The notes under the pieces: generated by a model
Told to the model about the DNA's origin: nothing
Databases searched by the model: none
The model's input: only the letters and a program-made list of their open reading frames with translations
Made by a program: the position numbers and the translations under genes
Shown: one piece after another, positions 1 to 64,000 of the stretch
Position numbering within the stretch: the first letter of the stretch is position 1
How the letters are laid out: the number at the start of each line of letters is the position of its first letter
DNA from: Thioalkalivibrio sp. ALJ7
Lineage (GTDB): Bacteria; Pseudomonadota; Gammaproteobacteria; Ectothiorhodospirales; Ectothiorhodospiraceae
Assembly: GCF_000376865.1 (NCBI RefSeq)
Contig: NZ_AQXQ01000011.1
Span: 372,001-436,000, forward strand
Direction of reading: 5' to 3'
Length of the DNA: 64,000 nt

Positions 1-1
1 G

Positions 2-610
2 CCGGAGTTGTTCAAGACTGCGCGCAACGCGGAACTCTTGTTTCATCTGGATCGCTCCGCGCGCATCAATGCCATCCGGCGGGCGACCGAGCGCCGGATC
101 GGGAGCCGGCTGTTTATCAACTTCAACCCGACCGCGATCTATGACCCGGCCTTTTGCCTGGAGACCACGGTACGCGAGATCAATTCGCGCCCCGCGGATC
201 GCATGGGTCCCAGCGGATTCGTGTTCGAGGTCATCGAGAGCGACCAGGTCACTGATATCGAACACCTGTCGCGGATCGTGGAGCGCTATCGGCGGGCAGG
301 GTTCCAGGTCGCCCTGGACGATCTTGGCGCCGGTTATGCCTCGCTGAACATGCTGTCGCAGTTGCGTCCCGACTACGTGAAGATCGACCGTGAGCTGGTC
401 AGCGGCATCAGCGGAGATATCTATCAGCAGAAGATCCTCGACAAGATTGTCGAGCTGGCGCGCGACCTGGATATCCAGGTGGTGGCCGAGGGTATCGAGA
501 CCGTCGACGAATGGCGCTGGCTGAAGGACCGCGTCGACTACTGCCAGGGTTACCTGTTCGCTCGCCCCGCTGCCGAGCCGCCGTTGCCGCAACACCCCGA
601 ACCGGCCTGA
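2..610 (+). CDS. EAL-domain cyclic-di-GMP phosphodiesterase, C-terminal part
   Basis: The gene runs in from upstream, so the start is outside the window and only about 200 residues of the EAL domain remain. Visible motifs are FINFNP, FEVIES, ALDDLGAGYASL, YVKIDR, VVAEGIET and CQGYLFARP. These carry the conserved Asn, Glu, Asp-Asp, Lys, Glu and Gln of active EAL phosphodiesterases, which hydrolyse cyclic di-GMP to pGpG. The EAL tripeptide itself and any sensory or GGDEF domain lie beyond the left edge. The domain looks catalytically competent from what is present. It ends 66 bp before the sucrose genes; a functional link to them is not shown. Confidence 0.9.
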   Translation, partial: PELFKTARNAELLFHLDRSARINAIRRATERRIGSRLFINFNPTAIYDPAFCLETTVREINSRPADRMGPSGFVFEVIESDQVTDIEHLSRIVERYRRAGFQVALDDLGAGYASLNMLSQLRPDYVKIDRELVSGISGDIYQQKILDKIVELARDLDIQVVAEGIETVDEWRWLKDRVDYCQGYLFARPAAEPPLPQHPEPA

Positions 611-676
611 TTCCGCGTTGGCGACAGGTTTCGCGGCGCGTGCACATCGGCCGCGCTTTCCATAGACTCGGGTGTT

Positions 677-2074
677 ATGAACCAGCTTCCCCCTGATGCC
701 CGTAACCCGACGCTCGAATCTGCCTATCAGCTACTACGCGATGCCGAGGTGCGCTATCGCGGTCGCACGGTGGGTTCCGTAGCGAGCCTGGACGAGCGCG
801 CGCCCGCGGAGAACTACGCCGACTGTTTTATTCGCGATTTCGTACCTTCGGGGCTTGTCTATTTGCTGAACGACGAGCCCGAGGTGGTGCGCGATTTTCT
901 CTCGCTGATCCTGCAGATCCGCGACACCCAGGAAGAGATCGAGGGGCACCGCCGTTTGCCACGGGTGATGCCGGCGAGCTTCCGTGTGTTTACCGATGCC
1001 GATGGCCGTGAATCGCTGGCGGCGGACTTTGGCGATCGCGCGATCGGGCGCGTGGCGCCGGTGGATTCGATGATGTGGTGGGTGTTGCTGTTGCGTGCCT
1101 ACCAGAACCGCACGGGCGACCATGACTTCATCAAGAGTGCCGACGTCCAGCGCGGTATCCGCCTGATCCTGAGCATCTGCCTGCAGGACCGCTTCGAGGT
1201 CTTCCCGACGCTGTTGGTGCCGGATGGCAGCTTCATGATCGATCGGCGCATGGGGGTGTTCGGCCACCCGCTGGAGATCCAGGCCTTGTTCTATGGGATG
1301 CTCAAAGCCTCGCTGGCGATGCTGGAGCCCTGTGACCGGGATTCCGAACTCCTGTGTGAACAGTCCGCGATCCGTACTCACCAGCTGTCGGACTATATCC
1401 GCCACTACTACTGGCTGGATCTGGAGCGGTTGAACGATATCCATCGCTATCGCACGGAGCACTTCGGGCACGAGTCGGAGAACTCCCTGAATATCTACCC
1501 CGAGAGCATCCCGGACTGGCTGGTCGACTGGCTGCCTTCCGAGAGCGGTTATCTGGTGGGCAACCTGGGGCCGGGGCGGATGGATTTCCGCTTTTTCAGT
1601 TTCGGTAACCTGCTGGCCGTACTGTTCGGGCTGGCGGACGAGCATCAGTCGCGCTCGATCATGCAGACCTTCGAGCAGCGCTTCGAGGACCTGATCGGCA
1701 CCATGCCGGTGAAGATCTGCTACCCGGCGATGATTGGCGAGGAATGGCGCCTGCTGACCGGCTCGGACCCAAAGAACACCCCTTGGTCCTATCACAATGG
1801 GGGTAACTGGCCGGCGCTGCTGTGGGCCTTTACCGGCGCGGCGCTGCGCGTCGGGCGGCCGGATCTGGCGCGCAGCGTGCACGCGGTGGCGGCTGAGCGC
1901 CTGCATCGCGACCAGTGGCCGGAATACTACGACGGTCGCCATGGCCGCCTGGTGGGACGTCGTGCCAACCACCGTCAGACCTGGTCGGCGACCGCCGTAC
2001 TGGTCTCGCAGGCCCTGATCGACAATCCCGAGACCATGAACCTGTTCGGCAGCCCCGAACCCGAGGTGCCATGA
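677..2074 (+). CDS. GH100 alkaline/neutral invertase
   Basis: A 465-residue protein of the length usual for bacterial GH100 neutral invertases, which hydrolyse sucrose to glucose and fructose in the cytoplasm. Family-like stretches are ENYADCFIRDFVPSGL near the N-terminus, DSMMWWVLLLRAY in the first third, MGVFGHPLEIQALFY, and TPWSYHNGGNWPALLW near residues 370-385. There is no signal peptide. Its stop overlaps the start of the sucrose-phosphate synthase gene by 4 bp (ATGA), so the two are almost certainly co-transcribed. That pairing of synthesis with breakdown suggests it removes sucrose accumulated as a compatible solute after osmotic downshift (inference). Confidence 0.88.
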   Translation: MNQLPPDARNPTLESAYQLLRDAEVRYRGRTVGSVASLDERAPAENYADCFIRDFVPSGLVYLLNDEPEVVRDFLSLILQIRDTQEEIEGHRRLPRVMPASFRVFTDADGRESLAADFGDRAIGRVAPVDSMMWWVLLLRAYQNRTGDHDFIKSADVQRGIRLILSICLQDRFEVFPTLLVPDGSFMIDRRMGVFGHPLEIQALFYGMLKASLAMLEPCDRDSELLCEQSAIRTHQLSDYIRHYYWLDLERLNDIHRYRTEHFGHESENSLNIYPESIPDWLVDWLPSESGYLVGNLGPGRMDFRFFSFGNLLAVLFGLADEHQSRSIMQTFEQRFEDLIGTMPVKICYPAMIGEEWRLLTGSDPKNTPWSYHNGGNWPALLWAFTGAALRVGRPDLARSVHAVAAERLHRDQWPEYYDGRHGRLVGRRANHRQTWSATAVLVSQALIDNPETMNLFGSPEPEVP

Positions 2075-4251
2075 AAAAGACCCAGAGCAAGACCCGCGAC
2101 GGCGAAGGCCTCTACCTTGTCCTGATCAGCGTCCACGGCCTGATCCGTGGGCAGGACTTGGAGCTTGGACGTGATGCCGATACTGGCGGGCAGACGCTCT
2201 ATGCGGTCGAACTGGCGCGCGCCCTGGCCCGCCACCCGCAGGTCGGTCGGGTCGACCTGCTGACGCGACGGGTCGTCGACAGCAAGGTGGCCAAGGATTA
2301 CGCCGAGTCGGAAGAAGATCTCGGGGATGGGGCCCATCTCGTACGCCTCGACTGCGGGCCCCGGCGCTACCTGCGCAAGGAAAAGCTCTGGCCTTATCTG
2401 GACTGCTTCGCCGACAACGCCCTGGGGCATATCCGTCGCGTCGGTCTGCGCCCGGACGTGATCCACGGGCACTACGCCGATGCCGGACACGTGGCGGTGC
2501 AGCTCTCCAACCTGTTGGGCGCGCCAATGCTGCAGACCGGGCATTCGCTGGGGCGGGTGAAGCGCGAGCGCCTGCGCGAGAGCGGCATGTCCGATGCCGA
2601 TATCGAGGCCCGCTACAACATCTCGACTCGCATCCACGCGGAGGAAGAGGCGCTGGCCCATGCCCACCGGGTCATCGCCAGTACCCGCCAGGAGATCGGC
2701 GAACAGTACGCGACCTACGACAACTATCAGCCGGAGCGCATGGAGGTGATCCCGCCGGGTACCGACCTGGCGCGCTTCTACCCGCCCAAGCGAGGGCAGC
2801 GCAAGCCGCCGATCTGGGCGGAGATCCGGCGCTTTCTGGAAAAGCCCGATCGGCCCCTGATCATGGCCCTGTCGCGTGCCGATGAACGCAAGAATATCCG
2901 CGCCCTGGTCGAGGCCTACGCCGGCAACGACTGGCTGCGCGAGAACGCCAATCTGGTGATCGTCGCCGGCAATCGTGACGACATCGCGGATCTCGACAAG
3001 GGCGCGCGCGATGTCCTGACCGATCTGCTCCTGCGGATCGATCGCCATGATCTGCACGGGAAGGTCGCGTATCCAAAACACCACGATTCCGAGGATGTGC
3101 CGGATCTCTATCGGCTGGTGGCCTCCAGCAAGGGTGTGTTCGTGAACCCCGCGCTGACGGAACCCTTTGGCCTGACCCTGATCGAGGCCGCCGCCAGTGG
3201 GGCGCCCATTGTGGCGACCAACGATGGGGGGCCGGAGGAGATCATCTCCCGTTGCCACAACGGCCAGTTGATCGACCCGCTGGACCCGGAGGGCATCGCC
3301 GACGCGATCCAGGGCATCCTGGCCGATCGGCCGCGCTGGCAGCGCTACTCGCGTGCCGGGCTGAAGGGTGTGCGCCAGCACTACTCCTGGGACGGGCACG
3401 CCGATAAGTACGTGAAGCTTACGAAGACATTGACCCGCGAAGTGCGTCAGGAGAAGCACCACGAACGTCGAGTCTCGGGACACTTGGCACAGATGGACCG
3501 GGCCGTCATCACGGACATCGACAACACCCTGCTGGGCGACGACAAGGCCACGCGGGCCTTCGTGACTTGGCTCAAGCGCAACCGTAAACGAGTGGCCTTC
3601 GGCGTGGCCACGGGACGGCGGATCGATTCCGCCGCCGCGATCCTGGAGGAGCACGGCGTGCCCACGCCGGATGTCTGGATCACCTCGGTGGGCAGCGAGA
3701 TCCATTACGGCACCAAGCAGACCGAGGATCGCGGTTGGGCACGGCATATCAGCCATCGCTGGGAGCCGGACCGGCTGCGCGAATGCCTGCTAAAGGAAAA
3801 GAACCTGGTCCTGCAGCCCGATGTCGATCAGCGCACGCACAAGGTGAGCTTCTTCGTCGAGCCGTCCGGCAGCCTGGATGTCTCGACGATTGAGACGCGG
3901 CTTTATCGCGAGGACCTGCACGCCCGGGTGATCTACTCGCACGACCGCTATCTCGACCTGCTTCCGGTGCGCGCCTCCAAGGGGCTGGCCGTGCGCTATC
4001 TGTCGGATAAGTGGGGAATTCCACTGGAACACGTACTGGTGGCCGGCGATTCCGGCAACGACGAGGACATGCTGCGAGGGCGGCTACTGGGTGTGGTGGT
4101 TGGCAATCACCAACCGGAGCTGGAAAGCCTGCGCGGCTTCCAGCGGATCTTCTTCGCCGGTGAGACCCATGCGCGCGGCATCCTCGAAGGCATCGAGCAC
4201 TTCGATCTCATCAACGGTTACAAGGCCACGGACACCGAGGCCGCCGAATAA
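2071..4251 (+). CDS. Sucrose-phosphate synthase with fused HAD sucrose-phosphatase-like domain
   Basis: A protein of 726 residues starting at the ATG that overlaps the invertase stop; an upstream in-frame extension lies inside the invertase gene and is not used. The N-terminal two thirds is a GT4 glycosyltransferase, with LISVHGLIRGQ and DTGGQTLYAVELARAL near the start and the donor-site region EPFGLTLIEAAASGAP around residue 365. It makes sucrose-6-phosphate from a nucleotide sugar and fructose-6-phosphate. From about residue 480 there is a HAD type IIB domain with DIDNTLLGD (an intact DxDxT nucleophile motif) and GDSGNDEDML near the end. In many cyanobacterial homologues this domain has lost catalytic residues, so a bifunctional synthase/phosphatase is possible here. 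No separate phosphatase gene is visible in the window. Confidence 0.9.
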   Translation: MKKTQSKTRDGEGLYLVLISVHGLIRGQDLELGRDADTGGQTLYAVELARALARHPQVGRVDLLTRRVVDSKVAKDYAESEEDLGDGAHLVRLDCGPRRYLRKEKLWPYLDCFADNALGHIRRVGLRPDVIHGHYADAGHVAVQLSNLLGAPMLQTGHSLGRVKRERLRESGMSDADIEARYNISTRIHAEEEALAHAHRVIASTRQEIGEQYATYDNYQPERMEVIPPGTDLARFYPPKRGQRKPPIWAEIRRFLEKPDRPLIMALSRADERKNIRALVEAYAGNDWLRENANLVIVAGNRDDIADLDKGARDVLTDLLLRIDRHDLHGKVAYPKHHDSEDVPDLYRLVASSKGVFVNPALTEPFGLTLIEAAASGAPIVATNDGGPEEIISRCHNGQLIDPLDPEGIADAIQGILADRPRWQRYSRAGLKGVRQHYSWDGHADKYVKLTKTLTREVRQEKHHERRVSGHLAQMDRAVITDIDNTLLGDDKATRAFVTWLKRNRKRVAFGVATGRRIDSAAAILEEHGVPTPDVWITSVGSEIHYGTKQTEDRGWARHISHRWEPDRLRECLLKEKNLVLQPDVDQRTHKVSFFVEPSGSLDVSTIETRLYREDLHARVIYSHDRYLDLLPVRASKGLAVRYLSDKWGIPLEHVLVAGDSGNDEDMLRGRLLGVVVGNHQPELESLRGFQRIFFAGETHARGILEGIEHFDLINGYKATDTEAAE

Positions 4252-4260
4252 CCCGGTTTT

Positions 4261-4546
4261 TTCACCACGAAGCACACGAAGGTGCGAAGAAGAGCAAGGT
4301 CAAAGGCGAAAAACCTTTATCACCACGGAGTACACAGAGGACACAGAGAAAAGATGGTTCGGGAGAAACATTCGCGAGCACATGGTCACACGCTGGAACG
4401 GGGTTGAATGCCGCGGAAGTCACCTATCCTGCTGGTCGCCTTTCGATTTTCTCCGTGAACTCCGTGAACTCCGTGAACTCCGTGTCCTCTGTGGTAACTA
4501 GCCTTTGACCTTGCTCTTCTTCGTGCCTTCGTGTGCTTCGTGGTGA
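4261..4546. repeat. Nested inverted-repeat element between SPS and tauE
   Basis: The whole 301-bp gap between the two genes is one palindromic structure. The outer arms, 4261-4307 and 4501-4546, are near-perfect inverted copies of a sequence rich in the unit CACGAAG. Inside lies a second inverted pair based on a different unit: 4320-4352 (ACCACGGAG, GGACACAGAG) and 4450-4497. The right inner arm holds tandem 9-bp units, with CTCCGTGAA repeated three times at 4451-4477 followed by two variants. Relatives occur at 49079-49294 and 19482-19531. Repeats built on CACGAAG are widespread in environmental bacteria. No coding potential is credible. Confidence 0.8.
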
Positions 4547-4552
4547 TATTGA

Positions 4553-5314
4553 TCAGGGGACGGGGAGGAGCAGGGCGATGCCGGTGAGGACGGTGACGAC
4601 CTCGAATGCGCGTTTCACCAGGCGGTTGCCGTAGTGCTGGGCGGCCCAGGCGCCCAGATAGCCGCCAACAAAGCTGCCGACGAGCAGGGCCGGCAGCCAG
4701 TCCCATTGCACCGTGCCGAAGGTCCCCAGTACCAGTGCGCCCGCGCCGTTCCAGACCAGACCGACCAGGACCATGGTGTAGGCAACGGCCTGGGTGTAGC
4801 TCATGCCGTACCAGCGCACCAGCCACAGGGTGACCATCAGCCCGGTACCGGAGGCGAGCGAGCCATTCAGGACGCCGATCAGGAACAGACCCGCCGCCCC
4901 GATTAGCGCATGGCGCCAGGAAAAACCGACCTCGCGCACCACCTGCCCCAATTGCGGGCGGCGCCAGGAGTACCATCCAAGGCCAATGGTCAGCAGTCCC
5001 AGGGCGATTTCGCCGGCTCGTGGCGGGATTCCAAGCACCAGCCAGGCACCGATTAGCACCCCAGGTAGACCGGCCAGCAGGATAATGCCTAGGCGTACGG
5101 GCTCGAATGTGCTTTTCTTGAGGTGGCGCAAGCCGGCGCCGGCGCCCAGTGCGACCGACGCGATCTTGTGGGTGGCCAGCGCGACCGGGTAGGGAAGGCC
5201 CAGAAAAATCAGAGCGGGCAGCTGCAACAATCCCGCCCCGCCGCCGGCCAGCGCGGAGAACCCGTTGGCGATGATGGCGATGAAGACGAGTCCGAGGTGT
5301 TCGAAAATGGTCAT
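4553..5314 (-). CDS. TauE/SafE-family sulfite/anion exporter
   Basis: A 253-residue, very hydrophobic protein with about eight predicted membrane segments. The N-terminal half has the family-like glycine-rich start FSALAGGGAGLLQLPAL followed by VALATHKIASVALGAG; the second repeat has GVLNGSLASGTGLMVTLWL. Members move sulfite, sulfonates or other small anions across the inner membrane, but substrate cannot be predicted from sequence. In a sulfur-oxidising lineage sulfite efflux would be natural (inference). Its start overlaps head-to-head with the likely start of the DUF4124 gene. Downstream lies only the palindromic repeat. Confidence 0.85.
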   Translation of the reverse strand: MTIFEHLGLVFIAIIANGFSALAGGGAGLLQLPALIFLGLPYPVALATHKIASVALGAGAGLRHLKKSTFEPVRLGIILLAGLPGVLIGAWLVLGIPPRAGEIALGLLTIGLGWYSWRRPQLGQVVREVGFSWRHALIGAAGLFLIGVLNGSLASGTGLMVTLWLVRWYGMSYTQAVAYTMVLVGLVWNGAGALVLGTFGTVQWDWLPALLVGSFVGGYLGAWAAQHYGNRLVKRAFEVVTVLTGIALLLPVP

Positions 5315-5972
5315 TTGGGGTGCATGGAACCGGGAGCGATCAAGCCTGTGGCGGGCGGGGTTGGCCGGTGCATTGTTGCTGGGCCTTGCGGCACCCGTTC
5401 AGGCGGACATTTATCGCTGGGTGGATGATGACGGGACCGTACACTATTCCAGCACTCCGCAGCCGGAAACGAGTCAGCGTGAACGTCACATCTTTGATTC
5501 CGAGGGCCGTGTGCGCGAGGTTCTACCGGCACCGATGAGTGCCGAGGAGCGGGCACAGGCCGCTGCCGAGCGCGAGCAGGCCGAGCGCGAGCTGGAGGCG
5601 GCGCTGCGAGCGCGCCAGGACCGTGCCGCGCGCGAGCGCCAGTTGCGTCGAGCGTACGAGTCGTTGGACGAGATCGAGGAGCTGCGCGAGCGTCGTGAGC
5701 GTGCCATCGGTGGGACCATCCAGCGCAGCGAAGCGCAGGAGACGACGCTGTTGCGCGAACGCGAACGTATTCGGCGGCAGAAAGACAACGCCCCTGATGG
5801 ATCGCCTCTGCTGGAGCGTTACCGCTCGGAGATGGAGGAACTGGACGCGCGTATCGCGCGCGAACGCCAGTATCGTCGCGGTCAGCGTGATCGTTTATCC
5901 GCGATCCACGAACGCCTGGACCTGGATCGCCGCGACTTCCAGCAGCTGGTGCTCAACGGGCGTGATTCGTAG
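5307..5972 (+). CDS. DUF4124-domain protein, secreted, coiled-coil
   Basis: About 221 residues. A signal peptide (LAGALLLGLAAPVQA, cleavage before DIYRW) leads into a DUF4124 domain, IYRWVDDDGTVHYSSTP, followed by a long charged helical region rich in Glu, Arg and Ala from about residue 75 to the end, probably a coiled coil. DUF4124 proteins are common in gammaproteobacterial envelopes and have no assigned biochemical role. The ATG at 5307 gives the most compact signal peptide, but this start lies inside the first codons of the divergent tauE gene; an ATG at 5265 is also in frame. Start confidence is therefore low while family assignment is good. Confidence 0.75.
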   Translation: MVIWGAWNRERSSLWRAGLAGALLLGLAAPVQADIYRWVDDDGTVHYSSTPQPETSQRERHIFDSEGRVREVLPAPMSAEERAQAAAEREQAERELEAALRARQDRAARERQLRRAYESLDEIEELRERRERAIGGTIQRSEAQETTLLRERERIRRQKDNAPDGSPLLERYRSEMEELDARIARERQYRRGQRDRLSAIHERLDLDRRDFQQLVLNGRDS

Positions 5973-6045
5973 CGCTCGCCCTGATTCAGACAAGCACGAA
6001 GCGATTCGCGGCGCTTATCCCATCCTGCTCGCCGGGGCCGGTTCG

Positions 6046-6960
<915 letters not shown>

Positions 6961-6997
6961 TTAGCACCCGGTCTGCTTGGTGCGGTGAGTCGCGCTT

Positions 6998-7024
6998 AAA
7001 ACATGTACATAAGTTGCATCGTTT
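6998..7024. promoter_or_regulatory. Imperfect palindrome upstream of hmp, candidate NsrR-type operator
   Basis: The stretch reads AAACATGTAC, a short centre, then GTTGCATCGTTT, so its two halves are imperfect inverted copies (ATGTA against TGCAT). Its right edge overlaps the -35 hexamer of the hmp promoter, where a repressor would block RNA polymerase. NsrR, the nitric-oxide-sensing Rrf2 repressor, controls hmp in many proteobacteria and recognises AT-rich sites with ATGCAT-like halves. The match is partial, so the regulator is a hypothesis. Confidence 0.4.
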
Positions 7025-7051
7025 GACGTCGGTGGTGGGGGCCGGTATAAA
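7023..7051 (+). promoter_or_regulatory. Sigma-70 promoter of hmp
   Basis: TTGACG at 7023-7028 and TATAAA at 7046-7051 are separated by exactly 17 bp, a near-consensus sigma-70 promoter. Transcription should begin near 7058, leaving a leader of about 28 nt before the hmp ATG at 7086. An AAGG ribosome-binding sequence lies about 8 bases ahead of that ATG. The strength of the hexamers suggests the gene depends on repression, not activation, for control. Confidence 0.7.
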
Positions 7052-7085
7052 GCTTCTTTTAAAATGCAACAAAAAAGGTTGGCAC

Positions 7086-8267
7086 ATGCTCTCGAACGAA
7101 CAGAAGGCGATCATTCAGAAAACCGTTCCACTCCTAGAAGCGGGTGGCGAGGCCCTGACCCGGCACTTCTACCAGATCATGCTGCAGGATTATCCCGAGG
7201 TTCGACCCCTTTTCAACCAGGCCCATCAGGTCAGCGGCGAACAGGCTCGGGCGCTGGCCAATGCGGTACTGAACTATGCGCGGCACATCGACGAACTGGA
7301 GGCCTTGGGGCCTTTGGTGGGCCAGATCGTCAACAAGCACGTCTCGTTACAGGTGCAGCCGGAGCACTACCCAATCGTCGGCGACTGCCTGCTTCAGGCG
7401 ATGCGTGAAGTGCTGGGCGAGGATGTAGCGACGGCTCCGGTTCTGGAAGCCTGGGGCGCGGCCTATCAGCAGCTTGCCGATATCCTGATCGAGGCCGAGG
7501 AAGGCGTCTACGCCGCGCATGAGCAGCAGCTCGGTGGTTGGCGCGGTGCTCGTGCCTTTCGGGTCGAGCGCAAGGTGCCCGAGAGCGACGAGATCACCTC
7601 GTTCTACCTGAAGCCCGTCGACGGAGAACCGGTGCCGCCGCATCAGCCGGGGCAGTATCTCGGGTTGCGCCTGATGATCGACGGCGAGGAAGTCCGCCGG
7701 AACTATTCCCTTTCGGCGGCCGCGAATGGCGAAACCCTGCGCATCAGCGTCAAGCGCGAACCGGGCGGTGTCGCCTCAACCTTCCTGCATGATCGGGTAC
7801 AGGAGGGTGATGCGCTGGACGTCTTCCCGCCGGCCGGGGATTTTGTGCTGCAGCCGACCAACCGCCCGGTGGCTCTGGTGACCGCGGGCGTCGGAATTAC
7901 GCCAGCGATGGCGATGACCGAGGCGGCGCTGGCGGAGGGCCGAGAGGTGCACTTTATTCACTGCGCACGACACGGCGGCGTGCACGCCTTTCGCGACTGG
8001 TTGGAGCGGCAGGCGGGGCGTACGGCCAGTCTGACCCGGCGCTATTGCTACAGCGAGCCGCGCGCCGGGGACCAGCCGCATGCCGAGGGTTTCCTGAGTC
8101 GCGAACAGCTCGCCGAGTGGTTGCCCGACCCGCGCGATGTGGATGTCTATTTCCTGGGGCCAAAACCGTTTATGCAACAGGTGCGCGCCCATCTGCGCGG
8201 GCTGGGTGTGCCGGATGATCAGGTGAGCTACGAGTTCTTCGGGCCGGCGTCGGCGCTGGAGACCTGA
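7086..8267 (+). CDS. hmp: Flavohemoglobin (nitric oxide dioxygenase)
   Basis: A protein of 393 residues, close to the 396 of the E. coli enzyme; the ATG at 7086 is chosen because LSNEQKAIIQKTVPLL matches the family N-terminus. Residues 1-140 form the globin domain, with the proximal-histidine segment NKHVSLQVQPEHYP. The next part is an FAD domain with the RNYSLS motif near residue 205. The C-terminal NAD domain has VTAGVGITPAM and ends in YEFFGP. It converts NO and O2 to nitrate with NAD(P)H, protecting against nitrosative stress. It stands alone behind its own promoter. Confidence 0.96.
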   Translation: MLSNEQKAIIQKTVPLLEAGGEALTRHFYQIMLQDYPEVRPLFNQAHQVSGEQARALANAVLNYARHIDELEALGPLVGQIVNKHVSLQVQPEHYPIVGDCLLQAMREVLGEDVATAPVLEAWGAAYQQLADILIEAEEGVYAAHEQQLGGWRGARAFRVERKVPESDEITSFYLKPVDGEPVPPHQPGQYLGLRLMIDGEEVRRNYSLSAAANGETLRISVKREPGGVASTFLHDRVQEGDALDVFPPAGDFVLQPTNRPVALVTAGVGITPAMAMTEAALAEGREVHFIHCARHGGVHAFRDWLERQAGRTASLTRRYCYSEPRAGDQPHAEGFLSREQLAEWLPDPRDVDVYFLGPKPFMQQVRAHLRGLGVPDDQVSYEFFGPASALET

Positions 8268-8291
8268 CGCGGGTCGACGCCTCGGTCGGTG

Positions 8292-8753
8292 TCAGCCGCG
8301 GCCCGAGGAGCCGAAGCCGCCTGTGCCGCGGTGGCTTTCCTCGAAGTCCTCGACTACGCGGAAGCGGGGCTGGACGACTGGCACGATCACCAGTTGGGCC
8401 AGGCGTTCGCCGACTTCCAGGGTGTAGGCGTTGGTGCCCCGGTTCCAGCAGGAGATCATCAGTGGGCCCTGGTAGTCGGCATCGATCAGGCCGACCAGGT
8501 TTCCCAGCACTAGCCCGTGCTTATGTCCCAGGCCCGAGCGTGGGAGGATCATCCCGGCGTAGCCCGGGTCCTCGATATGGATCGACAGGCCGGTGGGGAT
8601 CAGCTCGGCGGCGCCGGGTTCCAGGGTCAGGGGCTGCTCGATCATCGCGCGCAGGTCCACGCCGGCCGAGCCATCGGTGGCAGGGGCGGGCAGTGGAAAG
8701 TCCGCGCCCATGCGCGGGTCGAGGATCTTCAGGTCGATTTCGGGGGCAGGCAT
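8292..8753 (-). CDS. dut: Deoxyuridine 5'-triphosphate nucleotidohydrolase
   Basis: A 153-residue trimeric dUTPase that hydrolyses dUTP to dUMP, keeping uracil out of DNA. All five motifs are present: [24 protein letters not shown], the catalytic region [22 protein letters not shown], and the C-terminal glycine-rich clamp [12 protein letters not shown]. It follows coaBC on the same strand after 21 bp, the usual gammaproteobacterial dfp-dut order, and is probably in one transcript. Confidence 0.97.
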
Positions 8754-8774
8754 CCAGTCATTCCTTGCGGCCAG

Positions 8775-10007
8775 TCATTCTTTGCGGGATGGATTGGGTT
8801 CGCGCGCGGGGAGGCGTTCGGCAATGAGTTCGATCAAAGCCCGCGCCAGCGTGTCCTTGGGCTGGCGCGCGAGTTCGCGTTCGCCGTCGTTCCACAGGCA
8901 CAGCAGGGCGTTGTCCGGCGTGCCGATGGCCTGGCCGGCGCTGACATCGTTGGCGGCGATCAGGTCCAGCCCCTTGGCTTCGAGCTTTCCGCGGGCGTAC
9001 TCGCGCAGGTTCCCGGTTTCGGCAGCGAAGCCCACCAGGAACGGTCGCGGTGTCTGTTGGTCGGTGCGGGCGGCCACGTCGGCCAGGATGTCGGTGGTGC
9101 GCTCCAGCGGGAGCGTTAGCGTATCCGAGGACTTCTTCAACTTCTCCGTTTGGGATTCGCTTGGGCGATAGTCGGCCACGGCCGCGGCGGCGATGAACAC
9201 GTCGACCTCGGGCAGTTGTTCGAGCACGGCCGCGTGCATAGCGGCGGCGGTATCCACCGCGATGCGGTCCACGCCCGCGGGGGGTGCCAGCGCGATCGGC
9301 CCATGGACCAGCGTGACCTCGGCACCTGCGTCCCGGGCCGCGGCCGCCAATGCCAGGCCCATGCGGCCGGAGCTGCGGTTGCCCAAAAAGCGCACCGGGT
9401 CGATCGGTTCGTGGGTCGGGCCCGCGGTGATCAACACCCGGCGTCCGGCCAGGGGCCCGGGCGCCGGGTGCAGCAGTGCGTGGGCAATGGTGGCAGGTTC
9501 CCACATGCGTCCGGGCCCCTGTTCGCCGCAGGCCTGGTCGCCCGCATCCGGGCCGAGAAAGCGCACCCCACGTTCTTGCAGCAGTGCGTGGTTGGCCTGG
9601 GTGGCCGGGTGCGCCCACATGCGATGGTTCATTGCCGGGGCCAGGGCAACCGGGGCTTCAGTCGCCAGCAGCAGGGCGGTAAGCAGATCATCCGCTTGGC
9701 CATGGGCCATGCGGGCCATCAGGTCGGCGGTGGCTGGGGCCACGACGACCTGGTCGGCCCAGCGCGCCAGGGCGATATGATCCATCCCGGATTCCGCTTC
9801 CGAGTCCAGTAGGCCGGTGCGTACCGGTTCGCCGGACAGGGCCTGGAAGGTCAGCGCAGTGACGAAGGCCTGGGCGCCCTCGGTCATCACCACGCGCACG
9901 GCGCAGCCGGCGCGCTTGAGTTCGCGCACCAGTTCGCAAGCCTTGTAGGCAGCGATGCCGCCGCTGACGCCGACCAGGATGCGCGGCTTTGACGTGTCTT
10001 CGTCCAT
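8775..10007 (-). CDS. coaBC: Bifunctional phosphopantothenoylcysteine decarboxylase / phosphopantothenate-cysteine ligase
   Basis: A 410-residue coenzyme A biosynthesis enzyme. The N-terminal CoaC flavoprotein has GVSGGIAAYKACEL, the active-site histidine in DHIALARWAD and the substrate motif PAMNHRMW. From about residue 190 the CoaB synthetase part begins with ITAGPTHEPIDPVRF and NRSSGRMG, and the catalytic-lysine region is near KLKKS. It condenses phosphopantothenate with cysteine and decarboxylates the product to phosphopantetheine. It sits between the DUF502 gene (26 bp) and dut on the minus strand. Confidence 0.96.
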   Translation of the reverse strand: MDEDTSKPRILVGVSGGIAAYKACELVRELKRAGCAVRVVMTEGAQAFVTALTFQALSGEPVRTGLLDSEAESGMDHIALARWADQVVVAPATADLMARMAHGQADDLLTALLLATEAPVALAPAMNHRMWAHPATQANHALLQERGVRFLGPDAGDQACGEQGPGRMWEPATIAHALLHPAPGPLAGRRVLITAGPTHEPIDPVRFLGNRSSGRMGLALAAAARDAGAEVTLVHGPIALAPPAGVDRIAVDTAAAMHAAVLEQLPEVDVFIAAAAVADYRPSESQTEKLKKSSDTLTLPLERTTDILADVAARTDQQTPRPFLVGFAAETGNLREYARGKLEAKGLDLIAANDVSAGQAIGTPDNALLCLWNDGERELARQPKDTLARALIELIAERLPAREPNPSRKE

Positions 10008-10033
10008 GCGCGGATTCTAACCTGTCAGCCGTT

Positions 10034-10630
10034 TCAGGACGGATCCTTGCGCGCCGAGACACCGGCGGTCAGGGCGTAGCGCATGGCGTCTTCCAGCGAC
10101 AGGTCCAGCGGCTCGATGCGTTTGCGCGGCAACATCAGGGTGTAGCCACCAATCTGGTAGCTCATCGGCATGTAGACGGCCACGGTCTCCTCGCCCCCGA
10201 GGTTGTCGGGCAGGCCGGCGAAGTCCTCGCGGGTGACGAACCCGACCAGCTTGAAGTCGCTGCCGGGAAACTGCACGAGCACCGCCTGGCCGAATTGCTT
10301 GTGGATGTCGCCCGATAGCAGCTTGGTGACGTCGCGCACCGTGCCGTGGATGGTCTTGACCACCGGGATGCGTTGCATCAGCCCTTCCAGCCATCCGAGC
10401 AGCCAGCGCACTACGTAGGCTTGCAGGAGCACACCCAGCCCGAATACCAGCCCAATGCCGACGAGGATGCCCATACCCGGGAAATACAGCAGGTCCGGCA
10501 GGACGGCCTGCAGCAGGCCTCCGAGGACCCTTTCGGCGGTGCTGCCCAGCCACCACAGCAAGGCCAGCGTGATCACGATGGGCAGGATGGCGGCCAGGCC
10601 GGTCAGGAAGGTGCGAGAGATTCGTTGCAC
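10034..10630 (-). CDS. DUF502 inner-membrane protein
   Basis: About 198 residues from a GTG start at 10630. That start is preceded by GGAG with 6-base spacing and places the family-like opening RISRTFLTGLAAILPIVIT at the N-terminus; a longer frame from 10726 lacks such support. Two hydrophobic segments lie near residues 10-35 and 55-80, followed by a soluble domain with FGQAVLVQFPG, VAVYMPMSYQIGGY and the family-typical PRKRIEPLDLSLEDAMR. Function is unknown. It is probably the first gene of a DUF502-coaBC-dut transcript. Confidence 0.82.
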   Translation of the reverse strand: MQRISRTFLTGLAAILPIVITLALLWWLGSTAERVLGGLLQAVLPDLLYFPGMGILVGIGLVFGLGVLLQAYVVRWLLGWLEGLMQRIPVVKTIHGTVRDVTKLLSGDIHKQFGQAVLVQFPGSDFKLVGFVTREDFAGLPDNLGGEETVAVYMPMSYQIGGYTLMLPRKRIEPLDLSLEDAMRYALTAGVSARKDPS

Positions 10631-10768
10631 AGCTGGCTCCGCGCGGGAAAGCGTAGCTGTCGATGCTAACCCATTCGGGGGAGTGGTACGGATGTACCGG
10701 CACTTTGGGTCGCACCAAAGGTCCATTCGTTATCGCGACAGACTTTACTACAAGGCAGGGAACAGACG

Positions 10769-11752
10769 ATGAAGGCATGGATACCGACCTGGCTGTTGGC
10801 TTTGGTGATCGTTGGCATGGCCCCGTTACAGGCGGATGACGCCTCCGGCGGGCAGGCGAAGGGGCCTGCGGCACCCGAAGACTATGCGATGGCGGCGGAG
10901 GAGGTGGCCCCCGGGGTCTATGCCGTAATGACGCCCGCACGAGATCTGCCCAGCCGCGAGAACCTGGGGTGGAACGCGAACATGGCCTTCGTGGTGACCG
11001 ATGACGGTGTGCTGGTATTTGATACCGGTTCCTCCGAGACCATGGGCGTGGCGCTGCGCGAGGCGATCCGCGAGGTCACCGATCAGCCGGTGCGCTGGAT
11101 CGTGAACAGTCATAGCCACGGTGACCACTGGCTGGGCAATCACGCTTTTGTCGACGACGAACCGGAGATCATGGCGGGTTCCGCGGCCGCGGAGCGTATG
11201 CAGGCCGAGGCCGATGGCTGGATCGAGAACTTCAATGAAATGACTGAAGGCGCGACAGGCAAGACCACCCCGGCCTTCCCGGATCGTATGGTGGATGAAC
11301 GCGAGGTGCTCGACCTGGCCGGAACGGAGGTCGTGGTCATGCCCTCGGGCGGTGCCCATTCGCCGGGCGATCTGATGGTCTGGCTCCCCGAGCAGCGGGT
11401 CCTTTTGGCGGGCGACGTGGTGTACAGCGACCGGGCGCCGTCCGTCTGGGATGGCGACGTGGCGCAGTGGATCGACCTGCTGGACGACCTCATTGCGCTG
11501 GAGCCCGAGGTCGTGGTGCCCGGTCACGGGCGCCTGGAAGGTGCAGAGACCCTGACGCGCCTGCAGCGCTATTTGACGATCCTGTGGGACGGCATCGCCG
11601 AGGGTGTGGAGCGCGGTCTGGCGGATTTCGAGACCGTACCGCTCGTGCGCGAGCACATGGGCGATTTGATCGAAGCCTATCCGGGATTCGAGGAGAAGAT
11701 CGAGCGGTCGGTGGCGACGACCTATCCCGATGTGGAAGCGGCGATCTTCTGA
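10769..11752 (+). CDS. Metallo-beta-lactamase-fold hydrolase, exported
   Basis: A 327-residue protein with a signal peptide (WLLALVIVGMAPLQA, then DDASGG). The metal site is complete: HSHGDHWLGNH supplies the HxHxDH motif, with a later His in GGAHSPGDLM, an Asp in LLAGDVVYSD and a His in VVPGHGRL. It most resembles the periplasmic SoxH/quinoprotein-associated group of binuclear zinc hydrolases, not true beta-lactamases, but the substrate is unknown. A ribosome-binding AGGCAGGGA lies about 9 bases ahead of the ATG. Its neighbour downstream is convergent. Confidence 0.85.
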   Translation: MKAWIPTWLLALVIVGMAPLQADDASGGQAKGPAAPEDYAMAAEEVAPGVYAVMTPARDLPSRENLGWNANMAFVVTDDGVLVFDTGSSETMGVALREAIREVTDQPVRWIVNSHSHGDHWLGNHAFVDDEPEIMAGSAAAERMQAEADGWIENFNEMTEGATGKTTPAFPDRMVDEREVLDLAGTEVVVMPSGGAHSPGDLMVWLPEQRVLLAGDVVYSDRAPSVWDGDVAQWIDLLDDLIALEPEVVVPGHGRLEGAETLTRLQRYLTILWDGIAEGVERGLADFETVPLVREHMGDLIEAYPGFEEKIERSVATTYPDVEAAIF

Positions 11753-11754
11753 GG

Positions 11755-12795
11755 TCAGAACTGCCAGGTGGCGTGTAGCGAGCCGAATTCCGCTGCGCGC
11801 TTGGCCTGGCCACTGAACTCGCGCGAACGCCAGACATGGGTATAGCCCACGCGAACGTTGGAGAGGTGGAATACCACCCCCGCGGTGAATTCGCCTACGA
11901 CTGGATGTTTGTCCACGGACGGCCCGTCGCGAAACACGGGGCCATCCAGGAACAGGTCGTAGAGCATCAGCCGGGTATCCACGCCGGCAAAGGCGTAGCC
12001 GCCTGCACGCGCGGTGGTTTCAAAGGTATGGGAACCCGAAAGCGCCGGCCCGATCCGGGGTGGGCCGTAGTCGCGTGGAAGATTGCGCCCGGCGCGCACA
12101 ATGGCGCCGGCGTTCGCAAAGGTGAACGGCGTTCCGGCCGTGGCGCCCCAGTGGGGCGTCAGGTCCGCGCCCCATCCGTTCTCCCCGCGATGGGACCGGC
12201 TGCGCAGCTGGCGTTCGTAGGCGACCATTAGCGTTGCCTCGTTGCCGATCTGGTGGTCCCAACCCTTTGGCTCCGGCGCGCTGGACCAGCGGTGTACCTC
12301 CCTTTGGGTGCGGTCTGCCAAGGATGCGGGCCCGACTGTACCCAGGGTGACCTGCAGCCGGTCCAGGCGGTCGCCGTGTTCCTCGGCCATGCTGAAATTC
12401 AGGTACAGCCAGCCAGCGTAGGGCCGGTCATCCGGGTCCGGCGGCGTACGCTCGATGTCCTCCGGCGTGTACATGTTCTGGCCCAGGTGGATCGCCGCCT
12501 TCAGGCGCCCTGGTTCGTCCCGCTGGACGAAAAACGGCAGGCTGTCGGCCACCGATTGCAGCCAGGAAGGGACGCGCTCCTCGCTGCGGGTCCAGCCGAT
12601 CCGGAAGCCGTTCGTGTAGTAGCGATCTTCGCCCGCGAACAGGTCGTTCTCGAACTCGAAATGCACCGCATCCACGCCGCGCTGGGCCTCGGCCGGGACG
12701 GCGGTCAGGCACAGCGCCCCTCCGGCTAGAACGGCCGTGGCCAGGCCCTGGCGCGTGCGGCGGGACCCATGGGCGTTCCGGTATGATCGATGCAT
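11755..12795 (-). CDS. LpxR-family (DUF2219) lipid A deacylase-like outer-membrane protein
   Basis: A protein of 346 residues with signal peptide (ATAVLAGGALCLTAVPAEA) followed by VHFEFENDLFAGEDRYYTNG, the hallmark opening of the LpxR family. These 12-strand barrels remove the 3'-acyloxyacyl group of lipid A in the outer membrane. The N-terminal Asn/Asp site and YTNGFR stretch are kept; the protein ends in aromatic W-Q-F, as outer-membrane barrels do. Deacylase activity is inferred from family only. Its start codon overlaps that of the divergent antiporter by 2 bp, and the ATG at 12795 is chosen because it gives a clean signal peptide. Confidence 0.82.
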   Translation of the reverse strand: MHRSYRNAHGSRRTRQGLATAVLAGGALCLTAVPAEAQRGVDAVHFEFENDLFAGEDRYYTNGFRIGWTRSEERVPSWLQSVADSLPFFVQRDEPGRLKAAIHLGQNMYTPEDIERTPPDPDDRPYAGWLYLNFSMAEEHGDRLDRLQVTLGTVGPASLADRTQREVHRWSSAPEPKGWDHQIGNEATLMVAYERQLRSRSHRGENGWGADLTPHWGATAGTPFTFANAGAIVRAGRNLPRDYGPPRIGPALSGSHTFETTARAGGYAFAGVDTRLMLYDLFLDGPVFRDGPSVDKHPVVGEFTAGVVFHLSNVRVGYTHVWRSREFSGQAKRAAEFGSLHATWQF

Positions 12796-14521
12796 GGACC
12801 TCTCCAACCAGATCATCTTCCTGGCCGCCATCGTGTTGCTGGGGAGCATCCTCTCGAGCGTGATCACCTCGCGGCTGGGGGTGCCCCTGCTGCTGGTGTT
12901 CCTCGTCATTGGGATGCTGCTCGGCCCGGAAGGCCCGGGCGGTCTGGTTTTCGAGAATATCACTCTTGCCCACCTGATCGGCTCCGCGGCCCTTGCAGTC
13001 ATCCTGTTCGACGGTGGGATGCGGACACCGTCACGCAACTTCCGCATCGGACTGAAGCCGGCGGCGGGTCTGGCTACCGTTGGCGTGGTCGTGACCTCGG
13101 GACTGACCGGGCTGTTTGCGGTCTGGTGGCTGCAGTTGTCGTGGCTGGAAGGCCTGTTGCTGGGGGCCATTGTCGGCTCCACGGATGCGGCCGCCGTGTT
13201 CTCGTTGTTACGCTCGCGCGGGTTGGAGTTGAAGAGCCGTGTCGGCGCTACGCTGGAGATCGAATCCGGCGCCAACGATCCGATGGCGATCTTCCTCACC
13301 ATCGTGCTGATCGAGCTGATCCTGATGCCGGATCAGGGCTTTGGCTGGGTGGTGCTGATCGAGTTCGTCCAGCAGATGGGACTGGGCGCCGCGGTCGGTG
13401 TCGGCGGTGGTTTCGCCCTGCTGGCGCTGATCAACCGGGTGCCCATGGCCGCCGGTCTTTACCCTCTGTTTGCGATGGCGGGAGCGCTCGCGATCTTCGG
13501 TTTGACCGGACTGGTCGGGGGTTCCGGATTCCTGGCGGTGTATCTGGCCGGGCTGCTGTTGGGGAACCGCCCGCTGGAGGCCTCGCAGAACATCAAGCGC
13601 TTCCATGACGGCATCGCATCGCTGGCGCAAATCGGCATGTTCCTGATGCTCGGAATGCTGGTTGCGCCTTCCGAATTGCCGCCAGTGGCGCTGGACGCAG
13701 GTCTGCTGGCGGCCGTGCTGATCCTGGTGGCCCGCCCACTGGCGGTTTGGCTGTGCCTCTATCCGTTCCATTTCCCTTGGCGCGAACAACTGTTCATCGG
13801 CTGGGTGGGCTTGCGTGGAGCGGTGCCCATTATCCTGGCCCTGTTCCCGTTGCTGGCCGGGCTGGAATTGGCCGGCTACTTCTTCCATGTGGTGTTCTTC
13901 GTGGTCCTGCTGTCACTGCTGGTGCAGGGCTGGACCGTCGCCCCGCTGGCGCGCTGGCTGGGTCTGGAGCTGCCGCCGACCACGGCGCGGGTACAGCGCA
14001 CCGAGCTGGATATCCCCGGGCAGCAGGAGATGGAGCTGGTGGGATATCGCCTTGCCGAGACCACGCCGGTGGTGCGCGAGGCCTGGTCGAACTTCCGGCT
14101 GCCGGGTACGGCTCGGGTCGTTGCCCACCTGCGCGGCGGCAAGCTGCTGGAGACGCTGGAGCTGCTGGATCTGCACGCCGGCGACCACCTCTACATCATG
14201 GTGGCGCCCACCGATCTTCATGACCTCGACCGGTTGTTCGTGCCGAAGGACGAGGTGCCCGAGCGCCTCACCGAGCGCAGTGTGTTCGGGGAATTCGCGC
14301 TCAACGGCGACGCCCAGTTGGGCGCGGTGGGTATGGCCTACGGTGCCCCCGTCCCGCCGGAGCGCCAGGGCGACACCCTGGAGGCCTACCTGCGCCAGGA
14401 ACTCCAGGCCGAACCGGTCGTGGGCGACGCCGTCGACCTTGGCCCCATGCGCCTGGTCATCCGCGAAATGGACGGCCCCCGCATCACCCGCGTCGGCCTC
14501 AAGCTGCTCAAGCCAAACTGA
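12794..14521 (+). CDS. CPA1-type potassium/proton antiporter (NhaP2/CvrA-like)
   Basis: A 575-residue protein. Residues 1-390 contain about twelve membrane segments, with the exchanger signatures GSTDAAAVFSLLRS and ESGANDPMAIFL, the latter carrying the paired ND of cation/proton antiporters. The C-terminal 180 residues are cytoplasmic and contain a TrkA-C/RCK-type regulatory domain and a CorC/HlyC-like end (GAPVPPERQGDTLEAYL, VGDAVDLGPMRLVIREM). It probably exports K+ or Na+ in exchange for H+, fitting pH and osmotic control at high salinity, complementing TrkAH at 42-45 kb. The start at 12794 sits on the first methionine before the first membrane helix. Confidence 0.9.
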   Translation: MDLSNQIIFLAAIVLLGSILSSVITSRLGVPLLLVFLVIGMLLGPEGPGGLVFENITLAHLIGSAALAVILFDGGMRTPSRNFRIGLKPAAGLATVGVVVTSGLTGLFAVWWLQLSWLEGLLLGAIVGSTDAAAVFSLLRSRGLELKSRVGATLEIESGANDPMAIFLTIVLIELILMPDQGFGWVVLIEFVQQMGLGAAVGVGGGFALLALINRVPMAAGLYPLFAMAGALAIFGLTGLVGGSGFLAVYLAGLLLGNRPLEASQNIKRFHDGIASLAQIGMFLMLGMLVAPSELPPVALDAGLLAAVLILVARPLAVWLCLYPFHFPWREQLFIGWVGLRGAVPIILALFPLLAGLELAGYFFHVVFFVVLLSLLVQGWTVAPLARWLGLELPPTTARVQRTELDIPGQQEMELVGYRLAETTPVVREAWSNFRLPGTARVVAHLRGGKLLETLELLDLHAGDHLYIMVAPTDLHDLDRLFVPKDEVPERLTERSVFGEFALNGDAQLGAVGMAYGAPVPPERQGDTLEAYLRQELQAEPVVGDAVDLGPMRLVIREMDGPRITRVGLKLLKPN

Positions 14522-14542
14522 CCGCGCGCGGTTTTCGGGGGG

Positions 14543-16594
14543 TTACTTCTCCAGCATGGCCTTGAGGCCAGCGAGGTGGGCGCGGGCGGTGAGTTGCTGG
14601 GTCTCGGGGTCCGGCGGCTTGGCGTCGGGCCATTCGAGGTGTTCCTCGGGCAGTTCGTCGAGGAAGCGCGAGGGCTCGCAGTCGATGCTCTCGCCGTAGC
14701 GGCTGCGTTGCTGGGCGTAGGTGATCAGCAGGGTCCGCTGGGCGCGGGTCAGGCCGACGTAGGCCAGGCGGCGTTCTTCCTCGATGGAGTCGTCCTCGAC
14801 GCTGACCCGGTGGGGTAGCAGTTCCTCCTCGAAGCCGACCAGGCAGACATGCGGAAACTCCAGACCCTTGGCGGTATGCAGGGTCAGGAGCTGGACCGCC
14901 TCGTTGCCGTCCTGGGACTCGCGGTTGCGGTCCAGGATATCCATCAGGCTGATGCGGTTGACGATGTCGGCCAGGTCCATGCCCTGATCATCCTCCGCCT
15001 CGTCGTCGCCGTATTCGGCGCTGGTGTTGCCGCCACCCATGCGCCCCACCCAGTCGATGAACTCGCGCACATTCTCCATGCGCCGTGTGGCAGCGCGCGG
15101 GTTGGGGCTGTTTTCCAGCAACCAGGATTCGTAATCGATGTCTTCGATCAGGCCACGTAGCAGGGCATCCGCGCTTTCCTCCTGTCCGCGGCGCTGAAAC
15201 CCGTCGATCCAATCGGTGAAGCGCTCCAGACGAGCCTGGGCGCGGGCGTCCATGTATTCGGACAGACCGGCGCCGCGTGCGGCCTGCAGCAGCGAGGTGC
15301 CGCGCTGGTTGGCGTAGTGGCCGAGCTTTTCCAGGGTCGCCGGGCCGATCTCGCGGCGCGGCACGTTGACCACACGCAGGAAGGCGGTGTTGTCGTCCGG
15401 GTTGGCGAGCAGACGCAGGTAGGCGACCAGGTCCTTGATCTCGGCCTTCTCGAAGAACGACTGCCCGCCGCTCAGGCGATAGGGGATGCCCTGCTCGCGC
15501 AGGAGTTTCTCGAACAGCCGGGACTGGTGGTTGCTGCGGTAGAGGATGGCGAAGTCACCCCAGCCGTCATTCAGGCGGAAGCGTCGCCGCATCAGCTCGG
15601 AGACCACCCGCGCCGCCTCGGTGTCGGCGTCGGAGCAGCCGATGACCTCGATCTTCTCGCCCTCGCCCAGCGCACTCCACAGGCGCTTCTCGAACACGTG
15701 CGGGTTGTTGCCGATCAGGGCGTTCGCGGTATGCAGGATGCGGTTGGTGGAACGGTAGTTCTGCTCCAGCTTGATCACCTCCAGACGGGGGAAGTCTTCC
15801 TGCAGCCGCACGAGGTTTTCCGGGCGCGCACCGCGCCAGGCGTAGATCGACTGGTCGTCGTCGCCGACCACCGTGAGGCCATCGCTGACGCCGATCAGTA
15901 GCCGCACCAGCTGGTACTGGGCGGAGTTGGTGTCCTGGTATTCGTCCACCAGCAGGTGGCGGATGCGGTCCTGCCAGCGATTGCGCAGTTCCGGGTCGTC
16001 GCGCAGGCAGTCCACCGGGCGCTTGATCAGGTCGTCGAAGTCCACCGCGTTGTAGGCGCGCAGGGCGTCCTCATAGCGCGGATACAGGTTGGCCGCGGCG
16101 ATGGCCTCGGGCGCGTCCGCCATCTGGCTGGCCTCGTGCAGCGCCTCCACGGGCGTCATCAGGTCATTTTTCCAGCGGCTGATGTGGCCGATCAGCGCGT
16201 CGACCTCGGAACCGGTGTCGTCACGATAGGTGATCTCGCGCAGCAGCTGCCGGCAATCGCCGGGGTCCAGGATGGAGAAGCCCGCGCGCAACCCGGCGGC
16301 CTGCAGCTCGCGACGCAGAAACTGGAGGCCAAAGGTGTGAAAGGTGGAGACATTGAGGCCGCGCGACTGCTCGCGCGACAGTCGCCCCTGCACCCGCTCG
16401 CGCATCTCGCGCGCAGCCTTGTTGGTGAAGGTGATGGCCACGATCTGGCGCGCGGCCAGGCCCCGCTTTTCGATCAGGTGCGCGATCTTTTCCGTAATCA
16501 CGCGCGTCTTGCCGGAGCCCGCGCCGGCCAGGACCAGCAGGGGGTGATCCGTGGTGGTCACGGCGGCCTGTTGTTGGGGGTTGAGTTCGGACAC
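14543..16594 (-). CDS. rep: ATP-dependent DNA helicase Rep
   Basis: A 683-residue superfamily 1A helicase, of UvrD/Rep length. Motif I is AGAGSGKTRVITEKI, motif II VDEYQDTN, motif III VGDDDQSIYAWRGA, motif IV ENYRS, motif V TLHTAKGLEFPHV and motif VI AYVGLTRAQR. The 3'-to-5' translocase restarts stalled forks and strips proteins from DNA. Start is GTG at 16594. It stands alone, convergent with the antiporter and divergent from the thioredoxin-like gene. Rep is preferred over UvrD by the residues around LSREQSRGLNVSTFHTFG and by length. Confidence 0.92.
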   Translation of the reverse strand: MSELNPQQQAAVTTTDHPLLVLAGAGSGKTRVITEKIAHLIEKRGLAARQIVAITFTNKAAREMRERVQGRLSREQSRGLNVSTFHTFGLQFLRRELQAAGLRAGFSILDPGDCRQLLREITYRDDTGSEVDALIGHISRWKNDLMTPVEALHEASQMADAPEAIAAANLYPRYEDALRAYNAVDFDDLIKRPVDCLRDDPELRNRWQDRIRHLLVDEYQDTNSAQYQLVRLLIGVSDGLTVVGDDDQSIYAWRGARPENLVRLQEDFPRLEVIKLEQNYRSTNRILHTANALIGNNPHVFEKRLWSALGEGEKIEVIGCSDADTEAARVVSELMRRRFRLNDGWGDFAILYRSNHQSRLFEKLLREQGIPYRLSGGQSFFEKAEIKDLVAYLRLLANPDDNTAFLRVVNVPRREIGPATLEKLGHYANQRGTSLLQAARGAGLSEYMDARAQARLERFTDWIDGFQRRGQEESADALLRGLIEDIDYESWLLENSPNPRAATRRMENVREFIDWVGRMGGGNTSAEYGDDEAEDDQGMDLADIVNRISLMDILDRNRESQDGNEAVQLLTLHTAKGLEFPHVCLVGFEEELLPHRVSVEDDSIEEERRLAYVGLTRAQRTLLITYAQQRSRYGESIDCEPSRFLDELPEEHLEWPDAKPPDPETQQLTARAHLAGLKAMLEK

Positions 16595-16680
16595 CGGGGC
16601 GGTCGATTCCTTCGAGGCAGGGCGCGTAAACTAACCCACGATCCCGCATTCATAAAGACAGCAGCGGTGAGGGTAATCCA

Positions 16681-17064
16681 TTGACCAACGTACCGCGCAC
16701 TGCGGCATCCGCCGAGGGTCCCGAACCCCTTCCGCGCCTGACCCAGTTCGATTTTCATCAGTGCTTGATGGATGTGTCCGGTCCGGCGGTCATCCTGTTT
16801 ACCCGCCAGGGTTGTGGCTCGTGCAAGGTGATGGGGCGTGTCCTGGCGCAGTGGCAGACAGAATCGGACTCGCCTGCCTTGTTCGTGGTGGATGTCGAGA
16901 CCGATACCGCCCTGGTGCGGGAGTTCGAGGTTTTCCATCTCCCGGCGCTGTTCGTGTTCCACTCGGGGGCCTACCACGGGCGCCTGGAGGCCCCGCCGCG
17001 CCTGCCGTTGTTGCGGGAAACGCTGGCGGATGTGCTGTCCCGCCCGCCGGAGGAGGCGCCTTGA
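16681..17064 (+). CDS. Thioredoxin-fold protein
   Basis: A 127-residue protein with a thioredoxin core: PAVILFTRQGCGSCKVMGRV has a CxxC active site (CGSC in place of CGPC), and FEVFHLPALFVFHSG supplies the cis-proline loop. There is no signal peptide, so it should act in the cytoplasm as a reductant or redox sensor. The start is TTG at 16681, preceded by GTGAGGGT. It overlaps or abuts ampD: the last two codons coincide with a possible TTG start for that gene. Confidence 0.8.
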   Translation: MTNVPRTAASAEGPEPLPRLTQFDFHQCLMDVSGPAVILFTRQGCGSCKVMGRVLAQWQTESDSPALFVVDVETDTALVREFEVFHLPALFVFHSGAYHGRLEAPPRLPLLRETLADVLSRPPEEAP

Positions 17065-17078
17065 GCCGATCAGAGCCC

Positions 17079-17636
17079 ATGTTGGATTCGTCCCGCGACT
17101 GGTACCCGCCGGCGCGCCGGGTGGAGAGTCCGAATCAGGACGCGCGGCCACCGGCGCAGGGGCCGGAGTTGATCGTGGTGCACGCCATCAGCCTGCCGCC
17201 GGGCGAGTTCGGTGGGCCGCATATCGCGGAGCTGTTCCAGAATCGCCTGGACCCGGCGGCTCATCCCTACTTCGCCGAGATCGCGGGATTGCAGGTTTCG
17301 GCACATGTTCTGATTGATCGCGAGGGTCGCCTCACTCAGTTCGTTCCGTTCTCCCAGCGGGCCTGGCACGCGGGCGTATCGCAATGGGAGGGGCGCCAGC
17401 GCTGCAATGACTTTTCCATTGGGATCGAGCTGGAGGGAACCGACGAGGAGCCGTTTGCTCCAGTGCAGTACACCGAGCTGGCGCGCCTGGTGCGCTGGCT
17501 CCGGGTGCACTACAAGGACATCGGACCCGACGCCCTGACTGGACACAGCGACATCGCGCCCGGGCGCAAGACCGACCCGGGGCCCCGCTTCGACTGGGCC
17601 CGGCTGCAGCGCGAGATTCGAGAGGTGACGGCATGA
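17079..17636 (+). CDS. ampD: 1,6-anhydro-N-acetylmuramyl-L-alanine amidase AmpD
   Basis: A protein of 185 residues (E. coli AmpD has 183). The zinc site is visible as VVHAISLPP near residue 30 and TGHSDIAPGRKTDPGPRF near residue 155, with the conserved Lys; AHVLIDREG and NDFSIGIELEG are family segments. It cleaves the peptide from anhydro-muropeptides in the cytoplasm during cell-wall recycling. The ATG at 17079 is chosen because DSSRDWYPPARRVESPN aligns with the family start; an in-frame TTG at 17061, right after GGAGGAGG, is a real alternative that would add six residues. Confidence 0.93.
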   Translation: MLDSSRDWYPPARRVESPNQDARPPAQGPELIVVHAISLPPGEFGGPHIAELFQNRLDPAAHPYFAEIAGLQVSAHVLIDREGRLTQFVPFSQRAWHAGVSQWEGRQRCNDFSIGIELEGTDEEPFAPVQYTELARLVRWLRVHYKDIGPDALTGHSDIAPGRKTDPGPRFDWARLQREIREVTA

Positions 17637-18217
17637 TTGTGGATTTGCTGCGCCATGGCGAGCCCGAGGGTGGCCAGCGCTATCGAGGACATGGCTGTGA
17701 CGACCCGCTCAGTGCGCGCGGCTGGAGCCAGATGGAGCGGGCGGTTCGGGGCGAGGAGGAGTGGCAGTACGTGGTCAGTTCTCCGATGCAGCGCTGCCGC
17801 GCGTTTGCCGAACATCTTGCGGGCAGCCAGGCGTTGCCCATCACCTTGGAGTCAGACCTGCGCGAGGTGGGCTTCGGCGATTGGGAGGGACGCACACGGG
17901 TGGAGTTGCAACGTGATCGGCCCGAGGAGTATCGCGCCTTCTACGCCGATCCCGTCCATGCTCGCCCTTCCGGGGCCGAGCCGTTGGAGGCCTTCCGGCG
18001 CCGGGTAGAAGCAGGCTTCGAGAGCGCGGTGGCGAGCCTGGCCGCCGAACGGGTGCTGGTGGTGGCGCACGCCGGGGTGATCCGCGCCCTGGTGGGATGG
18101 GTCATGGGCGTGCCGGACGATCGGCTGTTCCAGTTCGAATGCGACTACGCGAGCCGTACCCGTTTACATCGACATCCCGCGCGCGGCTGGCGCCTGATTC
18201 ACGCCAACCGGGTGTAG
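17633..18217 (+). CDS. Histidine phosphatase superfamily protein (phosphoglycerate-mutase-like)
   Basis: A 194-residue protein. The catalytic RHG motif is in DLLRHGEPEGG at residues 5-10, the second arginine in SSPMQRCR, the glutamate in LREVGFGDWEG, and the second histidine in VVAHAGVIRALVG. It resembles alpha-ribazole phosphatase (CobC) in size and in the FGDWEG segment, but no cobalamin genes are near, so the substrate is open. The ATG overlaps the ampD stop by 4 bp, implying cotranscription with ampD. Confidence 0.85.
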   Translation: MIVDLLRHGEPEGGQRYRGHGCDDPLSARGWSQMERAVRGEEEWQYVVSSPMQRCRAFAEHLAGSQALPITLESDLREVGFGDWEGRTRVELQRDRPEEYRAFYADPVHARPSGAEPLEAFRRRVEAGFESAVASLAAERVLVVAHAGVIRALVGWVMGVPDDRLFQFECDYASRTRLHRHPARGWRLIHANRV

Positions 18218-18224
18218 CACGCGC

Positions 18225-18542
18225 TTAGCCGGCCTTGCTGTCGCGCTTGGGGACCGCCTTCACCGACAGGTAGTAGTCGTTGTTCAGTACGTCGATCAGG
18301 CGATCGATGTTCGGGTGTTTGCCAGGGTTGGCGCGGGCATCGTCGGCATGGCTTCCATACATCAGGAGGCCGGAGTTTGCCGCCTTCGGACCGATGCCGC
18401 CATAGTCCAGCGCGAGCTGGTAGTAAATCTGCAGCGACAGACTCTGGCCATCCACGTTCTCGATGCTGGCGGTGGGGTTGTAGTCCTCGCCAAACAGTTC
18501 CAGGCGTTCGATATTGCTGACGTCGGGCAGCTTCTTGGACAT
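18225..18542 (-). CDS. Small conserved hypothetical protein (DUF2322-like)
   Basis: A 105-residue soluble, acidic protein with no signal peptide or membrane segment. Striking stretches are NIERLELFGEDYNPTASI, YQLALDYGGIGPKAA and NPGKHPNIDRLIDVL. From memory these recall the DUF2322 family of small bacterial proteins, whose function is unknown; that link was not tested. It is a lone minus-strand gene, convergent with the histidine phosphatase and divergent from the phosphatase gene at 18.7 kb. Its codon use matches the neighbours and the conserved-looking motifs argue it is real. Confidence 0.7.
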   Translation of the reverse strand: MSKKLPDVSNIERLELFGEDYNPTASIENVDGQSLSLQIYYQLALDYGGIGPKAANSGLLMYGSHADDARANPGKHPNIDRLIDVLNNDYYLSVKAVPKRDSKAG

Positions 18543-18686
18543 GTCATGCTCCTCGAAATAATCGCGGCATTATCGGGGCATGCCCGGGCTGCGACAACCA
18601 ACCCGCGAAGGTGGCAGGGTCGCCGCAGGATCAGCCCCGGTTTTGCCTCATGGTACGATAGCGGCTTTTGCCGAGGGGACACGAGC

Positions 18687-19466
18687 ATGTCGCGAAGCGC
18701 GTTCATGGAGGCCGCCCAGGCCGCCGCCGATGCCGCCGAGAAGGTGATCCGCCACTACTACGAGACGGGTGTCGACGTCGAAACCAAACCCGACGACACC
18801 CCGGTGACTCGGGCCGACGTAGAGAGCGAACAGGCGATCCGCCAGGTGATCCGCGAGCACTTTCCGGACCACGGTTTTTACGGCGAGGAGACCGGGCAGT
18901 CGGATATGGATTCCGACTACGTCTGGCTGATCGACCCGATCGACGGCACCAAGAGCTTCGTGCGCCGCTATCCGTTCTTCTCCACGCAGATCGCGCTGAT
19001 GTACAAGGGCGAGCTGATCCTGGGGCTGTCCAATGGCATCCAGTTTGGCGAGCGCGCCTGGGCCGAGAAGGGCCAGGGTGCCTTCCTCAATGGCGATCCG
19101 ATCGCGGTCGAGAAGACCACCGACCTGGGCCGTGCCTCGCTGTCCACCGGCAACCTCAAGTCCCTGGCGCAGAATGCCGAGGGCTGGAAGGCGCTGGGCG
19201 GAATCACGGCCGAGGTGAACCGCACCCGCGGGTACGGCGACTTCTACCATTACCACCTTCTGGCGCGCGGTAGCATCGACCTGATCGTCGAGTCCGATGT
19301 GAACATCCTGGATATCGCCGCACTGGCAGTGATCGTGCGCGAGGCCGGCGGCGTGTTCACCAACCTCTCCGGCGGTGAGCTCGACCTCAACACGGCCAAC
19401 GTCCTCGCGGCCGCCACCCCGGAACTGCACCAGGCCGTCCTGAACCGTCTCGCCTGGCAGGGCTAA
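18687..19466 (+). CDS. Inositol-monophosphatase-family phosphatase (histidinol-phosphatase-like)
   Basis: A protein of 259 residues. The metal-binding motifs are GEETG near residue 70, DPIDGTKSFVRRYPFF near residue 88 and NILDIAALAVIVREAGG near residue 215. The family includes inositol monophosphatase, CysQ (adenosine 3',5'-bisphosphatase) and the HisN type of histidinol phosphatase. The 'GTKSFVRRYPFF' stretch and AALAVIVREAGG fit the HisN-like branch better than CysQ, but substrate assignment by eye is weak. Start at 18687 follows GAGGGGAC and removes an upstream frame that overlaps the opposite gene. Confidence 0.82.
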   Translation: MSRSAFMEAAQAAADAAEKVIRHYYETGVDVETKPDDTPVTRADVESEQAIRQVIREHFPDHGFYGEETGQSDMDSDYVWLIDPIDGTKSFVRRYPFFSTQIALMYKGELILGLSNGIQFGERAWAEKGQGAFLNGDPIAVEKTTDLGRASLSTGNLKSLAQNAEGWKALGGITAEVNRTRGYGDFYHYHLLARGSIDLIVESDVNILDIAALAVIVREAGGVFTNLSGGELDLNTANVLAAATPELHQAVLNRLAWQG

Positions 19467-19481
19467 CCGTTCATTCTTGCG

Positions 19482-19531
19482 CCACCAAGTGCACGGAGGA
19501 CACGGAGAAGGAAGGGCGGTTTACAGGAAGG
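19482..19531. repeat. Solo arm of the CACGGAG/CACGAAG dispersed repeat
   Basis: The sequence CCACCAAGTGCACGGAGG followed by ACACGGAGAAGG resembles one arm of the palindromic elements at 4261-4546 and 49079-49294, and the next bases (GGCGGTTTACAGGAAG) match the interior of the 49.2 kb copy in inverse orientation (GGCGGTTTCACAGGAAG). No second arm is evident. The rest of the 256-bp gap up to fis holds no gene I can support. Confidence 0.5.
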
Positions 19532-19722
19532 CGGGAAGATTGAAAGGGGGATCGTGCGGGTGGTCGCAGGATGGCGAGTAATTTCATGCATCTCGGAGCG
19601 GTCGCCGTACAGGTCCTGCAGCAGAAACCTGCTGGTAATCCAAATCGCCGGATAAGGCATCCGGACCAGGATCTTGCGAAAGCTTTCTGACTTTCCGATC
19701 TTCCTGTGACCAGAACGGAACG

Positions 19723-20049
19723 TCAGGTCGCAGCACCGTTGCCGTTGAGGTTTACGAGGCCGTGGGTGCGGAGTTTTTTGCGCAGGGTGGCTCGGTTCAG
19801 CCCCAGCAGGGCGGCCGCGCGGCTCTGGTTGCCCCCGCAGCGCTCCAGCACGCTGGCGAGTAGGGGGCGTTCCACTTCGTTCATTACAAGCGCGTAGAGG
19901 TCGTGGCTGCTTTGGCCGTCCAGGGTCTCGAAGTATTGGTCCAGCGCGTGGCGCACGGATTCCGCCAGCACGCAGTCGTAGGACAGAGTGCCCGCCAGTG
20001 CGGCATCCCGGACATCCGTTTCTTGTTCGAGTGGCATGTTCGTGCTCAT
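19723..20049 (-). CDS. fis: DNA-binding protein Fis
   Basis: A 108-residue nucleoid protein. The C-terminal helix-turn-helix is GNQSRAAALLGLNRATLRKK, matching Fis, preceded by the dimer helices (VMNEVERPLLASVLERC). Fis bends DNA and acts in rRNA promoter activation, replication and recombination. It follows dusB with a 4-bp ATGA overlap, the dusB-fis operon known in enterics, so fis translation is likely coupled to dusB. The N-terminus is about ten residues longer than in E. coli. Confidence 0.95.
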   Translation of the reverse strand: MSTNMPLEQETDVRDAALAGTLSYDCVLAESVRHALDQYFETLDGQSSHDLYALVMNEVERPLLASVLERCGGNQSRAAALLGLNRATLRKKLRTHGLVNLNGNGAAT

Positions 20050-21038
20050 GCAGCCTCGCTTGCGATTCCCGTCAGGTGGGCGCGCAGGCGCCGTAACTGT
20101 TCGCTGGCGGTGGGGGCGGCAAGAAGGTCAGCCCGGGCCGCCCGTGTCCAGGCCTCGTCGAGACCCAGACCCTGAAGATACCAGCCTAGATGCTTGCGCG
20201 CGATACGTACGCCTTGCGGTTCGCCGTATTGGGTATGCAATTCGGTAATGTGGTCCTGAATCAGGCCCAGACGCGTTGCCAGATCCGGTGCCGGCGGGAT
20301 CGGTTCGCCGGCCAGTGCTGCACGGATCTGGCCGGGCAGCCAAGGCTGTCCCTGGGCCGCACGACCGATCATTACGCCGGCCGCACCGGTCATATCGATT
20401 ACCTGCCGTGCCCGCTGGAGTGAGGTGATATCGCCGTTGGCGAGTACCGGGATGGAGACCGTCCGCACAATCCGCTCGATCGCGAAGTAGTCGGCCTGTC
20501 CGCGGTAGGCATCGGCTCGGGTACGGCCATGTACGGTCAGCATCGAGATGCCGCTGTCCTCGGCGATGGCGGCGATGGCTTCGCCGTTCATCCGTTCGCG
20601 GTCCAGACCCAGGCGCATCTTCAAGGTGACCGGCACCGTGACGGCCTCAGTGAGTGCCTGCAACAACTCGCGCACCCGTTCCGGTTCGCCCAGCAATGCC
20701 GATCCGGCCGCCTTGCTGCAGACCTTCTTGGCCGGGCAGCCGAGGTTGAGGTCGATCACGTCGGCCCCGCGGCGCACGTTCTCGCGGGCCGCAGCGGCCA
20801 GCGGGCCGGGCTCGTTCCCCAGCAGCTGCACAATGCGCGGCCGGGGCTCCTGGCGATGGTCGAGGCGGTGCCGGCTCTTGTCGCTGTTCCACAGCCGGGT
20901 GTCGGACGTGACCATCTCGGACACCGCGGCACTGGCGCCCAGACGCCGTGCGAGTAATCGGAACGGACGATCCGTAATCCCGGCCATCGGAGCCAGGAAC
21001 ACGACGGGGTCCGCAAAGTGGTGGCTTCCGATCTTCAT
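20046..21038 (-). CDS. dusB: tRNA-dihydrouridine synthase B
   Basis: A protein of 330 residues, an FMN-dependent TIM barrel that reduces specific uridines in the tRNA D-loop. Motifs: VVFLAPMAGITDRPFR at the start, VIDLNLGCPAKKVCSKAAGS with the catalytic cysteine, LTVHGRTRADAYRG, and VLANGDITS. The ATG at 21038 is preferred because KIGSHHFADPVVFLAPMAG fits the family start; a frame extended nine residues to 21065 has no better ribosome-binding site. It is last-but-one in the minus-strand run ending in fis. Confidence 0.95.
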   Translation of the reverse strand: MKIGSHHFADPVVFLAPMAGITDRPFRLLARRLGASAAVSEMVTSDTRLWNSDKSRHRLDHRQEPRPRIVQLLGNEPGPLAAAARENVRRGADVIDLNLGCPAKKVCSKAAGSALLGEPERVRELLQALTEAVTVPVTLKMRLGLDRERMNGEAIAAIAEDSGISMLTVHGRTRADAYRGQADYFAIERIVRTVSIPVLANGDITSLQRARQVIDMTGAAGVMIGRAAQGQPWLPGQIRAALAGEPIPPAPDLATRLGLIQDHITELHTQYGEPQGVRIARKHLGWYLQGLGLDEAWTRAARADLLAAPTASEQLRRLRAHLTGIASEAA

Positions 21039-21154
21039 GTGGGTCGCCGACAGCCGAGGGGGCATGCGAGTCTAGCAGTTCAGGGGCGCGACTTCTCGCT
21101 CAATGGCAGGGGCCAGAGGTACCGGTCATTGAGGGTCGAGACCCCTGGGTGGGC

Positions 21155-21874
21155 TTAGCGAGGGCGGATCTCGATGCCTGCGACGCGGTCGTTCAGAGGC
21201 AACAGGATCGCCCGTACGGTATGGGATTGGTGGGCGTCCATGGGGCGTTGTGGGTCGGTGTAGTCGGCCGGGTTCAGGCGTAGCCTGCCCTGCGAGGTGC
21301 CCAGCCGGTCTGTCAGCCGGATATCCAGGACCGGCCAGGCTTGGCGTATTGGGCTTTCGAGCTCGAATCGCAGGTGCAGAGTTCCGTCGGTGGTGATCAC
21401 GAAATCGGGCGTCGAGACGCGGACCTGCCCTGGCACTCGTGGTGGGTGCCAGTCGGGACATTGGATCACGCCGCACAGCATGCTGCGCGCTTGGTCCAGC
21501 TCGGCCTGCTGACCGGGCGCAATAGGGGGGATGATCAATACCTGTAGCCCGAATAAAGCGAGCAGCCCCAAGGCCAGGGCGAGACCCGGCCACGTCCGTC
21601 TACCTCTGGCGGCGTGCAGGTTGAGAAGTCTCGGTGGGGCCTCAATGTCGAGCTTCCATGCCACCTTCGGGATGGACTCGATTTGGGGTGGTGGGGGGCG
21701 ATCGGCAGAGACGACCCCTTCACCGAGCACACGTTCTCCTGCGCCGCCGATTTCGAGCGCCGGGAACAGGGCGAACTCGGCACCACAGTTAGAGCAGCGG
21801 ACCTTGTGCAGGCGGACCTTGTCGCCGCTGGCCAGGGCGTGGGTGACGCGGCATTCAGGGCAGCGGGCCAGCAT
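21155..21874 (-). CDS. Zinc-ribbon DUF3426 membrane protein
   Basis: A 239-residue protein. The N-terminus is an MJ0042-type zinc ribbon, CPECRVTHAL then VRCSNCGAEFALFP, giving two CxxC knuckles. A single transmembrane helix follows near residue 100-118 (LALALGLLALFGLQVLII), then a DUF3426 domain with RSMLCGVIQCP and the immunoglobulin-like end LPLNDRVAGIEIRP. Function is unknown; such genes commonly sit between prmA and dusB in gammaproteobacteria, as here. Topology would put the zinc ribbon in the cytoplasm and the C-terminal domain in the periplasm. Confidence 0.85.
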   Translation of the reverse strand: MLARCPECRVTHALASGDKVRLHKVRCSNCGAEFALFPALEIGGAGERVLGEGVVSADRPPPPQIESIPKVAWKLDIEAPPRLLNLHAARGRRTWPGLALALGLLALFGLQVLIIPPIAPGQQAELDQARSMLCGVIQCPDWHPPRVPGQVRVSTPDFVITTDGTLHLRFELESPIRQAWPVLDIRLTDRLGTSQGRLRLNPADYTDPQRPMDAHQSHTVRAILLPLNDRVAGIEIRPR

Positions 21875-21954
21875 CGTCCGATTCGGCTGTCAGGCGAGGT
21901 GGGTCAAGCGTACGCGTAATGCCCCATGCTCTTGCCTGTGCCTCATGTACATAG

Positions 21955-22836
21955 CTAGCGCCGCCGGCCGCCCAGCAATGCCCAGCCTTCGCGACAGTCT
22001 TCAACGCCGATGTCGAAGGCATCGGAGTAGGCGGCCATCACCTCATCCGCCTGGCGCTCCAGCAGGCCGGCGAGCAGAATACGTGCGCCCGGTTTGGCCG
22101 CGCGGGCCAGCTCCGGCGCGAGGTCGATCAGGGGTTTGGCGAGGATGTTGGCCAGTACCAGGTCGAAGCCCGCCGTCGGTACCGGATGGTCGAGCAATCC
22201 AATTTCCAGCTGGGCCGGGGGTACGGCATTCGCATCGGCGTTGCTGCGGGTTGCCTGCACGGCCTGTGCGTCGATGTCGATACCCACGGCCTGGCGTGCG
22301 CCGAGTTTGAGGGCCGCGATGGCAAGGATGCCGGAGCCGCAGCCGTAATCCAGGACGTCCAGATCGCGCGGTGGCTGTTGGGCCAGGGCGGCGAGGCACA
22401 TCGCGGTGGTCGGGTGGTTACCGGTGCCGAAGGCCAGTCCAGGGTCCAGGCGGACGAACGTGCCTTCCTCAATGGCGGGCTCGTCTTCCCAGGAAGGCAC
22501 AATCCACAGCGAGTGGCCGCAATGGATCGCGCCCAGGCCGTCAAGGCCTGCTCGCACCCAGTCTTGATCCTCGATCGCCTGGACCAGGATCCCCTCTGGT
22601 GCCTGTGCCTGGCGTTCCAGTGCCGCGGCCGCAAGATCGGCCTGGGTCGTGTCCGGGAATACCGCCTTCAGGCGCACGGTGGACCACAGCGGATGGGTGC
22701 CTATTGGGGGCTCGAACAGCGGCTCATCGGCGGCATCGAATAGCTCGACGCTGACCGCGCCCAGTTCGAACAGGGTGTCTTCAAGTGGCTCGGCCTGTTC
22801 CGGGGTGATCTGGCATTCGAGTTCGGCAAGGCTCAT
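21955..22836 (-). CDS. prmA: Ribosomal protein L11 methyltransferase
   Basis: A 293-residue SAM-dependent methyltransferase that trimethylates L11. The N-terminal substrate-recognition domain begins with ELECQITPEQAEPLEDTLFE. The catalytic domain carries PGLAFGTGNHPTTAMCL, the SAM motif VLDYGCGSGILAIAALKLGA and the substrate motif LVLANILAKPLIDLAP. Length and motif order are standard. It lies 24 bp downstream of accC on the minus strand. Confidence 0.96.
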   Translation of the reverse strand: MSLAELECQITPEQAEPLEDTLFELGAVSVELFDAADEPLFEPPIGTHPLWSTVRLKAVFPDTTQADLAAAALERQAQAPEGILVQAIEDQDWVRAGLDGLGAIHCGHSLWIVPSWEDEPAIEEGTFVRLDPGLAFGTGNHPTTAMCLAALAQQPPRDLDVLDYGCGSGILAIAALKLGARQAVGIDIDAQAVQATRSNADANAVPPAQLEIGLLDHPVPTAGFDLVLANILAKPLIDLAPELARAAKPGARILLAGLLERQADEVMAAYSDAFDIGVEDCREGWALLGGRRR

Positions 22837-22860
22837 GGGGGCTCCGGATGACGCGGGCCG

Positions 22861-24207
<1,347 letters not shown>

Positions 24208-24255
24208 GCTCGAACCTGTTTCCAGCGGAGCCGGGACCGGGCCCGGCGAATGGGC

Positions 24256-24705
24256 TCATCCGATGATGAACAGCGGTTGCCCGTATTCCACCGGGTTGCC
24301 GTTTTCGATCAGGATGTCGCGGATGGTGCCGGCCTGATCGGCCTCGATCGGATTGAGCATCTTCATGGCCTCGATGATGCACAGGGTCTCGCCGACCTCG
24401 ACGGTCTGGCCGACCTCGACGAACGGCTTCGAACCCGGACTGGGCGCGCGATAGAAGGTGCCGACCATCGGGGCGGTGACGCGGTGACCATCCATCTCCG
24501 GCGCGGCGGGCGTGGTATCGGCCGGCGCGGCTGGAGCAGGGGCGGCCGCTGGTGCCGGCGCGGGCAGCGGCGCCGGGGCGGCTACGGCGGTCCCGCTGGC
24601 GGAACGCGTAATGCGGACTGATTCCTCGCCCTCGTGAATCTCGATCTCGTGGATGCCGCTCTCGTCGAGCAGGTCGATCAGTTTCTTGACCTTGCGAATG
24701 TCCAT
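24256..24705 (-). CDS. accB: Biotin carboxyl carrier protein of acetyl-CoA carboxylase
   Basis: A 149-residue carrier. Residues 1-40 form the AccC-contacting N-terminus ([17 protein letters not shown]), followed by an Ala/Pro-rich flexible linker around residues 43-68 and a biotinyl domain. The lysine that receives biotin is in [14 protein letters not shown]. Carried biotin shuttles carboxyl between AccC and the carboxyltransferase (not in the window). aroQ lies 9 bp upstream, so translation of the three genes is probably linked. Confidence 0.98.
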
Positions 24706-24714
24706 GGAAGCCTC

Positions 24715-25155
24715 TTATTCCTTGATAGCTGCAAGCGCCGCATCCAGCGCCAGCCGGTAGCCAATGACCCCAAAGCCACTGACCAGACCGGCGGCGACAT
24801 CGCTCAGACGCGAGGTCTGGCGGAACGGCTCGCGGGCGTGGATATTGCTGATATGGATCTCGTAAAACGGGATGGCGACCCCCAGCAGGGCATCGCGCAG
24901 ACTGACGCTGGTATGGGTCAGGCCACCGGGATTAATCAGGATGCGTTGTACGCCCTCGCCGGGGGCGGCATGAATGCGGTCGATGAGATCGCCCTCATGA
25001 TTGCTCTGAAAGCAGTCGAGCGTGGTATCCGCCTGTTCGGCACGGTCGCGCAGGTCGGTCTCAATGTCGGCCAGGGTCTGGGCGCCGTAGCGCTCCGGCT
25101 CCCGCTGTCCCAGCAGGTTCAGGTTGGGGCCGTTGAGCAGCAGAATGGAGGCCAT
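24715..25155 (-). CDS. aroQ: Type II 3-dehydroquinate dehydratase
   Basis: A protein of 146 residues, of standard length, catalysing the third shikimate-pathway step. Motifs: [17 protein letters not shown] at the N-terminus with the catalytic Tyr a little later (ERYG), the [10 protein letters not shown] loop, [17 protein letters not shown] and VEIHISN-like [18 protein letters not shown] at 25155 is preferred; a TTG eleven codons upstream is in frame but adds non-family residues. It heads the aroQ-accB-accC operon, a classic gammaproteobacterial order. Confidence 0.95.
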
Positions 25156-25271
25156 AGCAGGGGGAATCGGTAGCGATCCTGTAGACAATGGACGCGATTA
25201 CACCGAAAAATGACGGTGCGGCGAATGTTTGGGATTTTGCCGCAGGAAGGGTGGGGGTGTCCAGCACAAGC

Positions 25272-25301
25272 GACCGCCCCGGGGGTGATTCCGGGGCGGT
25301 C
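25272..25301 (-). terminator. GC-rich stem-loop after the OmpA-like lipoprotein gene
   Basis: GACCGCCCC and its inverted copy at the other end form an approximately 11-bp GC-rich stem with a short loop. It begins 7 bp past the stop of the lipoprotein gene on the minus strand. The T-run after the stem is poor, so it may be a weak or Rho-assisted terminator. Confidence 0.6.
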
Positions 25302-25307
25302 GACGGC

Positions 25308-25973
25308 TTATGAGTCGGCAGTGAGCGGGAACAGGGTGAGCTCCACGCGGCGGTTCTGCTCGCGCCCGGCATCGGTTTCATTGGTGGCCACCGGCTGGTG
25401 CGGTCCAAAGCCGATGGTGTGCACGCGTACGGACTGCACGCCGCGGCGGATCAGCGCCTGGCCCACGCTTTCGGCTCGGCGTTCGGAGAGGTTCATGTTG
25501 TACTCGACCCGGCCGGTGCTGTCGGTGTGGCCGGCCACCTCGATGCCGGTTTGGTCAAACTCCTCAAGGACCAGAGCGACGGAATCCAGCACGTCCTGGA
25601 ACTGCGGTTTGACCTCGGCACGGTCGAAATCGAAGGTGATGTTGCTCGGCATGTTGAGGATGATGTTGTCGCCGTCGCGCGTGACGCTGACGCCGGTGCC
25701 GCGCAGCTGTTCGCGCAGGGCATCTTCCTGACGGTCCATGTAGTTGCCGATGGCGCCGCCGGCCAGGGCCCCGATGCCAGCCCCGATCATGGCGCGCTGA
25801 GTGCGGTTGCGGCTGCTGGTGACACTGCCGAGCACGGCGCCGGTGGCCGCGCCGATGCCGGCCCCGATGGTGGCACGCGAGACGCGTTCTTCCCCGGTGT
25901 ATGGATCGGTGGTGGTGCAGCCCATCACCAGCACCAGGGCGCCGGTGGCGGCCAGAGCGAGAATGCGTTGCAT
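25308..25973 (-). CDS. OmpA-family lipoprotein with glycine zipper (YiaD-like)
   Basis: A protein of 221 residues. The signal peptide ends in a lipobox, LVLVMGC, so the mature protein is lipid-anchored. A glycine zipper follows (ATIGAGIGAATGAVLG and AMIGAGIGALAGGAIGN), then an OmpA-like peptidoglycan-binding domain from about residue 105, with VAGHTDSTGRVEYN, NLSERRAESV and the end GREQNRRVELTL. It should tether outer membrane and cell wall, as YiaD does. The ATG at 25973 is chosen for the lipoprotein signal; the longer upstream frame overlaps aroE territory and has no support. Confidence 0.9.
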   Translation of the reverse strand: MQRILALAATGALVLVMGCTTTDPYTGEERVSRATIGAGIGAATGAVLGSVTSSRNRTQRAMIGAGIGALAGGAIGNYMDRQEDALREQLRGTGVSVTRDGDNIILNMPSNITFDFDRAEVKPQFQDVLDSVALVLEEFDQTGIEVAGHTDSTGRVEYNMNLSERRAESVGQALIRRGVQSVRVHTIGFGPHQPVATNETDAGREQNRRVELTLFPLTADS

Positions 25974-26076
25974 GGCGGTTCTCCCGTGTTCGTGTGATCC
26001 GCAAGGCAGCGGACGTGATGAATCCCAGCTTGCGGTCCGCGGGGTGAACCGTCCATGAACCCGGAGAAGTGGTGGG

Positions 26077-29483
<3,407 letters not shown>

Positions 29484-29497
<14 letters not shown>

Positions 29498-32048
29498 GGT
29501 CGCCGGAGGGCTGGGCGCTCAAACGGCTGTCGCCGGTTCCGTCACCGGACTTCGCGGCGCTCGACTTCTTTGCCGTGGACTTCTTGGTCGCTGGCTTCTT
29601 CGTGCTCGTGCCCGTTTTCTTGGTGCTGGAGGCCTTCTTCTTCGGAGCCGCCTTCTTGGTCGTCGTCGACTTGGACTTGGCCGTTGTCTTGCTGGCAGTC
29701 TTGGTCGCCGCCTTGCCCGAGGTCTTCGCGGTTGACTTGGCCGCGCCCTTGCGCCCGCGGCCCTTGCGTTCCGGGGCGGCCGCAATCAGCTCCTGGCACT
29801 GTTCCAATGTCAGAGACTTGGGATCGGTCTCCTTCGGAATCTTGGCGTTCTTGTTGCCGTCGGTCACGTAGGGACCGTAGCGCCCGTTCAGGACCTGAAT
29901 GCCTTCCGCCTCGAAGCTCATGATGAAGCGTTCGGCGTCCTTTTGCTTTTTCTCGGCGACGATCTCCAGGGCACGCGGCAGCTCGATGGTCCAGACGTCA
30001 TCGTCCGGGGTCAGGGAGGCATACTTCGAGCCGTACTTCACGTATGGGCCGAAGCGCCCGATGTTCACCATCACCGGTTCGCCCTCGGGGGTCTCGCCCA
30101 GGTCGCGCGGCAGCTTGAACAGTTCCAGCGCCTCGTCGAGGGTGACCTTGTCCATCTTCTGCCCGGGCAGAAGCCCGGCGAACAGTGGCTTTTCCTCGTC
30201 GTCCTTGGTGCCGATCTGCACGATCGGGCCAAAGCGACCGAGCCGTACCGAGACCGGGCGCCCGCTCTTGGGGTCGGTGCCCAGTTCGCGCGACTGCACG
30301 GCCTCGGCGCGGGTGACGTTCTCTTCCTTCTCTTTCACCCGGTCACGGAAGTCGCCCCAAAACGCCTCGAGGACGGGCACCCAGTCCTTTTCGCCACGCG
30401 AGATGGCGTCCAGCTCGTCCTCGAGCTTCGCGGTGAAGTCGTAGTCGACGTAGCGGTCGAAGTGCTGGGTCAGGAAGCTGTTCACGATCCGCCCGGTGTC
30501 GGTCGGGATGAACCGCTTGCCGTCCATTTCCACGTACTCGCGCGACTGCAGCGTGGAGATGATGCTGGCGTAGGTCGACGGGCGGCCGATGCCGTATTCC
30601 TCCAGCGTCTTCACCAGGCTGGCCTCGGTGTAGCGCGGCGGTGGTTCGGTGAAGTGCTGGTCGGCGGTGACCTCGTTCAGCTTCACGGTGTCGCCTTCGG
30701 CCATCTCGGGCAGACGTTTGTCTTCGTCGTCCTCGGCCGCGTCGTCGCGGCCTTCCTGATAGACGGCGATGAAGCCGGGGTCGACCAGTGTGGAGCCGGT
30801 GGCGCGGAAGCGGTGCTGGGTCTCGCCCGGGACCAGGTCGGCGGCGACGGTGTCGAAGGTCGCGTGGATCATCTGGCAGGCGACCGTGCGCTTCCAGATC
30901 AGGTCGTACAGCCGCGCCTGGTCGCTCGTCATGCGGTCGCGTACCTCGTTCGGTACGTGACGCACGGAGGTTGGGCGGATGGCCTCGTGGGCCTCCTGGG
31001 CATTCTTCGACTTGGTCTTGTACTGGCGCGGGCTGTCGGGGACGTTGTTCGCGCCATAGCGTTCCTCGATCAGGCCGCGGATCTCGCCGATCGCCTCGCC
31101 GGCCAGGGCCACCGAGTCGGTACGCATGTAGGTGATCAGACCGACCGCGCCGGAGCCGAGATCGATCCCTTCATAGAGCTGCTGTGCGGTACGCATGGTG
31201 CGCGACGCGGTGAAGCCCAGCTTGCGCGAGGCCTCCTGCTGCAGGGTTGAGGTGGTGAACGGTGCGGCCGGGTTGCGGCGGCGCTGTTTCTTCTCGACCT
31301 TCGCGACGCGCAACTCACCGTTCGCGGCCTCGCTCAGGCGCTTCTGCGCGTCGTGCGCCAGTTCGGCACTGTTCAGGTCGAACTGGTCCAGCTTGTTGCC
31401 GTCCAGATGACTCAGGCGTGCAGTAAATGCCTGGCCCTGGCGTTCGGTCAGGGCATCCAGGGTCCAGTATTCGCGCGGGACGAAGGCCTCGATCTCGTTC
31501 TCGCGCTCGCAGATCATGCGCAGCGCCGGGCTTTGCACACGTCCGGCCGATAGCCCGCGCTTGATCTTGCGCCACAGCAGTGGCGAGAGGTTGAAGCCGA
31601 CCAGGTAGTCCAGGGCGCGGCGCGCTTGCTGGGCGTCGATCAGAGGGGTGGCGAGCTCGCGCGGTTCCTCGATCGCCTCCTGGATCGCCTTCTTGGTGAT
31701 CTCGTGGAACACGACACGGTGCACACCGCGATCGTCCAGCAGGCCGCGCTCGCGCAGGACCTCGTAGAGGTGCCAGGAGATCGCCTCCCCTTCGCGGTCG
31801 GGGTCAGTCGCGAGGATCAGGTCGTCGGCCTTCTTCAGCGCCTTGGCGATCGCGTCGATTTGCTTCTCGCTGCGCTCGATGATGTCGTACTTCATGCGGA
31901 ACCCGTCTTCCGGGTCCACCGCGCCCTCCTTGGGGACGAGGTCGCGTACATGGCCGTACGAGGCAAGGACCTGGTAATCGGGACCCAGGTACTTCTCGAT
32001 GGTCTTGCCCTTGGCGGGGGACTCTACAATGACGAGGTGCTTGCTCAT
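29484..32048 (-). CDS. topA: DNA topoisomerase I with histone-H1-like lysine tail
   Basis: A protein of 854 residues that relaxes negative supercoils. It starts KHLVIVESPAKGKTIEKYL (Toprim), with acidic ATDPDREGEAISWHL near residue 100 and the catalytic tyrosine in GLITYMRTDSVAL. After about residue 560 come topoisomerase C-terminal repeats (RFGPIVQIG, RFGPYVKYG, GRYGPYVTDG) in place of the zinc fingers of E. coli. The last 100 or so residues are a low-complexity Lys/Ala/Thr/Ser tail with recurrent TKK/AKK units, likely for DNA binding. ATG at 32048 is fixed by the conserved N-terminus. Confidence 0.96.
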
Positions 32049-32189
32049 GTCGCTCGGGACCGTCTCCGTGGCAGCGGGTTCCGTGTCAGGGCGGTGGCGG
32101 TTGCACGGGTGCAACCGGGTTCACGGGCGCTAAAGACTAGAGGAGGAAATGCCCGTTGGCTACCGCGCGCCTTTCGCAAGACGGAGAAA

Positions 32190-32675
32190 TCAGTGCAGAT
32201 AATCCACGGCCGTGGGGCCCGAGTCGTCGCGCATGACCTCTTCCAGGCGGGAATAGGCGATCGCGTCGTCGGGCTGGTTGAACAGTACCATCAGGACCAC
32301 CCAGCGCAGCTGGTCGAGGTCGATCTCCTCGGCATCCAGTTCCATCACCCGGTCCAGCACCAGTTCGCGGGTGCCGGCGGTCAGCAGTCCGTTCTGTTCC
32401 AGGTGCAGCAGGAAGCCGTGGGCCTCGGTGTCCAGGCGTTTGCGCTCTTCGGGGGCGTAAATCCGCTGGGCGGCACCATCGCCACCGCGCCCAGCCAGCG
32501 GGGCCTCGCTCATCAGGCGGTCCAGCCAGCCCAGGGCACGATCGATTTCGCGCCGGGCAAATCCGGCCTCCACCAGATGACGTTCCAATTCCGAGCGGTC
32601 TGGCTCCTCGTCGGATTCCTCGTCGATGGTGTGCTCAAAGAGATACATGAGCACATCCAGCACGTTCTCGTTCAT
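32190..32675 (-). CDS. smg: DUF494 family protein Smg
   Basis: A 161-residue cytoplasmic protein of the Smg/DUF494 family, found between dprA and topA in many gammaproteobacteria, as here. It opens with ENVLDVLMYLFEHTID and continues with an acidic stretch, then RIYAPEERKRLDTEAHGFL and LRWVVLMVLFNQPD, which is the conserved C-terminal block. No biochemical role is established. Its ATG overlaps the dprA stop by 4 bp. Confidence 0.9.
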   Translation of the reverse strand: MNENVLDVLMYLFEHTIDEESDEEPDRSELERHLVEAGFARREIDRALGWLDRLMSEAPLAGRGGDGAAQRIYAPEERKRLDTEAHGFLLHLEQNGLLTAGTRELVLDRVMELDAEEIDLDQLRWVVLMVLFNQPDDAIAYSRLEEVMRDDSGPTAVDYLH

Positions 32676-33811
32676 GATTCGGGGGATCCTGCGTCGAGGC
32701 GCTGGTAGCGTCCGTGGTCGAGGGCGGCCACGCGGCCATGAAGTTCAAGCAAAACCAGCATGGATGAAAGCTGTTCGATGGTCAATTTGGTTCGTTCGCG
32801 CAGGGTTTCCAGCGGTACCGGGTCGAAGCCCATCGCGTTCAGCAGGCGTTCCTGCTCCGGGTCCAGTGGTTCGCGGGCGGGTTCGATCTGGACCGCGGGC
32901 GCATTGGGGGCCACGCCCAGCCAGTCCGCAAGGTCGTCGAGGATCTCGTCGGCCGACTCCACCAGCTGGGCGCCGTCACGAATCAGTCGGTGGCAGCCGC
33001 GGCTGGTTGGGCTGAGTACCGAGCCGGGGACCGCATAGACCTGCCGCCCCTGTTCTGCGGCCAGGCGCGCGGTGATCAGCGATCCGCTCTTGAGCGCGGC
33101 CTCCACCACGAGCGTGGCGAGTGACAGGCCACTGATCACTCGGTTGCGCTGCGGGAAGTTCCGCGCCAGGGGTCGGGTGCCGCAGGGCCACAGCGATACC
33201 ACCAGACCGTGATCCGCGATGCGATGGGCCAGACGCCGGTGCTGGGCGGGGTAGATGCGGTCCGGCCCGGTGGCGACGACGGCGATCGTACGTCCGCCCG
33301 CGGCGGCCAGGGCGCCGTCATGGGCGGCGCCGTCGATGCCGCGCGCGAGGCCACTGGTGATGGTCAGCCCGGCGCCGGCGAGTTCGCGCGCGAACTCGGT
33401 GGCCAGGCGTTCCCCTTGGGGCGTCGCGTCGCGGCTGCCGACAATCCCGACCTGTGGTGTTCGCAACAGCCCAGGGTCACCGTTGAGGTACAGCACCGGT
33501 GGTGGGTCGGGGAGTTCTGCCAGCAGGGGCGGGTAGGTAGGATCGTCCAGACACAGGAGGTGGTGCCGGGGGTCGGCATCCAGCCAGGCCTGGTCGGCCG
33601 CGGCCCCGGCATCGCGGGTCTGGCGCGCGGCGTCATCCAGCTTGAGTTCGACACCTGCCCGTTGCCACTCGGCGGCAGGGGTGTCCAGGGCCAGGCCGGG
33701 GGAACCAAAGGCCTCGACCAGTTGCAGCATGCGGCGTGGGCCGAGGCCGGGGGTGTTGATCAGGCGCAGCCAATCCTGGTGTGGCGCGGCTTCCCTGCCA
33801 GCGTCACGCAT
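32672..33811 (-). CDS. dprA: DNA-processing protein DprA
   Basis: A 379-residue protein that loads RecA on incoming single-stranded DNA during natural transformation. A SAM-like N-terminal segment (LINTPGLGPRRMLQLVEAF) precedes the Rossmann-fold core with QVGIVGSRDATPQGE, TITSGLARGIDGAAH and PQRNRVISGLS, and the C-terminal winged helix (DPEQERLLNAMGFDPV). It lies 21 bp after the LysM gene. The gene is widely kept even in non-transformable species. Confidence 0.94.
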   Translation of the reverse strand: MRDAGREAAPHQDWLRLINTPGLGPRRMLQLVEAFGSPGLALDTPAAEWQRAGVELKLDDAARQTRDAGAAADQAWLDADPRHHLLCLDDPTYPPLLAELPDPPPVLYLNGDPGLLRTPQVGIVGSRDATPQGERLATEFARELAGAGLTITSGLARGIDGAAHDGALAAAGGRTIAVVATGPDRIYPAQHRRLAHRIADHGLVVSLWPCGTRPLARNFPQRNRVISGLSLATLVVEAALKSGSLITARLAAEQGRQVYAVPGSVLSPTSRGCHRLIRDGAQLVESADEILDDLADWLGVAPNAPAVQIEPAREPLDPEQERLLNAMGFDPVPLETLRERTKLTIEQLSSMLVLLELHGRVAALDHGRYQRLDAGSPES

Positions 33812-33832
33812 GCAGTCGGGCCAGGCGTCCGA

Positions 33833-34993
33833 TCAGGGAGTGCGAACCTTGTCGCCCTCGCGCAGGGTGCGTTCAGCCTCGGTGACCAGGACGTAGGAAA
33901 CCTTCTCGAAGGTCTGGAACACCATCACCGTGCCAACTTCCTCTTCCGGAAGGGTGACCACCTCGTTGGCGCGGCTGCTGATTGGGTCACGCACCTCGCG
34001 GCCCGCGGTGAAGGCCGTGAAGACCTGACCGTTCTCGATGCCGTCACGTTCGCCGCGGTTGATGATGGCGGCCTGCAGCTGCCCGATCTGGCTGATGGCG
34101 TCGAACAGCGAGATGATCGTGCCCTCGGTCCCGGCGGGCGGGCGGCCAATGTCGAACAGCATGTCCTGCTCTTCGGCGAAGGGCACCAGACGGTCGCCAC
34201 GGATCGCCTCGCGCTCGCCCTTGCGGATGTCGGCGCGGGCCACGTTGCCGGGTTCGACAATCTCGGCCTCGCCCACCGGCAGGGTGGCAACCCCCAAGTC
34301 TTCGCCGGTATCCGGGTCCGTCAGGGCGCCGTCGTGGCGAACGATGTGGTAGAGATCGTAGCGTTCGGTGTCCTCGGCATTGCGCACGTAGACGCGGTCA
34401 CCCGGGCCAAAGATCACGCGTTCGTCCTGCGAGGCGAGGATGTACGGGGCGTTCTCGAGGGTCTCCTCGTCCAGCACCTGCGGGCGGAACATAAACGACT
34501 GCAGGGTGGAGATGGGTGAGACGTCTTCGTCGCGTTCCACGACGCGCGCCTCTGGTGACAGGCGCTGGGTCGGGCGCACGCGCGGCCCGCCGTCGACTGT
34601 GATGCGGGGCTGGCCGTCCACGTAGTAGATGCTGAGTACGTCGCCCGGATAGATCAGGTGGGGGTTCTCGATCTCTGGATTCACCATCCAGATTTCCGGC
34701 CAGTACCAGGGATCCTGCAGGAACATCGCGGAGATGTCCCACAGCGTGTCGCCTTCCTTGACCACGTAGCGTTCGGGTGCGGACTCACGGATTTCGGGTT
34801 CCGCTTCCGAGGTATCGGGCGCGTCCATCGCGTTGCGCGATTCGCGCGGCTCAGAGCGGGTTTCGCCCGCGTCGGTAGCGTCCGATTCGGCGCCGCCGTT
34901 ATCCGGCGTGGCCGCGCAGGCGCTCAGCAACAGCGTTACACTGAACAAAATGCCCGGCAGTACGAAGGTCGTGGTGGCCCTGGTCTTGTACAT
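33833..34993 (-). CDS. LysM peptidoglycan-binding lipoprotein
   Basis: A protein of 386 residues. The signal peptide ends at a lipobox-like LLLSAC, predicting a lipoprotein. After an acidic low-complexity linker (residues 25-65) comes one LysM domain, YVVKEGDTLWDISAMFL to HLIYPGDVLSIYYV, then about 270 residues of a conserved region with no named domain that I can assign (RVYVRNAED, YDLYHIVR). Such genes head the lysM-dprA-smg-topA block in many gammaproteobacteria, diverging from def. GGGGACACC lies just ahead of the ATG. It presumably binds cell-wall glycan from the outer membrane. Confidence 0.88.
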   Translation of the reverse strand: MYKTRATTTFVLPGILFSVTLLLSACAATPDNGGAESDATDAGETRSEPRESRNAMDAPDTSEAEPEIRESAPERYVVKEGDTLWDISAMFLQDPWYWPEIWMVNPEIENPHLIYPGDVLSIYYVDGQPRITVDGGPRVRPTQRLSPEARVVERDEDVSPISTLQSFMFRPQVLDEETLENAPYILASQDERVIFGPGDRVYVRNAEDTERYDLYHIVRHDGALTDPDTGEDLGVATLPVGEAEIVEPGNVARADIRKGEREAIRGDRLVPFAEEQDMLFDIGRPPAGTEGTIISLFDAISQIGQLQAAIINRGERDGIENGQVFTAFTAGREVRDPISSRANEVVTLPEEEVGTVMVFQTFEKVSYVLVTEAERTLREGDKVRTP

Positions 34994-35136
34994 TGTGGTG
35001 TCCCCTGTCAGGTCCGCGCGCTCCCCGAGCCTTCCTGTGGCCCGGCCCCCAATCGGATGACGCAATTCCGCGGATATTGCGGTCCAACGTTAGCAGAATC
35101 GCGGCGTCTGTACAGTACAAAGTTTGAGGTTTTTTC

Positions 35137-35670
35137 ATGGCCAAGCGTGAAATCCTGCACTTCCCCGATCCCCGGCTGCGCCTGAAGGCGGAGCCCGTTG
35201 CCGAGGTGGATGACGAAATCCGCACTCTGGTAGACGACATGTTGGAGACCATGTACGCGGCGCCAGGCATTGGCCTGGCGGCCACCCAGATCAACGTGCA
35301 GAAGCGTGTTTTGGTGGCAGATGTCTCCGAGGATCAGAGCGAGCCGCATGCCTTGATCAACCCGGAAATCCTGGACACCTCCGGCGAGGAGGAGATGGAC
35401 GAGGGCTGCCTGTCGGTACCCGGGTTCTACGAGAAGGTGCAGCGCGCCGACCGAATCCGCGTGCGTGCGCTGGGGCGAGATGGAGAGCCCTTCGAGATGG
35501 AGATCGACGGTCTGCTGGCGGTGTGTATCCAGCACGAGATCGATCACCTGGACGGCAAGCTGTTCGTCGATTACTTGTCCAGTCTGAAGCGCAACCGTAT
35601 CCGCAAGAAGCTGGAGAAGCAGGGCGCCCGCACGGGGTCCGGTGACAAGGCCGCGGCCCCCGCGGTCTGA
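35137..35670 (+). CDS. def: Peptide deformylase
   Basis: A 177-residue metalloenzyme removing formyl groups from nascent proteins. The three motifs are [20 protein letters not shown] (Cys ligand) and [16 protein letters not shown] (two His ligands and Glu). It starts the plus-strand run def-fmt-rsmB and diverges from the LysM gene. Its stop overlaps the fmt start by one base (TGATG). Confidence 0.98.
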
Positions 35671-36635
35671 TGGGGGTGGCGGACACGGACGTCGAGTCCC
35701 TGCGCATCGTTTATGCCGGGACGCCCGAATTTGCGGTCCCGGCGCTGGAGGCCCTGATTGCGAAGGGCCAGGCCCCGGTTGCGGTGTATACCCAGCCAGA
35801 CCGCCCGGCCGGGCGCGGGCGCAAGCTGCGCCCGAGTCCGGTCAAGCAGGTCGCCGAGGCCGCAGGGTTGCCGGTCGTGCAGCCGGAGAGCCTCAAGTCC
35901 GCCGAGGCGCAGGCCGAGCTCGCCGCCTGGCGGCCGGACATCCTGATCGTGGCCGCTTATGGGCTGATCCTGCCGCGCGCCGTGCTCGCGATCCCGCCCT
36001 TGGGCGGCCTGAATATCCATGCGTCGATGCTGCCGCGCTGGCGTGGTGCGGCGCCGATCCATCGCGCCATTCTCGCGGGCGATTCCGAGACCGGGGTGTG
36101 CCTGATGCAGATGGCCCCTGGGCTGGACACCGGTCCCGTACACGCCTGTCGCTCGGTCCCGATTACGCCCGAGACTACCACCGGAAGCCTGCACGACGTC
36201 CTCGCCCGCGAAGGGGCGGAACTGCTGGTTGAGCAGCTCCCGATGATTGCCATGGGCGAGTCCGCCGCCTGGCCGCAGGAGGGTGCGCAGGCCACCTACG
36301 CGCACAAACTGGAAAAGCGGGAGGCCTGGCTCGACTGGTCGCAGCCGGCCACGGCCCTGGACTGTCAGGTGCGCGCGTTCAATCCCTGGCCCATCGCTCA
36401 GACCGAGTGGGACGGGCAGGTCGTGCGTGTGCATGCTGCGACCCCGCTGGCCGGTGCGGCCGATGCCGCCCCGGGAACCGTGCTCTCGGCCGGACCCGAC
36501 GGGGTCGATGTGGCCACCGGAGAGGGCGTATTGCGGCTGCAGACGGTCCAACTGCCAGGGCGCCGCCCAGTATCCGCGGCGGACTGGGCCCGCAATGCGG
36601 AACTCTCGGGGCAGATCCTGACGGGGGTGCAGTGA
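35670..36635 (+). CDS. fmt: Methionyl-tRNA formyltransferase
   Basis: A 321-residue enzyme that formylates initiator Met-tRNA. The N-terminal formyl transferase domain has [19 protein letters not shown], the folate site [18 protein letters not shown] with the catalytic Asn/His, and [13 protein letters not shown] with the Asp; the C-terminal tRNA-binding domain follows from about residue 205. The ATG at 35670 sits on the def stop (TGATG). The extra residues before [10 protein letters not shown] make the true start slightly uncertain. Confidence 0.97.
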
Positions 36636-37993
36636 TGGCGGGCAAGCCAAAGCGTGTGGTGCCCTCGCGGGTGGATTCGCGTTCTCCGCGCCAGCGAGCG
36701 CTGGAAGCGGTCGAGCGCGTGGTCTTGCAGGGACAGTCGCTGACCCAGGCCGTCGACTTGGCGACCGACGGCCTGGAGGCACGCGATGCCGCCTGGGTGC
36801 AGGCCCTGGCCTACACGACCCTGCGCTGGTACCCGCAGCTGGAAGGCCTGGTTGTGGGTTTTCTTGATCGGCCCCTGCGGCGCAAGGATGCAGTGATCGG
36901 GGTGCTGCTGGCGCAGGGCCTGGCCGAGGTGCTGCATTTTGGCACCCGGGATCATGCCGCGGTGCGCGAGACGGCCGAGCTGGCGCGGGAGATCCATCGC
37001 CCGGGCGCAGTAGGGCTGATCAACGCCGTACTGCGCCGCGCGCTGCGCGAGCAGGACGCATTGGCCACCCGCATTGCCGCGGAACCGGGGCTGCGCTACG
37101 CCGTTCCCGAATGGCTGCTGGAGGCGATCCGGGAGGCCTGGCCCGAGGACTGGGAGGCGCTACTGGAGGCCTCGACCCAGCCGGCCCCGATGACCCTGCG
37201 CGTGAACCTGCATCGGGGCAGCCGAGAAGCGGCCCTGGAGGCCCTGGCCGCTGCAGGGGCCCCGGCTCGACCGCATCCGGCGCTTGCCAGTGCGCTGACC
37301 CTGGAGAACCCGGTCGATGTCGGGGGCTTGCCCGGATTCTTCGACGGGCGAATGTCGGTGCAGGACGCCTCGGCGCAGTGGGCGGGGGTCTTGCTGGATC
37401 CGCAGTCCGGCGAACGCGTGCTGGATGCCTGTGCGGCCCCCGGCGGCAAGACCGGGCATTTGCTGGAGCACGCAGGTGGTGACCTGGATCTGACCGCACT
37501 GGATAACGACCCTGCCCGTCTGGAGCAGGTGCGTGAGAACCTCGAACGGCTGGGATTGAATGCCCATCTGGTGGCGGCGGATCTGGAGGCGACCGACGCC
37601 TGGTGGGATGGTCAGGGCTTCGACGCCATCCTACTGGACGTGCCCTGTTCGGCGACCGGCGTCATCCGGCGCCATCCCGACATCAAGACCCTGCGCCGCG
37701 CGGACGATATTCCGCGCCTGGCCGCTGAACAGGCCCGACTGCTGGCGGGTGCCTGGCGCCTGCTGCGGCCAGGTGGTCGGCTGCTCTATGCCACCTGTTC
37801 CTTGCTGTCGGCGGAGAACGAGGCGGTGGTAGCCCCGTTCGTCGCTGCGACCCCGGACGCATGCGCGCAGCCGCTGAACCGTGGCGCGGGCATCCCCGGT
37901 GCGCGGCCTCGCGAGGTTGGCCTGTCGCTGCCGCTCGGGCTCGAGGGTGGGGATGGTTTCTACTATGCCTTGCTGGAGAAGCAGGCCCTCTGA
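36635..37993 (+). CDS. rsmB: 16S rRNA m5C967 methyltransferase
   Basis: A protein of 452 residues. The first 140 residues are a NusB-like RNA-binding domain (QRALEAVERVVLQGQSL). The methyltransferase domain has the SAM motif LDACAAPGGKTGHLLEH near residue 270, the DVPCSATGVIRRHPDI motif IV and the catalytic Cys in LLYATCSLL. The ATG at 36635 overlaps the fmt stop by TGATG. The order fmt-rsmB is standard in gammaproteobacteria. Confidence 0.97.
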   Translation: MAGKPKRVVPSRVDSRSPRQRALEAVERVVLQGQSLTQAVDLATDGLEARDAAWVQALAYTTLRWYPQLEGLVVGFLDRPLRRKDAVIGVLLAQGLAEVLHFGTRDHAAVRETAELAREIHRPGAVGLINAVLRRALREQDALATRIAAEPGLRYAVPEWLLEAIREAWPEDWEALLEASTQPAPMTLRVNLHRGSREAALEALAAAGAPARPHPALASALTLENPVDVGGLPGFFDGRMSVQDASAQWAGVLLDPQSGERVLDACAAPGGKTGHLLEHAGGDLDLTALDNDPARLEQVRENLERLGLNAHLVAADLEATDAWWDGQGFDAILLDVPCSATGVIRRHPDIKTLRRADDIPRLAAEQARLLAGAWRLLRPGGRLLYATCSLLSAENEAVVAPFVAATPDACAQPLNRGAGIPGARPREVGLSLPLGLEGGDGFYYALLEKQAL

Positions 37994-38571
37994 TGTCGGG
38001 ACGCGCTGCCTTTCGACGGTGGCCCGCCGCGGTGCTGTTTGGCCTGCTCGGGGTGCTGGCCATGCCCGGGTTGGCGCAGGCGGTGGAGATCCGCACCGCG
38101 AATCACATGTGGCTGGACGACACCACGGTGCTGGTGCGTCTGGATATCGATATGCGCCTGCCGGCCGTTCTGGAGGATGCCCTGGCCAATGGGGTTACGC
38201 TGGAATTCGAGACTCAGGCGCGGCTGGAGCGCAGTGGTCGTATGGGTCGCGATACCCTGAAAACCGAGGCCCGACGGGTGAAGCTGCAATACTTTGCCCT
38301 CAATCGGCATTACCTGGTAACCGCGGTGACCGACGAACGCATGGATCTGCAACCGACGCTGGGCGATGCGCTGGACCAGGTGGCCCGCAGATTAGGGCGG
38401 TTGCGCCTCGATGGCGTCCCGGAATCTGCTCGGGACAACCCCGGGGAGTTGGGTCTAGCAGCCCATCTGACGCTCGTGTATTCGGCCTTGCCGCTTCCTT
38501 TGCAACTGGATGCCGGCCTGCGCGGTGACCTCACAACCCGACAGGAGTGGTGGCGATGGCCGCTGGACTGA
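37993..38571 (+). CDS. DUF4390 exported protein
   Basis: A 192-residue protein with a signal peptide (AAVLFGLLGVLAMPGLAQA) followed by VEIRTANHMWLDDTTVLV and a domain ending LRGDLTTRQEWWRWPL. DUF4390 proteins regularly sit between rsmB and ntrY and have no known function; the position suggests an envelope partner of the NtrY sensor (inference). The ATG overlaps the rsmB stop (TGATG), and its own 3' end overlaps the ntrY start by 16 bp. Confidence 0.86.
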   Translation: MSGRAAFRRWPAAVLFGLLGVLAMPGLAQAVEIRTANHMWLDDTTVLVRLDIDMRLPAVLEDALANGVTLEFETQARLERSGRMGRDTLKTEARRVKLQYFALNRHYLVTAVTDERMDLQPTLGDALDQVARRLGRLRLDGVPESARDNPGELGLAAHLTLVYSALPLPLQLDAGLRGDLTTRQEWWRWPLD

Positions 38572-40753
38572 GAGGCTTCCCATGGGGGCTCCTCGGCATC
38601 GGGCTCCTGTTCGCGCTGCTGCTGACTTCGCTGGTGGTGATGGGGGATGCGGCCCAGAACCAGGCGCGTTTCGAGCAGTTGTTCCTGTGGCTTCTGGTCT
38701 TCCACGTGGCGGTGCTTCTGGTGCTGAGTGGGCTGATCGTCTACCAGCTCGTGCGCATGGCGATCCAGTATCGGCGCGGGGTCCCAGGTAGCCGACTGAC
38801 GCTGCGCTTGGTGGCGGTGTTCATGCTGGTGGCGGTGCTGCCGGTCTCGGTCGTTTACTACTTCTCCTTCAAGTTCCTGAACGAGGGTGTCGATTCCTGG
38901 TTCGACGTCCGGGTGGAATCGGCCCTGGAGGATGCCCTCGAGCTGTCGCGCTCCTCGCTGGACCTGCGGGTGCGCCAGCTGGCCAACGAGACCCAGGAAT
39001 TGATGAGCGATCTCGAGGGGCTTTCCGAGGGCCTGGTGCCACTGGCGTTGAACGACTATCGCCGCCAGGTCGGGGCGCAGGAACTGACGCTGGTCGGATC
39101 CAACAATCGCATCATCGCCTCCAGTACCGACAGCCCCATCCGTCGGCTGCCGAGCCCGCCCGGCTCGGACATCCTGATGCGGGTGCGCCCGGAACAACCG
39201 TATTCGCGGTTGGAGCCGCAGTCCGATGGCTCACTGATTATTCGCGTGGTGGCGACCACCAGTAGCCGCCGTCCCGGTTCCGAGAATCGCATCCTGCAGG
39301 GGATCTACCCGGTGGATCCGCGCATGAGTGCGCTGTCGCTGCGGGTGCAAGACGCCTTTGCCGACTATCGCGAGTTCGCCTATCTGCGCGGTCCGATGAT
39401 CCAGGGCTTCGTCTTTACCCTGTCGTTGGCGCTGGCGATTTCCTTGATGGCTGCCCTGTGGGCCGGGCTGCTGGTGGCGCGGCGTATGGTGCGTCCGATC
39501 TCGGATCTGGTGCAGGGCACGCGCATGGTCGCGCAAGGGGATTACAGCACCCGATTGGCGGTGCAGCGCGCAGACGAGCTGGGCTTTCTGGTGCAGTCCT
39601 TCAACACCATGACCCGCACGCTGAACGAGGCCCGCGACGAGGCCGAGCGCAACCGTCGCCTGCTGGATGCCGAACGCGCCTACCTGGAGAGTGTGCTGCA
39701 GCACCTGCGCTCCGGCGTGCTGGCATTGGATGGCAGCCTGCGTTTGCGTACCGCGAACGCCGCGGCCAGCGAGATCCTGGAGTGCGACCTCCAGGGGGCG
39801 CGTACCCGAGTGATGTCCGAGCTGGGCGAGGAGTGTCCGCTGGTGGCGCAGTTCTTCGAGGCGATCAGCGATGCCCTGGTGCGCCAGGAAGCGGAGTGGT
39901 CGCGCCAGGTGGTGGTGTTCACTCGTAGTGGGCGCAAGGTGTTGATGACGCGTGCGGTGTGGCTGCCAACCTCGGGCTCCAGCCGCGGCCTGCACGCGAT
40001 CGTGTTCGACGACATGACGGAATTCCTGAAGGCCCAGCGTGATGCCGCCTGGGGTGAGGTCGCGCGGCGTTTGGCGCACGAGATCAAAAACCCGCTGACC
40101 CCGATCCAGTTGTCCGCCGAGCGCCTTTCGCGCCGTCTGGGCAAGGTGCTGGAGGGCGCGGACCGTGAAGTGCTGGACCGGGCCACCGGCACCATCGTGC
40201 AGCAGGTGGAGGCGATGAAGACCCTGGTCAACGCCTTCCGCGACTATGCCCAGGCGCCGCAGCTGGAGCGTGCCTCTGTGGATATGAATCAGTTGATTCG
40301 CGATGTCTGCGAGCTCTACCTGGATCAGGATGGTCACTCGCGTGTGGATGTCGCGCTGGATGCCTCGCTTCCGCGCATCCACGGCGATGCCGGGCGTTTG
40401 CGACAGTTGCTGCACAATCTGATCAAGAACGCCCTGGAGGCGGGCAAGGGTCACGAGGACATGGAAGTGCACGTCGCCACGGTGTTCCTCGACGATCCTG
40501 CCGGGCCGCATATCGAGATGCGGGTGACCGACACCGGCCCCGGCATCAAGCCGGAGTTCCTGGGGCGCATCTTCGAGCCCTACACCACCGACAAGCCGCG
40601 TGGAACCGGTCTCGGTTTGGCCGTGGCGCAGAAGATTGTGGAAGAGCATGGCGGCATGATTGAGTGCCATAATGCCGAATCGGGGCAAGGAGGTGCGGTG
40701 TTCCGCATCCGTATCCCGGTCGAGCATGGTCCGGTGGTTCATGAGGAGCCCGA

Positions 40754-40757
<4 letters not shown>
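38556..40757 (+). CDS. ntrY: NtrY-like membrane sensor histidine kinase
   Basis: A protein of 733 residues. Three or four membrane segments (residues about 5-30, 45-65, 85-110 and 285-310) bound a periplasmic region with a coiled helical part. A HAMP domain follows (RRMVRPISDLVQGT), a PAS-like domain around residues 370-490, then HisKA with RRLAHEIKNPLTPIQ and an ATPase domain with LLHNLIKNALEAG, TDTGPGI and GTGLGLAVAQKI. It pairs with NtrX next door (4-bp overlap) and probably reads an envelope, redox or nitrogen-linked signal. The ATG at 38556 has AGGAG eight bases upstream. Confidence 0.9.
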
Positions 40758-42133
<1,376 letters not shown>

Positions 42134-42156
42134 ATCCGCTCCGGGACGGGAGACGC

Positions 42157-43536
42157 ATGAAGCACATCATCATTCTCGGGGCCGGGCAGGTCGGCCAGTC
42201 GCTGGCCGAGGCGTTGAGTGCCGACGGGATCGACATCACCATGGTCGATTACCGGGCCGAGATGCTGGCCGAGCTGGAGGACCGTTTCGATATCAAGACG
42301 GTCCATGGCTTCGCGGCCCATCCGGGGGTGCTGCGGGCGGCGGGTGCACAGGATGCGTCGATGCTGATCGCGGTGACCAACTCCGACGAGACCAACATGG
42401 TGGCCTGCCAGGTGGCCTCCACGCTGTTCAATATCGAGACCAAGATCGCCCGCGTGCGGGCTCGCGATTACCACGAGACCCCGGAGCTGTTCGCCCAGGA
42501 CGCGATGCCGGTGGATATGCTGATCTCGCCCGAGGCGATCGTGACCAGTCATATCCAGCGTCTGATCGAGCATCCCGGCTCGCTGCAGGTGTTGGAGTTT
42601 GCCGAGGGCCGGGTCTCCCTGGTTGGGGTGCGGGCCTATTACGGTGGCCCGCTGGTCGGCCACGAGTTGAAGAACCTGCAAAGCGACATGCCGGGCATTC
42701 ACACCCGGGTGGCTGCGATCTTCCGCAAGGACCGATCGATTCAACCCGATGGCAATACGGTGATCGAGGCGGATGACGAGGTGTTCTTTGTCGCGGCGAA
42801 GAAAAATATCCGGGCGGTCACCTCGGAGCTGCGCAAGCTGGAGAAGCCCTACAAGCGAATCCTGATCGCCGGTGGTGGCAACATCGGCGAGCGCCTCGCC
42901 GAGACCCTCAGCAAGCGCTACCGCGTCAAGGTAATCGAGCGCGATTCCGACCGTGCCGATCATCTGGCGAGAAGCCTGCCAAGCAATGTCCTGGTGCTGC
43001 ATGGCGACAGTGCCGACGATCGCTTTCTGGAGTCGATCAACGTCGAACACAGCGACGTGTTCTGTGCCGTAACCAACGACGATCAGGCGAATATCTTTGC
43101 CGGGATGCTGGCCAAGCGCTGGGGGGTGCGCAAGGTGATGTCCCTGATCAATCGGCCGAGCTACGTGGACCTGCTGCAAAGCGGAACCATCGACGTCGCG
43201 ATCTCTCCGCAGCAGGCCACCATCAGCGCCCTGCTGGCGCGGGTGCGCGAGGGTGGCACGGCCACCGTGCATGCCCTGCGTCGTGGGGCGGCCGAGGCGA
43301 TCGAGACGGTGGTTAACGGCGATGCCCGCACCTCGCAGGTGGTGGATCGCACGATCGACGAGATCGACTTCCCCGAGGGGACCAGCGTGGGGGCGGTCGT
43401 GCGCGGGGAGGAGGTGATCATTCCGCACCACGATACGGTGATCCATGCGGGGGATCACGTGATCCTGTTCGTAACCGATCGGCGCAAGGTGAAGCAGGTC
43501 CAGCGCCTGTTCCAGCCCACGGCGCTGTTCTTCTAG
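42157..43536 (+). CDS. trkA: Trk potassium uptake, NAD-binding regulator TrkA
   Basis: A 459-residue cytoplasmic ring-forming protein that gates TrkH. It has two tandem RCK units: the first begins HIIILGAGQVGQSLAEAL and the second RILIAGGGNIGERLAETL at about residue 235, both dinucleotide-binding Rossmann loops, and each is followed by a TrkA-C domain. It binds NAD(H)/ATP and the membrane channel TrkH encoded 10 bp downstream. ATG follows GGGACGGGAG, a strong ribosome-binding site. Confidence 0.97.
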   Translation: MKHIIILGAGQVGQSLAEALSADGIDITMVDYRAEMLAELEDRFDIKTVHGFAAHPGVLRAAGAQDASMLIAVTNSDETNMVACQVASTLFNIETKIARVRARDYHETPELFAQDAMPVDMLISPEAIVTSHIQRLIEHPGSLQVLEFAEGRVSLVGVRAYYGGPLVGHELKNLQSDMPGIHTRVAAIFRKDRSIQPDGNTVIEADDEVFFVAAKKNIRAVTSELRKLEKPYKRILIAGGGNIGERLAETLSKRYRVKVIERDSDRADHLARSLPSNVLVLHGDSADDRFLESINVEHSDVFCAVTNDDQANIFAGMLAKRWGVRKVMSLINRPSYVDLLQSGTIDVAISPQQATISALLARVREGGTATVHALRRGAAEAIETVVNGDARTSQVVDRTIDEIDFPEGTSVGAVVRGEEVIIPHHDTVIHAGDHVILFVTDRRKVKQVQRLFQPTALFF

Positions 43537-43546
43537 CCCGCGCGCA

Positions 43547-45001
43547 ATGCTGCATCTTGCCTCCACCGCCCGGTTGCTGGGTGTCCTGCTGACGCTGTTC
43601 AGCCTGGCGATGCTGCCGCCGGCGGCGATTGGCTTCCTCTACGGCGAGTCCACGGCGTTTGTCTTCCTGCAGGCGTTTGCCCTTCTGCTCCTGATGGGTG
43701 GGTTGCTGTGGGCGCCGCTATACCGAATGCGCCAGGAACTGCAGGCGCGCGACGGGTTCATCCTGGTCGTGCTGTTCTGGTTGGGACTGGGGATTGCCGG
43801 GGCGACCCCGTTGTTCCTCGACCCCAGCCTGCAGATCTCCTTTACCGATGCCACCTTCGAGTCGATGTCCGGGCTGACCACGACCGGGGCCACAGTGCTG
43901 TCCGGACTGGATGATCTGCCACGGGCGCTACTGTGGTATCGCCAGCAGCTGCAGTGGATGGGGGGCATGGGAATCATCGTGCTGGCGGTGGCCATCCTCC
44001 CGCTGCTGGGCGTGGGCGGCATGCAGCTGTTCAAGGCCGAGACCCCGGGGCCGATCCGCGACAACAAGCTGACCCCGCGCATTGCCGAGACCGCGCGCAA
44101 TCTCTGGTATATCTACCTGGGGCTTACGGTGGCCTGTGCCATGGCGTACTGGGCCGCGGGCATGGACGCCTTCGACGCCGTTGCACACGCCTTCTCCACT
44201 GTGGCAATTGGCGGTTTCTCGACTTACGACGCCAGTATTGGTCATTTCGATAGCGCCATGATCGAGGCCGTGGCGATCGTCTTCATGATCATCGCGGGGA
44301 TGAACTTCGCCCTGCATTTTCTAGTAATCCACCGTCACACGGTCGCACCCTATCGCCGTGACGAGGAACTGCGCACCTACCTGCTGTTGCTCGCCGGGGC
44401 CAGTGTGATCGTGGTGACCTTCATGCTCTGGACGGGCTTTGCCGGTGACACGGCTGAGGCACTGCGCAAGGGTCTGTTCCATGTGGTGTCGATCGCGACT
44501 ACCACTGGATATTCGACGGACAGTTTCTACCTGTGGCCCGGATTCCTGCCGGTGCTGCTCATTTTCCTGTCATTCATTGGTGCCTGTACCGGCTCCACTG
44601 GCGGCGGGATGAAGGTGGTGCGCGTCTTGCTGCTGGCGAAACAGGGTCTGCGCGAGATCAAGCGCCTGATCCACCCGCACGCGCGCATCACGGTCAAGGT
44701 GAACGGCAAGGAGGCCCCGGACCGTGTCGTCCAGGCGGTGTGGGGCTTTCTCGCGGCCTACGTGATGGTGTTCGTGGTGATGATGCTGCTGTTGATGGTG
44801 ACCGGTCTGGATCAGGTCACCTCGTTCTCGGCGGTCGCGGCCACCCTGAACAACCTCGGCCCCGGCCTTGGCGAGGTGGGTGCGAACTACGCCTCAATCA
44901 ATGATTTCAGCAAGTGGGTGCTGGTGTTCGCGATGCTGATGGGGCGTCTGGAAATCTTTACTGTGCTGGTGCTTCTGTCGCCCGCCTTCTGGCGGCGTTA
45001 G
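43547..45001 (+). CDS. trkH: Trk potassium uptake, channel subunit TrkH
   Basis: A 484-residue membrane protein with about ten transmembrane helices and four pore-loop repeats. Selectivity-type stretches are MSGLTTTGATVL, FSTVAIGGFST, ISIATTTGYSTD-like SIATTTGYSTDSF, and AATLNNLGPGLGEVG. It takes up K+ with proton or sodium coupling, and with trkA forms a complete uptake system for osmotic adjustment. Its end abuts the TPR gene. Confidence 0.96.
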   Translation: MLHLASTARLLGVLLTLFSLAMLPPAAIGFLYGESTAFVFLQAFALLLLMGGLLWAPLYRMRQELQARDGFILVVLFWLGLGIAGATPLFLDPSLQISFTDATFESMSGLTTTGATVLSGLDDLPRALLWYRQQLQWMGGMGIIVLAVAILPLLGVGGMQLFKAETPGPIRDNKLTPRIAETARNLWYIYLGLTVACAMAYWAAGMDAFDAVAHAFSTVAIGGFSTYDASIGHFDSAMIEAVAIVFMIIAGMNFALHFLVIHRHTVAPYRRDEELRTYLLLLAGASVIVVTFMLWTGFAGDTAEALRKGLFHVVSIATTTGYSTDSFYLWPGFLPVLLIFLSFIGACTGSTGGGMKVVRVLLLAKQGLREIKRLIHPHARITVKVNGKEAPDRVVQAVWGFLAAYVMVFVVMMLLLMVTGLDQVTSFSAVAATLNNLGPGLGEVGANYASINDFSKWVLVFAMLMGRLEIFTVLVLLSPAFWRR

Positions 45002-45041
45002 CCTGAATGCTCGGATTTGCACGCGGCGCGGGAGGTGCCCC

Positions 45042-45398
45042 ATGAGCGACATGATCGAACGCTTCCAGAATATGCTTGATGGCGGACAGGACTCCGCCAT
45101 GCTGCGCTTTTCGCTGGGTAACGCCCTGGCGACGGACGGTCAGCTGGAGGCGGCCGTGCCCCACCTGGAACGGGCCCTCGAGCTGGACGGTGGGTATTCT
45201 GCGGCCTGGAAGCTGCTGGCCAAGACGCTGGTGGAGCTGGAGCGTCCCGACGCGGCGCTTTCCACTTGCGAGCGCGGCATCCGCGTGGCCACCGAGAAGG
45301 GCGACCTGCAGGCCGCGAAGGAGATGGAGGTCTACGCCAAGCGCGCGCGCAAGCAGCAGGCGGCGGGTGGACCCGACCAGGGATCCGGGGGCGCATGA
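45042..45398 (+). CDS. Small tetratricopeptide-repeat protein
   Basis: A 118-residue soluble protein. Helical repeats with TPR spacing are visible: SAMLRFSLGNALATDGQLEAAVPHL followed, 34 residues on, by AAWKLLAKTLVELERPDAAL. These give about two repeats; such modules bind partner proteins. The C-terminus is a Lys/Gly-rich tail. The stop overlaps the next gene by 4 bp (ATGA). A partner cannot be named. Confidence 0.75.
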   Translation: MSDMIERFQNMLDGGQDSAMLRFSLGNALATDGQLEAAVPHLERALELDGGYSAAWKLLAKTLVELERPDAALSTCERGIRVATEKGDLQAAKEMEVYAKRARKQQAAGGPDQGSGGA

Positions 45399-46372
45399 AC
45401 CCATCGGAAGCCGAACCGTCGCGCCGCGAGGATGCCGGGGCCTATCAGGCGCCCCTGACCGCGCGGCACTTCGCCCCCCGGTACTGGGGGAGCTGGTTGA
45501 TGCTGGGCCTGGCCTGGGTGCTGCAGGAACTCCCGCGTCCGGCCGTGCGTGGCCTGTCCCGCGGACTGGCGCGGCTAATCCGGCGCTTTGCCGGACGTAG
45601 CCGCGCGGTGGCCGAGCGCAACCTGGAATTGTGCTTTCCGGAGATGACTGCCCCTGAACGCGCGCAACGGCTGGAAGCCTATTACCGTTATCAGGCGCAG
45701 ACGGTGCTGGACTACGGCCTGTTGTGGTTCGGCAAGCCGGGCCAGCACGCGGCGCGCATCCGCATCGAAGGCCTGGAGCACTACGAGCGTCTGCAGGCCA
45801 CGGGGGCGCCGGTGATCATCCTGGCGCCGCATTCGCTGGCGCTGGACTACGGTGGCGTGCGCATGAGCCAGATGTACGATGGCGTCTCCTTCGCCAAGCC
45901 GATGAAGAACCCGGTGCTGGAGTGGATCAACCATCGCAGTCGCACCCGCTATTCCGGCGATATCTTTGCCCGCGACCAGGGGTTGCGCCCGGCGATTCGC
46001 CAACTCAAGCGCGGTCGTTTCTTCTACTACCTGCCGGACGAAGACCTGGGCGCGGACGGTGCGGTATTCGTCGATTTCTTCGGCGTGCAGAAGGCCACTC
46101 TGACGGCCTTGGGTCGCCTGGCGCGGATGTCGAAGGCGGTGGTGCTGCCCAGCTTCGCCTGGTATGACGCGGCAGCGGATCAGTACGTAATGCGCCTGTG
46201 GCCTCCGATTGAGGGGTACCCGACTGGCGACGACGAGCTCGACGCCCGGCGCATGAACGAGGCCGTGGAGCAGGGCGTGCGCCAGGCCCCGGCGCAGTAC
46301 CTGTGGTCCATGCGGCTGTTCCGCACCCGCCCCGAAGGCGAGCCCCGCCTGTACCCTGACCGCAAGGGCTGA
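45395..46372 (+). CDS. LpxL-type lipid A acyltransferase
   Basis: A protein of 325 residues with the lysophospholipid-acyltransferase HX4D box in LAPHSLALDYGGV near residue 150, then FAKPMKNPVLEW and YYLPDEDLGADGAVFVDFFG, as in LpxL/LpxM. It transfers a secondary acyl chain to lipid A precursor at the inner membrane. A hydrophobic anchor lies near residues 35-50. With the LpxR-like gene at 11.8 kb the window has both acylation and deacylation functions for lipid A, though not linked. ATG at 45395 overlaps the TPR stop. Confidence 0.88.
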   Translation: MNPSEAEPSRREDAGAYQAPLTARHFAPRYWGSWLMLGLAWVLQELPRPAVRGLSRGLARLIRRFAGRSRAVAERNLELCFPEMTAPERAQRLEAYYRYQAQTVLDYGLLWFGKPGQHAARIRIEGLEHYERLQATGAPVIILAPHSLALDYGGVRMSQMYDGVSFAKPMKNPVLEWINHRSRTRYSGDIFARDQGLRPAIRQLKRGRFFYYLPDEDLGADGAVFVDFFGVQKATLTALGRLARMSKAVVLPSFAWYDAAADQYVMRLWPPIEGYPTGDDELDARRMNEAVEQGVRQAPAQYLWSMRLFRTRPEGEPRLYPDRKG

Positions 46373-46383
46373 TCCCGGCCGCC

Positions 46384-47238
46384 ATGCCCGAGGGCGATAC
46401 CATCCACAAGCTGGCAGCCGCGTTGCGCCCGATGCTGGAGGGTGCGACGCTGAGCGCGGTCGCGACCCGCGCCCGACGTGGGGACCCACTGCTCGAACAC
46501 GGCGCGATGGAAGCCGGAGCCGTGCAGGCCCGGGGCAAGCATCTGCTACTGGATTTGCAGGCTGCGGATGGCCGGCTTTGGCAACTGCGCACTCACCTCG
46601 GTATGTACGGAACCTGGCACCAGTACGCCCTGGGCGCCGCCTGGCACAAGCCGGACCCCAGCGCCTGGGCTGTCCTGACCCTGGCGGATCGGGTGCTGGT
46701 CTGCTTTCACCCCCGCGAGTTGCAGTGGCGTCCGCACGTGTCCGGGGCCGCGGATGTGCCGCAGCTGGATGCCCGTGTCGGGCCCGATCTGCTAGATCCG
46801 GCGGTCGACCTCGAGGCCGTGGTCGCTCGGGTGCGCGCCAGGGCTGACGCGGCGCGCCCGATCCTGGACGTGTTACTGGATCAATCGCTGGCTGCGGGCA
46901 TCGGCAATATCTACAAATCCGAGGTGTTGTTCATACATGGATGGCACCCGCTGACGGCCGTGGGGGCGATTTCGGATACCGCCCTGCTGGCGATTTATCA
47001 CGAGGCGGCGCACTTGTTGCGCCGCAACCTCAAGCCGGGGCCCCGCATCACGCGCGAACGGGCCGAGACGAACGAGTACCTGTACGTTTACGGACGCATC
47101 GACCAGCCCTGCCGGACGTGTGGCGTCCCCATCCAGCGAGCTTTGTTGGGTGAGCATGGACGTTCGACCTATTGGTGCCCGTCGTGTCAGACGGGGAACC
47201 CTGCGCCGATCCTGCCCCACCAAAGGGGACGGACGTAG
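46384..47238 (+). CDS. Nei-type (Fpg/Nei family) DNA glycosylase/AP lyase
   Basis: A protein of 284 residues. Residues 2-3 are the catalytic Pro-Glu in PEGDTIHKLAAAL, which is Nei-like, and the catalytic lysine is in RGKHLLLD. A helix-two-turn-helix segment is at LAAGIGNIYKSEVLF near residue 165. The C-terminal zinc finger has two CxxC pairs (CRTC and CPSC), seventeen residues apart. It excises oxidised pyrimidines and nicks the site. It lies 11 bp after the acyltransferase gene. Confidence 0.9.
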   Translation: MPEGDTIHKLAAALRPMLEGATLSAVATRARRGDPLLEHGAMEAGAVQARGKHLLLDLQAADGRLWQLRTHLGMYGTWHQYALGAAWHKPDPSAWAVLTLADRVLVCFHPRELQWRPHVSGAADVPQLDARVGPDLLDPAVDLEAVVARVRARADAARPILDVLLDQSLAAGIGNIYKSEVLFIHGWHPLTAVGAISDTALLAIYHEAAHLLRRNLKPGPRITRERAETNEYLYVYGRIDQPCRTCGVPIQRALLGEHGRSTYWCPSCQTGNPAPILPHQRGRT

Positions 47239-47251
47239 CGGAGGCAAAGCG

Positions 47252-48412
47252 ATGAACATAGACAAGAGAATGTCGGGTCGGGTGCTGGCGGTCCCTTTGC
47301 TGGGCGGCCTGTTGGTGGCTTGCGGGGGCTCGACGGGGATTGCGGCCGAGGAATTCTCCACAGGTGGCGGCGAGCTGCGTGGCGAGGTGCTGCATCAGGG
47401 GCTGAATCATCCCTGGGCAATCGCCTTTCTGCCGGATGGCGGGGCCTTGATCAGCGAGCGGCCGGGGCAACTGCGCTATTTCCCGGATGCGGAGAACTTC
47501 GAGGGGCGTGGCGACCTGGTGTCCGGCCTGCCCGACGATCTGGTCGCGCAGAACCAGGGGGGGCTGCTGGATCTGGTGCTGCATCCGGAGTTTGAGGACA
47601 ACCGCTGGTTGTACTTTACCTACGCCGCCCAGGCCGAAGGTGGCCAGACCACGCGACTGGCGCGCGGGCAGTTTGCCGACGGGGTCCTTGAGGAGGTCGA
47701 GATCCTGTTCAGCGCCGAGCCGGTCGCGCGAGGCGGACGTCACCTCGGGTCGCGCATTGTGTTCGATGCGGACGGCTATGTGTATGTCAGCGTCGGTGAC
47801 CGTGGCGACCAGGACCGAGCGCAGAAGAAGGACGACCACGCTGGCAGTATCGTGCGCCTGTATGACGATGGCTCGGTGCCGGACGACAACCCCTTTGTGG
47901 GTGAGCAGGGTGCTCACCCTGAGATATGGGTTACCGGTGTGCGTAATCCACAGGGGATGGTGATTGACCCTGAGACCGGAATCTTCTGGCAAAACGAGCA
48001 CGGCCCGCGGGGCGGTGACGAGGTGAACATCATCGAGCGCGGTCTGAACTATGGGTGGCCGGTGATTTCTCACGGCGGGGCCTATTCCGGCGGCTCGATC
48101 GGGAGTGGCGAGTCGGAGAAGGAAGGCATGGAATCCGCGTTGCATTATTGGACACCGGCCATTGCCCCGTCCGGCATGGCGATCCTGCGTGATCCGGCCT
48201 TTGCCGACTGGGATGGCGATCTTCTGGTCGGCGGGTTGCGTGGTCAGACTCTGCGCAAGCTGACGTTCGAGGACCGCGAGTTGGTCGAGGAGGTCGATCT
48301 GCTCCCCGATCTTGGCCGCCGTATCCGTGACGTTCGCGTACACGATGGTGCGATCTACGTGCTCACCGACCACAATCCGGGCGAGTTGATCCGGCTTACC
48401 CCGACGGACTGA
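47252..48412 (+). CDS. PQQ-dependent aldose sugar dehydrogenase (YliI-like)
   Basis: A protein of 386 residues. The start is ATG at 47252 behind GGAGG, followed by a signal peptide whose end, [12 protein letters not shown], could be a lipobox or a normal cleavage site. The six-bladed propeller contains the family segments [61 protein letters not shown] and GLNYGWPV. Soluble PQQ sugar dehydrogenases oxidise aldoses in the periplasm; the PQQ-binding residues look kept, but cofactor supply genes are not in the window. Confidence 0.88.
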
Positions 48413-48423
48413 AGGACCCTGCC

Positions 48424-49056
48424 ATGTTTGCGTTTTCAGAACCACGCATGCCCGCGCCCGAGCAGGCCCTGAACGGGCGTGACGAGCCCATGCCGGTGCC
48501 CGACCGCCACCTGGTGCTGGGGACGCCGTTGGCGCCACCGTACCCTGCGGGTATGCAGGTGATCCACTTCGGTATGGGCTGTTTCTGGGGGGCGGAACGG
48601 TTGTTCTGGCAGATGGACGGGGTGTGCTCGACCAGCGTTGGCTATGGCGGCGGCTACACCCCGAATCCGACCTACCGCGAGGTCTGCAGCGGGCAGACCG
48701 GGCACACCGAGCTGGTACGCGTTGTGTTCGATCCCGAGAAGGTGTCGCAAGAGGCCTTGTTCCGCACCTTCTGGGAGGGCCACGACCCGACCCAGGGAAT
48801 GCGTCAGGGCAACGACGTCGGCACCCAGTACCGCTCTGCGATCTTCACCAATGACGCCGACCAGACGGCCGCCGCCGAGGCCAGCCGCCAACGGTTCCAG
48901 GCCGCGCTGGATGCGGCCGGTCGCGGGACCATCACCACCGAGATCGCCGAAGGCCCGGCGTACTATTTCGCCGAGGACTACCACCAGCAATACCTGGCCA
49001 AAGTCCCCAACGGCTACTGCGGCCTCGGCGGCCTGTCCGTCCCCTATCCCACCTGA
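48424..49056 (+). CDS. msrA: Peptide methionine sulfoxide reductase MsrA
   Basis: A 210-residue protein with an E. coli-like N-terminal extension before [18 protein letters not shown], which carries the catalytic Cys of GCFWG. Other motifs are [29 protein letters not shown] and [17 protein letters not shown], with the resolving Cys. It repairs oxidised methionine (S-sulfoxide). It starts 11 bp after the sugar dehydrogenase gene. The following 248 bp hold a repeat element. Confidence 0.96.
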
Positions 49057-49078
49057 GGCTCGCTTCGAAAATACGAAT

Positions 49079-49294
49079 TTCACCACGAAGCCCACGAAGG
49101 CACGAAGAAGGGCAAGGGCGACTCATAGTAAGTCTGGAAGAAGGGAAAGTTTGCGGGTGAAGGGGCGGGTGCGTGACCGTTTCTCAAGTCACCCTATCAA
49201 CGTGTCGCTTGCGGCCGTGGCATCAGCCTTCTTCCATTCTTCAAAACTTCCTGTGAAACCGCCTTTCTTCGTGCCTTCGTGGACTTCGTGGTGA
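49079..49294. repeat. Palindromic CACGAAG repeat element downstream of msrA
   Basis: The left arm begins TTCACCACGAAGCCCACGAAGG at 49079 and the right arm ends with the inverted form CTTCGTGGTGAA at 49294, leaving about 155 bases between the arms with no credible gene. It is the second two-armed copy in the window (first at 4261-4546), with the same outermost sequence but unrelated interior. Mobility of this family is inferred only from repetition. Confidence 0.75.
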
Positions 49295-49304
49295 ACAAGG
49301 GTTT

Positions 49305-50135
49305 TCAGTCCCTTTGGGTGGCGGCCTGGACGAGGGCGTGGAACAGGCGCTGGTGGCGGCGCTTCTGCGGGAGGTATTCGGGGTGCCATTGCACGCCGAT
49401 GCACCAGTCGTGGTGGGCTTCGATCGCCTGGACCACGCCGGTGGTCTCGCGGCCCGCGACCTGGAGCCCGCGGCCCAGGTCGTCCACTGCCTGATTGTGC
49501 AGCGCGTTCACGTGCAGCGTGTAGTCGCCGAGGATATCGGCGAGGCGGCTGCGGGGTTCCAGCGCGACCGGTTTGACCGGTAGCAGGCTGCGCGCCTGAG
49601 GGGTTTCCACGTAGAACTCGGCCAGATCGCGCTGCAGGGTGCCGCCCCGGACCACGTTGATCAGCTGCATGCCGCGGCAGATACCCAGGATGGGGCGGTG
49701 CTCGTCCAGGGCGCGATGGATCAGGGCCTTTTCCAGGCGGTCGCGATCCGTGTCCAGTACGCCGCCGTGGGACTGGAACAGCCGCCGCAGCAGCCACAGC
49801 GCCGGGTAGAAGAGGTAGCCGATCAGGCGCTGCGAAAGCCGTCGCTCCGCCTTGCGAATGGACGCGGCGTCCGGGCCCTCCGGCAGCGTCTCGCCATAGA
49901 GCTCGGGATCGACATCCGCCCCGCCACCGACCACCAGGCCGTCGAAGTGACAGTGGCTGCGTGGCTTGCCGGGACGCAGCCGTAACGGGCGGCCGCCCGC
50001 CCGCCAGACCGCCAGTGCTGTAAATAGCCAGGCCGGGCCCCCGCCTTGGTCGGGCCCGGTGATCGCGATCACCGGGCGGCGGGGGCGAGGGGCGAGTGGG
50101 TCGTTCGTATTGGTCGCGCGTTCAGAACCAGTCAC
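49305..50135 (-). CDS. Class I glutamine amidotransferase-like peptidase of an amidoligase pair
   Basis: A protein of 276 residues from a GTG at 50135, which overlaps the upstream amidoligase stop by 14 bp. The triad is visible: GICRGMQLINVVRGG holds the nucleophilic Cys, and GVQWHPEYLPQ the His and Glu. The region FDGLVVGGGADVDPELYG is typical of gamma-glutamyl hydrolases such as PuuD. Gamma-glutamyl-type amidase activity on the product of its partner is inferred. The longer open frame upstream would run through the amidoligase gene and is rejected. Confidence 0.85.
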   Translation of the reverse strand: MTGSERATNTNDPLAPRPRRPVIAITGPDQGGGPAWLFTALAVWRAGGRPLRLRPGKPRSHCHFDGLVVGGGADVDPELYGETLPEGPDAASIRKAERRLSQRLIGYLFYPALWLLRRLFQSHGGVLDTDRDRLEKALIHRALDEHRPILGICRGMQLINVVRGGTLQRDLAEFYVETPQARSLLPVKPVALEPRSRLADILGDYTLHVNALHNQAVDDLGRGLQVAGRETTGVVQAIEAHHDWCIGVQWHPEYLPQKRRHQRLFHALVQAATQRD

Positions 50136-51114
50136 GGAGGCGTTGGCTCCATTCGTCGGCCCAGCGGCCAAGGGCCTGGCCCGGGCGTTCCAGGTATTCG
50201 CGTGACAAACGCTCCAGGCGTTCCGGATCGGCCGCCAGACGCTCCACCTCCACCCAGCCATTGAACGGGCGCGCCAGACTCCATTCCGGGTCGTCGATCT
50301 CGCAGTTGGGCAGACGGTAGTGGAAGGCGGGGCGCGGCTTGATCAGCTCGTGTTCCACCGGCGCTGCGTCGATGCGGTCCGCGTCCAGATGTGCGAACAA
50401 TGGGAGCAGATCCAGGGGACGGTTGCGCGTCGGGTTGTGCGCCAGGTAGGCATCAATCAGGCCGGCCTGGTCGGGCCGGAAATCCGGGTCCAGCACGTAG
50501 CGTACAAAAGGGCCGGGAAACGCCCGAATGTAGGGGGACAACCGTCGGGCCAGGTCGATGGCTCCGGCCGCGGTGAGAACCTCCACCATCAGCAGGAAAC
50601 TGCGCAGGATCGCCAGCAGCCACTCGGCGTCAGTGCGGTGGATTTCGATATTGATCTGCAGGCCAAAGGCGTACAACAGGGAACGTTCGGTGCCCAGCGC
50701 GCCGGCCTGTTGCAGGGCGGCTCGTACCCGGTCCAGGCGGGGCAGGTCGGCTGCCGCGATGGGCGGGGCGACGATCTCGTGGGGGACCAGGCGGCCCGCG
50801 GCGTCGGCCAGCCAGCGGTCCAGCGCGGCCTCGTCGGGGTCGTCCAGCTCAATGCCCAGACGTGCCAGGTGATCACGATAGGCACGGTCCTTCAACACGC
50901 GGGCGTCCAGTTCCAGCTGGAAATCCCCAACTTCGGTGTCGCGCACGTGGCAGACGAAGGCGCTGTCCGAATCGATGTGTCCACCGAACTCGGCCTGGAC
51001 GGTCTCGGCCATGGTTTCCAGAGAGACCCCGGCCATCTCGAGCTCCACCCCGATCCGTCGCGCTTCGCCGTCCGGATTGGTGGGCCAGGGGAGTTCGTGA
51101 AAGGGGTCGCTCAT
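50122..51114 (-). CDS. Amidoligase-family enzyme (glutamine-synthetase-like COOH-NH2 ligase)
   Basis: A protein of 330 residues. The family's GS-like core is seen in ARRIGVELEMAGVSLETM near the N-terminus (ExE motif on a beta strand), GDFQLELDARVLKD near residue 70 and FGLQINIEIHRTD near residue 155, together giving acidic and histidine metal/ATP ligands. Members were predicted (Iyer and colleagues) to form amide bonds between carboxyl and amino groups, often beside a class I glutamine amidotransferase, as here. No product is known. The ATG at 51114 is chosen because the preceding frame reads against folB. Confidence 0.82.
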   Translation of the reverse strand: MSDPFHELPWPTNPDGEARRIGVELEMAGVSLETMAETVQAEFGGHIDSDSAFVCHVRDTEVGDFQLELDARVLKDRAYRDHLARLGIELDDPDEAALDRWLADAAGRLVPHEIVAPPIAAADLPRLDRVRAALQQAGALGTERSLLYAFGLQINIEIHRTDAEWLLAILRSFLLMVEVLTAAGAIDLARRLSPYIRAFPGPFVRYVLDPDFRPDQAGLIDAYLAHNPTRNRPLDLLPLFAHLDADRIDAAPVEHELIKPRPAFHYRLPNCEIDDPEWSLARPFNGWVEVERLAADPERLERLSREYLERPGQALGRWADEWSQRLRDWF

Positions 51115-51219
51115 GCGGGACTCGGGCCGTGATTTCGTGTGCCCATAATAGCGACTTGGTGTACCTCGTGCGGCCCAGAAAGTAGGATAAGCGCCGACCT
51201 TCCGGAGCCGGCTGACCCC

Positions 51220-51579
51220 ATGGACCGAATCTATCTGTGCGATCTCCAAATCAACGCCGTTGTCGGCGTCTACGACTGGGAGCAACGGCTGCAGCGCCCC
51301 TTGCGCTTCGATATCGAACTCGCGGCGGATACCCGAATTGCCGCGCACTCCGGGGAGATCGGCGACACCGTCGACTACGAGGCCGTCGCCAATGTGGTGC
51401 GTGCCATCGTTACCCGCGAACCTCATGCGCTGCTGGAATCGCTTGCCGAGGAGATCGCCGAGGCGTTGATGACCCAGTTCGCTTCCCCCTGGGTGCGCAT
51501 TGTGCTGGGCAAGCCCGGCGCGGTCCCCGGGGTCCGCGAGGTCGGCATCGAGATCGAACGCGGAAGCCTTTCTTCGTAA
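51220..51579 (+). CDS. folB: Dihydroneopterin aldolase
   Basis: A protein of 119 residues, standard for FolB, which cleaves dihydroneopterin to hydroxymethyl-dihydropterin in folate synthesis. Family stretches: IYLCDLQINAVVGVYDWEQR at the N-terminus, with the conserved Glu, DTVDYEAVANVV in the middle and VRIVLGKPGAVPGVREVGIEI with the catalytic Lys. It diverges from the amidoligase gene with about 105 bp between the starts. The next 680 bp downstream hold no gene. Confidence 0.94.
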   Translation: MDRIYLCDLQINAVVGVYDWEQRLQRPLRFDIELAADTRIAAHSGEIGDTVDYEAVANVVRAIVTREPHALLESLAEEIAEALMTQFASPWVRIVLGKPGAVPGVREVGIEIERGSLSS

Positions 51580-51619
51580 TACCGTCCTTCCCGGGCTGCT
51601 GAGGCTCCGGAAAACACCG

Positions 51620-51670
51620 CGTATTGGGTCATCGCGAGCCGCGAAGCGACGTGGCGATCTGCCACCCAGG
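51620..51670. repeat. Solo arm of the TCATCGCGAG...GGCGATCTGCC repeat
   Basis: GGTCATCGCGAGCCGCGAAGC and GACGTGGCGATCTGCCACCC lie close together, resembling one arm of the paired repeat at 58139-58251 and the piece at 57131-57178. No second arm is seen. It is non-coding and abuts the 3' end of folB. Confidence 0.45.
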
Positions 51671-51731
51671 GCAGTATTGCCCGGCTGCGTTCCATACCAC
51701 ATTCGTTCCCCTTCGGTTTCCTTCCGCCCTA

Positions 51732-52013
51732 GGGAGACGCTGATTTAATTGCACGTCCGCGTTGGCGCCCCCTGTTTTCCGAGACAAGGCGCGTCGTGCA
51801 GCGGGTAGTGGTTCTACCCGCAAGCGGCGCAACGCAGGATCGGGGAACAGGGGGCACCAACCCCACAAGCCATTGGAAGCAGGGGCTCGGCCGCTTTTGC
51901 GCGGGAACGGCGTTGCGGTTCCCTTGTGCAGAATGACTGCACGGCAGTCACCGCGCCTTGTTCGCACGCAAAAGCGACTCGAGCGCGGACGTGCAATTAA
52001 ATCAGCGTCTCCC
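51732..52013 (+). mobile_element. 282-bp inverted-repeat element (MITE-like), copy 1
   Basis: The element begins GGGAGACGCTGATTTAATTG and ends in its exact inverse: the terminal 30 bases on each side are perfectly complementary. It is flanked on both sides by the dinucleotide TA (51730-51731 and 52014-52015), a probable target duplication. Internal self-complementary pairs are at 51761-51776/51846-51861 (16 bp) and 51801-51808/51814-51821 (8 bp, loop TGGTT). It encodes no transposase; an outward ATG frame (FARKSDSSA) begins near the right end. A second copy lies at 60936-61217 with identical length. Confidence 0.88.
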
Positions 52014-52077
52014 TAGGCCTCCCTGGGCATGCCTGAACCTTCTCTCGCACCGGACATGGTTCACAACATGGCCGAAG

Positions 52078-52094
52078 CGCACGCTTTTGGTGCG
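52078..52094 (+). promoter_or_regulatory. NtrC-type binding site upstream of the porin gene
   Basis: GCAC, seven bases, GTGC (52079-52082 and 52090-52093) matches the core of the NtrC enhancer consensus (GCAC-N7-GTGC). It is about 110 bp ahead of the sigma-54 promoter, a normal distance for an enhancer reached by looping. A second weaker GCAC/GTGC pair, spaced 5, follows at 52098-52110. Factor identity is by pattern only. Confidence 0.6.
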
Positions 52095-52189
52095 TGTGCA
52101 CTTTGAGTGCGCACCATTTGAAGGCAACCCCCCGTGGTTCGGCCACAACAGGTGTTGTTAAAAGCCGATTTTGCTCCCTTTTGGTACTT

Positions 52190-52205
52190 GGCACAGCCCA
52201 TGCAA
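52190..52205 (+). promoter_or_regulatory. Sigma-54 (RpoN) promoter of the porin gene
   Basis: TTGGCACAGCCCATGCAA contains GG and GC at the exact sigma-54 spacing of ten bases, and the -24 half TTGGCAC agrees with consensus; the -12 half is ATGC where TTGC is usual. Transcription would begin near 52215, 45 bases before the ATG, whose ribosome-binding site is GGGAGA. With the NtrC site upstream this makes nitrogen-regulated expression likely. Confidence 0.75.
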
Positions 52206-52259
52206 GGACCGGGTGTCGACTACGCGACACTTGATTGACCAATCTGGGAGAAGACCAAA

Positions 52260-52970
52260 ATGAAGAAGTTCACCCGTTCCGCGCTGGCTGCTGCTGTCCT
52301 GACCGTGGGTTCCACTGGCGGCGTCGCGTTTACCTCCACCGCCGCCGCGGAACTGTCCGTAAATATTGGCGCGGTCTCCAACTATTACTTCCGCGGTTTT
52401 TCCGAAACGGATGATGGCGCTGCAATTCAGGGCGGTATCGATTACGAGCATGCCTCTGGCTTCTACGCCGGGACCTGGGTTTCCAATGTCGACTTTGGTG
52501 ATGACACCAGTTACGAGATGGATCTCTATCTCGGTTTCGCTGATGAGTTCGACAGTGGCTTTGGCTACGACGTGGGTTACATTTACTACGCCTACCCGGA
52601 CGCCCGTGATGGTGACTCCCTGAGCGCCGACTTCGGCGAGATCTACGGCGAAGTCAGCTTTGATACCGGGGTGGTCGGCCTCTACGGCGGTATGGCTTAT
52701 GTCGTCAACGACAGTGATGATTCCGCTCTCGAAGACGACGATATGTACTTCTACGCCGGTCTGGACATCCCGTTCATGGATGTCTACAGCGCTGGGTTCA
52801 TGGTGGGCCGTACCAAGTTCGACGATTCCAGCCTGGATAACTACACCCACTACACCGCGAGCCTTACCCGTGATGCGGGCGACTGGGGCGAGTTCAGCTT
52901 TAACCTCGAATACGTCGATGAGTCCGACGAGGACCTGGGTGCCTGGGTGGGCTGGTCCAAGACGTTCTAA
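52260..52970 (+). CDS. TorF-family putative porin
   Basis: A 236-residue outer-membrane beta-barrel. The signal peptide ends STAAAE; the body alternates aromatic and polar residues and starts with LSVNIGAVSNYYFRGFS, as in the TIGR02001 (TorF) group, and the C-terminus is the barrel-typical W-S-K-T-F. It precedes glnK-amtB, a frequent association, and has a sigma-54 promoter, so it likely serves uptake of a nitrogen compound through the outer membrane. The substrate is not known. Confidence 0.87.
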   Translation: MKKFTRSALAAAVLTVGSTGGVAFTSTAAAELSVNIGAVSNYYFRGFSETDDGAAIQGGIDYEHASGFYAGTWVSNVDFGDDTSYEMDLYLGFADEFDSGFGYDVGYIYYAYPDARDGDSLSADFGEIYGEVSFDTGVVGLYGGMAYVVNDSDDSALEDDDMYFYAGLDIPFMDVYSAGFMVGRTKFDDSSLDNYTHYTASLTRDAGDWGEFSFNLEYVDESDEDLGAWVGWSKTF

Positions 52971-52997
52971 ACCCTGGACCCACTACTTAAATGAAAT

Positions 52998-53025
52998 GGC
53001 GGGCCCGCATGGTGGCGGGCCTGCC
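52998..53025 (+). other. Stem-loop between the porin gene and glnK
   Basis: GGCGGGCCCG at 52998-53007 pairs with CGGGCCTGCC at 53016-53025 over ten base pairs, one of them G-U, leaving an 8-base loop. There is no following T-run, so it is not a strong intrinsic terminator. It could process or attenuate the transcript so that porin and glnK-amtB are made in different amounts. The glnK ribosome-binding site AGGAG follows directly. Confidence 0.6.
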
Positions 53026-53030
53026 CATAG

Positions 53031-53378
<348 letters not shown>

Positions 53379-53412
53379 ACCTTTGCCTTCCAGCGAATGA
53401 GGAATTTCAATC

Positions 53413-54666
53413 ATGGAAATTGAACAGCAAGTTGTCGAACTCGCCTATGCAATGGACACCTTTTACTTTTTGGTGGCCGGCGCACTGGTGATGTGGATGG
53501 CCGCGGGCTTTACCATGCTCGAGGCCGGTATGGTTCGCACCAAGAGTGTGGCCGAAATTGCAACCAAGAATATTGCCCTGTATTCGATCGCGAGCATCAT
53601 GTACATGCTGATCGGCTATAACATCATGTACAGCGATGGCCTGAGCTCTATTATCCCGGGCCTTGGGTTCCTGATCTCGGGTGATAACGCGGTCGCGGAC
53701 GTGCTGGGTAGCGGTGGCGACATCTACTACTCCGATCGTGCCGACTTCTTCTTCCAGGTGGTGTTCGTGGCAACGGCGATGTCCATCGTCTCCGGTGCCG
53801 TGGCCGAACGCATGAAGCTGTGGGCTTTCCTGGCCTTCGCGGTCATCCTGACCGGCTTCATCTACCCGATCCAGGGCTTCTGGAGCTGGGGTGGCGGTAT
53901 CCTGGATCAGATCGGCTACCTGGACTACGCCGGTTCCGGCATCGTCCACTTCACCGGTGCGGTTGCCGCACTTGCGGGTGTCCTTCTGCTGGGTGCTCGT
54001 AAGGGCAAGTACGGCAAGGACGGCCAGATCAACGCGATCCCGGGCTCCAGCATGCCGCTGGCTACCTTGGGTGTATTGATCCTGTGGCTGGGTTGGTTTG
54101 GCTTCAACGGTGGTTCCGAGCTGAAGGTTTCGGACATTGAGTCCGCCAACGCTGTGGCCGCCGTGTTCGCCAACACCAACCTGGCCGCGGCCGGTGGTGT
54201 GGTCGCCGCGCTGATCACCACGCGTCTGATCTTCGGCAAGGCCGACCTGACCATGGCCCTGAACGGCGCGGTCGCGGGTCTGGTTTCCATCACGGCCGAG
54301 CCGATGATGCCCAGCCCGGTCCTGGCGATGATCATCGGCGCCGTTGGTGGCGTGATCGTGGTCTTCTCGATCGTGGCCCTCGACAAGCTGAAGATCGATG
54401 ACCCGGTGGGTGCGATCTCCGCTCACGGCACAGCCGGTATCTGGGGTGTGATGGCGGTGCTGCTGTCCAACCCGGATGCGACCTTCTTCGGTCAGATTGC
54501 CGGTCTGCTCGCCATCTTCGTCTTCGTCTTCGTGGCCAGCCTGATTGTCTGGGCCATCCTCAAGGCGGTGATGGGTATTCGCCTGAGCGAAGAAGACGAG
54601 GATGTGGGTGCCGATATCGCGGAATGCGGTCTCGAGGCCTACCCGGAATTCACCGGGAAGCAATAA
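53413..54666 (+). CDS. amtB: Ammonium transporter
   Basis: A 417-residue trimeric channel with eleven membrane helices and no cleaved signal peptide. The AmtB core is visible in LVMWMAAGFTMLEAGMVRTK, GFIYPIQGFWSWGGG, the pore histidine in GSGIVHFTGAVAALAG and the second in GAISAHGTAGIWGV. It transports ammonium/ammonia when external levels are low. The cytoplasmic tail ends in EEDEDVGADIAECGLEAYP, a region that meets GlnK. Confidence 0.97.
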   Translation: MEIEQQVVELAYAMDTFYFLVAGALVMWMAAGFTMLEAGMVRTKSVAEIATKNIALYSIASIMYMLIGYNIMYSDGLSSIIPGLGFLISGDNAVADVLGSGGDIYYSDRADFFFQVVFVATAMSIVSGAVAERMKLWAFLAFAVILTGFIYPIQGFWSWGGGILDQIGYLDYAGSGIVHFTGAVAALAGVLLLGARKGKYGKDGQINAIPGSSMPLATLGVLILWLGWFGFNGGSELKVSDIESANAVAAVFANTNLAAAGGVVAALITTRLIFGKADLTMALNGAVAGLVSITAEPMMPSPVLAMIIGAVGGVIVVFSIVALDKLKIDDPVGAISAHGTAGIWGVMAVLLSNPDATFFGQIAGLLAIFVFVFVASLIVWAILKAVMGIRLSEEDEDVGADIAECGLEAYPEFTGKQ

Positions 54667-54774
54667 TCCTTCGTTAACCTTAAACCGGGATCGGGCCGCA
54701 TGCCGGCTCGATCCCGACAAAGTCTCCTCCGACGCCGACAAGACAGTCTCCCAGGACTTGGATGTTGGCCTTTA

Positions 54775-54800
54775 GGGCGCCTCCCCGGCGCCCTTTTTTT
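54775..54800 (+). terminator. Rho-independent terminator of glnK-amtB
   Basis: GGGCGCC at 54775-54781, loop TCCCC, then GGCGCCC at 54787-54793 and seven T. This is a textbook intrinsic terminator. It lies 108 bp past amtB; an extra hairpin (CGGGATCG/CGATCCCG, about 54686-54716) sits between. The rest of the 328-bp gap to fetA carries nothing I can assign. Confidence 0.93.
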
Positions 54801-54994
54801 GTTTCTGTACGCGTGGGAGCGGGCTCGCCCGCGAAGCCCCAGCCCGCGCCGGATCGTACGATCGGCATCGGCAGAGGCAACCGACCCAATCGACCGCTCG
54901 TCTCTCAGCAAGCAGCGCCTGCCGGTCCGGCCATTCATCCCGTGGCCCCGGCTTCGGTTACGATCTTGTTATCGCTGCAACGGAACCGTTTCGC

Positions 54995-55615
54995 ATGGAT
55001 CGCCTGCTCGATGTGCATGCCCTGAAGACCGAACACTTGGGCCCCCTGGACCTTGCGCTGCAACCCGGCGAGCTCGCGCAGGTGACGGGTGCCTCCGGTT
55101 CCGGGAAGTCCTTGTTGTTACGGGCTCTGGCCGATCTTGATCCGAATGCAGGGGAGGTTCGTCTGCAGGGAGAGCCCCGTGACAACATGCTGCCGGTGCA
55201 GTGGCGCCGACGGGTCGCCTATGTCCCTGCCGAGACTGCCTGGTGGGGCGAGTGCGTCGACGAGCACCTCCCGGCTGAGTTCTCGCGCGAGCAGGCCCTG
55301 CATTGGCTTGACCAGGTTGCGCTCCCGGAGGCCTCGCTGCGCTGGGAGGTTGAGCGATTGTCCAGTGGCGAGAAGCAGCGCCTGGGCCTGGTGCGGGCTC
55401 TTCTGAATCAACCGCGTTTGCTGCTGCTGGATGAACCGACCGCGAACCTCGACCTGGAAAACACAAAACGCATCGAGCGGGCGGTGCGCGGGTACCTGGC
55501 GGAACAGGATGCCGCCGCGCTGTGGGTAAGCCACGACACGTTGCAGCGTCAGCGTTTGGGCGGTCGCATCCTGACCATCCACGAGGGTCAGCTGGAGAGC
55601 CCCGCATGGACCTGA
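54995..55615 (+). CDS. fetA: FetA-like ABC transporter ATPase
   Basis: A 206-residue ATP-binding protein: Walker A TGASGSGKSLLLRAL, signature LSSGEKQRLGLVRALLNQ and Walker B RLLLLDEPTANLDLE, then SHDTLQRQRL for the H-loop. With FetB it resembles the E. coli YbbL/YbbM (FetAB) iron exporter that improves resistance to oxidative stress. The gene overlaps fetB by 10 bp. Confidence 0.85.
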   Translation: MDRLLDVHALKTEHLGPLDLALQPGELAQVTGASGSGKSLLLRALADLDPNAGEVRLQGEPRDNMLPVQWRRRVAYVPAETAWWGECVDEHLPAEFSREQALHWLDQVALPEASLRWEVERLSSGEKQRLGLVRALLNQPRLLLLDEPTANLDLENTKRIERAVRGYLAEQDAAALWVSHDTLQRQRLGGRILTIHEGQLESPAWT

Positions 55616-56412
55616 TCTCGCTCTCTGCACTGGATCTTTCGCTGGCGGCATTGCTCGTGGTCGCCCTGGCTGGGCTCACGTTCTGGGCCCGTATGGGCCT
55701 CAGCCGTAGCCTGCTGATCGCCGGTGCGCGAACAGTCATTCAGTTGTTGCTGGTTGGGCTGATCCTGCAGACCCTGTTTGATAATGCCCAGCTCGGTTGG
55801 GTGGCACTGATGGCGCTGGTGATGCTGGCGGTAGCGGGTTACGAGGTGATGGCCCGGCAGCAGCGGCGTTTTGTCGGGCTATGGGGATACGGGATCGGCA
55901 CGGTCACCATGTTCATCTCCGCCTTCGCCGTAACCGTGCTGGCGCTGGTGACGATGGTGGGGCCGACACCCTGGTGGGAGCCGCAATACGCGATCCCGTT
56001 ACTGGGCATGTTGCTAGGCAACACAATGACGGGTATCGCACTCGGCCTGGACCGTCTGACCCAAACCGTCTGGCGCGAGCGCCGAACCATCGAGGCGCGC
56101 CTGGCGCTGGGCTCGGGCTGGAGCGAGGCCGTGGCCACCATGCGCCGCGAGGCCGCCCGTTCCGGTCTGATGCCGACCATCAATGCGATGGCGGCTGCGG
56201 GCATCGTCAGTCTTCCCGGCATGATGACCGGTCAGATCCTTGCGGGCGCCCCGCCGGTGGAGGCGGTCAAGTACCAAATCCTGATCATGTTCCTGATTGC
56301 CGCGGGGACCGGTTTTGGCACCCTGGGTGCCGTCTGGTTCGCCTCGCGCCGCCTGTTCGACACCCGCGAACGCCTGCGCCTCGACCGCCTCAAGGCCGGC
56401 CGCCAGACATAG
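55606..56412 (+). CDS. fetB: FetB-like ABC transporter permease
   Basis: A protein of 268 residues with about six or seven membrane helices. Stretches shared with FetB/YbbM are ARTVIQLLLVGLIL, GNTMTGIALGLDRLTQTV and MAAAGIVSLPGMMTGQILAG. Start ATG at 55606 overlaps the fetA stop, indicating one transcript and one transporter. Iron efflux is inferred from the E. coli pair; other metals are possible. Confidence 0.85.
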   Translation: MDLISLSALDLSLAALLVVALAGLTFWARMGLSRSLLIAGARTVIQLLLVGLILQTLFDNAQLGWVALMALVMLAVAGYEVMARQQRRFVGLWGYGIGTVTMFISAFAVTVLALVTMVGPTPWWEPQYAIPLLGMLLGNTMTGIALGLDRLTQTVWRERRTIEARLALGSGWSEAVATMRREAARSGLMPTINAMAAAGIVSLPGMMTGQILAGAPPVEAVKYQILIMFLIAAGTGFGTLGAVWFASRRLFDTRERLRLDRLKAGRQT

Positions 56413-56491
56413 GGAGACGTAGCCGGGCACCCATGCCCCGTAGGATGCGCTGAGCGCTGCGAACTGCATCGGCCAGACACACGTGCGGGCG

Positions 56492-56773
56492 TTAAGAATC
56501 GCGTTTCAGATCCCGGTAGAAATTCTCGTGTGTGCCCAGCAGGAGCAGGTGGCGCGTGCGGGGATCGTACTCATAGGCGAGCAGCATCAGTTGCCCGCGT
56601 GACTTGAACCTGTGAACCATGACCCCCGCCAGATCCCCTTTCTTGCTGGTGCCCAGCTCGGGGTCGCGGATGATCTCGGCGATCACATCGTCTACGTCGG
56701 CCTTCTGGGCGAGGTGCAGGCGCTTGTAAGCCCGTCGGAATCGGGTGCTTTGCAGGACATCCACGCCGTTCAA
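56492..56773 (-). CDS. RelE/ParE-family toxin
   Basis: A protein of up to 93 residues. It opens at a TTG (56773); a GTG at 56764 is a possible alternative. The segment STRFRRAYKRLHLAQKADV is followed by KKGDLAGVMVHRFKSRGQL and ends LLLLGTHENFYRDLKR, the compact RelE/ParE fold with a basic C-terminal strand. It presumably cuts mRNA or poisons gyrase, activity not decidable here. It follows its antitoxin gene by 13 bp. Confidence 0.8.
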   Translation of the reverse strand: MNGVDVLQSTRFRRAYKRLHLAQKADVDDVIAEIIRDPELGTSKKGDLAGVMVHRFKSRGQLMLLAYEYDPRTRHLLLLGTHENFYRDLKRDS

Positions 56774-56786
56774 TTCTCGGGGGCCA

Positions 56787-57014
56787 TCAGTCGCGCTGGC
56801 CCTCGGGAGTAAATGGCGTGGCCAGCTCCCGGCCCTCGGCCCGCGCGATCAGGAGTTCACAGATGAAGTCGATGGGCAGGTCGGGGTTGTCCATGGCGGT
56901 ACGCCCGACCTCGGCCCAGAACTCGATCTGGCCGGCGATGGTTCGGTGCTCGGCCTTCGCGTGGGCGCGAGCCTGCTGGTAGAGCGTTTCATCAATGCGG
57001 ACGGGCAAACTCAT
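56787..57014 (-). CDS. ParD-like antitoxin
   Basis: A 75-residue protein, SLPVRIDETLYQQARAHAK then RTIAGQIEFWAEVGRTAM, resembling the ParD-like antitoxin family, with a ribbon-helix-helix-type N-terminus and a helical toxin-binding tail (FICELLIARAEGRELATPF). It neutralises the RelE/ParE-type toxin encoded next, and both are probably autoregulated from a promoter above 57014. The pair is bounded by short dispersed repeats on both sides, at about 56440-56475 and 57080-57118. Confidence 0.8.
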   Translation of the reverse strand: MSLPVRIDETLYQQARAHAKAEHRTIAGQIEFWAEVGRTAMDNPDLPIDFICELLIARAEGRELATPFTPEGQRD

Positions 57015-57130
57015 CGCCTGCTCCTTTTGCTACAAATGTAGCAATGGTAGCGCGCGTCCGAATTGCCAGCAAGCAAACGCCCGGATGGGTGCATTCTGCG
57101 TGAGCTCAATGCACCCTGCGGCGTTTGTGG

Positions 57131-57178
57131 TGCCCGTCATCGCGAGGCGCGCCGCGCCGTGGCGATCTCCGTGGATGG
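57131..57178. repeat. Solo arm of the GTCATCGCGAGG repeat
   Basis: GTCATCGCGAGGCGCGCCGC followed by GTGGCGATCTCC is one arm of the same repeat family as the complete palindrome at 58139-58251 (which ends GCAATGACGAG) and the solo arm at 51620-51670. Nothing is encoded here. Confidence 0.45.
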
Positions 57179-57197
57179 CCCCGGCGCTGGCGCGCGA

Positions 57198-58049
57198 TCA
57201 GGCGAAGAGCTTGCGGCGGAAGAACTCTGGGGTTGCGCCGGCGGCGCGATGGATGGCGGCATTGTAGTAATGCGTGAGGAAGGGTAGTTCCTCCGCCGCT
57301 TCTTCGCGCAGGAAGCTGACCGGGCAATCCTTGGCGGCGATGGTGCAGGTCCACCAGCCGGAGGGGTAAGTGGGCTGGGGGAAGTGCATGGTCAGGGCGT
57401 CGATGAAGTTGGCGGCGCGCAGGCTGTCATGCATCGGTCGGATGATCTGGTCGGTATGCAACAGCGGCGATTCGCTTTGCTGTACCAGCAGGCCGTCCGG
57501 ACCCAGGGCCCGCACACAATCCTTGTAGAAAGCGGTAGAGAACAGGCCCTCGGCCGGGCCAACCGGGTCGGTGGAGTCGACAATGATGACGTCGATGGAA
57601 CCGGGGGCGGCGTCCTTCAGGTATTGCACGCCGTCGTCGAACAAGAGTTCGGCGCGCGGGTCGTCGTTGGCATCGCACAGCTCGGGGAAGTACTGCTCGG
57701 ACAGGCGCGTGACGCGTTCGTCGATGTCCACCTGGACGGCCTTTTCGACCTCGTCGTGCTTGAGTACTTCGCGCAGGGTGCCGCAGTCGCCACCGCCGAT
57801 AATCACCACGTTTTTCGGGGCGCTGTGCGAGTACAGCACGGGGTGCGACATCATCTCGTGGTAGATGAAATTGTCGCGGCCGGTCAGCATTACGCAGCCA
57901 TCGATCACCATCAGGTTGCCGAACGCCTTGGTCTCGTAGATCTCGATCTTCTGGTAGGGCGTCTGTTCTTCGTGCAGCTTCTGCGTGATCTGCAGGGACA
58001 TCGCGATGTCCATATGGGGTTCGCTGAACCAAGTGTTGTCGAGTGCCAT
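57198..58049 (-). CDS. speE: Spermidine synthase
   Basis: A 283-residue aminopropyltransferase that converts putrescine and decarboxylated SAM to spermidine. Motifs: MLTGRDNFIYHEMMSHPVL, VVIIGGGDCGTLREVLKHDE (SAM site), DVIIVDSTDPVGPAEGLFS with the catalytic Asp, and LVQQSESPLLH. Its start lies about 235 bp from the speA ATG on the opposite strand, so both genes share a control region with a palindromic repeat. Confidence 0.96.
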   Translation of the reverse strand: MALDNTWFSEPHMDIAMSLQITQKLHEEQTPYQKIEIYETKAFGNLMVIDGCVMLTGRDNFIYHEMMSHPVLYSHSAPKNVVIIGGGDCGTLREVLKHDEVEKAVQVDIDERVTRLSEQYFPELCDANDDPRAELLFDDGVQYLKDAAPGSIDVIIVDSTDPVGPAEGLFSTAFYKDCVRALGPDGLLVQQSESPLLHTDQIIRPMHDSLRAANFIDALTMHFPQPTYPSGWWTCTIAAKDCPVSFLREEAAEELPFLTHYYNAAIHRAAGATPEFFRRKLFA

Positions 58050-58138
58050 GGGCCGGGCTCCCTGTGGGAATCGTTCGGTGGGCGGTATGATAGCGCCGCT
58101 ATGATAAAGGCCCGCGCGCAGCGGGCAACTGCGTCCTT

Positions 58139-58251
58139 CGTCATTGCGAGGAGCCGTAGGCGACGAAGCAATCTGCCAAAGTGGGCCCCGTGTCGGGGTC
58201 CTGGGGCCCTGGATGGAGATTGCCGCGTCGCTTTACGCCTCGCAATGACGA
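58139..58251. repeat. Two-armed palindromic repeat in the speE-speA gap
   Basis: The left arm TCATTGCGAGGAGCCGTAGG continues to AAGCAATCTGCC, and the right arm GGAGATTGCCGCGTCGC runs to CCTCGCAATGACGAG, an inverse of the left. A GC-rich stem (GGGCCCCGTGTC / GGGGTCCTGG) sits between. It belongs to a common proteobacterial repeat family and lies inside the divergent promoter region. No open frame is supported. Confidence 0.75.
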
Positions 58252-58284
58252 GGGTGCCGCGCTCACCCAAACCCCGGATTCGCC

Positions 58285-60189
58285 ATGTCTGCCAAGCCCT
58301 GGAACCTGGAAGAAGCCCGCGCCACTTATGGGATCGACCACTGGAACGGCGGTTTCTATCAGGTGAATGACGCCGGGCACGTGGCGATGTGCCGCCCGGA
58401 CTGGCCGGATCATCCCGGCGTGGATCTGTTCGAGCTCGCAGGACGGTTGCGCGAGGAGCATGTGGGCCCTCCCGTGCTGGTGCGCTTCCAGGACGTCCTC
58501 GACGGACGGGTGCGGCGTCTGGCGAAAGCCTTCGATGCCGCGGCGGGCGAACTCGATTACCAGGGGCTTTTCACCGCGATCTATCCGATCAAGGTCAACC
58601 AGCAGCGCAGTGTGGTGGACCAGATCCTCGCGGCGGGTGATTCGCCGGATGCGGACGGCTTCACGCCGCGGGTGGGGCTGGAGGCCGGCAGCAAGCCGGA
58701 GCTGATCGCCGTGCTTGCGCAATCGCGCCCGGGCTCGGCGATCATCTGCAACGGTTACAAGGACCGCGAATACGTGCGCCTGGCGTTGATCGGGCGTCAG
58801 CTCGGGCACCGCGTTTACATCGTGATTGAGAAGCCCTCCGAGCTGGAGGAGGTGATTCGCCAGGCCGAGGGCATGGATGTGGCGCCGCTACTGGGGCTGC
58901 GCGTACGCCTGGCCTCCATCGGCAAGGGCAAGTGGCAGAACACCGGCGGCGAGAAGGCCAAGTTTGGCCTCTCCGCCGCCGATGTGCTGGGGATTCTGGA
59001 GCGCCTGCGCGGGCTGGGCTGGCTGGATCGGCTGCAACTGCTGCACTTCCATATGGGCTCGCAGATCGCGAACATCCGCGACATCCAGAACGGCATGGGC
59101 GAGGCGGCCAGTTATTTCGCCGCGCTAACCGGGGCCGGTGCGGCCTTGAAGGTGGTGGATGTGGGCGGCGGGCTGGGCATCGACTACGAAGGCTCGCGCT
59201 CGCGCAACGAATGCTCCATCAACTATTCGGTAGAGGAGTACGCGCTCAATATCCTGCGCCCACTCAAGCGCATCTGCGAAGAACATGATCTGGCCATGCC
59301 CGAAGTGTTCAGCGAATCCGGGCGCGCCCTGACTGCGCATCATGCGGTGCTGATCACCAACGTAATCGATTGCGAACCGGCCCCTGGGGATGGCGAGGTT
59401 CCGCCGGCGGCGGAGGATGAACTGCCCGAGATCGCCGCCATGCGCGCGCTACTGGACGGCAATGACCGTCCGGCCTCGGAGATCTATCACGATGCCGCGT
59501 TCGGGCTTTCCGATCTGCAGGCGCGTTTCGCCCGCGGGATGTTGTCGTTGGCGGACCGTGCCCGCGCGGAGGCCATTTACTTTGCGCTTTGTCAGCGCCT
59601 GCTGGCCCAGCCGGAGGCCTTGCCGGCAGAGATCCATGCGGAATTGACGGACAAGCTGGCCGACAAGGTCTTCTGCAACTTCTCCGTGTTTCAGTCGATC
59701 CCGGACACCTGGGCGATCAATCAGATCTTTCCCATCATGCCGTTGCACCGCCTGGATGAAGCGCCGACCCGCCGCGCCGTGCTGCAGGACCTGACCTGCG
59801 ACTCCGACGGACACATCGAACATTACGTGGAGCGCGAGGGCACACATACCACGTTGGCGCTGCACCCGTGGGATGCCCGAGAGCCGTACTATCTCGGCAT
59901 CTTCCTGGTGGGGGCCTACCAGGAGATCCTGGGGGATCTGCACAACCTGTTCGGCGATACCGACACCGTGAATGTCGAACTGACCGCGGATGGCGGCTAC
60001 CGCCTGCTGAACCCCGAGCGCGGCGACACCGTGGACGAACTGTTGAGCTACGTGCACTTTGCCCCGGACGACCTGCGCCGCGCCTTCCGTGCCAAGATTG
60101 ATGCCATCGGCCTGCGCGGCGAGGCGGCCGGGCGGCTGCTGGCGGAACTGGAACAAGGCCTGACCGGCTACACCTACCTCGAGGATTGA
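58285..60189 (+). CDS. speA: Biosynthetic arginine decarboxylase
   Basis: A 634-residue PLP enzyme turning arginine into agmatine, the first step to putrescine. The PLP lysine is in FTAIYPIKVNQQRSVVD near residue 100, the specificity helix has FHMGSQIANIRDIQNGMGEA, and VDVGGGLGIDYEGSRSRN binds the phosphate. SpeE at 57.2 kb makes spermidine from putrescine; the intervening agmatine-to-putrescine enzymes are not in the window. YcgL follows after 5 bp. Confidence 0.96.
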   Translation: MSAKPWNLEEARATYGIDHWNGGFYQVNDAGHVAMCRPDWPDHPGVDLFELAGRLREEHVGPPVLVRFQDVLDGRVRRLAKAFDAAAGELDYQGLFTAIYPIKVNQQRSVVDQILAAGDSPDADGFTPRVGLEAGSKPELIAVLAQSRPGSAIICNGYKDREYVRLALIGRQLGHRVYIVIEKPSELEEVIRQAEGMDVAPLLGLRVRLASIGKGKWQNTGGEKAKFGLSAADVLGILERLRGLGWLDRLQLLHFHMGSQIANIRDIQNGMGEAASYFAALTGAGAALKVVDVGGGLGIDYEGSRSRNECSINYSVEEYALNILRPLKRICEEHDLAMPEVFSESGRALTAHHAVLITNVIDCEPAPGDGEVPPAAEDELPEIAAMRALLDGNDRPASEIYHDAAFGLSDLQARFARGMLSLADRARAEAIYFALCQRLLAQPEALPAEIHAELTDKLADKVFCNFSVFQSIPDTWAINQIFPIMPLHRLDEAPTRRAVLQDLTCDSDGHIEHYVEREGTHTTLALHPWDAREPYYLGIFLVGAYQEILGDLHNLFGDTDTVNVELTADGGYRLLNPERGDTVDELLSYVHFAPDDLRRAFRAKIDAIGLRGEAAGRLLAELEQGLTGYTYLED

Positions 60190-60194
60190 ACCCC

Positions 60195-60443
60195 ATGCAG
60201 TGTTACGTCTACCGCGCCACCAAGCGCGCCGACACGTACGTCTATCTGCCCGAAAAGGACGACTTTTCCGAGCTGCCCGAAGGCGTGGTGCTGGCGCTGG
60301 GGCGTCTCGAGTTCGCCCTGGAGTTCGATCTGACTCCGGAGCGTACCCTGGCCCAGGAGGACCCGAACAAGGTCCTCGCCAATCTGAAGGAACAGGGTTT
60401 CCACCTCCAGTTCCCGCCGCCGGAAGAAGACCCCAGGCCCTGA
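60195..60443 (+). CDS. ycgL: YcgL-domain protein
   Basis: An 82-residue protein with QCYVYRATKRADTYVYL, KDDFSELPEGVVLALG and GFHLQFPPPEED, matching the YcgL family (DUF709-type), a small cytoplasmic protein of unknown function seen in many gammaproteobacteria. The start at 60195 is preferred over an earlier in-frame codon. It lies 5 bp after speA and is presumably co-transcribed with it. Confidence 0.85.
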   Translation: MQCYVYRATKRADTYVYLPEKDDFSELPEGVVLALGRLEFALEFDLTPERTLAQEDPNKVLANLKEQGFHLQFPPPEEDPRP

Positions 60444-60565
60444 TCCTCCGCGCGGCCGCCCGAACATGGCGCCGCAACCCCGGATCCGACCTTTACCCGG
60501 GCTACCCTGCCCCCCTCGATGACCCGGGTGGATGCTCAGGCCGGAGACGCGTCCGGGGAGCATAT

Positions 60566-61271
60566 TTAATGCAGGAACGGGTTTTCGACGCGGATGCTTT
60601 CGATGACCTGGGAGTGGTTCAGGTCTTCCGATAGGAGAATCGTCGCGCCCCCCTGCAAAGCGGTCGCCACGATCATCGCGCCCCAGAACGAGAGGCGGTT
60701 CCGCTCCTGGATCTCGGAGGCCCGGAGAATGGCCTCTGTATCCGGGCACTCCACTTGCCAGGCCCGGTAGGCCTCGATCAACCGGCGCGCCTCGGTAAGC
60801 GGGAGAGGGGCCGCGATCTTGCGAGTCACGTTGACGTAAAACTCCTGTAGCACCTGGATGCTGATGACCGCCCCACCCGTATCCCAAAGCTGGCGGATGG
60901 CTTGTGCGGCGCGTCGGTGCCGGTCGCCCGCATTAGGGCAACACTGATCCATGTACACGCTCGCGCTCGAGTCGCTTTTGCGTGCGAACAAGGCGCGGTG
61001 ACTGCCGTGCAGTCATTCTGCACAAAGGAACCGCAACGCCGTTCTCGCGCAAAAGCGGCCGAGCCCCTGCTCTCAATGGCTTGCGGGGTTGGCACCCCAG
61101 GTTCCCCGATCCTGCGTTGCGGCCCTTGCCGGTAGAACCACTACCGGCTGCGCACCGCGCCTTGTCTCGGAAAACCTGGGGTGCCAACGCGAGTGCGTAC
61201 ATTGATCAGTGTTGCCCTGGGTCGTGCGCGTAGAGCAGGACGTTGGTATCGACGAAGACCTTATCGCTCAT
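60566..61271 (-). pseudogene. PIN-domain (VapC-type) toxin interrupted by the 282-bp element
   Basis: The N-terminal piece starts at the ATG at 61271 and reads MSDKVFVDTNVLLYAHDP before running into the element at 61217, where a stop follows. The C-terminal piece resumes after 60935 as NAGDRHRRAAQAIRQL and continues through SIQVLQEFYVNVTRK to ILLSEDL and RVENPFLH, stop at 60566. The PIN acidic residues are split between the two pieces: VDTNVLL, LQEFY and SEDL. The ATG lies 11 bp inside the antitoxin's 3' end. A frame starting in the element (FARKSDSSA) could make a truncated C-terminal half. Confidence 0.9.
60936..61217 (-). mobile_element. 282-bp inverted-repeat element (MITE-like), copy 2
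   Basis: In the orientation of copy 1 it begins GGGCAACACTGATCAATGTA; its ends are complementary over 27 of 30 bases. Length equals copy 1, and 61088-61103/61173-61188 and 61128-61135/61141-61148 correspond to the internal stems of copy 1. The left flank is TA (60934-60935) and the right flank TG (61218-61219), a possible decayed duplication. It sits within the PIN gene. It has no transposase. Confidence 0.88.
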
Positions 61272-61491
61272 GCAGCGCGTCCCGATCCGGGCGTTCGCCG
61301 CCGAAGTGGCAGCCCTTGTCCAGGGCGGCCAGGGCCGCGCGCTTGGAACGCTCATACCGTTCGGATCGTTCCACGATGTGCTCCAGTTCCTCCGTCAGCA
61401 GCCGGCTGACCGAAGTCGAACGACGGGCCGCGATGACCTTCAGTTCGGTCAGTACCTGCTTGTCGAGGGACAGGGTAATGTTCTGTTTCAT
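61261..61491 (-). CDS. Orphaned ribbon-helix-helix antitoxin
   Basis: A 76-residue protein, KQNITLSLDKQVLTELKVI then STSVSRLLTEELEHIVE, a ribbon-helix-helix (CopG/MetJ-like) DNA-binding antitoxin. Its end overlaps the ATG of the PIN toxin by 11 bp. Because that toxin is broken by an insertion, the antitoxin has no partner in this locus. It looks intact, so retention may reflect recent loss or use as a regulator. Confidence 0.82.
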   Translation of the reverse strand: MKQNITLSLDKQVLTELKVIAARRSTSVSRLLTEELEHIVERSERYERSKRAALAALDKGCHFGGERPDRDALHER

Positions 61492-61766
61492 GCTGAATCC
61501 TCACGGCTCACGTGAAAATGAGTAGCACGAACACTACGTGCATTCAACGGAGGCCAGTGTGCTGTCAGCGATCAGTTCGAGGGGTGCCGTAGTGGCTTGG
61601 CCACAGGGCTCAGGTGGCCGGTAGTTCCGGGGCGGAATCGCTTTGGCTGGGGGTTGCGGGGAGGCGCGAGCGCGGAGGCTGCGTATAAAACGTGGAAGTC
61701 ACAGCGCGGACACGCATAAGTCTGTATAGTGTCGGCCCTTTTGCCAGTATCTAGAGTTCGTATTCC

Positions 61767-63587
61767 ATGACCGAGAAGCTTCGTAATATCGCCATCATCG
61801 CCCACGTCGATCATGGCAAGACCACGCTGGTTGACCAGCTCCTGCGCCAGTCCGGCACGCTCGACGCCCGCGGTGACCACGGCGAGCGGATCATGGATTC
61901 GAACGCCATCGAAAAAGAACGCGGGATCACCATTCTGGCCAAGAACACGGCCATCGAGTGGCAGGATTACCGCATCAACATCGTCGACACGCCCGGACAC
62001 GCCGACTTCGGTGGCGAGGTCGAGCGTGTGCTGTCGATGGTCGACTCCGTGCTGCTGCTGGTGGATGCGGTGGACGGCCCGATGCCGCAAACCCGCTTTG
62101 TCACCCAGAAGGCCTTCGCGATGGGCTTCAAGCCGATCGTGGTGGTGAACAAGGTTGACCGCCCCGGCGCGCGTCCCGATTGGGCAGTGGATCAGGTGTT
62201 CGACCTGTTCGATCGCCTGGGTGCGACCGACGAGCAGTTGGATTTCCCCATCGTGTTTGCCTCCGCCCTGAACGGCTTCGCCGGCCTGGATTCCAGTGTC
62301 ACCGAAGGCGACATGACCTGCCTGCTGGAGACCATCGTCAAGCACGTCTCGCCGCCGAACGTTGACGCCGACGGTCCGTTCCAGATGCAGGTCTCCTCGC
62401 TGGACTACAACAGCTACCAGGGCCTGATCGGCATCGGCCGTGTGAAACGTGGTCGCATCAAGCCGAACACCCCGGTCAAGGTAGTGGACCGCGAAGGTGG
62501 CGTACGCAATGGCCGTATGCTGCAGATCATGGGCTTCCACGGCCTGGAGCGCGTGGAAGTCACCGAGGCCAACGCCGGCGACATCATCACCTTCACCGGC
62601 ATGGACGAGCTTTTCATCTCCGACACGCTGTGTGACCCGAACCATGTCGAGGCGATGGAGCCGCTGACCGTCGACGAGCCGACCGTCAGCATGACCTTCC
62701 AGGTCAATACCTCGCCATTCGCCGGACGAGAGGGCAAGTACGTCACCTCGCGCGTCCTGCGCGACCGCCTGCAGGAAGAGCTCAAGCACAATGTCGCGCT
62801 GCGAGTGGAGCCGGCTGAGGATCCAGACAAGTTCAAGGTGTCCGGTCGTGGCGAACTGCACCTGGGTATCCTCATCGAGAACATGCGTCGCGAGGGCTAC
62901 GAGCTGGCCGTCGCGCGTCCCGAGGTGGTGATCAAGGAAGTAGACGGTGTGAAGCAGGAGCCGTACGAAGCGGTTACCGTGGATGTCGAAGAGCAGCACC
63001 AGGGCACGATCATGGAGAAGCTCGGCGAACGCCGCGGCGACATGACCAACATGGTTCCGGACGGCAAGGGCCGTGTGCGCCTGGATTTCATCGTTCCGTC
63101 ACGCGGACTGATCGGTTTCCAGACCGAGTTCATGACCGCCACCTCCGGCACCGGCATCCTGCACCACATCTTTGACCACTACGGTCCCTATCAGCCGGGT
63201 GCCGTGGCCGCGCGCCAGAACGGCGTGCTGATCGCCAACGCCGCCGGCCAGGCGCCGGGCTTCGCCCTGTTCAACCTGCAGAGTCGCGGCAAGTTGTTCA
63301 TCGGCCCCGGCGAAGAGGTCTACGAGGGCATGATTATCGGCCTGCATTCGCGAGAGAACGACTTGGTCGTGAACGCGCTCAAGGCCAAGCAGCTTACCAA
63401 CGTGCGCGCCTCCGGGACCGATGAGAATATCCAGCTCACCCCGCCGATCCGCATGACGCTGGAGCAGGCCATCGAGTTCATCGACGAAGACGAACTCGTC
63501 GAGGTCACCCCAGAAAGCCTGCGCATCCGCAAGAAGTTCCTGCTCGAGCACGAACGCAAGAAGGCCTCCCGCGCCGCCTCGGCGTAA
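61767..63587 (+). CDS. typA: Translational GTPase TypA/BipA
   Basis: A 606-residue ribosome-associated GTPase that helps assemble the large subunit and is needed under stress. The G domain has [44 protein letters not shown] and [17 protein letters not shown]-like domains follow, and the C-terminal unique domain contains the conserved [13 protein letters not shown] possible -10 TATAGT lies at 61726-61731 ahead of the gene, with no clear -35. A terminator follows at 63622. Confidence 0.97.
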
Positions 63588-63621
63588 GGCCGACGCCAAC
63601 GCCCCGCCAGTGGGCAAGGCA

Positions 63622-63661
63622 AAAAGAAGCGCCCGGTCGGATCATCCGCCGGGCGCTTTTT
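63622..63661 (+). terminator. Rho-independent terminator of typA
   Basis: AGCGCCCGG at 63628-63636 pairs with CCGGGCGCT at 63649-63657, loop about 12 bases, and is followed by TTTTT. Flanking A and T runs on both sides make it likely bidirectional. It lies 35-70 bp after the typA stop. Confidence 0.9.
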
Positions 63662-64000
63662 CGTGTCTGGTCCGCTGGAGCCTCGATCTTCGTCATCCTG
63701 GGAATCGCAAAGCGATTATCCGGGACCTCCATGGGCTATCGGCGCGTGCGCGGAAGGCGCGGCTGTAGAAGGGCTCCGAACAAGGCTTGAGCGCCAGCGA
63801 CCAGACGCAACGTATCGGAAAGCCGCGCAAGGCCGAGGAAAACAGGAGGGATGGAGACGGAAAATAAATCTGTCCCCGTTTCCCGAGGCCCTGCGAAATC
63901 CAAAGGTAGACCCCCAGCCCCTGCTACTCGATGGTGTTTGGCACTAGCTTGCGCGCTGAGGGGGGGCGCTCCGGAGCAGGCTCCGGGCGGGGTGCACCGG
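63662..64000. other. Non-coding tail with repeat-like sequence
   Basis: About 340 bases to the window edge hold no open frame I can support. GTCATCCTGGGAATCGCAAAGCG and, further on, AATAAATCTGTCCCCGTTTC resemble sequences that often flank repeats and REP-associated transposase genes in proteobacteria. A short duplicated GGAGCAGGCTCCGGGC is at the edge. The rest is unremarkable; a mobile gene may begin beyond the right edge. Confidence 0.35.

Follow-up and report, generated by a model that had tools for sequence, protein, structure and literature searches.

Bacterial MITEs are usually regarded as deletion derivatives of insertion sequences whose ends alone are important. By target and family, the described element nearest to those reported here is MITEPsy1 of Pseudomonas syringae, an IS5-type MITE of 100 bp with 18-nt ends for which transposition has been demonstrated (PMC3189936). 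REPINs are short non-autonomous repeats present in many copies per genome, in which the two halves pair and compensatory changes have been noted (PMC3116915). QMITE1 and QMITE2 of Coxiella burnetii are gammaproteobacterial MITEs that yield small RNAs (PMC5896051). Correia/NEMIS, ERIC and YPAL are non-coding repeats that fold once transcribed and can alter neighbouring transcripts (PMC10969869, PMC3733652).

The window, a stretch of 64,000 nucleotides from Thioalkalivibrio sp. ALJ7, contains two related copies of one element, the second in opposite orientation, as reported in an initial annotation of this DNA. That annotation gave each a length of 282 bp; the elements proper are 280 bp, and the longer figure includes one base of each target duplication. 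Copy 1 occupies 51733-52012 on the plus strand between CTAG duplications at 51729-51732 on the left and 52013-52016 on the right, limits drawn from the sequence and from the YTAR duplications of other copies. Its type I terminal inverted repeats (51733-51760, plus strand, pairing with 51985-52012, minus strand) enclose three parts. Arm 1 (51761-51860, plus strand) is a variable stem, TTGGCGCCCCCTGTTTTCC/GGGGAACAGGGGGCACCAA, bearing module A (51785-51835, 51 nt, sense on the plus strand), which includes the TGGTT hairpin. A central CCCC/GGGG mini-hairpin with a variable loop follows at 51861-51885, and arm 2 (51886-51983, plus strand) is a stem bearing the inverted module B (51910-51960, 51 nt, sense on the minus strand). 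Copy 2, also 280 bp, occupies 60937-61216 on the minus strand between a decayed left duplication, CCAG (61217-61220), and CTAA on the right (60933-60936), both assigned with the help of the empty site in relatives. Its ends are of type II (element left end 61189-61216, minus strand; right end 60937-60964, plus strand). Arm 1 lies at 61089-61188 (minus strand) with module A at 61114-61164 (minus strand), and module B at 60989-61039 has its sense on the plus strand. The near-identity of the cores holds, with five differences in the ~125 bases before the last arm (alignment columns 154, 165, 166, 193 and 212). The initial annotation was also right about the paired changes in the GCGCCCCCTGTT/GCACCCCAGGTT stem and about the G-C pair that has become C-G around the TGGTT loop. 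The end arms differ between the copies at about a dozen positions, and their complementarity within each copy is perfect in copy 1 and extends to all but three positions in copy 2. A REP-like palindrome of ~33 bp (GGTCATCGCGAGCCGCGAAGCGACGTGGCGATC region, 51628-51662), which has many matches in this and related genomes, lies ~70-100 nt upstream of copy 1.

A search for further copies recovered ~40 full copies in the 2.7-Mb genome to which the window belongs and more in its relatives, so that the resemblance of the two window copies is not due to chance. By DNA search the family is present in 16 of 58 genomes (the window's own and its relatives), all of them Thioalkalivibrio, and many Thioalkalivibrio genomes hold tens of copies. 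These elements are short and non-coding, typically 280 bp, with 28-bp terminal inverted repeats, and identical 4-bp target duplications flank 114 of 233 copies. In the window's own genome most copies lie between CTAG/CTAG, TTAA/TTAA or decayed forms of these and have the ends GGARACRCTGAT.../...ATCAGYGTYTCC or near variants. Copy 2 interrupts a vapC-like gene for a PIN-domain protein, and the orthologous site is empty, with the gene intact, in sister genomes G001, G007 and G011, which demonstrates mobility at this locus. The split gene is part of a vapBC-like toxin-antitoxin pair on the minus strand at 60566-61500. Adjoining copies that have one target site in common, as would result from insertion of one at another's end, were seen at two places (L030/L065, G000:C12:702660-702983; L225, G022:C31:320457-321036). 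The elements are MITEs by every feature tested and are IS5-type by their ends.

Two end types occur in the family, type I (GGAGACGCTGATTKAATYGCACGTCCGCG) and type II (GGAAACACTGATYAATGTACACRCTCGCG), and no copy among 232 distinct ones combines the two types at the diagnostic positions 16-17. Full-length insertion sequences with matching ends were sought, and one of ~1.2 kb was found in sister Thioalkalivibrio genomes. It has the outer 12-17 bp and the YTAR duplication in common with the elements, and its transposase belongs to the IS5 family (transpos_IS5_4, 2.2e-95). The proposal that different transposases mobilised the two copies separately fits their differing ends. No PF01609 transposase was found in the window's own genome, so present mobility there is only putative. 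It had also been suggested that the pairing of the end arms is that of a maintained RNA stem. Mismatches in these arms comprise 63 G·U vs 177 A·C (50 vs 80 without the two subfamily columns). There is no G·U excess, and so nothing points to such a stem; we rejected this reading, as the arms match the ends of IS5-family elements.

When the interior was compared with one end of the ~1.2-kb insertion sequence, no clear similarity was found past the ends. Deletion from a single insertion sequence is further argued against by the occurrence of the same core with the ends of another IS5 subgroup. Genome G157, in which GGCCTGTTAACACTA ends flank the core, also holds an 814-bp insertion sequence with GGCGTGTTAACACTA ends whose transposase is of this other subgroup (transpos_IS5_3). 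The core is thus found across Proteobacteria with the ends of at least two IS5 transposase subgroups, and core and ends are separable. A further genome, G383 (L384-L392), has ~85 pairs of GGCCTGTTAACACTA ends and element versions of ~230, 270, 296 and 323 bp, in some of which the module is replaced or lengthened by a ACCCCAAGGGCACTTCCTTCGGGG hairpin. One locus there (L389, G383:C11:46276-46342) is a 67-bp near-perfect hairpin with CTAG duplications, an ends-only derivative in which two ends are joined.

Within the genus, covariation was evaluated over all pairs in 150 copies against an R-scape-like null built on a tree. One pair was significant (end position 14) and the six best pairs were all true pairs; subfamilies and mosaicism left this all-pairs phylogenetic test with little power. 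Median r2 between sites falls to ~0.015 at distances above 40 nt, with a second rise, to 0.56, between one end arm and the other, and all four gametes are present in 95% of site pairs. Comparison of orthologous copies, defined as the same insertion (20 clusters), showed that they differ by block exchange and not by base-by-base compensation. The exchange affects 10-14% per site in hairpin 1 and 18% in loop 129-153 and segment 163-174, and it includes simultaneous change of both sides of the TGGTT hairpin. Orthologous copies differ by 7.3% in their flanks and by 2.0% in their ends, although ascertainment may contribute to the low figure for the ends, as the copies were collected by similarity. 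Gene conversion had been offered as an alternative in the initial annotation; acting between copies it fits the core, but from arm to arm within a copy it is at most rare, since in-situ end changes were two-sided in 2 cases and one-sided in 17. Single-base changes within Thioalkalivibrio fall alike on stems and loops, so no purifying selection is visible on single copies.

Collectively, the paired differences within the genus mostly reflect two old haplotypes and the exchange of whole modules between copies. Two end types with shared, exchanged modules explain what is seen in the window, and the two copies alone therefore do not show selection on the fold, as RNA or as single-stranded DNA, that had been read from them. 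Hairpin expansions are also found, in which short loops (AAGC, TTTT) are replaced by stem-loops of ~20 nt such as CCCGTTTCTGATGGATTCGGGG (L053 and L104 vs L158), and these are gained or lost between orthologous Thioalkalivibrio copies. RNAalifold gave a poor consensus on the whole gapped alignment, and single-sequence pair probabilities were averaged instead. By this measure the whole element folds strongly, and about equally well, on both strands.

A covariance model of arm 2 led to relatives in other gammaproteobacterial families. These are whole elements built on the same plan, with a YTAR-like duplication, long terminal repeats of different sequence, arm 1, the mini-hairpin (CCCGAAGGG) and arm 2. 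Arm stems of different elements have unrelated sequences, but those within one element are complementary. What the elements share is the module, nearly always 51 nt (CAAGGCGC...6-bp hairpin with a 5-nt loop...YAACGC), present in arm 1 and inverted in arm 2. A module-only model (R2) matches 98 of 369 gammaproteobacterial genomes, about a quarter, as well as 72 genomes out of 398 from the phylum; 45 of those 72 belong to other classes, mostly to one family. Inspection of 65 module matches identified 50 full elements, 247-309 bp long, in which mostly 56-58 nt separate the two modules; in the window copies this gap is 74 nt. We left out one match of model R1 (L318), which does not fall within any such element and seems to be due to chance. 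A blastn search of plasmid and phage records with the window copy gave no match, unlike the elements of relatives, which do match plasmids (Azotobacter, Pseudomonas aeruginosa PA83, Halomonas and Methylophaga).

The module was modelled with helices 7-11/42-46 and 19-24/30-35 and a 5-nt loop, 11 pairs in all. Among 13 divergent modules, 10 of the 11 pairs have changed on both sides, and 88% of cells are paired vs 27-47% with slid partners. Similarly, 97 distinct modules contain 260 double-change cells vs 14-50 when slid. Against a phylogeny-aware null, 6 of the 11 pairs are significant (E<0.05) with no significant non-pair, and the nine top-scoring pairs are all true base pairs. The expectation of covariation beyond phylogeny is thus borne out for the module across families and largely not within the genus. 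The wide module set came from a structure-aware model, which favours paired modules, and we therefore ran the strand test again on partner modules that a sequence-only rule had picked out and that had themselves played no part in selection. In these few modules (23), the non-Watson-Crick cells comprise 23 G·U vs 5 A·C and 21 G·A vs 4 C·T (p about 1e-6). Tandem GA opposite GA recurs at 9-10/43-44, where it replaces Watson-Crick pairs, and at 12-13/40-41 and 16-17/36-37. Of 45 distinct modules, 37 have a U-N-R loop, and G·U is preferred at pair 19-35 (57 of 97 modules).

The covariation, the strand-specific G·U and G·A and the U-N-R loops together indicate that the sense strand of the module (CAAGGCGC...AACGC) adopts a single-stranded fold, one that selection has maintained. 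Of what had been claimed for the window copies, selection on the fold is thus upheld for the 51-nt hairpin module in each arm, and only across other families. The U-N-R loops and the G·U preference suggest that the folded molecule is most likely RNA. At the gathering score, none of the 4227 covariance models of Rfam matched the elements of the window or of relatives; permissive thresholds gave weak, chance-level matches only, with tRNA and t44 matches falling outside the element cores. By inspection, the consensus CAAGGCGC...GYAACGC has no pair of integron attC boxes (RYYYAAC / GTTRRRY) at the hairpin foot.

We consider it likely that these copies belong to a widespread MITE superfamily that has exchangeable IS5-type ends and a conserved structured core with a putative role. 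The element is a non-autonomous transposon, probably moved in trans by a DDE (IS5-family) transposase that recognises the ends. Between the ends lie arm 1 with its 51-nt module, the CCC/GGG mini-hairpin and arm 2 with the inverted module, each module being borne on variable complementary stems. Because the modules are inverted, a transcript passing through the element in either direction has exactly one sense module. This sense module might bind a host RNA-binding protein or ribonuclease, so that the transcript would be stabilised or processed and insertions made tolerable; such a host role is the least certain step, and we propose it tentatively, at somewhat under an even chance. Within the genus, hairpin modules are swapped among copies through short-tract conversion, which gives the window copies their appearance of a shared core with different ends. 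Whether the module constitutes an undescribed class of structured RNA, carried as inverted pairs in a MITE superfamily, with a U-N-R pentaloop hairpin stacked on tandem G·A as its conserved fold, and serving spread or tolerance whichever IS5-family transposase supplies the ends, we judge to be evenly balanced on the comparative evidence.

The module might instead act as a single-stranded DNA hairpin, exposed in a cruciform or on the lagging strand, where a recombinase, transposase or replication factor would recognise it and thereby aid copying or movement. An inverted pair of modules gives each strand one correct hairpin and makes the two modules symmetric; DNA, too, can form a strand-specific structure that includes G·U(T) and tandem G·A, and the strong folding of the whole element on both strands is in keeping with this reading. 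However, U-N-R loops and the preferred G·U at pair 19-35 fit RNA better, and IS5-family DDE transposases are not known to make use of single-stranded hairpins. We regard the DNA hairpin as unlikely, if a serious possibility; were it true, it would predict an effect on transposition or replication.

The fold might also be under no selection at all: palindrome-templated repair inside each copy, together with gene conversion from copy to copy, would keep renewing the complementarity of the stems, and the end types would follow two transposases. The block exchange and the two symmetric in-situ end changes in orthologous copies, the prevalence of four-gamete site pairs, the scarcity of within-genus covariation beyond phylogeny and the lack of strand bias in the ends all agree with such a process, which may act on the end arms and on the variable stems of the arms. 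Templated repair, however, cannot yield strand-specific G·U and tandem G·A, nor a fixed 51-nt length across families, and the phylogeny-aware test disfavours it for the module; as an account of the whole it is quite improbable. Least probable is that unrelated ordinary MITEs captured parts of one another with the core as a functionless passenger, which would suit one core with different ends and the exchange of modules, but a neutral passenger would lose the covarying fold and near-constant spacing that persist across families.

In these MITEs the ends can be replaced and the folded core is the part that persists across families, suggesting that the core benefits the element or is the reason the element is tolerated. 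Structured nucleic acids of this kind would be common but unannotated in Proteobacteria, and they are easily found by covariance model. It also raises the testable question of whether a MITE must have a structured RNA, or single-stranded DNA, for its spread or tolerance.

Similar to the present elements, MITEPsy1 makes a 4-nt duplication (CTAG or YTAA in its case) and inserts into genes, but at 100 bp with 18-nt ends it differs from these 280-bp elements and is without a described twin-module core (PMC3189936). REPINs are REP doublets tied to RAYT tyrosine transposases, whereas the elements described here carry a 51-nt module with tandem G·A between IS5-type ends that YTAR duplications flank (PMC3116915); the GTAG-tagged short palindromes of REP and REPIN sequences differ from them in size, ends and 4-bp duplications. 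QMITE1 shares variable ends and a conserved core, as described, and the available part of that account reports no 51-nt twin module for QMITE1 or QMITE2, which sets both apart by description and not by sequence (PMC5896051). In the open-licence literature no description of the twin-module family was found; six end and module strings were also sought there, and a single, unrelated paper contained any of them. The MITE and IS5-type character of the elements is of kinds already known, and it is the twin-module core that appears to be undescribed. In Correia/NEMIS, ERIC and YPAL the fold is mainly the pairing of terminal repeats, whereas the folded core of the present elements is independent of the ends.
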